From contig NZ_JADGRI010000011.1 in assembly GCF_017881085.1 (NCBI RefSeq), positions 1 to 35,247 on the forward strand: a DNA stretch of 35,247 bases. The letters are read 5' to 3'. Source of the DNA: Bradyrhizobium sp. (GTDB lineage: Bacteria; Pseudomonadota; Alphaproteobacteria; Rhizobiales; Xanthobacteraceae). Both the position numbers and the translations under genes were made by a program. Under the pieces are notes generated by a model that was not told where the DNA came from, made no database searches, and saw only the letters and a program-made list of their open reading frames with translations. Positions 1-35,247 of the stretch are shown here, piece after piece; within the stretch, counting starts at the first letter, position 1; each line of letters starts with the position of its first letter.

Positions 1-356
1 TGCAAATTGCCGTCGACGTCGTGATAGCTGATGCGGACGCGCGAATGACGCTGGATATCGTCGTTGACACCGGGCATCGAGACGCTGCCTTCCTGATGCA
101 GGATCGTCTCGGGCGATGCCCAGATGATCTCCGGATTGACATAGGTCTGCGCGCCGTTGATGGGGTCTAGGTCGAGCACCACGACCCGCAGCGGGATGCC
201 GATATGCGGCGCGGTGATCCCGATGCCGGGCGCGGCGTGCATCGTCTCGAGCAGGTCTTGCGCCAGCTCGCGCAGCGCGCCGTCAAAAGCGGTCACCGGC
301 TGCGCCGGAAGCGCAAGCCGAGGGTCGGGATAACGGACAATCGGGCGGATGGTCAT
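1..356 (-). CDS. def: Peptide deformylase, C-terminus cut by window edge
   Basis: Reverse-strand translation MTIRPIVRYPDPRLALPAQPVTAFDGALRELAQDLLETMHAAPGIGITAPHIGIPLRVVVLDLDPINGAQTYVNPEI...HQEGSVSMPGV; matches the PDF GxGxxAPxxG-like and EGCxSxPG-like (here EGSVSMPG) motifs. Not in the ORF list because it is open at the edge. Confidence 0.85.
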   Translation of the reverse strand, partial: MTIRPIVRYPDPRLALPAQPVTAFDGALRELAQDLLETMHAAPGIGITAPHIGIPLRVVVLDLDPINGAQTYVNPEIIWASPETILHQEGSVSMPGVNDDIQRHSRVRISYHDVDGNL

Positions 357-488
357 GATCTATTGTAATATGCTGGTGAACGTCTCCGGACCCCGGCCGG
401 AAAAAATAATCGGGCATTGCCCCTCAGCCTGTCGGTTCCCGCCCATCCCGTTCGTCTTGCATCCGGAAAGACGCATTGGAGACCAGGA

Positions 489-1700
489 ATGGAAAACTCT
501 CGCTATCGCTGGGTGATCGTCGCGGCCGGGGGCCTGCTCGGCTGTGTCGCGATCGGCGGCATGTTCTCGTTGCCGGTGTTTTTGCAGCCGATCGCGCGGG
601 ATACCGGCTGGTCGGTCACCGGCGTGTCCAGCGCCATGACCATCGGCTTTCTCGCGATGGCCCTCACCAGCATGATCTGGGGCACCCTGTCCGACCGGTG
701 GGGGCCGCTGCCGGTGGTGCTGACAGGCTCGGTCGTGCTGGCGGCGAGCCTGGGGCTCGCGAGCCTCGCGACCTCGCTGGTCGCGTTCCAGTTCATCTTC
801 GGGCTGATGGTCGGCGCCGCCTGCGCCGCGATCTTTGCGCCGATGATGGCCTGCGTCACCGGCTGGTTCGATACCCATCGCAGCCTTGCGGTGTCGCTGG
901 TTTCGGCTGGCATGGGCATGGCGCCGATGACGATGGCGCCATTGGCCGCGTGGCTGGTCTCGCACCACGACTGGCGCACCTCGATGCAGATCGTGGCCCT
1001 CGTCGTCGCAGGGATCATGATCCCGGTTTCGCTCCTGGTGCGCCGCGCGCCCGCGCTCGAAGCCGGAGCGTCCGTGCCGTCAGGCGATCCGGACCAGCCG
1101 GAGATGTCGCTGTCGCAGGCGCTGCGATCGCCGCAATTCATCATCCTGCTCGCGACCAACTTCTTCTGCTGCGCCACCCATTCCGGGCCGATCATCCACA
1201 CCGTAAGCTACGCCGTCAGCTGCGGCATTCCCTTGATATCGGCCGTCACCATCTACAGCGTGGAAGGTTTTGCCGGGATGGGCGGCCGCATCGCCTTCGG
1301 TCTGATGGGCGATCGCTTCGGCGCCAAGCGGGTGCTCGTGCTCGGCCTGCTGGCGCAGGCGTTCGGGGCGCTCGGTTATGTGTTCGTGCGCGAACTCGCC
1401 GCGTTCTATACCGTGGCGGCGCTGTTCGGCTTCATCTATGCCGGCACCATGCCGCTTTATGCCTCTCTGGCGCGCGAAAACTTTCCGCTGCGGATGATGG
1501 GCACCGTGATCGGCGGAACCGCGATGGCCGGCAGCCTGGGCATGGCGACGGGACCGCTGGCCGGCGGTTTGATCTACGACACCTTTGCCAGCTACGCGTG
1601 GCTCTATATCGGCTCCTGGATCATGGGCCTTGGCGCGTTCCTGATCGCCATGACGTTCAGGCCGGTGCCATCGGCAGGTCGCGCGCCGGTGCCGGCGTAG
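489..1700 (+). CDS. MFS transporter
   Basis: ORF 417..1700; internal ATG at 489 (MENSRYRWVIVAAGGLLGC...) is the likelier start. About 12 hydrophobic segments, MFS loop GTLSDRWGPLPV and second-half GLMGDRFGAKRV. Confidence 0.9.
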   Translation: MENSRYRWVIVAAGGLLGCVAIGGMFSLPVFLQPIARDTGWSVTGVSSAMTIGFLAMALTSMIWGTLSDRWGPLPVVLTGSVVLAASLGLASLATSLVAFQFIFGLMVGAACAAIFAPMMACVTGWFDTHRSLAVSLVSAGMGMAPMTMAPLAAWLVSHHDWRTSMQIVALVVAGIMIPVSLLVRRAPALEAGASVPSGDPDQPEMSLSQALRSPQFIILLATNFFCCATHSGPIIHTVSYAVSCGIPLISAVTIYSVEGFAGMGGRIAFGLMGDRFGAKRVLVLGLLAQAFGALGYVFVRELAAFYTVAALFGFIYAGTMPLYASLARENFPLRMMGTVIGGTAMAGSLGMATGPLAGGLIYDTFASYAWLYIGSWIMGLGAFLIAMTFRPVPSAGRAPVPA

Positions 1701-1733
1701 AATGCTGCGTTTGTTGCGCACCGCTGATGCGGC

Positions 1734-1881
1734 CGTCATTGCCTGCGACAAACGCGAAGCGTTTGCGCGAGGGAGCGATAGCGACGAAGCCATCCACATC
1801 TCCGCAAGCCGTGCTACGGGCTGCTTCGCGGAGCCTGTCATCGGGCGGCGCTTCGCGCCGACCCGTTGGCTCGCAATGACG
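1734..1881. repeat. Imperfect palindromic interspersed element, Bradyrhizobium-type
   Basis: Terminal inverted repeats CGTCATTGC (1734-1742) / GCAATGACG (1873-1881); internal ...CATCTCCGCAAGC...GCTTCGCGGAGCCTGTCATCGGGCGGCGCTTCGCGCCGACCCGTTGGCTCGCAATGACG resembles widespread Bradyrhizobium intergenic repeats from memory. Short ORFs here are repeat-derived. Confidence 0.7.
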
Positions 1882-1889
1882 ATGTGAAG

Positions 1890-2430
1890 GCAATGTGTGC
1901 GACCAATTGACCTGACGGGCAAATCACCGAAAGTCTGTCCAGCCCTTCGCGCAAAAATATTCCGCTTAACTTGTCATGCAAATCACTTCCACATCCCCGC
2001 TGTCTCACCCGAGAGAGGGGCGGCTCGCGATCGTCACGAACGTTGCGGTGAGATGCGGTGGACGCTGATGTCACGAGGACGAACGTGGCTTGAGGCGGAC
2101 GGCGAAGTCGTGTGGTCCTGACGCCCCGGTGCTGGCGTCAAGTTGCGCAGGTTCATTCAGGCGGAGCGACGGTGGCAAGAAAGCCGGTCACCGAGGAGAG
2201 CACGAAGGAAACCGTTAAAACCATTGCGCAGGGAAGGCCGGATTGCCTCCGCTGAACCTGTATGCTCGTGTGCGCTTTTCTATCCCTTTTGCACGCGAGA
2301 CCGCGGGTGCAGCGCGCACCCGGCTTTCCCTGCGCCCTCTGCCTACCAAGGGGGTGAAAGGTTACGCAGGACTCGGGCATCCCGCGCCGCGAGAACGCGG
2401 ACCCATGTCCCTTACCGTCGGGGTCGGGGG
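1890..2430. repeat. Second, ~0.5 kb noncoding interspersed repeat adjoining the palindromic element
   Basis: Text such as GACCTGACGGGCAAATCACC, CGGACGGCGAAGTCGTGTGGTCCTGACGCC, CATTGCGCAGGGAAGGCCGGATTGCCTCCGCTGAACCTGTATGCTCGTGTGCGCTTTTC and CGCGGGTGCAGCGCGCACCCGGCTTTCCCTGCGCCCTCT matches a recurrent Bradyrhizobium/Rhodopseudomonas intergenic sequence from memory. Arms 2226-2241 and 2320-2335 are complementary (15/16). Confidence 0.6.
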
Positions 2431-2471
2431 TGTCGGATTGCAGAACGCGCGTCTGGCCGGGTTCACCGGCC

Positions 2472-2504
2472 GAATCCCGACACACTTGTCACTCCCGCCG
2501 TTCG
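2472..2504 (+). promoter_or_regulatory. Shared upstream motif, copy 1
   Basis: GAATCCCGACACACTTGTCACTCCCGCCGTTCGA, ~90 bp upstream of the DUF899 start; near-identical to 5612-5645. Confidence 0.55.
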
Positions 2505-2594
2505 ACGTCCGGCGGCAAAATGACCGCATACCAACAGCGAGCGATCGGCCGTGAACGCGAAGACACGACAGATCGCTCCAGTCAGGAGGTTGCG

Positions 2595-3383
2595 ATGACC
2601 ACGACGACATCACCCGAGAAGGGCCGGAAGGAAGGACAGCACGCCATGAGCACGCGGCCGATTGTGTCGCGGCTGGAGTGGGAGGCTGCGCGCGAGCAGC
2701 TTCTCGTCAAGGAGAAGGCCATAATCCGCGCCCGTGACGCGCTGGCCGCCGAGCGGCGGCGGATGCCGTGGCTTGCCGTGGAAAAGGCCTATGTGTTCGA
2801 CGGGCCCAGGGGCAGAGCGAGCCTGCTCGACCTGTTCGAGGGCCGCCGCCAGTTGATCGTCTACCGCGCCTTCTTCGAGCCCGGCGTGCACGGCTGGCCG
2901 GAGCATGCCTGCATCGGCTGTTCGCTTGGGGCCGACCAGGTCGGCCACCTCGCTCACCTGAACGCGCGCGACACGACGCTTGTCTATGCCTCGCGCGCCC
3001 CGCAGGCCGACATCGCGCGCCTGAAGGCGCGGATGGAGTGGGACATCCCCTGGTACACCATCACCGACAGTTTTGATGCCGACTTCGGGGTGGATCAATG
3101 GCACGGCCACAACGCCTTCATCCGCGATAGCGAGCGCGTGTTCCGCACCTACTTCATCAACAGCCGCGGCGACGAGGCGATGGGCACCCTCTGGAGCTAC
3201 CTCGACATGACCGCGCTCGGGCGTCAGGAGGAGTGGGAGAAATCGCCGGAGGGCTATCCGCAGAGCCGGCCGTACAAATGGTGGAACTGGCACGACAGCT
3301 ACGTCCCCGACGCCGCGCCCGACCCGAAATGGGTCAAGGTGTCGGATGCCGGCGAGGCCGCCTTTCGCAAACGCGACGGCTAG
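2595..3383 (+). CDS. DUF899 family (thioredoxin-like) protein
   Basis: ORF 2430..3383; ATG at 2595 with upstream CAGGAGG. MSTRPIVSRLEWEAAREQLLVKEKAIIRARDALAAERRRMPW...KAYVFDGPRG...CIGCSLGADQVGHL...PWYTITDSFDADFGV...NAFIRDSERVFRTYF: typical DUF899. Confidence 0.88.
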   Translation: MTTTTSPEKGRKEGQHAMSTRPIVSRLEWEAAREQLLVKEKAIIRARDALAAERRRMPWLAVEKAYVFDGPRGRASLLDLFEGRRQLIVYRAFFEPGVHGWPEHACIGCSLGADQVGHLAHLNARDTTLVYASRAPQADIARLKARMEWDIPWYTITDSFDADFGVDQWHGHNAFIRDSERVFRTYFINSRGDEAMGTLWSYLDMTALGRQEEWEKSPEGYPQSRPYKWWNWHDSYVPDAAPDPKWVKVSDAGEAAFRKRDG

Positions 3384-3463
3384 TGCGGTCAAGCGTGGCG
3401 CACGGTGAGCGGGTCGGGTTCGTCCGTGCCACGAGGGCAGCTCCGGCGCTCCTCAATGGCGAC

Positions 3464-3499
3464 AAACAGAAAACGAAAAGCCCGGCTGGAAAGCCGGGC
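3464..3499 (-). terminator. Rho-independent terminator, minus strand
   Basis: GCCCGGCT-GGAA-AGCCGGGC (3480-3499); on the minus strand the stem is followed by TTTTCGTTTT. Confidence 0.6.
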
Positions 3500-3693
3500 G
3501 GATCGCAAGTAACGCTTAACCATGAGCAATACGGATACTAGATGAAAATCTGCCCGCACCGTCTGTTCAGTTTGTAACACAAGGCCGACGCCATGCGGAC
3601 TTTTTCGCTCAACACACCTGCAGGGCAGTTCGAGGTCGACCAGGCGTCACGTGCCGCGATGGCCGCTCTTTTTGGACGTGCGTTGTCTCCGCG

Positions 3694-4353
3694 TCAGCGG
3701 ACTTGGCCCGCCGCGGCGCCTCGCTTGGGCCGGCGCACGGCTCTGACCTTGCCGCTGCTTCCGCCGCCGCAGAAGAACTGGTCCTTGCCATCGGATTCGA
3801 GCCCCGAGACGGCGAGGCCGGGCGGCATCTCGAGCCTCTCGAGGGCCGCTCCCGTGCGAGGATCGATCCGGGTCAAATCGCTCTGGTCGTTTTCCCAGCT
3901 GCCGTGCCAGAGCTCGCCGTCGACCCAGGTGACCCCGGTGACGAAGCGGTTGGACTCGATGGTGCGCAGGATCGCGCCGGTTTCGGGATCGATCTGGTGG
4001 ATCTTGCGTTCGCGGTACTGCCCGACCCAGAGCGTCCCTTCGGCCCAGGCGAGCCCGGAGTCGCCGCCGCCGCCGGGCGCGGGGATGGTGGCGAGCACGC
4101 GGCCGGTGTTCGGATCGATCTTCTGGATGCGATCCTCGGCGATCTGGAACAAATGCTCGCCGTCGAAGGCCGTGCCGGCATGCGCGGCGACCTCGATCGA
4201 GCGCAGCGTCTTGCCGCTGCCGGGATCAATGGCGGCCAGCTTGTCTCCGGCGGCGATCCAGACCTGCTGGCCGTCATAGGTGACGCCGGCGACCCGCTCG
4301 ACACCCGGGAAGGGCCCATACTCACGGACGATTTCGGCCGACGATCGCTTCAT
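3694..4353 (-). CDS. Beta-propeller / glutamine-cyclotransferase-like protein
   Basis: Repeated propeller blades: GKTLRSIEVAAHAGTAFDGEHLFQIAEDRIQKIDPNTGRVLATI...GLAWAEGTLWVGQYRERKIHQIDPETGAILRTI. 35 bp downstream of the regulator gene on the same strand. Confidence 0.75.
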   Translation of the reverse strand: MKRSSAEIVREYGPFPGVERVAGVTYDGQQVWIAAGDKLAAIDPGSGKTLRSIEVAAHAGTAFDGEHLFQIAEDRIQKIDPNTGRVLATIPAPGGGGDSGLAWAEGTLWVGQYRERKIHQIDPETGAILRTIESNRFVTGVTWVDGELWHGSWENDQSDLTRIDPRTGAALERLEMPPGLAVSGLESDGKDQFFCGGGSSGKVRAVRRPKRGAAAGQVR

Positions 4354-4388
4354 GCTTCCACCCCCTTCACGCCTGACATGCCCTCATC

Positions 4389-5609
4389 CTAGTCGCCCGG
4401 CAGGGGAGCGGGGAGTAACAAGCTTGTCGGGAATCCCGGCACCGGCGGGGTCATCCAGCGCCGGGCCCGGCCGCGACCGAACCATTGCACCTTGCCTGCT
4501 GCCGCAAGCCCGTCGAGGGCCCGCTGCACGGTGCGCTGGCTGGCGCCGAGCGCCAGCGCGAGCGCCGAGCTCGACCAGGATTCGCCGTCGGCGAGGAAGG
4601 CCAGCACGTCGGCATATTCCCCGTCGACCGGCCGCGCCAGCACGACGACCTCGCGGCCGCGGCGCGGCACCAGCGCAAAACCCTGTTTCGTCGCGTTCAC
4701 GCCGGCCAGCGTTCGAAGCGCCTTGCGCAGCCGCCCGATCTCGACCCGCAGCCGCGCGCGATGCGATTCGTCGGCGTGCTTCGCGCCGAAGGCCCGCGCC
4801 AGCAGCGTGCCCCTCGGCACGTCAGCGGGCCACGCTTCGCCCAGCGCGCGGGCGAGCGCGAACAACACCGGACGGCTTTCGAGCGAGACCAAGGTATCCG
4901 CCTCGCGCACGGCATGACGGCAGGCATCGACGACCAGCGCCTTCGACGCCAGCAATGCTTCGACCTCATCGAGCAGGAGAGGGCGCTCTTCGCCGCGCGC
5001 GATCAGGCGCGCCGCGGGCGTGTTCAGGACCAGCGATGCGCTTTCGACCTCCGCCGTCAGCCCGGGGATCGCCGCCGCGTGCGCGGCGCGAGCGGCGCGG
5101 GCAAGTGCCGCGCGTGCCGCCTTGGCCCGGAGACGTCGCATCGCGATCCCCGCCACCACCAGTTCGTGGGCGGCCCGCGACGCCGGCGGGAAGGGCGCGG
5201 GGTCGAGCTCGGCAAGCGTGCGCTCGGCCGCGTCGAGGCGTCCGATCAGCAGCAGGCGCCGGACGTCGAGATAGCGCGCATGCGCGGCGTTGACCCGGTC
5301 GCCATGCGCTTCGAGCGTCACCCGCGCCGCGTCGAGCGCCTTGGCGGGCCAGTTGAGGTCACGCGAGACCAGCGCGATCTCGGCTTCGGCGACGACGCAC
5401 CTCGCCCGCGCCACCGCCTCCTTCGGACCGAAGGCGCGCGCCGCGCTCCTGAGCAGCGTCTTGGCGCGAACGAGATCGCCGAGCTGCGCCATCGCGATGC
5501 CGCGCAGCGCCAGCGCCGGCGCATCGTCGCGCAGCGCGACCCGTTTCAAGGCGCCGAGGGGGTCGCCAGCCGCGAGCGCGCGGCCTGCGGCTGTGATCAG
5601 CGAGTCCAT
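4389..5609 (-). CDS. Putative transcriptional regulator with N-terminal helical/TPR-like region and C-terminal winged HTH
   Basis: Ala-rich repeat-like N-terminus; ...SHRARLRVEIGRLRKALRTLAGVNATKQGFALVPR (OmpR/SARP-type wing-like) then WSSSALALALGASQRTVQRALDGLAAAGKVQWFGRGRARRW (HTH plus wing). Confidence 0.65.
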   Translation of the reverse strand: MDSLITAAGRALAAGDPLGALKRVALRDDAPALALRGIAMAQLGDLVRAKTLLRSAARAFGPKEAVARARCVVAEAEIALVSRDLNWPAKALDAARVTLEAHGDRVNAAHARYLDVRRLLLIGRLDAAERTLAELDPAPFPPASRAAHELVVAGIAMRRLRAKAARAALARAARAAHAAAIPGLTAEVESASLVLNTPAARLIARGEERPLLLDEVEALLASKALVVDACRHAVREADTLVSLESRPVLFALARALGEAWPADVPRGTLLARAFGAKHADESHRARLRVEIGRLRKALRTLAGVNATKQGFALVPRRGREVVVLARPVDGEYADVLAFLADGESWSSSALALALGASQRTVQRALDGLAAAGKVQWFGRGRARRWMTPPVPGFPTSLLLPAPLPGD

Positions 5610-5611
5610 CG

Positions 5612-5645
5612 GAATCCCGTCACACTTGTCACTCTCACCGTCCGA
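5612..5645 (+). promoter_or_regulatory. Shared upstream motif, copy 2
   Basis: GAATCCCGTCACACTTGTCACTCTCACCGTCCGA, abutting the regulator start (5609, minus) and upstream of the plus-strand 5832 ORF. Confidence 0.55.
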
Positions 5646-5831
5646 TATCGCGGTCCTAATCTATCACGCGACGACAAACCAGTGTCGTCGCGGCGAGAGG
5701 GCCATCATGGTCGACTGGACGATCCTGTCCCCAACGTTTCTCACAGCCATTGTCGAATGGGCTGGAGCCGTTGTGACTGTGCTCGCCGTCGGCCCGGGCC
5801 AACAGCCCGGGGAAACCAACGGAGAACAACG

Positions 5832-6293
5832 ATGACGGAACACGTGACCGGAACACGCCAGGAGCGGCTGAATGCAAGGCCGGAACTGTTCAAGGCGGAG
5901 AAGGACCGCGATGGCCTTTGGCGGGAGAGAACCACGAGCGAGCCCGGTACCGGCGGACCCGCGCGCGACGCGATCGGTTGTGAAAGCGGCAACGCGGCCG
6001 CCCTCGGCGCGGCCGGCTGGCTAGGCCTCGCGGCCGCGCCGACCTTCGTCATCATGGCGCTGCTGTCGGTTATTTATGGTCCCGGTTCGGCGGATATGAT
6101 CTGCGCGGCCGCGCGCGATGCGTCACCGCTGAGCGGAATGGTCCCGATGTACCTGCTGATGAGCGCCTTCCATTCGGCGCCGTGGCTGAAGCTGATCTTC
6201 AGCCGGCGCGGCGGCGCCGGCCGGTCCTATGGCGCGGTTCGCGCGAACCGGATATTGACAGTCTCTGAAAACGGGAAAAGGCAGGGACTCTGA
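5832..6293 (+). CDS. Hypothetical protein: DUF899-like N-terminal fragment joined to a small membrane-associated segment
   Basis: ATG at 5832 preceded by GGAGAACAACG; MTEHVTGTRQERLNARPELFKAEKDRDGLW... then GAAGWLGLAAAPTFVIMALLSVIYGPGSADMIC...MVPMYLLMSAFHSAPWLKLI. Stop overlaps the next start (TGATG). Confidence 0.6.
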   Translation: MTEHVTGTRQERLNARPELFKAEKDRDGLWRERTTSEPGTGGPARDAIGCESGNAAALGAAGWLGLAAAPTFVIMALLSVIYGPGSADMICAAARDASPLSGMVPMYLLMSAFHSAPWLKLIFSRRGGAGRSYGAVRANRILTVSENGKRQGL

Positions 6294-6640
6294 TGGCACG
6301 CGTGCGCTGTATCACCGAAATGGGCATGGGCGTCGATGTTCACGGCAAGGATTCCACCAAGGCAGCCAAACGCGCGGTCTCCGACGCCATCCGCCATTCC
6401 AGCCTCGGGTTCTTCCGGATGCTGGGCAAGACGGCGAAGGACATGTTCGTCGATGTCACCATCGCGGTGCCCGATCCCGGCGCGGTCGACACGGCAGCGG
6501 TCGCGAAGGAGCTGCCTTACGGAACGGTGACCGTGTCAGCGGTCAAGGGCGGGCTCGAGATTCCGGCCGAGCAGGGCGGCGATGCCATCATCATCGCCAA
6601 TGCCGCCGTGATTGTCAGTCTCGATGACGGGGCGGGTTAG
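6293..6640 (+). CDS. Lin0512 family protein
   Basis: MARVRCITEMGMGVDVHGKDSTKAAKRAVSDAIRHSSLGFFRML...VDVTIAVPDPGAVD...LPYGTVTVSAVKGGLEIP: characteristic of the Lin0512 family. Confidence 0.8.
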   Translation: MARVRCITEMGMGVDVHGKDSTKAAKRAVSDAIRHSSLGFFRMLGKTAKDMFVDVTIAVPDPGAVDTAAVAKELPYGTVTVSAVKGGLEIPAEQGGDAIIIANAAVIVSLDDGAG

Positions 6641-6817
6641 AGAAAGCCGGGAATGACCGCATGTCGAAGCTACATCCGCTTGATCATCCCGTCTGGCATG
6701 CTCTGACCACACGGCAAGCGGGAAGGAATGTCTGATGCGCTGTGGGGCGTCTTACTCGAGCTGCTTACGGTACCCTACCATAGCCGGCCGCACACCGTTA
6801 TTCTGGAATGAGCCGAC

Positions 6818-7189
6818 ATGACCATCACCATCTACGGCATCAAGAACTGCGACACCATGAAGAAGGCGCGCGCCTGGCTCGACAGCCACGGTGTCGCCTA
6901 TCATTTCCATGACTACAAGAGCGAAGGCATCGCCAAGGACAAGCTGAAAGCCTGGAGCGACGAGGTCGGCTGGGAAACCCTGCTCAACCGGGCCGGCACG
7001 ACCTTCCGCAAATTGCCCGACGGCGACAGAGAGGGCCTTAGCGTGGGCAAGGCGCTCGCCTTGATGCTGGCGCAACCCTCGATGATCAAGCGGCCGGTGC
7101 TCGACCTCGGCGGCAAATTGCTGGTCGGCTTCAAGCCGGAGCTTTATGCAAAGGAGGTCAAGCCGTCGGGCGCGACGCGGAAACGCTAG
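6818..7189 (+). CDS. ArsC/Spx-family reductase
   Basis: MTITIYGIKNCDTMKKARAWLDSHGVAYHFHDYKSEGI...LLNRAGTTFRKLPD...PSMIKRPVLDLGGKLLVGFKPELY. Confidence 0.88.
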   Translation: MTITIYGIKNCDTMKKARAWLDSHGVAYHFHDYKSEGIAKDKLKAWSDEVGWETLLNRAGTTFRKLPDGDREGLSVGKALALMLAQPSMIKRPVLDLGGKLLVGFKPELYAKEVKPSGATRKR

Positions 7190-7809
7190 CTCAGGTCGAT
7201 AATATCTTCCGACGCGCGGACATGCGTGGAACTGCGAACGATGTCCTGGTCGATGACAGCCCTGACGATGATCTGCGGTATGGCCCGGGGCCGCATTCCC
7301 ATCAGGTTACTGATCTTGAAGTGGCCATCGATGCTGATGGCCTTGTAGGACCCGACGATCTGCTCGACGCGGCCTGCGCTGCCGAACGGCAGCAGCAGGC
7401 GCTCATATTGGACGTCCTTGCCGTCCGGATCCTGCACCATGGATATCGAATAGGTCGGCCGCTTGCACGCGAGGCAGGTGCGGTACAGGGTCACGACGTG
7501 TTCGTATCGCTCGGGACCGATCGCGTCGTCGAGATAACGGTTGGTGAGCTTGCGGGGATCGAGGTGCTCGCTGCCATAGACCTTGGTCAGCGTTGCCCCC
7601 TCCTGGGTAATCAGGAACCGCGCCTCGTCGCCACGGCCCTCGACGACAAATCCCATCATGTCCGGAAGCTCGTCGGCGAGGCACTCCGGCCGGTAATCGG
7701 CGAGGTCAGGCAGGGGGCGTGGCTTGACCACCGTGCGCAGCCAGGTGTTGAGAAGATCGCGTTGTCGGATGGATCGGACAACCGAGGGATTGGCGCTCTC
7801 GAATCGCAT
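7186..7809 (-). CDS. PAS_5-like domain protein, copy 1
   Basis: MRFESANPSVVRSIRQRDLLNTWLR...LADELPDMMGFVVEG...YDLD-like core ...VQYERLLLPFGSAG; paralogous to the adjacent 7817..8449 gene. Confidence 0.7.
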   Translation of the reverse strand: MRFESANPSVVRSIRQRDLLNTWLRTVVKPRPLPDLADYRPECLADELPDMMGFVVEGRGDEARFLITQEGATLTKVYGSEHLDPRKLTNRYLDDAIGPERYEHVVTLYRTCLACKRPTYSISMVQDPDGKDVQYERLLLPFGSAGRVEQIVGSYKAISIDGHFKISNLMGMRPRAIPQIIVRAVIDQDIVRSSTHVRASEDIIDLS

Positions 7810-7816
7810 TCGCGTG

Positions 7817-8449
7817 CTAGCCGAATTCGATCAGGTCGCCGGAGGGAATGCGGCCGGGGGCGCGGTGGAAGAGGTCGCGGTCGATCACGCTGCGAAGTTT
7901 TGGCGTCGGCAGCGCGTCGTTTCCCCGCATCAGGTTCTTGATCTCGAAACCGCCGTCCTCGCTGATGGTCTTCAACGAGGCGATCAAATGGCTGACGCCG
8001 CCGCCTTCCGAGAACGGCAGCAGCAGCCGCTCATATGCGACGATCCGTCCGTAGAGGTCGTCGATGCTGGAGATGGTGTAGACGGGCAAGCAGCTAGCGA
8101 CGCATTTATAGTAGACCGGCATTACCACGGGCACGAGTCTCGCTCCGATATAGTCGTCGAGATATTTGCCCTTGCCGGTGTTGCCGTAGGCGTTCGACAT
8201 TCGCGTGCCGTCGCTCTGGATCGTCAGGCGCGGGGGCTGCTCGGCGGTATCGACGGTGTAATAGACGAGATCCGCGAGCTCATCGGCGAGGCGCTCGGGA
8301 TGGTATTCCTCGACGCGCGGCAATTTCTGCTCGCGGGAGTAGAGCCGCAGCCAGGTGTTCAACAGGTCCCGCTGCTTGATCGACTTAACGACCGACGGGT
8401 TGGCGCTCTCGAAATCCACCGCTGCGATCCGTTCCCAATACCAAGACAA
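7817..8449 (-). CDS. PAS_5-like domain protein, copy 2
   Basis: FESANPSVVKSIKQRDLLNTWLR...ERLADELADLVYYTVD...VAYERLLLPFSEGGGVSHLIASLKTIS; tandem paralog of 7186..7809. Confidence 0.7.
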   Translation of the reverse strand: MSWYWERIAAVDFESANPSVVKSIKQRDLLNTWLRLYSREQKLPRVEEYHPERLADELADLVYYTVDTAEQPPRLTIQSDGTRMSNAYGNTGKGKYLDDYIGARLVPVVMPVYYKCVASCLPVYTISSIDDLYGRIVAYERLLLPFSEGGGVSHLIASLKTISEDGGFEIKNLMRGNDALPTPKLRSVIDRDLFHRAPGRIPSGDLIEFG

Positions 8450-8803
8450 TCAAAACACCCAACCATCGATTGGACAGGCAAATATTGTGTGAAACCGTAA
8501 GATTGCATCTAAACACCGTTAATGACGGCTTTCCGGACCCGGCTGGAAGGGCTGCCGAACACATCGGGCAACCCCTCAATAGTGCCTTCCAAGCAATTGG
8601 ACTTATGGCGAATTCGCATCCCCCGCTCGCCCTGCCGGTGCCCAGCTTTCCGTCTTGCGCAAGGCAGGCCGTTGACGGCATATTCCGGCCCGGAGGGGCA
8701 GGGTCCGGGACGCCTTCCAAGCGGCGTCCCTAAAGAGACCTGCCGGTTAGGAAAATTAGCCATGCGCGAGGCATCGCGGCAATGGTTGATGGGGGAAATT
8801 TGA

Positions 8804-9551
8804 TTGGCTGATGAGTTCATTCTCGAAACCCGCGGATTGACCAAGGAATTCGCGGGGTTCTTCGCTGTTCGCGATGTCGATCTTCGGGTCCGGCGCGGCA
8901 GCATTCACGCGCTGATCGGTCCGAACGGGGCCGGCAAGACCACGTGCTTCAACCTCTTGACCAAGTTCCTGAAGCCTTCGGCCGGCCAGATCCTGTACAA
9001 GGGACAGGATATCACGGCGACGGCGCCGGCCGACGTGGCGCGCCTGGGCCTGGTGCGCTCGTTCCAGATTTCGGCGGTGTTTCCGCATCTGACCGCGCTG
9101 GAAAATGTCAGGGTTGCGCTGCAGCGTCAGCACGGACATTCCTTCGATTTCTGGCGCTCCAAATCGGTGCTCGACCGCTTCAACGGGCGTGCCCTTGAAC
9201 TGCTCGACGATGTCGGCTTGAGCGAGTTCGCAAAGACGCCGGCGGTCGAAATGCCCTACGGACGCAAGCGCGCGCTCGAGATTGCAACCACGCTGGCGCT
9301 CGATCCGGAGATGATGCTGCTCGACGAGCCGATGGCCGGCATGGGACACGAGGACATCGACAAGATCGCGGCTCTGATCAAGCGTATCTCCGCCAAATAC
9401 ACCATCCTGATGGTCGAACATAATCTCAACGTCGTGGCCAATCTGTCCGATATCATCACCGTGCTGACGCGCGGCCAGGTGCTTGCGGAAGGCAATTATG
9501 CTGAGTTGACCAAGGACGAGCGCGTCAAGGAAGCCTATCTGGGGGCGGGGC

Positions 9552-9559
<8 letters not shown>
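8804..9559 (+). CDS. livG: Branched-chain amino-acid (HAAT) type ABC transporter ATPase, LivG-like, TTG start
   Basis: Walker A GPNGAGKTT, Walker B MMLLDEPMAGM, H-loop MVEHNLNVV; LivG-type length and synteny. Confidence 0.9.
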
Positions 9560-10307
<748 letters not shown>

Positions 10308-10344
10308 AAGCAGTCAGAAGAGCTGGTTACGAAAGATCTGATCG

Positions 10345-11208
10345 ATGCAAGCGCTCTACGCACAGCTTCTGGTGGGACTGATCAACGGCTCGTTTTACGC
10401 GCTGCTCAGTCTCGGGCTCGCCGTGATCTTCGGCATGCTCAACATCATCAATTTCGCCCACGGCGCGGTCTACATGATGGGCGCTTTCGTCGCCTATTTC
10501 CTCCTCAACGTCGCGGGCATCGGCTATTGGCCGGCGCTGATCATCGCGCCGATCGTGGTCGGCATTTTCGGCATGATCCTGGAGCGGACCATGCTGCAAT
10601 GGCTTGCAGGCCTCGATCATCTCTACGGGCTGTTGCTCACCTTTGGGCTGGCTCTGATCATACAGGGCGTGTTCCAGAACTATTTCGGCTCGTCCGGTCT
10701 GCCCTATTCGATCCCGGACGAATTGAAGGGCGGCATGAACCTCGGCTTCATGTACCTGCCGATCTATCGCGGCTGGGTGGTGATCTTTTCGCTGATCGTT
10801 TGTATTGGAACCTGGTACCTGATCGAACGCACCCGGCTTGGAGCTTACCTGCGCGCCGCGACCGAAAATCCGACCCTGGTCCGCGCCTTCGGCATCAACG
10901 TGCCGCGCATGATCACCCTGACCTATGGACTCGGCGTCGGCCTTGCCGCACTCGCCGGGGTATTGTCGGCGCCGATCAACCAGGTGCGGCCTCTGATGGG
11001 TGAGAATGTCATTATCGTGGTGTTCGCGGTGGTGGTGATCGGCGGCATGGGTTCGATCATGGGATCGATCATCACGGGCTTTGCGCTGGGCGTGATCGAG
11101 GGTTTGACCAAGTACTTCTATCCGGAGGCCTCCAACACCGTGGTATTTGTTCTCATGGTGCTGGTGCTGCTGGTGAAGCCAACAGGACTGACAGGACGGG
11201 CGGCCTAA
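10345..11208 (+). CDS. livH: HAAT type permease, LivH-like
   Basis: MQALYAQLLVGLINGSFYALLSLGLAVIFGMLNIINFAHGAVYMMGAF: hallmark LivH N-terminus. Confidence 0.92.
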   Translation: MQALYAQLLVGLINGSFYALLSLGLAVIFGMLNIINFAHGAVYMMGAFVAYFLLNVAGIGYWPALIIAPIVVGIFGMILERTMLQWLAGLDHLYGLLLTFGLALIIQGVFQNYFGSSGLPYSIPDELKGGMNLGFMYLPIYRGWVVIFSLIVCIGTWYLIERTRLGAYLRAATENPTLVRAFGINVPRMITLTYGLGVGLAALAGVLSAPINQVRPLMGENVIIVVFAVVVIGGMGSIMGSIITGFALGVIEGLTKYFYPEASNTVVFVLMVLVLLVKPTGLTGRAA

Positions 11209-11209
11209 C

Positions 11210-12178
11210 ATGACGGCGATGACCGACGATTCGATTCCGGTGACCCCACGCGCCATCCACGACGAGATGATCGCGTTCGGCATTATGGCCGCGCTGCTTC
11301 TGGTCGTACCGTTGACCGGCATCTACCCGTTCTTCGTGATGCAGGCGCTGTGCTTTGCACTGCTGGCCTGCGCCTTCAACCTCCTGATCGGTTACGGCGG
11401 CTTGCTGTCGTTCGGCCACGCGATGTTTCTGGGCACGGCCGGCTACTGTACGGCGCACGCGCTGAAAGTGTGGGGGGTGTCGCCCGAACTCGGAATCCTG
11501 GTCGGCACCGCCGGCGCTGCGGCGCTGGCCGTGATCACCGGCCTGGTCGCGATTCGTCGCCAGGGCATCTATTTCGCGATGATCACGCTGGCGCTGTCGC
11601 AGCTTCTGTTCTTCATCTACCTGCAGGCGCCGTTCACCCATGGCGAAGACGGCATTCAGGGCATTCCGCAAGGCCGTCTGTTCGGAGTTTTCAATCTCGC
11701 CAACCCGACGATCCTCTATTACGTGATCCTCGCCGGCTTCCTGTTCGGTTTTCTGGTGATTTTCCGCACCATCAACTCGCCGTTCGGCGAGGTGCTGAAA
11801 GCGATCCGGGAGAACGAGCCGCGCGCGATCTCGCTCGGCTACAAGACCGATCAGTACAAGCTGCTAGCTTATATTCTATCGGGAACGCTGGCCGGATTGG
11901 CAGGCGCGCTGAAGGTGTTTGTCGCGCAAAATGCCTCGTTGACAGACGTCGAAGTGGCGATGTCCGGGCAAATCGTGCTGATGACGCTGGTCGGCGGTCT
12001 CGGCACCGTGTTTGGCCCGGTGGTTGGCGCTTTCATCATTGTCGCCATGCAACAATACCTGTCCGGTCTCGGGCAATGGGTGACGGTGATCCAGGGCGCG
12101 GTGTTCGTGGTCTGCGTGCTGACGTTCCGCCGCGGCATCATTGGCGAAGTCGCGCATTATTTCCGCCGATCGCTCTGA
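11210..12178 (+). CDS. livM: HAAT type permease, LivM-like
   Basis: AFNLLIGYGGLLSFGHAMFLGTAGY...AIRENEPRAISLGYKTDQYKLLAYILSGTLAGLAGAL. Confidence 0.92.
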   Translation: MTAMTDDSIPVTPRAIHDEMIAFGIMAALLLVVPLTGIYPFFVMQALCFALLACAFNLLIGYGGLLSFGHAMFLGTAGYCTAHALKVWGVSPELGILVGTAGAAALAVITGLVAIRRQGIYFAMITLALSQLLFFIYLQAPFTHGEDGIQGIPQGRLFGVFNLANPTILYYVILAGFLFGFLVIFRTINSPFGEVLKAIRENEPRAISLGYKTDQYKLLAYILSGTLAGLAGALKVFVAQNASLTDVEVAMSGQIVLMTLVGGLGTVFGPVVGAFIIVAMQQYLSGLGQWVTVIQGAVFVVCVLTFRRGIIGEVAHYFRRSL

Positions 12179-12290
12179 AAAGGGCCGTTTTTTGGAACAT
12201 TTTCGGTCTACAAAGCGGTGGATGACCGGGTTCTATCATGCCGCGGGCTGGCCGCCTGGTCGGCAAAGTGGTCTATGACAGTTCTGTGAC

Positions 12291-12313
12291 AGGCCGCTCT
12301 GGCCGGCCTTTTT
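12291..12313 (+). terminator. Rho-independent terminator after the liv-like operon
   Basis: AGGCCG-CTCTGGC-CGGCCT followed by TTTTT. Confidence 0.55.
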
Positions 12314-12335
12314 CCGTAAATTTGGGACATATGCG

Positions 12336-12980
12336 ATGCTGCGTTGGTTTCGCGCCTTTCTCCCCAGGGAGGAACGGTTTTTTGAGCTGTTTGCCCGGCA
12401 TTCCCAGACCTGCGTGCAGGGTGCGCTGGCGTTGCAGGGCATGCTGCGCGGCGGCGAGGAAACCCCGGTGTTCTGCCAGCGCGTCAACCAGTTCGAAAAT
12501 GACGCCGACAACATTACCCGCGAGGTGCTGACGGCGGTGCGCCGGACCTTCATCACCCCATTCGACCGTGGCGACATCAAGAACCTGATCACCGCGATGG
12601 ACGACGCCATCGATCAGATGCAGCAGACCGCCAAGGCCGTTATCCTGTTCGAGGTCCGCACCTTCGAGCCGCCGATGCGCGAAATGGGAACGTTGCTGGT
12701 GGAATGCGCCAACCTGGTTGGCCGCGCGCTGCCGCTGCTGCAGTCGATCGGCGCCAATGTCGCGATGCTGACCGCGATCACCGAGGAACTGACCAAGCTG
12801 GAAGGGCGCGTGGATGATCTCCACGACATCGGTCTGAAGGAGCTATTCCTCAAGCACCGCAACGCCAACACGATGGATTTCATCGTCGGCGCGGAGATCT
12901 ACGACCACCTCGAGAAAGTCGCCGACCGCTTCGACGACGTCGCCAATGAGATCAACAGTATCGTGATCGAACAGGTATAG
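12336..12980 (+). CDS. DUF47 family protein (Pit-associated)
   Basis: MLRWFRAFLPREERFFELFARHSQ...FENDADNITREVLTAVRRTFITPFDRGDIKNLITAMDDAID; followed directly by a Pit transporter. Confidence 0.9.
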   Translation: MLRWFRAFLPREERFFELFARHSQTCVQGALALQGMLRGGEETPVFCQRVNQFENDADNITREVLTAVRRTFITPFDRGDIKNLITAMDDAIDQMQQTAKAVILFEVRTFEPPMREMGTLLVECANLVGRALPLLQSIGANVAMLTAITEELTKLEGRVDDLHDIGLKELFLKHRNANTMDFIVGAEIYDHLEKVADRFDDVANEINSIVIEQV

Positions 12981-12994
12981 GGCAGGGCCATCAA

Positions 12995-14005
12995 GTGGAC
13001 GCCACGCTTGGTCTTCCTATCCTGTTCGGATTGATCGCGGTCGCGTTGCTGTTCGACTTCCTCAACGGACTGCACGACGCCGCCAACTCGATCGCGACCA
13101 TCGTGTCGACCCGGGTGCTGCGGCCGCAATACGCGGTGCTGTGGGCGGCGTTCTTCAATTTCGTCGCCTTCACGGTGTTCGGGCTCAACGTCGCCCACAC
13201 CATCGGTACGGGTATCGTCGAACCCAGCGTCATCGATACCCAGGTGATCTTCGCAGCCCTGATCGGCGCCATCGTCTGGAACCTGATCACCTGGGGACTG
13301 GGCATCCCGTCCTCCAGCTCGCACGCGCTGATCGGCGGGCTGGTCGGGGGCGGCATGGCCAAGGCGGGACTTTCGGCCGCGGTCTGGAGCGGGCTGACGA
13401 AGACGCTGGTGGCGATCGTGCTGTCGCCGCTGTTCGGATTCCTGCTGGCGATGGTGCTGGTTGCGATCGTTTCCTGGGCGTCGGTACGCTCCACGCCGTT
13501 CGCGGTCGACCGCGCCTTCCGCATCCTGCAATTCGCCTCGGCGTCGCTGTATTCGCTCGGCCATGGCGGCAACGACGCGCAGAAGACCATGGGCATCATC
13601 GCGGTCCTGCTGTTTTCGCAGGGGCAGCTGGGCACCGAATTCTACGTTCCGTTCTGGGTGGTGCTGTCCTGCCAGGCGGCCATGGCGCTGGGCACCCTGA
13701 TGGGCGGCTGGCGGATCGTCCGCACCATGGGCCTACGCATTACCAAACTGACCCCGATGCAGGGATTTTGCGCGGAAACCGGCGGCGCCGCGACCCTGTT
13801 CATAGCGACCTTTCTCGGCGTTCCCGTCTCGACCACCCACACCATCACCGGCGCCATCGTCGGCGTCGGCGCGGCAAGGCGGGTTTCGGCGGTGCGCTGG
13901 AACGTGGCAAGCTCGATCGTCTATGCCTGGGTGATTACCATCCCGGCTTCCGCCGGCGTCGCCGCTTTGGCCTATTGGGCGGTATCGTTGTTGGGTTACC
14001 GCTGA
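12995..14005 (+). CDS. Inorganic phosphate transporter, Pit family, GTG start
   Basis: FDFLNGLHDAANSIATIVSTRVLRP...SSSHALIGGLVG...GHGGNDAQKTMGII...STTHTITGAIVGVGA. Confidence 0.92.
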   Translation: MDATLGLPILFGLIAVALLFDFLNGLHDAANSIATIVSTRVLRPQYAVLWAAFFNFVAFTVFGLNVAHTIGTGIVEPSVIDTQVIFAALIGAIVWNLITWGLGIPSSSSHALIGGLVGGGMAKAGLSAAVWSGLTKTLVAIVLSPLFGFLLAMVLVAIVSWASVRSTPFAVDRAFRILQFASASLYSLGHGGNDAQKTMGIIAVLLFSQGQLGTEFYVPFWVVLSCQAAMALGTLMGGWRIVRTMGLRITKLTPMQGFCAETGGAATLFIATFLGVPVSTTHTITGAIVGVGAARRVSAVRWNVASSIVYAWVITIPASAGVAALAYWAVSLLGYR

Positions 14006-14088
14006 TTGGAGTTTGGCCGCGCAATCCCTATATCGGAGGTGCCGATCCTCCTTGATCCAGCCCGGTTTCCCTGCCAAACGCTCGATTC

Positions 14089-15708
14089 ATGTCCGACCTC
14101 GCCATAGCAACCGAATCGCCGTCCCGCAGCCCGCTCGCCGCGGAGGTGGCGCGGCGGCGCACCTTTGCCATCATCTCCCACCCCGACGCCGGCAAGACCA
14201 CGCTGACCGAAAAACTGCTGCTGTTCGGCGGCGCCATCAATCTGGCCGGCCAGGTCAAGGCCAAGGGCGAACGCCGCAACACCCGTTCCGACTGGATGAA
14301 GATCGAGCGCGAGCGCGGCATTTCCGTCGTCACCTCGGTGATGACCTTCGAATTCGAGGGGCTGGTGTTCAACCTCCTGGACACGCCGGGCCACGAGGAT
14401 TTTTCGGAAGATACCTATCGCACGCTGACCGCGGTCGATTCCGCGGTCATGGTGATCGACGCCGCCAAGGGCATCGAGGCGCGGACGCGAAAGCTGTTCG
14501 AAGTCTGCCGGCTCCGCGACATCCCGATCATCACCTTCATCAACAAGATGGACCGCGAGAGCCGCGACACCTTCGATCTGCTCGACGAGATCGAAAAGAC
14601 GCTGGCGCTCGATACGACGCCGATGACCTGGCCGGTCGGCCGCGGCCGCGATTTCCTCGGCACCTACGATCTCGCCACCGGCGGCATCCGCCTGCTCGAA
14701 GGCGGCGGCGCCAAGACCGGTGCCGCCCAACAGATCGATATCGCCGATCTCGCCGGCCGCAATGCCAATCTCGACATCGGCGAGATCAAGGAAGAGCTCG
14801 CGCTGGTGTCGGAGGCCTGCAAGCCGTTCGAGCTGGAAGCGTTCCGCGAGGGCCACCTGACGCCGGTGTATTTCGGCAGCGCGCTGCGCAATTTCGGCGT
14901 CGGCGATTTGCTGGAGGGGTTGGGGCGCTTCGCGCCGCCGCCGCGCGCGCAGGAATCCAATCTGCGCAAGGTCGAGGCGGCGGAGCCGCACATGAGCGCC
15001 TTCGTGTTCAAGATCCAGGCCAACATGGATCCGAACCATCGCGACCGCATCGCGTTTGCGCGGCTGTGCTCGGGCAAATTGACCCGCGGCATGAAGGCAA
15101 GACTAGTGCGGACCGGCAAGAACATGTCGCTGTCCAGCCCGCAATTCTTCTTCGCCCAGGACCGCGCACTGGCCGACGAAGCCTTTGCCGGCGATGTCGT
15201 CGGCATCCCCAACCACGGCACGTTGCGGATCGGCGACACCCTGACCGAGGGCGAGGATCTCACCTTCGTCGGCGTGCCCTCATTCGCACCGGAAATCGTC
15301 CGCCGCGTCCGGTTGACCGATGCGATGAAGGCCAAGAAGCTGAAAGAAGCGCTGCAGCAGATGTCGGAGGAGGGCGTGGTGCAGGTGTTCCGCCCGCGCG
15401 ACGGCGCGCCGGCATTGGTCGGCGTGGTCGGCCCGCTGCAGCTCGACGTGCTGAAGGCGCGGCTCGATGCCGAATATTCGCTGCCGGTCGAATTCGAGGT
15501 TTCCGAGTTCCAGCTGGCGCGCTGGATTTCGTGCGACGACCGCAAGAAGCTGGAGGCCTTCATCGCCGCCAACGGCTCCGGCGTCGCCGACGACGTCGAC
15601 GGCGATCCGGTGTTTCTGGCGAAGAATGAATTCTACCTGGGCTACACCAAGGAACGCGCCGAGGGCATCGTGTTTTCCAGCATCAAGGACGTGAAGAAGA
15701 AGGCGTAA
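14089..15708 (+). CDS. prfC: Peptide chain release factor 3
   Basis: RRTFAIISHPDAGKTTLTEKLLLFGGAI...RGISVVTSVMTFEF...LLDTPGHEDFSEDTYRTLTAVDSAVMVIDAAKGIE...NKMDRESRD: canonical RF3. Confidence 0.97.
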   Translation: MSDLAIATESPSRSPLAAEVARRRTFAIISHPDAGKTTLTEKLLLFGGAINLAGQVKAKGERRNTRSDWMKIERERGISVVTSVMTFEFEGLVFNLLDTPGHEDFSEDTYRTLTAVDSAVMVIDAAKGIEARTRKLFEVCRLRDIPIITFINKMDRESRDTFDLLDEIEKTLALDTTPMTWPVGRGRDFLGTYDLATGGIRLLEGGGAKTGAAQQIDIADLAGRNANLDIGEIKEELALVSEACKPFELEAFREGHLTPVYFGSALRNFGVGDLLEGLGRFAPPPRAQESNLRKVEAAEPHMSAFVFKIQANMDPNHRDRIAFARLCSGKLTRGMKARLVRTGKNMSLSSPQFFFAQDRALADEAFAGDVVGIPNHGTLRIGDTLTEGEDLTFVGVPSFAPEIVRRVRLTDAMKAKKLKEALQQMSEEGVVQVFRPRDGAPALVGVVGPLQLDVLKARLDAEYSLPVEFEVSEFQLARWISCDDRKKLEAFIAANGSGVADDVDGDPVFLAKNEFYLGYTKERAEGIVFSSIKDVKKKA

Positions 15709-15821
15709 GGCGGGCTGCCCGCGCCGTTGAATGAACGCAGGGTTGTGAACGAAGCCCCTCTTGATCCCGCCCGTCGTCGGCATCATCTCGGTGACGCACC
15801 TGGCTGCCCCATCGAGGACCC

Positions 15822-16415
15822 ATGCTCCGGCGCATCGATTTCTGTCTCATGATTGCCATTGGCGGAATGGTCGCTACCGGCGGCGCCGAAGCGCGGCCGC
15901 GGCACATCGACGCCACGCCGTTTTCCCACGCGCCTTGCAGCGTGCTGAGCGGGCGGCCGTGCACGCCGTCGACTTGCAGCGTGCTCAATCGTGGGCCGTG
16001 CATTCCCGAGATCGATTATCCCTACGGCGAAAATCTGCAGCTGACGATCGAAACCGTGCCGCCGCAGGACGACGCGACAAAGTATCAAAAGCCCGACCAC
16101 GATCTCCAAACCATCGGCGATCTCTTTGCCGCACTACGCTCCTGCTGGTCGCCGCCGCCGGCTAATGCGGCCCGCGAGGACATGCAGATGACGGTGCGCT
16201 TCAGTTTCAACCGGTCGGGCGGGATCATCGGCGCACCGCGCATGACCTTTGCGACGGCGGACGCGCCTGCCGATGTGCGCGCCGCCTATCTCAAGGCCAT
16301 CGACGTCTCGCTGAATGCTTGTGCCCCGCTGAAATTCTCCGGTGGGCTGGGCGGCGCGCTCGCCGGGCGGCCGATCGCGATCCGCTATGTCGATAATCGC
16401 GAACTGAAGCAGTAG
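15822..16415 (+). CDS. Secreted hypothetical protein with Cys-rich internal repeat
   Basis: Signal peptide MLRRIDFCLMIAIGGMVATGGAEA; repeat CSVLSGRPCTP / CSVLNRGPCIP; C-terminal TonB/energy-transducing-like segment (MTVRFSFNRSGGIIGAPRM). Confidence 0.65.
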   Translation: MLRRIDFCLMIAIGGMVATGGAEARPRHIDATPFSHAPCSVLSGRPCTPSTCSVLNRGPCIPEIDYPYGENLQLTIETVPPQDDATKYQKPDHDLQTIGDLFAALRSCWSPPPANAAREDMQMTVRFSFNRSGGIIGAPRMTFATADAPADVRAAYLKAIDVSLNACAPLKFSGGLGGALAGRPIAIRYVDNRELKQ

Positions 16416-16463
16416 GGCCGGCCAAATTATCTGATCAAGGAGATCGTTTCCCGTTACAGCCGC

Positions 16464-16490
16464 AAAAAAAGGCGGCCCACCGGGCCGCCT
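16464..16490 (-). terminator. Rho-independent terminator, minus strand
   Basis: AGGCGGCCC-ACC-GGGCCGCCT hairpin with A7 on the plus strand (T7 downstream on minus), just past the 16509..16913 gene. Confidence 0.85.
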
Positions 16491-16508
16491 CTATCGCAAT
16501 TGCGGTGA

Positions 16509-16913
16509 TTACTGGCAGAGATGCCGGCGGCCGTCTTCGCCGCGGAACCAGGTGCCGGGCTGACAGACGAAGCCGTTGCGCGCCGCATAGCCGTTGTCGT
16601 AACCGCCGTTGTAACCATTATAACCGTTATCGTAGGCATATGAATCGTCATAATAGCCGGGGCCGTAACCATAACCGGGGCCGTAGCCGCCATAAGCGCC
16701 ACCGATCACCGCGCCGGCAACCAGGCCGGCCGCGATTCCCGGTCCAATCCCGCCGTGACCGCGGAATCCGCCGCCTCTAAAACCACCGCCCGCGAAGTGG
16801 GCGCCGCCGCCGTGAAAGCCGCCGCCACCATGTCCGCCCCGCGCGAGCGCCGGGGACGATGCTGCGAGTGCTATTGCCAGACAGGCAGCGCCTATCGTTC
16901 CAAATCTTGTCAT
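16509..16913 (-). CDS. Secreted Gly/Tyr-rich protein
   Basis: ATG at 16913 (MTRFGTIGAACLAIALAASSPALA signal peptide), then GGHGGGGFHGGG..., GYGPGYGYGPGYYDDSYAYDNGYNGYNGGYDNGY and FVCQPGTWFRGEDGRRHLCQ. Preceded by an AGGAGAAAC RBS. Confidence 0.7.
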   Translation of the reverse strand: MTRFGTIGAACLAIALAASSPALARGGHGGGGFHGGGAHFAGGGFRGGGFRGHGGIGPGIAAGLVAGAVIGGAYGGYGPGYGYGPGYYDDSYAYDNGYNGYNGGYDNGYAARNGFVCQPGTWFRGEDGRRHLCQ

Positions 16914-17026
16914 GACTGTTTCTCCTGATGAGTCGAGGAGGCAATAGCCGGGGGTCTGAAATGTTCCGCTCCGGACCGTGTTATAATGCGGTCTGAATAG
17001 CTCAATGGCTGGAGCCAGACTCTTTA

Positions 17027-17061
17027 TTCCGGGTCCGGTCCTTCGGACCGTCCCGGGATGA
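17027..17061. repeat. REP-like palindromic element
   Basis: ATTCCGGGTCCGGTCCTTCGGACCGTCCCGGGAT: imperfect palindrome in an intergenic region; similar short elements are common in this group. Confidence 0.5.
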
Positions 17062-17162
17062 AGACAGGGCGTATGGCTTGCGCGCATTTTAGCGCATTGC
17101 GGCCTGCGCCCCTAAAGTGTTACCCGAAGCCCACAAACGGGGCGCTAGCGGAGGAGAGCATC

Positions 17163-17747
17163 ATGGGACTGGCGGTGATGGTCGCGGGGCTGGTGTTGTT
17201 CCTGGGCGCCCATACGCTGACGACGCAGCGCGACCTGCGCGCCGGCCTGATCGCGTCATGGGGCGAGGGCGGCTACAAGATCGGCTACGCGCTGGTCTCG
17301 CTCGCAGGGCTGGCGCTGATCGTCTGGGGCTTTGCGCATTATCGCGCCGACGGCATGATCGAACTCTGGACCCCGCCGCGGGCGCTGAAGCACCTCGCGG
17401 TCGCCTTGATGCTTCCGGCCGTCATCCTGGTGGTGGCGGCCTATATCCGCGGCCGCATCTACACGACGATCAAGCACCCGATGCTGTCGGGCGTCAAATT
17501 GTGGGCGGCGGCGCATCTCATTGCCAATGGCGATCTCGGCGGCATCATCCTGTTCGGCTCGTTCCTGGGCTGGGCGGTTTTCGACCGCATCTCGCTGAAA
17601 CGCCGCGCGGACCCGGGCGCACCGCCGATACCCGTGGGCGGCCTCGGCAACGACATGATCGCAGTCGCGGTCGGGATTGTCGCCTATCTGGCGCTGGTTT
17701 TCGCGTTTCATCCCGTCGTGATCGGCATCCCCGTCGTCGGAGCCTGA
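17163..17747 (+). CDS. NnrU family membrane protein
   Basis: [21 protein letters not shown]...[18 protein letters not shown]...[50 protein letters not shown]: NnrU signature. Confidence 0.88.
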
Positions 17748-17748
17748 T

Positions 17749-18573
17749 ATGTCCGTTCAATCCGCCATCAGGCGCAAGACCGCGCCGGATATCCGCGCCC
17801 GCAAGAATGGCGAGCCGATCGTGATGCTGACCTCGTATCACGCCCATACCGCAGCCTTGGTCGATCGCCATTGCGACGTCATCCTGGTCGGCGATTCCCT
17901 CGGCAATGTGATGCATGGTTTCGAGACCACGGTACCTGTGACGCTCGACATGATGATTCTACAGGGCCATGCGGTGATGCGCGGCTCGCAGCACGCGCTG
18001 GTCGTGGTCGACATGCCCTTCGGCTCCTATGAGGCCTCCAAAGAGCAGGCGTTTCATTCCGCGGTGCGAATCCTGAAGGAAACCCATTGCGGCGCCGTCA
18101 AGCTCGAGGGCGGCGCGCGGATGGCGGACACGGTGGCGTTCCTCTCCGAGCGCGGCATTCCCGTGATGGGCCATATCGGGCTGACGCCGCAATCGATCAA
18201 CACGCTCGGCTCGTTTCGCGCCCAGGGCCGCGAGGAGGGCAGCTGGGGGCCGATCGAGAGCGACGCACGCGCGATTGCGCAGGCCGGCGCCTTCTCGGTC
18301 GTGATCGAGGCCGTCGCCGAGCCGTTGGCGCGGAAGATCACCGAGGCCATCGAAATTCCCACCATCGGCATCGGCGCCAGTGCGGCCTGCGACGGCCAGG
18401 TGCTGGTGCTGGAGGACATGCTCGGGCTGTCGCCGCGCACCCCGAAATTTGTTCGCCGCTACGGCGATCTCGGACCCGTGATCGCGGCCGCGATCGAGGG
18501 CTACGCCAGGGACGTGCGCTCGCGCGCCTTCCCGGGGCCGGAGCATGTCTACGGCATGAAGGCCAAGAGCTAG
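17749..18573 (+). CDS. panB: 3-methyl-2-oxobutanoate hydroxymethyltransferase
   Basis: [46 protein letters not shown]...GAVKLEGG...[14 protein letters not shown]...[24 protein letters not shown]. Confidence 0.96.
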
Positions 18574-18586
18574 AGCGAGGCGCGAC

Positions 18587-20191
18587 ATGGACTGGTCGCA
18601 TTATTCGATTCCCGCGATGAGGCTCGAGGCGCGCTTTGGCGACCGCGTGGTGTCGGCGTTTTGCGACCGGCCGAGCAGCCTCTGGGCGATGATCTCGGCG
18701 GCGGCATCGCGAAATCCCGACGGCGAGGCGCTGGTCTGCGGCGAGCGGCGCATGAGCTGGCGCGAGGTCGCGCAGCAATCGGCGCAAATCGCCGCGGGCT
18801 TGCGCCGGATGGGCGTGCAAAGCGGCGACCGGATCGCGGTCCTGCTCGGCAACCGCATCGAGTTCGTGCTGGCGCTGTTCGGCGCGGCGCATATCGGTGC
18901 GGTGACGGTGTTGCTCAGCACCCGCCAGCAAAAGCCTGAGATCGCCTATGTGCTGACCGACTGCGGCGCGAAACTCCTGATCCATGAGGCCGCGCTCGCC
19001 GACCGTCTGCCCGACGCGCGCGACGTTCCCGACCTGAGGCATCGGATCGCCGTCGACGACGACGCAGGCGCGTCGCAATTTTCCAGCTTGGTCGAGAGCG
19101 GGCCTTCGCCGGCGCCCGCCGAAATCGACGAAGAAGACACCGCGATGATCCTCTACACGTCAGGCACCACCGGCCGGCCGAAAGGCGCGATGCTGGCGCA
19201 TTGCAACATCATCCACTCCGCGATGATCTATCAAGCCTGCATGGAGTTGACCCGGGCGGACCGTTCGATCGCGGCGGTGCCGCTCGCGCATGTCACCGGC
19301 GTGGTCGCCAACATCATGAGCATGGCGCGTTGCGCGGGTACGCTGATCATCGTCGCGGAGTTCAAAGCCGCCGAATACCTGAAAGTCGCCGCGCGCGAAC
19401 GCGTCACGCAAACCGTGATGGTGCCGGCGATGTATAATCTCTGCCTGCTGCAGGCGAACTTTGACAGTTTCGATCTGTCGGCGTGGCGCATTGGAGGGTA
19501 TGGCGGAGCGCCGATGCCGATCGCGACCATCGCGAAGCTCGCGGTCAAGGTTCCCGGTCTGAAGCTGATCAACGCCTATGGCTCGACGGAAACCACCTCG
19601 CCCTCGACGATCATGCCGCCGGAACTGACCGCCGCGCACATCGACAGCGTCGGCTTGCCCTGTCCGGGCGCCGAGATCCTGGTGATGGACGCCGCAGGCC
19701 GCGAACTGCCGCGCGGCGAGATCGGCGAAATCTGGATCCGCTCGGGCTCCGTGATAAAAGGCTACTGGAACAATCCGAAGGCGACGGCCGAAAGTTTTAC
19801 CGGCGGCTTCTGGCATTCCGGCGATCTCGGCTCGATCGACGCACAGGATTTCGTGCGGGTGTTCGACCGCCAGAAGGACATGATCAACCGCGGCGGCCTG
19901 AAGATCTATTCCGCCGAGGTCGAATCGGTGCTGGCGGGCCATCCCGGCGTGGTCGAGAGCGCCATCATCGCCAAACCATGCCCGGTGCTGGGCGAGCGCG
20001 TGCACGCGGTGATCGTGACCCGCAGCGGCGACGTCACCGAATCCGTCCTGCGCGCCTGGTGCGCCGAGCGGCTCTCCGACTACAAGGTGCCGGAGACGAT
20101 GGCGCTGACGTCAGAGCCGCTGCCCCGCAACGCCAACGGCAAGGTGATGAAGCGCGAGCTGCGCGAGGCCTGGGCGGCGAGGCAGGCGTAA
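18587..20191 (+). CDS. Class I adenylate-forming enzyme / acyl-CoA synthetase
   Basis: AMP-binding motif ILYTSGTTGRPKGAM; NAYGSTETTSP; KDMINRGGLKIYSAEVE; C-terminal NANGKVMKRELRE. Confidence 0.93.
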   Translation: MDWSHYSIPAMRLEARFGDRVVSAFCDRPSSLWAMISAAASRNPDGEALVCGERRMSWREVAQQSAQIAAGLRRMGVQSGDRIAVLLGNRIEFVLALFGAAHIGAVTVLLSTRQQKPEIAYVLTDCGAKLLIHEAALADRLPDARDVPDLRHRIAVDDDAGASQFSSLVESGPSPAPAEIDEEDTAMILYTSGTTGRPKGAMLAHCNIIHSAMIYQACMELTRADRSIAAVPLAHVTGVVANIMSMARCAGTLIIVAEFKAAEYLKVAARERVTQTVMVPAMYNLCLLQANFDSFDLSAWRIGGYGGAPMPIATIAKLAVKVPGLKLINAYGSTETTSPSTIMPPELTAAHIDSVGLPCPGAEILVMDAAGRELPRGEIGEIWIRSGSVIKGYWNNPKATAESFTGGFWHSGDLGSIDAQDFVRVFDRQKDMINRGGLKIYSAEVESVLAGHPGVVESAIIAKPCPVLGERVHAVIVTRSGDVTESVLRAWCAERLSDYKVPETMALTSEPLPRNANGKVMKRELREAWAARQA

Positions 20192-20381
20192 GGGCTGTTT
20201 TGGGCTCGTTTCGGCACGCGGGATGGCCCCATCGGCACGCCCGATGGCGTTAACGCTTTGATCCCGCTGGTTTTGCCTTGCCACCGCCATATCGCTAGGG
20301 TATCGCCGCCGCACCGAGGCAGCCGGGGCAATGGCGGGCCTTCGGCCCGGCGTCGGGCCATCGGGGATGGGATACCTTTAA

Positions 20382-21035
20382 GTGTCTGAATTATTTGATG
20401 AAGTCGACGAGGAAGTACGTCGCGACCAGCTCAAAAAGCTGTGGGATCGCTATTCGATCTTCATTATCGCCGGCGCGCTGCTGATCATCGCCGGGGTCGG
20501 CGGCTGGCGCAGTTACCAGTATTTTGAGGCCAAGAAAGCAGCCGAGGCCGGCGGCGCCTTCGACAAGGCGGTCGAACTCTCGGAAGCGAACAAGCATAGC
20601 GAGGCGGAAGCCGCCTTCAACGATCTCGCTGCCAAAGCGCCATCGGGCTACCGCATGCTGGCCCGGCTGCGCGCCGCGGCGGAAGCAGCCGGCCGTGATC
20701 CCAAGGCGGCCGCTAAACTGTACGACGACGTTGCCGCCGATCGCAGCATCGGCGCGGAACAGCAGGATCTGGCCAAGGTCCGCGCGGCCGGCTTGCTGGT
20801 GGATAGCGCCGGCTATTCCGAGATGTTGCAGCGGCTCGAATCTTCGACCGGGCCGGAGGCGACCTTTCGCCATACCGCGCGCGAACTGCTGGCGTTGTCG
20901 GCCTGGCGGGCCAACGACACGGCGGCGGCGCGCAAATGGCTGGATCTGATTGCCAATGACGGCGAAACGCCGCCCTCGCTGCGTTCGCGCGCCGAGGCCC
21001 TGCAGGCGTTGCTTCCGCCGGTCGCGAAGAGCTGA
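20382..21035 (+). CDS. YfgM-like membrane-anchored TPR protein, GTG start
   Basis: MSELFDEVDEEVRRDQLKKLWDRYSIFIIAGALLIIAGVGGWRSYQYFEAKKAAEAG; located upstream of der as in many proteobacteria. Confidence 0.82.
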   Translation: MSELFDEVDEEVRRDQLKKLWDRYSIFIIAGALLIIAGVGGWRSYQYFEAKKAAEAGGAFDKAVELSEANKHSEAEAAFNDLAAKAPSGYRMLARLRAAAEAAGRDPKAAAKLYDDVAADRSIGAEQQDLAKVRAAGLLVDSAGYSEMLQRLESSTGPEATFRHTARELLALSAWRANDTAAARKWLDLIANDGETPPSLRSRAEALQALLPPVAKS

Positions 21036-21068
21036 CCGCGGGATGATGAGTTGAGTGAGAAATCGACC

Positions 21069-21650
21069 ATGCGCCCCTCGCAACGTCTGATCGCAGCTGC
21101 CGTCCTGATCGCGCTGTCGAGCGCGCTGGCGGGCTGTTCCAGCCTCTACAGCTGGGATCCGAGCGATATCTTCGATTTCCTCGACACCAAGAAGAAGCTG
21201 CCGGGCGATCGCAAGCCGGTTTTCCCCGATGGCGTGCCGGGTCTCGAGCAGGGCGTTCCGAAGGACCTTTACAAGGGCAATGCGGAGCAGCAGCAGCGGG
21301 ACCAGGCTGCCCAGGCGGCTGCGGCCGCCGCAGCGCCGCCGCCGGAAGAGCCGAAGTCAAAGCGCGCCGCGAAATCCAGGGGCAGCGCCAAGCCGCCCGC
21401 CGCGGCCTCCACCGAACCCGTCGCCGCGCCCGATCCTGACGCAGCACCGGAGGAGGACGGCTCGACCACCGCCGCGCCGCCGGCTCCGAAACCGAAGAAG
21501 ATCGTCCGCAAGCGCACCACCGCGCCGCCGCCCGATCAAACCGACGCGCAACCGGCGCAGCCAGCTCGATCCGCGCAGACCGCGCAGCAGCCGCAACAAT
21601 CGGGGGCGCCATTCCCGGCGCCGCTGCCGAGCGGTACCTTCGCGCGCTGA
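21069..21650 (+). CDS. Putative lipoprotein, Pro/Ala-rich
   Basis: MRPSQRLIAAAVLIALSSALAGCSSLYSWDPSDIFDFLDTKKKLPGDRKPVFPDGVPGLEQGVP: signal with lipobox LAGC; C-terminal half is low complexity (Pro/Ala/Lys). The ORF track starts at 21051 (TTG). Confidence 0.7.
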   Translation: MRPSQRLIAAAVLIALSSALAGCSSLYSWDPSDIFDFLDTKKKLPGDRKPVFPDGVPGLEQGVPKDLYKGNAEQQQRDQAAQAAAAAAAPPPEEPKSKRAAKSRGSAKPPAAASTEPVAAPDPDAAPEEDGSTTAAPPAPKPKKIVRKRTTAPPPDQTDAQPAQPARSAQTAQQPQQSGAPFPAPLPSGTFAR

Positions 21651-21806
21651 TCTTGGTTTTGAGCTGATTCTACGCGCGCCAATTCGATTCACCTCTCGTC
21701 GCCTGCGGGGAGAGGGAGAAATGGCCGATCGCTACCGCGATACAACCCGAATTCATCAAGCGCTGGTTTATTGACAAGCGCTGCATAAACGGCGCTTGGA
21801 TCAATT

Positions 21807-23192
21807 ATGTCTTTCACGATTGCCATCATCGGCCGGCCCAATGTCGGAAAATCGACGCTGTTCAACCGGCTGGTCGGGCAGAAGCTCGCTTTGGTCGATG
21901 ACACACCTGGCGTCACCCGTGACCGCCGTGAAGGCCAGGGGCGTCTCGGCGATCTCGAATTCACTTTGATCGATACCGCCGGCCTCGACGAAGGGGCCAA
22001 GGGCTCGCTGACCGCGCGGATGCAGGAGCAGACCGAAACCGCGATCGGGCTCGCCGATGCCCTGATGTTCGTGATTGACGCGCGTGCAGGGCTGACGCCG
22101 AACGACCGCAGCTTCGCCGACTTCGCCCGCCGCGCCAACAAGCCGGTGGTGCTGGTCGCCAACAAGAGCGAGGGCAAGCACGGCGAAGTCGGCGCGATGG
22201 AATCCTACGCGCTGGGGCTCGGCGATCCCGTGCAGATTTCGGCGGAGCATGGCGAGGGCTTGAGCGATCTTTACGACGCGCTGCGCGGATTGATGCCCGA
22301 GCCGATCGACGAGGGAGAGGAATTCGACGACGACGACGTCATCGAGTCGGACGAGGACATCGCCAAACGGCCGATCCGCGTAGCGATCGTCGGCCGCCCC
22401 AATGCCGGCAAGTCGACGCTGATCAACCATCTGCTCGGCGAGGAGCGCCTCCTGACCAGCGCGGAAGCCGGCACCACCCGCGATTCGATTTCGGTCGAGG
22501 TCAACTGGCAGGGCCGGGATTTCCGCGTGTTCGATACCGCCGGCTTGAGGCGGCGTTCGCGCATCGAGGAGAAACTGGAAAAGCTCTCGGTGGCGGACAC
22601 GCTGCGCGCCATCCGCTTCGCCGAAGTCGTGGTGCTGATGATGGACGCGCAGAACAAGTTTGAGGAACAGGACCTGCGCATCGCCGACTTGATAGAGCGC
22701 GAGGGTCGGGCGCTGGTGATCGCGGTCAACAAATGGGATCTGATGGGGCGGCAGTCCAGCCTGATTTCGGCGCTGCGCACCGACGCCGATCACCTGCTGC
22801 CGCAGGTCAAGGGCATGCCGATCATTGCGGTCTCCGGCCTGATGGGGGAGGGCATCGACCGGCTGATGAGCGCGATCGAACAAGCCTACGCGGTATGGAA
22901 TCGCCGGGTGCCGACCGCTTCGCTCAATCGCTGGTTCGAGCAGGCGGTTGATGCCAACCCGCCGCCCGCGGTCTCCGGCCGGCGGTTGAAGCTCAACTAC
23001 ATCACGCAGGCCAAGGCGCGGCCGCCCAGCTTCATCCTGTTTTGCTCGCGCGCGGACGCCGTGCCGCAATCCTATCTGCGCTATCTCGTCAACTCCCTGC
23101 GCGAGTTCTTCGAGCTGCCGGGCACGCCGGTGCGCATCAGCCTGCGCGAGAAGGCCAATCCCTTCGCCCACAAGCGCAGGCGGCCGTCCTGA
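21807..23192 (+). CDS. der: Ribosome biogenesis GTPase Der (EngA)
   Basis: Two G domains: [16 protein letters not shown] and [17 protein letters not shown]-terminal KH-like [11 protein letters not shown]. Confidence 0.97.
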
Positions 23193-23383
23193 GCCGGCAA
23201 CGCAAGGTACCTTGCGCTTTCGTCCGCTTCGCCGTCGCTTCCGTCCAAGTCCCGGTTCGCCATTGCCTCTATGGTGCTGTGACCGGTGAGATCGCAGCGT
23301 CTCACCGATGACGCCTGCGGCTCAGGGCAATTCGGCTACGCGTGTTGACGACGATCTCCGACCCGGGTCTTTGAGGATGGACC

Positions 23384-24517
23384 ATGGGTCACGAAGCGCA
23401 GTTCTTCGAACTGATCGGTGAGATCTACGATGCGGCGCTGGATGCCTCGCTGTGGGGCGAGGTTGTCGGCAAGGCCGGGCATTTCGTAGGCGGCCCAGCT
23501 GCCGCGATCTTTTCCAAGAGTCCGATCGCCGGGACCGGGAATGTCTATTACGAATCCGGCATCGATCCATATTATCGGGATCTCTATTTCGAAAGATACG
23601 TAAAGCTCGATCCCGCCACGACCGGCCACTATTTCGCCGACATCGGCCAACCGATCGCGACCGCGGATCTGATGCCCTATGACGAGTTCCTGGAAACGCA
23701 GTTCTACAAGGAATGGGCCCAGCCGCAGGGCCTGGTCGATTTCGTATCGGCGGTGCTGGACAAGTCGGTGACCTCGGCAGCGCTGTTCGGGGTGTTCCGC
23801 CACGAGCGCGACGGTGTCGTCGACGATGAGACGCGCCGGCGCATGCGCCTGATCGTTCCGCACATCCGCCGCGCGGTACTGGTCGGCAGGCTGATCGATC
23901 TCAAATCCGCGGAGGCGGCGACCTTCGCCGACACGCTCGACGGCCTCAGCGTGGGGATCTGCCTGGTCGACGCGTCCGGGCGCATCGTCCATGCCAACGC
24001 GGCTTGTCACGTCATTCTCGACGCTGGCGATCTGTTTTCCGTGACCGGCGGGCGGCTGGTTGCGCGCGATGGGGAGATGGAACAAGCGCTGCAGCAGCTG
24101 TTTGCGGCGGCGGGCGACGGCGACGTGGCCATCGGAACCCAGGGCATCGCCTTGCCGCTGAGCGGGCAGGACGGCGCGCGCTACGTCGCCCACGTGCTCC
24201 CGCTGACCTCAGGCGCCCGGCGGTTGACCGGTTTTGCCTATACCGCGGTCGCCGCCGTGTTCATTCGCAAGGCCGCGCTGGAGACCTCGTCACCGCCGGA
24301 AGTCATCGCCCGGACCTACAGATTGACCCCGACCGAGTTGCGCGTGCTGCTCGCCATCGTCGAGGTCGGCGGCGTTCCGGAAGTAGCCATGGCGCTCGGC
24401 GTTGCCGAAACCACGGTCAAGACTCACCTCGGCCGTCTGTTCGTGAAAACCGGCGCCGTCCGCCAGGCAGATCTGGTCAAGATCGTCGCCGGATATGCCT
24501 CGCCGCTGATCGGCTAG
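23384..24517 (+). CDS. LuxR-type HTH transcriptional regulator
   Basis: C-terminal YRLTPTELRVLLAIVEVGGVPEVAMALGVAETTVKTHLGRLFVKTGAVRQADLVKIVAG: LuxR HTH. Confidence 0.88.
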   Translation: MGHEAQFFELIGEIYDAALDASLWGEVVGKAGHFVGGPAAAIFSKSPIAGTGNVYYESGIDPYYRDLYFERYVKLDPATTGHYFADIGQPIATADLMPYDEFLETQFYKEWAQPQGLVDFVSAVLDKSVTSAALFGVFRHERDGVVDDETRRRMRLIVPHIRRAVLVGRLIDLKSAEAATFADTLDGLSVGICLVDASGRIVHANAACHVILDAGDLFSVTGGRLVARDGEMEQALQQLFAAAGDGDVAIGTQGIALPLSGQDGARYVAHVLPLTSGARRLTGFAYTAVAAVFIRKAALETSSPPEVIARTYRLTPTELRVLLAIVEVGGVPEVAMALGVAETTVKTHLGRLFVKTGAVRQADLVKIVAGYASPLIG

Positions 24518-24742
24518 GCGCGTCCCACGAAGCGTGGCCAAGGGTGGGCCTCGCTCGATGCATGTGGTGTCCCGATAGGGACCGCCGGCTGCGGCGCATC
24601 AAAACGCCGCGCGGGTGCTTGCACAGATGCGTGCAGGTCTGGCGGCAAGCCGCGCTTTTCTTTACAGCTCGCGCCGCAGGCACTAGTCTTGCCGTCTCAA
24701 TACCGCACTCAACATTTCAATTTTTACGACGGAGAATTGAAG

Positions 24743-24943
24743 ATGAAGAGATTGCTTTTCGCGGCCGCCGTTGCAGTCGTTGCGCTTTCCTATACCGCCG
24801 GCCTTCAGGCCCAGACCGTCGGTCAAGCGACCAACGGTACGACCAAGGCGAGCACAAAAAGTGCCGGTGCGCCAAAACCAGCAAAGTTACCCCGTTGCAC
24901 GCGCGCCCGGCAAATGACGGGAGCAGCCTGCTACGGCGGTTGA
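24743..24943 (+). CDS. Small secreted hypothetical protein (66 aa)
   Basis: MKRLLFAAAVAVVALSYTAGLQAQTVGQATNGTTKASTKSAGAPKPAKLPRCTRARQMTGAACYGG; clear signal peptide, upstream GGAGAATTGAAG. Confidence 0.55.
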   Translation: MKRLLFAAAVAVVALSYTAGLQAQTVGQATNGTTKASTKSAGAPKPAKLPRCTRARQMTGAACYGG

Positions 24944-25109
24944 TGATTGCCTGGGCAACGACCGCGGATTGGCCGTGGCGTCCTCCCATGGGAGGATGAG
25001 CGCCCCGCTATGTGATGCGATCTGACCGGCATTGACAGGTCCATGGACGGAGACAGCAAGTTTTCCGACCCCGTCGAGGCCAACCATGATGCGGGGCAGC
25101 AACTGGGCA

Positions 25110-25190
25110 GTGGGGCCTATGGCGAACCCATCGCCCGCACTTTCGAATTGACGCCGGCCGAATGGGTGTGCTGCTGGCGGGCGACACTTT
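25110..25190 (+). pseudogene. Decayed remnant of a LuxR-type HTH coding region
   Basis: EPIARTFELTPAEWVCCWR parallels EVIARTYRLTPTELRVLLA of the intact gene; DNA at 25124 onward (GAACCCATCGCCCGCACTTTCGAATTGACGCCGGCCGAATGGGTGTGCTGCTGGCG) aligns with 24300 onward (GAAGTCATCGCCCGGACCTACAGATTGACCCCGACCGAGTTGCGCGTGCTGCTCGC). Confidence 0.55.
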
Positions 25191-25313
25191 CCAAACGGTA
25201 TATCCGCGTCTCCACCGACCGGAGGACGCGGCGCATGTCGCGCGGCGTTAGGGTCCCGCCGAACCCGAAGCTCATTGCGCGATTCGCATCCGGAAAGATT
25301 CCAAGGTACCTCG

Positions 25314-25790
25314 GTGAATAATGTGGCCTTTCTTTCATCGCGCAGGCTGGCGCAGGCCTGCGCGGATTTCCTGTGGCGGCAGGACGCCACGCTGCGCAGC
25401 CTCGGCCTGGAGCGGCTGTCGATCGAAGCAGGCCGCGCCAGCGTCGCGATGACCGTGCTGCCGTCCATGGTCAACGGCATCGGCATCACCCATGGTGGCG
25501 CCATCTTCACGCTGGCGGACACGGTATTTTCGCTGGCCAGCAACAGCTACAACGAACGGACGGTTGCCTCTCATTGCAGTGTTTCGTTCCTGCATCCGAC
25601 CAGGCTCGGCGACCGCCTGGTGGCGACGGCCACCGAAGTGGTGCGTTCGGCGCAATCCGGCATCTACGATGTTCGCGTCACCCTGGAAAATGCCGTCGTG
25701 GCCGAGTTCCGCGCCCATTCGCGCGTCATCGGCGGCGCGCTGGTGCCGTCGGCGGCGACCGGGCAGGGCGAACAGGCGCCGACATCATAA
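25314..25790 (+). CDS. PaaI-like hotdog thioesterase, GTG start
   Basis: MVNGIGITHGGAIFTLADTVFSLASNS...ASHCSVSFLHPTRLGDRLVATATEV: PaaI-like hotdog. Confidence 0.88.
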   Translation: MNNVAFLSSRRLAQACADFLWRQDATLRSLGLERLSIEAGRASVAMTVLPSMVNGIGITHGGAIFTLADTVFSLASNSYNERTVASHCSVSFLHPTRLGDRLVATATEVVRSAQSGIYDVRVTLENAVVAEFRAHSRVIGGALVPSAATGQGEQAPTS

Positions 25791-25864
25791 ATCAGTGAGA
25801 CTCACAGTTCCGACCAGGTCGGAAGCCGGGACATTTCGAGTTTCCTCCGAAGTGTCCAACTTGG

Positions 25865-25895
25865 GCCCAGCGCTTGATGCGCTGGGCTCTTTTTT
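25865..25895 (+). terminator. Rho-independent terminator
   Basis: GCCCAGCGC-TTGAT-GCGCTGGGC, 9-bp perfect stem followed by TCTTTTTT. Confidence 0.9.
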
Positions 25896-26030
25896 CGGGC
25901 CGCCGCGCCACGAAATGGTTTCTGGAATCTTTGCGAGTCTTGGCTGTGGCGCGGCAGATTGCCATCCGCGCGGGCGCGTGGCTTAGTCTCTCGCCCGAAG
26001 CGAAGCCGCCGGCAAACCCGCGCGAAAATC

Positions 26031-27290
26031 ATGACCGAAGAGCCGCCAGCGGACACGATCGTGCCGCCATTGCCAGGCGCGCCGCGCCGCGGCGCGGTGG
26101 CGTTCATCTTCGTCACCATTCTGCTGGACATGTTCGCGCTCGGCCTGATCCTGCCGATCCTGCCCCAGCTGGTGGAAAGTTTCGTCGATAACGATACCGC
26201 GAGCGCGGCGCGGATTTTTGGATTGTTCGGCACCGCATGGGCGCTGATGCAGTTTCTGTTTTCTCCGATACTTGGCGGCCTGTCGGACCGGTTCGGCCGG
26301 CGGCCGGTGGTGCTGTTGTCTAATTTCGGCCTCGCGCTCGACTATGTGCTGATGGCGCTGGCGCCGTCCTTGACCTGGCTGTTCATCGGCCGGCTGATTT
26401 CGGGCATCACCTCGGCCAGCGTCTCCACCGCCTTCGCCTACATCGCGGACCTGACCCCGCCGCAGCAGCGCGCGGCGACGTTCGGCAAGATCGGCGTGGC
26501 GTTCGGCGCCGGATTCATTTTAGGACCGGCGGTCGGCGGGCTGCTCGGCGGCATGGATCCGCGGCTGCCGTTCTGGGTTGCCGCCGCCCTGAGCTTTGCC
26601 AACACCCTCTATGGCCTGCTGATCCTGCCGGAGTCGCTGCCGAAAGATCGCCGTTCGCCGTTCCATTGGAAGAGCGCCAATCCGCTGGGAGCTTTGCGTC
26701 TGCTGGGCTCCGACCGCGTGCTCGCGGGGCTGTCGGTGGTGAACTTCCTGGCCCAGGTCGCACATGTCGTGCTGCCCTCGACCTTCGTACTTTACGCAAC
26801 TTATCGCTACGGCTGGGATGCGACCACCGTCGGCCTGACGCTGGCCTTGGTCGGCGTCTGCTCGATGGCCGTGCAGGGGCTGGCGATCGGACCGATCGTC
26901 AGGCGCCTCGGCGAACGCCAGGCTCTCTTGCTGGGCCTCGGCTCCGGCGTTGCCGGTTTTTTGATCTACGGCGCGGCGCCGACCGGTCCGCTGTTCTGGA
27001 TCGGCATTCCCGTGATGTCGCTGTGGGGCGTGGCGGGCGCGGCAACCCAGGCGCTGACGACGCAGCTGGTCGCCCCGGACCAGCAGGGCCAGCTGCAGGG
27101 CGCGACGTCGAGCGTGCAGAGCGTGTCGCAGATGCTCGGACCGTTCCTGTTCACGCTGACCTTCGCCTATTTCATCGGCGCCCGGGCGCCGCTGAAATTG
27201 CCGGGCGCGCCGTTCCTGCTGGCATCGGCGCTGTTGCTGCTGGCGCTTCTGCTTGCGGTTCGCACGCTGGCGAAGGCGCGGGAACATTAG
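26031..27290 (+). CDS. MFS transporter, TetA/TCR-like
   Basis: ATG at 26031; FIFVTILLDMFALGLILPILPQLVESF...SPILGGLSDRFGRRPVVLLSNFGLALDYVLMALAPSLTWLFIGRLISGITSAS. Confidence 0.9.
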   Translation: MTEEPPADTIVPPLPGAPRRGAVAFIFVTILLDMFALGLILPILPQLVESFVDNDTASAARIFGLFGTAWALMQFLFSPILGGLSDRFGRRPVVLLSNFGLALDYVLMALAPSLTWLFIGRLISGITSASVSTAFAYIADLTPPQQRAATFGKIGVAFGAGFILGPAVGGLLGGMDPRLPFWVAAALSFANTLYGLLILPESLPKDRRSPFHWKSANPLGALRLLGSDRVLAGLSVVNFLAQVAHVVLPSTFVLYATYRYGWDATTVGLTLALVGVCSMAVQGLAIGPIVRRLGERQALLLGLGSGVAGFLIYGAAPTGPLFWIGIPVMSLWGVAGAATQALTTQLVAPDQQGQLQGATSSVQSVSQMLGPFLFTLTFAYFIGARAPLKLPGAPFLLASALLLLALLLAVRTLAKAREH

Positions 27291-27308
27291 CCCGGCGCAG
27301 GGGCCCGA

Positions 27309-28904
27309 TCACGGCGCAAGCAGCTGACGGAAGCCCGAGTCCAGCCGCGCGTCGGCGCTTCTGATGTTGCCCCGGGCGGTGTCCATCCAGGTCTTGTCGG
27401 CATCCAGTGTCTTTAGCGCTTGATCGAGTTGGCGCGCAACTTCGGCGGGTTGCGGCCCGCCGATGCCCACGCGGGTCTTCACCATGAACTCCGGCGACAG
27501 CACCTGCCGGAATTCGGTCTCATCCATCGGCAGCTTCGCGTCGGGAAGCTGCAAGGCATGGATGGCATCGGCGTACAATTCCACCGCCTTGGCATAGGGG
27601 AAAGTCTTCGGCTTGAAGCCGTTGGCCCGCGCGAAAGTCACGATGGAAGAGGCGAAGCCGTGGCCAACGCGAAAGGGAATGTGATGTTCCTTCTGCAGGG
27701 TTTCGGCCAGTTCCATCGAGGTCGTCCAGTCGTCCTCGAGCTCCTCGAGCGAACGCTGCGGATTGACCGTGAGCGCGTCCAGAACGATGTCGAAATCCCC
27801 GATCATGTTGACGGCGTGTGCGAACAGGCCGATCTCCGCCCACGACGCCTTATAGTCGGTCATTCCCGTGGTCACGTTGTGCGCGCGGAGCGTCACCGTG
27901 TCGGCCAGCCCGACGACGTCAGAGGCTTCTTCGCGCGCGCGCATGATGACGCCGGGATTGCGCTTCTGCGGCATCGCGCTGCTGGTATAGGTCGAGGCCT
28001 CGTCGAGCAGAAGCCAGGGCCGCGTCTGGTGATATTGCGTGTGGATGTCGTTCAGCACGGCGCCGAGACGGATCGCGTTGGACGAGACGATCGCTGCCGC
28101 CTCGAGCGCAATGTCGGACGGGCTGATCTGGCCAGCGTCGATGGAATTTTCGATGATTCCATCGAAGCCGAGCAGGTCGGCCATGCGTTTGCGGTTCAGC
28201 GGCCAGATCGAATTGGCAAGAACGGCAGTGCCCATCGCGCAGCGATTGAGCCGCTTGTAGAGTTCGTGAATACGCTCTGCGTCGCGCGCAAACGAGGCTT
28301 CATAGCCCAACAGATAATCCGCATAGCTGGTGGGCTGCGCCTGCACGCCGTTGGTATAGGCGGGCACGATCGTATTGACGTTCTTCGCCGCGACGGCCAG
28401 CACGCGCGCGCGCATTCCGTTCAGGGCGTCGGAGAAATCGAGCAGTTGGTTGCGGAGCTTCGCCATCCGGTAGGTGGCGTACATATCCTGGCGGCTTCTG
28501 CCGGTATGAATGAAGGAAGCGTCGGGACCGATTGAATCGGCGATGATCTTTTCGATCTGCAGGACGTCGCCCGGCCGCTTGCCATTGGGTTTTCCCGCCT
28601 GCTCGATCGTGGAATTGACGCCGGTCGCGAGTTTTCGCCCAAGGTCGGGAGCAACGATCTTTTCCTCGACCAGCATGACGGCCGAGGCGCGGTTGATCTT
28701 GTTGAGCCAGTAGAATTGATCTTCCGCCTGATCCGTCTTGCTGGTCACCGACGCGTCGAGAACCACGGGCGCAGCGCCCACCTTGGCGGCCTGCTGGTTG
28801 CATTCGGCCGTCGTCGCGCAGGGTAATTGGCCGGTGTCCGCCGCCCTGGCTGTCCCTGCGAGGCAGGTCATCCCGAGCATCAGACCGGTGATTATCGACT
28901 TCAT
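27309..28904 (-). CDS. Exported argininosuccinate-lyase-like (fumarase/aspartase superfamily) protein
   Basis: Signal peptide MKSIITGLMLGMTCLAGTARAAD; HTGRSRQDMYAT; superfamily loop TSSAMPQKRNPG; YTNGVQAQPTSYADYLLGYEASFARDAERI region. Confidence 0.85.
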   Translation of the reverse strand: MKSIITGLMLGMTCLAGTARAADTGQLPCATTAECNQQAAKVGAAPVVLDASVTSKTDQAEDQFYWLNKINRASAVMLVEEKIVAPDLGRKLATGVNSTIEQAGKPNGKRPGDVLQIEKIIADSIGPDASFIHTGRSRQDMYATYRMAKLRNQLLDFSDALNGMRARVLAVAAKNVNTIVPAYTNGVQAQPTSYADYLLGYEASFARDAERIHELYKRLNRCAMGTAVLANSIWPLNRKRMADLLGFDGIIENSIDAGQISPSDIALEAAAIVSSNAIRLGAVLNDIHTQYHQTRPWLLLDEASTYTSSAMPQKRNPGVIMRAREEASDVVGLADTVTLRAHNVTTGMTDYKASWAEIGLFAHAVNMIGDFDIVLDALTVNPQRSLEELEDDWTTSMELAETLQKEHHIPFRVGHGFASSIVTFARANGFKPKTFPYAKAVELYADAIHALQLPDAKLPMDETEFRQVLSPEFMVKTRVGIGGPQPAEVARQLDQALKTLDADKTWMDTARGNIRSADARLDSGFRQLLAP

Positions 28905-29338
28905 GATGTTTCCTCATTTCCGGCTTCGGGCTCGATACGCGCGGACCGAATTGGCGCAGATTGTTTTTGCCGGGTGGGCGCTGGCGCCGGAGCCAATCTG
29001 ATCGACGGCCGTCAATTTGACAATCGCCGGGGCCGCCGCCGGCGCGCGCGAACGGAGGCGGGGATTCCGGCCTGCGGCGATTTGCTTCTTCCCCTCGGCA
29101 GGGGGCTGAGCAGAAATTTCGATCTGCTCGGCCGGCGAGACGGATGGCTGTTCGGCCCGGCACGGGATCCAACGGCCGACGCAAAGAGGAGCGAGAGGCG
29201 CGGCGATTTCGACCGGGCGAAACGATCGAATACAGTACGTGAAACGCCCCTTGGTCGTTCTCCAAGCTGGCTTCAGAGCCTCTGATCGAAGTCTGGTTGC
29301 CTTGCCGGTTTTCCCGGGCGGTCGGTTCTGACGTGCAA

Positions 29339-29366
29339 CCGGCCGGATTCTTGCGAATCCGGCCGG
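29339..29366 (-). terminator. Perfect 12-bp hairpin downstream of the binding-protein gene (no T-tract)
   Basis: CCGGCCGGATTC-TTGC-GAATCCGGCCGG; no T-tract on the minus strand, so it may be an attenuator or mRNA-stability hairpin instead. Confidence 0.45.
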
Positions 29367-29378
29367 ATGCGGGGTCTG

Positions 29379-30605
29379 TTACTTCTTCACCAGCGGGCAG
29401 TCGCTCGCCTCGAGCGGTTTGGCGGCGTCTTCCGGCGAGATCGTGGCGATCAGCTTGTAATAGTCCCACGGATACTTCGATTCTTCCGGCTTCTTTACCT
29501 CGAACAGATAGGCCGGAATGATGCGGCGGCCGTCGGCCCGCAGCGGGCCCTTACCGAACAAGGGATCGTCGGTCGGCAGTTCCTTCATCTTGGCGACGAC
29601 CTTGGCGCCGTCATGCGGATTGCCGCCGAGCGCTTCCATGGCCTTGAGATAGTGCAGCACCATGGCGTAGTTGCCGGCCTGGGTCATCGACGGCATCGAG
29701 TTCTTGTTCGCCAACGCGGAGAAGCGCTTCGACCAGGCGCGGGTCGAGTCGTTCTGGTCCCAGTAGAAGGATTCGGTGAACGTCAGGCCGTGCGCGGTCT
29801 TCAGGCCGAGCGAGTGCACGTCGTTGATGAACAGCAACAGCGCGGCGAGCTTCTGGCCGCCCTCGACGATGCCGAATTCGGCGGCCTGTTTGATCGAGTT
29901 GGTGGTGTCGCCGCCGGCATTGGCGAGGCCAACCACCTTCGCCTTCGAGGCCTGCGCCTGCAGCAGGAACGACGAGAAGTCCGACGAATTGATCGGATGC
30001 TTGACGCCGCCCAGCACCTTGCCGCCATTGGCGGTGACCACCGCGGTGGTGTCGCGCTCGAGCGCTGCGCCGAACGCATAATCGGCGGTCAGAAAGAACC
30101 ACGTGTCGCCGCCGGCCTTGGTCAGCGCCTTTCCGGTGCCGTTGGCGAGCATGTAGGTATCGTAGGTGAACGAGACCGTGTTCGGCGTGCAGGCCTTGCC
30201 GGTGAGGTCGGCGCTGGCGGCGCCGGAGTTGAGCAGCACCGCGTTCTTTTCCTTGACGAGGTTGCTCACGGCCAGTGCGACGCCGGAATTCGGCGTGTCG
30301 GCGATCGCATCGACCTTGTCATTGTCGATCCATTGCCGGGCGATGTTGACGCCGACATCGGGCTTGTTCTGGTGATCGCCGCTCACGACGTCGATCTTCC
30401 AGCCCTTCTTGGTAAGGCCGGAATCCTCGACCGCCATCTTGATCGCGACCACCGAATTGGGACCGCCGATATCGGCGTACAGGCTCGACATGTCGTTGAG
30501 CACGCCGATCTTGACCGTCTTGTCCTGGGCAAGGGCCGGTGCGGCGAGCGAAAGCCCGGCGCAGGCGAGAAGCACGGCGGTGCGCCGCGCGAGTGTCGTG
30601 TTCAT
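29379..30605 (-). CDS. ABC transporter substrate-binding protein, LivK/HAAT type
   Basis: ATG at 30605 behind GGAGGATTCCTTA; signal peptide MNTTLARRTAVLLACAGLSLAAPALAQ; KTVKIGVLNDMSSLYADIGGPNSVVAIKMAVEDSG. Confidence 0.92.
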   Translation of the reverse strand: MNTTLARRTAVLLACAGLSLAAPALAQDKTVKIGVLNDMSSLYADIGGPNSVVAIKMAVEDSGLTKKGWKIDVVSGDHQNKPDVGVNIARQWIDNDKVDAIADTPNSGVALAVSNLVKEKNAVLLNSGAASADLTGKACTPNTVSFTYDTYMLANGTGKALTKAGGDTWFFLTADYAFGAALERDTTAVVTANGGKVLGGVKHPINSSDFSSFLLQAQASKAKVVGLANAGGDTTNSIKQAAEFGIVEGGQKLAALLLFINDVHSLGLKTAHGLTFTESFYWDQNDSTRAWSKRFSALANKNSMPSMTQAGNYAMVLHYLKAMEALGGNPHDGAKVVAKMKELPTDDPLFGKGPLRADGRRIIPAYLFEVKKPEESKYPWDYYKLIATISPEDAAKPLEASDCPLVKK

Positions 30606-30726
30606 TAAGGAATCCTCCAAATCTGAAATGGGGCGGGCTCTCTTGCCGGAGCCTTGTATGGTCAGGTTCGATCGAACGAACGATCTGCCCTCCCGATAGA
30701 CGTTCTCGGGCTCTGCTGCAATGCGT

Positions 30727-30883
30727 TATCGCAGCGCATCAGACGTAAGTCTGAACGTCCGGAGTTCGCTTTCCGGTACCAGATTCCGCGGTTTACACGC
30801 GCCTCTTGGTGGCGGCCGCCCTGGCATGGATCCCGTGGCATTGCCGGGCGTCGCGGCCGAAACCGCCGCGACCACGGTGCCGT
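30727..30883 (-). pseudogene. Decayed remnant of the 3' end of the propeller gene at 34081..35232
   Basis: Aligns to 34082-34244 in the same orientation at roughly 70% by eye with few indels; exact blocks TATCGCAGCGCATC, CGCTTTCCGGTA, GACCACGGTGCCGT. Confidence 0.75.
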
Positions 30884-30916
30884 GGCAGGGTACTGCAATC
30901 GGGTCGAGCGGCCCAC

Positions 30917-30949
30917 AAAAAGACCCCAGGTTAGCAAAAACCCGGGGTC
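30917..30949 (-). terminator. Rho-independent terminator of the methyltransferase operon
   Basis: GACCCC...GGGGTC hairpin; on the minus strand followed by TTTTT. Confidence 0.7.
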
Positions 30950-30973
30950 AAATCAGGTCGGCCGCGGCCCCGA

Positions 30974-31804
30974 TCAGCCGTTCCTGGTAATGACGACCTC
31001 GAGGTATTCGCTGGGAACCACCAGCGTACCGTCGTCGGCAATGTTGAACTTCTCCAGCAAAGCGTCGATGTCGGCTTCGAGCGCGGCGCCGGCTGCGGCG
31101 TCGAGCGCCTCGAACGCCTTGACGACCGGGCCGTAATAGCCGCGGAAAATTTCGAGCCAGTGCTCCGGCGATCGATAGCGGAAGACGAAATTTCGGCTCT
31201 GTGCGGCGACGCTGGCCTTGGTGCCGAACAGGCTGTTGAGGTGCGAAATGTCGCCCCACAGCGCCGGAGATTGCACGCCGAACGGCGGCGGCAAATGCTT
31301 GCCGATGGTCTTGAACAGCTGCCCGATGAAACTCTCCGGCGTCCAGTTTGCGAGGCCGATCTTTCCGCCCGGACGGCAGACGCGGATCAACTCGTTCGCG
31401 GCCTGCTGCTGGTTCGGCGTAAACATCACGCCGAAGGTGGAGAGGACGACGTCGAAGCTCGCATCCGCAAAGGGCAGCGCTTCGGCGTCGGCCTCGCGGA
31501 ATGCGACGGGCAGCCGATCGGCCGCGGCGCGCTCGCGGCCGCGTTCCAGCAGCGGCCCGACATAGTCGGTGGACGTCACCTCGGCGAAGCGGCGCGCGGC
31601 GGCGAGCGTGGCGTTGCCGTTGCCGGCGGCGACGTCGAGCACTCGCTGGCCGCTGCGCAGGTCGACGGCCTCGCAGAGCGTTTCGCCGACGATCTGCAAG
31701 GTGACGCCGACGATCGCGTAGTCGCCGGACGACCATGCCTTCTGCTGGCGGTCCTTGATCGCGGTGAGGTCGAAACTCGCGGGGTTGATGGCCTGGATGC
31801 TCAT
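30974..31804 (-). CDS. Class I SAM-dependent methyltransferase
   Basis: RVLDVAAGNGNATLAAARRFAEVTSTDYVGPLLERGRERA...LPFADASFDVVLSTFGVMFTPNQQQAANELIRVCRPGGKIGLANWTPE. Confidence 0.9.
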   Translation of the reverse strand: MSIQAINPASFDLTAIKDRQQKAWSSGDYAIVGVTLQIVGETLCEAVDLRSGQRVLDVAAGNGNATLAAARRFAEVTSTDYVGPLLERGRERAAADRLPVAFREADAEALPFADASFDVVLSTFGVMFTPNQQQAANELIRVCRPGGKIGLANWTPESFIGQLFKTIGKHLPPPFGVQSPALWGDISHLNSLFGTKASVAAQSRNFVFRYRSPEHWLEIFRGYYGPVVKAFEALDAAAGAALEADIDALLEKFNIADDGTLVVPSEYLEVVITRNG

Positions 31805-31858
31805 GGTAGCGTTTCTCCTGGTTGAAGTTGACGACGGAGGCGGGGTGGGGCGCAGCGG

Positions 31859-32647
31859 CTATTCGGCCGCTGCTCCGGTGCTGCGAACCGGTTCGGTGCG
31901 CAGTTTTGGGGATTGCGGAAGGCGGCTGCGCCAGGGCAACAGCATCGAAACGCGATCGCGGTAGCGGCGGTAGTCGTCGCCGAACAACGCGATCAGGTCG
32001 CGCTCCTCCAGTGAGATGCCGATCAGGATGTAGCCGGTGGTCACGGCGGCGAATAAAAGGTGCCCGGCGGTCATGGTGGGCGCGGCCCAGAACGCAAGGA
32101 TGAAGCCGAGGTAGATCGGGTGCCGCACGAATTTGTAAAACAGCGGGGTCCTGAACCGCGGTGCCGGGGTCTCGCGGCCGACGAGATTGTTGGCGACCTG
32201 CTGCACGCCGAACAATTCGAAGTGATTGATCAGGAACGTGCTGGTCAACACGATCAGCCAGCCGGCGAGGGAGAGTTCGGTCAGGGCCGCGGCGATTGGC
32301 GGACCGCCGACCTGCCAGATCACCGCCGGTATCGGCCGCCATTGCCAGTACAACAGCAGCAGCGTGAGGCTGGCGAACAGCACATAGGTGCTGCGCTCCA
32401 TCGGCGCCGGCAGGTATCGCGTCAGCCAGCGCTTGAAGGGTCGTCGTGCCATCACGCTGTGCTGAACGGCGAACAGCCCCAGCAGGCACAGGTTGACTAT
32501 CAGCGCCTGCAACAGCGGCCCCGGTGCGCCGCTGTCGATGGTCTTCGGCACGACCTGCCCGACGACGAAACCGATGGCGTAAAGGATCGTCCCGAAGGAC
32601 AGCAGGTAGGATACAATGCCGTACAGAAAAATCAGCAGTCGGTTCAT
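31859..32647 (-). CDS. mddA: MddA-like methanethiol S-methyltransferase (NnrU/isoprenylcysteine-methyltransferase-like membrane protein)
   Basis: ATG at 32647; LFAVQHSVMARRPFKRWLTRYLPAPMERSTYVLFASLTLLLLYWQWRPIPAVIW...LFYKFVRHPIYLGFILAFWAAPTMTAGHLLFA...ISLEERDLIALFGDDYRRYRDRVSMLLP. Confidence 0.78.
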   Translation of the reverse strand: MNRLLIFLYGIVSYLLSFGTILYAIGFVVGQVVPKTIDSGAPGPLLQALIVNLCLLGLFAVQHSVMARRPFKRWLTRYLPAPMERSTYVLFASLTLLLLYWQWRPIPAVIWQVGGPPIAAALTELSLAGWLIVLTSTFLINHFELFGVQQVANNLVGRETPAPRFRTPLFYKFVRHPIYLGFILAFWAAPTMTAGHLLFAAVTTGYILIGISLEERDLIALFGDDYRRYRDRVSMLLPWRSRLPQSPKLRTEPVRSTGAAAE

Positions 32648-32696
32648 GTCGGTCTCCTCAAAATGAATGCTGAAAAATGGATGTTGTTTGCCGTGG

Positions 32697-32930
32697 TTAT
32701 GCGCGGCGGCTGGCCCGGCCGCGCCGTTTGGCGCGCAAGGCCAGAAACCGGCCCGGATCGGTGGTGAGCGGGGTTGCAAGGCTCTCGACCACGTCGGAGC
32801 GGGACAATCCGACGTCGGCGAGCGAGCGGTCGTCGATATGCAGCAACGGCTTGATCGCCGACCGCATCAGCAATGCCGCGATGAATTCGGTTATCCGGTT
32901 GGCTGCGCTGGCAGCCCATTTCTTGATCAT
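32697..32930 (-). CDS. DUF1127-like small protein
   Basis: MIKKWAASAANRITEFIAALLMRSAIKPLLHIDDRSLADVGLSRSDVVESLATP: DUF1127-type L.D.SDR.LxDVGL-like motif. Confidence 0.65.
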   Translation of the reverse strand: MIKKWAASAANRITEFIAALLMRSAIKPLLHIDDRSLADVGLSRSDVVESLATPLTTDPGRFLALRAKRRGRASRRA

Positions 32931-33018
32931 GACAGCCTCCATCGGCTAAAGTGCAATGCGCCAGACCAAGGTCCGCGCCTCTGAGGCCGATGGATATTGT
33001 CGAAGGGCTATTCTCTCA

Positions 33019-34068
33019 ATGATCGGGACGCCGCCTTCATTTGCAGCGACGCCGGAAAGCGACGGCGCCGGTCACGATGTGCTCGCGGAAATGTTACGCG
33101 CGGTGCGTCTGACCGGATCGGTGTATCTCAACGCCTGCTTCACCGCGCCGTTCGGCATCGTCAGCCCCAGGCATTTCGACGAGCACACGCCGATGGCGCA
33201 TCTGCGTCACATCAGCATCTTTCATTTGATTTCCGCGGGCGAGTGCAGCGTCGAACTGGCGACCGGCGAGCAAAGGAAGGTGTCGGCCGGCGACATCCTG
33301 CTGATGCCGTTTGCGGACACGCACAAGTTCTGGAATGGCCGTCCCGCGGAGCACGTCGCAGCCGACGACGTCGTTCGTCCCGGACGGCTGAAGGGAATGT
33401 GGAACATCAATCACGGCGGCGGCGGCGAGGAAACACGCGTGGTCTGCGGGTTCATCGAATCCTCGGAATTCCTGCTGACGCCGGTGTTTCGCACCCTGCC
33501 GCCGTTGCTGGTGGATCGGACCGGGGACGATCAAGTCAGCGCCCTGATCGCATCCACGGTGAAACAGATACTGGCGATGACCGAAAGCGCCGCTGCCGGC
33601 ACCGAACTCATGCTTGGCCGGTTGATGGAGCTGCTTTTCGTCGAAGTGCTGCGCCGTTACGCCACGAGCCTGCCGCCAAGCGCGAAGGGCTGGTTCGCGG
33701 CGCTCAACGATCCGATCGTCGGCCGCGCCCTGCAATTCATGCATCGCGATCCGGCGCGGCGCTGGACGGTGGACGATCTGGCGCATGAGGCCGGCTCCTC
33801 GCGCACCGTGCTGGCCGAACGATTCCAGACCGTGCTGGGCCAGGCGCCGATCGAGTATCTCACGAGCTGGCGGATGCAGCTCGCGGCCGAACGGATCCGA
33901 ACCGGCCGCGAAGGGCTGGCGGCCATTGCGGCCGAGGTCGGCTATGATTCCGAAGCGGCGTTCAACCGTGCCTTCAAGCGGGTGACGGGCGTCACGCCGG
34001 GGCGCTGGCGCGACAGCGCTCCGGCAAATGGTGGCGTGGCATTTGCGCCCAAGGAGGCGGGCACTTGA
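33019..34068 (+). CDS. AraC-family regulator with N-terminal cupin
   Basis: ORF 32956..34068, likely start 33019. Cupin-like TPMAHLRHISIFHLISAGECSVELATGEQRKVSAGDILLMPFADTHKFW; AraC HTHs WTVDDLAHEAGSSRTVLAERFQTVLGQAPIEYLTSWRMQLAAERI...AAEVGYDSEAAFNRAFKRVTGVTPGRWR. Confidence 0.92.
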   Translation: MIGTPPSFAATPESDGAGHDVLAEMLRAVRLTGSVYLNACFTAPFGIVSPRHFDEHTPMAHLRHISIFHLISAGECSVELATGEQRKVSAGDILLMPFADTHKFWNGRPAEHVAADDVVRPGRLKGMWNINHGGGGEETRVVCGFIESSEFLLTPVFRTLPPLLVDRTGDDQVSALIASTVKQILAMTESAAAGTELMLGRLMELLFVEVLRRYATSLPPSAKGWFAALNDPIVGRALQFMHRDPARRWTVDDLAHEAGSSRTVLAERFQTVLGQAPIEYLTSWRMQLAAERIRTGREGLAAIAAEVGYDSEAAFNRAFKRVTGVTPGRWRDSAPANGGVAFAPKEAGT

Positions 34069-34080
34069 TGAAGCCGCGGC

Positions 34081-35232
34081 CTATCGCAGCGCATCCGAGG
34101 TGAGCTTGAATTTCTGGATCCGCTTTCCGGTATCGACCTCGGCGGTATAGACGTTGCCTTTGCTGTCGACCGCCATGGCGTGGATCCAGTGGAATTGTCC
34201 GGCGTTGCGGCCGTTGCGCCCGAAACTGCCGACCACGGTGCCGTCGTCGCGCTTCAGCACCCGGATCTCGTTGTTCTCGCCGTCGGCGCTCAAAAGGTAG
34301 GTCTGCTTCGGATCGGGCCAGATCGCGATGTCCCACACCGCGCCGTTGCCGAGCGTGTTCTTCTCGAAAAACCACTCCTTGACGAACGTGCCGTCTTTCC
34401 TGAACACCTGGATGCGGTTGTTGATGCGGTCGCAGACATAGACCAGCCCGTCATTGGCTATCTTCACGCAATGCACGGGATTGGCGAATTGCTGCGCGAC
34501 CTGTGCCTTGGGATCGTAAGGCGGCTGCTTGGCGTCGTCAGGCTTGTTGCCATAAGCGCCCCAGTGCCGCTTGTAGGCGCCGGTGGTCGCATCGAACACA
34601 ATGACGCGGTGGTTGCCGTAGCCGTCGGCGACATAGATTTCGTTGGCGTCCTTGTCGATCGCGGTCTCCGCGGGCTTGCCGAGTTGCGTGGTGTCGTTGG
34701 AGCCCTTGCTCGGCGCGATCTGGCCGATCTGCGAGACGAACTTGCCGTCGAGGGTGAATTTCAGGATCGCGTTGTCGTTGTCGGCGTTGCCGCCGATCCA
34801 GACGAAGCCGCGCTCGTCGACCTCGATGCCGTGTTCCCGGCCGACCCATTCATAGCCTTCGCCGGGCCCGCCCCACGAGCGCAGCAGATTGCCGTCGGTG
34901 TCGAACTCCAGCACGGGCGGCGCCGAAACGCAGCATTTCGAGCGCGGCGGCGTCAGCGCCGCCCCCTTCTCGTCGTCGGTCAGCGAGCGCGGGCGATGGA
35001 TCACCCAGATATGGCCCTGCCAGTCGACGGTGATGCCGCCGACCTGGCCCAGGATCCAATTGTTCGGCAGCGGCTTCGGCCAGGCCGCATCGACCGCAAA
35101 GGTCGGAATCTCGCCGACGTCAGCGGCGCGCGTCAGCGCCGGCGCGGCGATCAGGAGGGCGAAGGCGATGAGGAGCGAAACAGTTCTGGCGGCGGCGCGA
35201 ACCATATAGCCGCGATGGAGCATCGGCGTCAT
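34081..35232 (-). CDS. Secreted NHL/SMP-30-like beta-propeller protein
   Basis: Signal peptide MVRAAARTVSLLIAFALLIAAPALTRAAD; NHL-like blades GNLLRSWGGPGEGYEWVGREHGIEVDERGFVWIGGN, NEIYVADGYGNHRVIVFDATTGAYKRHWGAYGN, VYVCDRINNRIQVFRKDGTFVKEWF. Confidence 0.85.
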   Translation of the reverse strand: MTPMLHRGYMVRAAARTVSLLIAFALLIAAPALTRAADVGEIPTFAVDAAWPKPLPNNWILGQVGGITVDWQGHIWVIHRPRSLTDDEKGAALTPPRSKCCVSAPPVLEFDTDGNLLRSWGGPGEGYEWVGREHGIEVDERGFVWIGGNADNDNAILKFTLDGKFVSQIGQIAPSKGSNDTTQLGKPAETAIDKDANEIYVADGYGNHRVIVFDATTGAYKRHWGAYGNKPDDAKQPPYDPKAQVAQQFANPVHCVKIANDGLVYVCDRINNRIQVFRKDGTFVKEWFFEKNTLGNGAVWDIAIWPDPKQTYLLSADGENNEIRVLKRDDGTVVGSFGRNGRNAGQFHWIHAMAVDSKGNVYTAEVDTGKRIQKFKLTSDALR

Positions 35233-35247
35233 GGCATCCTCCCGAAT

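Follow-up and report, generated by a model that had tools for sequence, protein, structure and literature searches.

Does the gene at 27309-28904 encode an exported enzyme of the argininosuccinate lyase (ASL) fold that dispenses with the catalytic His and, if so, on which class of compound would it act? A first-pass annotation of the window (the whole 35,247-nucleotide stretch of Bradyrhizobium sp. DNA analysed here) had described a signal peptide, an intact Ser loop and an Asn in place of the ASL His, and had proposed a different substrate, a different chemistry or a non-catalytic role. The open reading frame lies on the minus strand, with its ATG at 28904 and its stop at 27309, and codes for a product containing the motifs HTGRSRQDMYAT, VPAYTNGVQAQP and TSSAMPQKRNPG. 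This product passes the curated cut-off of Pfam Lyase_1 (79.2 bits vs 27), the domain of the aspartase/fumarase superfamily, to which C-S, C-O and nitro lyases also belong and whose usual form is a homotetramer with active sites built from three subunits. Its best NCBIfam match is TIGR00838 argH, with 197.4 bits, below the equivalog cut-off of 279.5, and it scores 22.5 bits against the NtrsucLyaStm model. An AlphaFold2 monomer model, built from the window protein and database-locus homologues, has the superfamily fold. A Foldseek search with this model returned EDDS lyase 6g3e as the best match (E 9e-29), followed by ASL/delta-crystallin. EDDS lyase, a C-N lyase forming fumarate, is also the closest solved sequence (E 1e-44, about 27% identity). 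The dN/dS ratio between the window lyase and its nearest relative (L001) is 0.15, and the gene is under purifying selection. The features discussed below are collected in Table 1.

Table 1. Positions of the lyase gene, its sequence features and its flanks in the window.
Feature	Position	Strand	Evidence
Exported ASL-fold lyase CDS, 531 aa (P0001)	27309..28904	-	Pfam Lyase_1 79 bits; AF2 pLDDT 88.4, pTM 0.86
Sec-type signal peptide, residues 1-21, predicted cleavage between ARA and ADTG	28842..28904	-	by eye and simple rule
Cys29...Cys35 pair (CATTAEC) just after the signal peptide	28800..28820	-	alignment
Ser137-Arg138-Gln139-Asp140; SRND in ASL and EDDS lyase, so substrate-contacting Asn replaced by Gln	28485..28496	-	alignment
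Asn185 (AAC), aligned with the catalytic His of ASL and Gln159 of EDDS lyase	28350..28352	-	codon reading, alignment
Catalytic SS loop SSAMPQKRN, residues 308-316 (Ser308/309, Lys314, Asn316 kept)	27957..27983	-	alignment
Met321 (ATG) at the site of the ASL His-paired Glu (NPDxxE; EDDS lyase E293)	27942..27944	-	alignment
MFS transporter converging on the lyase gene; other genus-conserved flank of the insertion	25959..27290	+	congener loci
Branched-chain-amino-acid-type periplasmic binding protein (Peripla_BP_6), upstream of the lyase gene	29379..30620	-	Pfam, congener loci
Lyase-bearing segment of ~2.1 kb; empty site in six congeners	27274..29378		congener loci
Inverted repeat of 16 nt (94% complementary, loop of 4 nt) directly behind the binding-protein gene	29335..29370		repeat search

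By reading the codon of residue 185, AAC, as the reverse complement of GTT at 28350-28352, we could place an Asn exactly where the first-pass annotation had put it. The lyase YTN-GVQAQP aligns unambiguously with the ASL YTH-LQRAQP. The Ser loop is intact as claimed, with the signature TSSAMPQKRN in which S308, S309, K314 and N316 are invariant, and Arg138 and Thr184 are kept as well. Aligned with EDDS lyase, the window lyase retains all seven of S111, R112, T158, S280, S281, K286 and N288, whereas N113 is changed to Gln139, Q159 to Asn185, D290 to Gly318 and E293 to Met321; the counterpart of Y320 is ambiguous, as two alignments give either Met348 or Ala353. The general acid/base position is thus altered on both sides of the pair, with Asn185 for His and Met321 for Glu, and the replacement of Asn by Gln139 and of Asp by Gly318 could mean that the substrate does not belong to the succinates. 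Among the residues newly fixed in the clade of Asn-bearing proteins (Asn clade) are Tyr306, directly before the SS loop, Lys352 and Arg146, and it is a matter of speculation that one of these has taken over as general acid. A compensating His elsewhere was looked for and rejected: the Asn clade has gained no conserved His relative to its His-type sister, and His342 is common to both. At residue 196 (28317-28319), the window copy alone has Asp where nearly all relatives including ASLs have His (AHYLL to ADYLL).

How far such a change departs from known enzymes can be judged from two studies. In a 2025 engineering paper, R112, N113, Q159, N288, D290 and Y320 of EDDS lyase were treated as substrate-near, and the Q159C and Q159M variants were active (PMC12363623); therefore, the site tunes specificity and is not essential. 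According to a 2026 paper, ASL, AspB, ADSL and FumC have a His-Glu charge-relay pair with a proposed part in leaving-group protonation, and the pair is absent from the active enzyme CreD (PMC13411527). The altered His site is therefore real in the window lyase, as the first-pass annotation held, but less unusual than it had seemed, given that EDDS lyase (Q159) and CreD (Leu170) are both active without the His. The loss of the Glu, the Gln139 in place of the SRND Asn, the comparison with a His-less EDDS lyase and the ordinary argH found in the same genome (see below) all go beyond that annotation.

The key columns were then read from an alignment that comprised EDDS lyase and 114 further sequences. 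Wherever position 185 is His (67 proteins), the ASL Glu (NPDxxE) is retained, and none of the 46 Asn185-type proteins has it, the partner being Met in 22, Asn in 19, Val in 4 and Ile in 1. The same combination of Asn with a non-Glu partner was found in 22/22 loci gathered after this rule had been formed, which are relatives and not independent events. EDDS lyase combines Gln with Glu. In a tree computed without the columns of the trait itself, the Asn proteins are monophyletic with the window protein inside (UFBoot 99 / SH-aLRT 96), their sister is a His+Glu clade with which they have SRQD in common (99/97), and EDDS lyase forms a long branch outside. Since the Asn proteins form one clade, the His to Asn change arose once. 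On this tree, the co-variation of His and Glu is one evolutionary event, widely inherited, rather than many parallel ones, in which the His and its Glu partner were replaced together, as a unit, on a single branch. The invariance that followed this single event shows constraint: with Asn in 46/46 and 22/22 clade members and a dN/dS of 0.15, Asn185 is not due to chance. The sister clade (L113-L124 and L076) reads YTHGVQAQP and LEQL, is cytoplasmic and is annotated in the manner of argininosuccinate lyase; we found no characterised member of it.

A scan of species genomes recovered 17 orthologues at 60-78% identity, mostly from Alcaligenaceae and betaproteobacterial bins with one bin labelled Chloroflexi, together with more distant relatives. 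Among Bradyrhizobium congeners, three have a clade lyase (about 58% identity) and one more has a His-type relative. In Paracoccus, Caballeronia, Cupriavidus and Agrobacterium, another exported subgroup (42-47% identity) is located on plasmids and second replicons; it is also present in Burkholderiales genomes. A clade member or a close His-type relative was found in 48/151 sampled genomes of the Alcaligenaceae group and in 33/300 of the Burkholderiales group; Advenella species are among the carriers of clade members.

The N-terminus of the window lyase, MKSIITGLMLGMTCLAGTARA followed by ADTG, is a Sec-type signal; Tat export was ruled out, the signal having no twin-Arg. Using our own rule-based screen rather than SignalP, we called a signal peptide in 41/46 Asn proteins, the window lyase included, compared to 1/13 His-type sister proteins, where the call comes from an upstream open frame that is not the likely start, and 0/54 ASL-type proteins. 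One of these 41 calls, that of L019, is false and stems from an upstream start. On the negative side, L074 has an obvious hydrophobic signal but an n-region without Lys/Arg, L017 has its signal peptide and a CKTTDEC motif in an upstream frame, and L018, L100 and L112 appear to lack a signal peptide. The L017 gene (4929-6519, Pelistega indica) is split in two frames, by a frameshift or an assembly error. The signal peptide reported earlier is hence present in the window lyase and clade-wide, and nearly all members of the clade are predicted to be exported. Within the subgroup of the window lyase, 22 clade members have Cys at both residues 29 and 35, a pair that could plausibly form a periplasmic disulfide. 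In the periplasm of Achromobacter xylosoxidans, three ‘argininosuccinate lyase’ proteins with predicted Tat signals (A0A0D6FWL1, A0A0D6I447 and A0A0D6IQY6) were reported, which are candidate clade members at most (PMC11533796). The first-pass annotation knew of no characterised exported member, and neither did we find a biochemically characterised exported enzyme of this kind in the open-access literature. The group is best placed as a real, conserved lyase clade within the aspartase/fumarase superfamily, with predicted export and an unusual active site.

The lyase is the sole gene in the ~2.1 kb between the MFS and binding-protein genes, and in six congeners these two genes lie roughly 100 bases apart without it. 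Its closest relative is found in a Comamonadaceae bin (79%, vs 58% in congeners). Because the flanks adjoin without the lyase in six congeners, the gene is best read as an insertion between two genus-conserved genes, probably acquired horizontally; a search for insertion sequences and flanking repeats gave none. The empty site between the MFS and binding-protein genes of congeners (L179, L181) has an inverted repeat, GGGTGGGTTAGCC..., that resembles a dispersed repetitive element. In the window, the inverted repeat behind the binding-protein gene is a possible stem-loop that could separate the binding-protein transcript from the lyase. An operon of lyase and binding protein was ruled out as functional evidence, given that congeners keep the binding-protein gene beside the MFS gene without a lyase: the gene pre-dates the lyase here and its adjacency tells nothing of a joint function. 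In Paracoccus (L080), a binding protein 52% identical to this one stands beside the lyase. An ordinary ArgH, with THLQ and NPDAAE, is encoded elsewhere in the assembly as a fragment cut by a contig end, and the lyase copy is therefore freed from arginine synthesis. Further along the window, two adjacent paralogous minus-strand ORFs (7186-7809 and 7817-8449) both contain ...FESANPSVV.SI.QRDLLNTWLR....

Across the clade, solute-import genes (TctC-type receptor, porin, TRAP receptor, binding protein, DcuC) adjoin the lyase in 12/32 dereplicated lineages compared to 9/129 background genes of the same loci (Fisher p 5e-5), an association that is suggestive only, as the neighbours were known before the families were picked and the lineages are related. 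Sutterella-type relatives (L018 3418-6306, L019 4827-6451 and L136 4228-7161, the locus of L112) adjoin a DcuC C4-dicarboxylate carrier gene, and their signal peptide has apparently been lost. Other neighbours include genes for malate synthase G, an amidohydrolase, an MR/MLE enolase, a tautomerase, an amidase and porins, and a homospermidine-synthase-like gene. Reading the substrate from these genes was ruled out, since neighbourhoods vary and no partner is constant.

Taking these observations together, the window lyase is probably a Sec-exported beta-eliminating lyase acting on a succinyl compound, which would likely release fumarate or an analogue for uptake. The altered general-acid position makes the different substrate or chemistry proposed at the outset probable, and the loss of the His-Glu pair speaks for a periplasmic enzyme that has taken on a new substrate and against a broken one; by homology, N-substituted aspartates or aminopolycarboxylates would be the leading substrate class. 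The same fold in the same location could also serve another chemistry in place of a C-N elimination that yields fumarate, for example C-S cleavage of a thiosuccinate, C-O elimination or elimination from a non-succinate diacid, which we regard as distinctly less likely. The leaving-group machinery and the contacts equivalent to Asn113 and Asp290 have all changed, and the superfamily has C-S, C-O and nitro lyases, CreD among them working with Leu170 and no His (PMC13411527). Moreover, Advenella species carry clade members, and the ‘putative argininosuccinate lyase’ MIM_c16970 of Advenella mimigardefordensis was 6.4-fold up on mercaptosuccinate vs succinate (PMC5373536). However, MIM_c16970 is only a candidate member, its clade assignment having been dropped when no further paper carrying the tag was found; the induced protein could be the ordinary ArgH of that species, and the nearest characterised relative of the window lyase is a C-N lyase.

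A protein that has lost catalysis and works in the periplasm in binding or sensing, handing a dicarboxylate to a transporter, would fit the missing His-Glu relay, the predicted export and the import genes that are often adjacent. Yet a pseudoenzyme would not need the SS-loop Ser, Lys and Asn and most carboxylate-pocket residues, which are invariant clade-wide and kept under purifying selection, and EDDS lyase shows the His to be dispensable; the non-catalytic role entertained at first is therefore unlikely. It is highly improbable that the protein is a true, divergent or mis-started, cytoplasmic argininosuccinate lyase of the arginine pathway: argH (TIGR00838) is its best NCBIfam match with 197 bits, but the cut-off of 279.5 is missed, both dyad residues are gone, the signal peptide is clade-wide and a canonical argH fragment (THLQ, NPDAAE) lies in the same genome. 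We give equally little credence to a decaying, horizontally acquired copy without function in this strain, which the single-gene insertion and the unique His196 to Asp change might suggest, as the frame is intact, dN/dS is 0.15 and every clade signature residue is kept.

For the favoured exported lyase, catalysis could proceed as follows. The protein would assemble as the usual homotetramer, and the SS-loop serine would abstract the beta-proton of the succinyl-type substrate, with Lys314 and Asn316 stabilising the aci-carboxylate. The leaving group would then be expelled without protonation by a His, either because it is a good leaving group or because water, Tyr306 or the substrate itself donates the proton. 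This would free an amine (or thiol) in the periplasm along with fumarate or one of its close analogues, and the product might be taken up by binding-protein-dependent carriers. More tentatively, the clade may represent the first dedicated periplasmic group of the superfamily, in which export was gained and the leaving-group relay replaced in one event; its members would degrade environmental succinyl compounds such as aminopolycarboxylates, metallophores or thiosuccinates by a general-acid solution unseen before. Because clade proteins are common and are annotated ‘argininosuccinate lyase’, the entire group is probably misnamed and assigned to the wrong compartment. The natural His-Glu swap beside a His-keeping sister makes the need for leaving-group protonation in the superfamily directly testable, and new C-N or C-S lyases for use in biocatalysis might come from the clade.

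The closest known systems each share a part of these features. ASL/delta-crystallin (ArgH) has the fold, the SS loop and the HTGRSR and YT...AQP motifs in common with the window lyase, but has the His-Glu pair and SRND and no signal peptide, in place of Asn185 with Met321, SRQD and a signal peptide. The cytoplasmic YTHGVQAQP clade shares SRQD and GVQAQP but keeps His and Glu (LEQL) and has no signal peptide. The nitrosuccinate lyase CreD is likewise active without a general-acid His, with Leu170 where the window lyase has Asn185 (PMC13411527), although this superfamily member is not close in sequence and is not known as exported. Finally, EDDS lyase of Chelativorans sp. BNC1 (PDB 6g3d-6g3i, 6rx8) resembles the window lyase in combining the SS loop with a dyad position devoid of His (Gln159), but keeps Asn113, Asp290 and Glu293 where the window lyase has Gln139, Gly318 and Met321.
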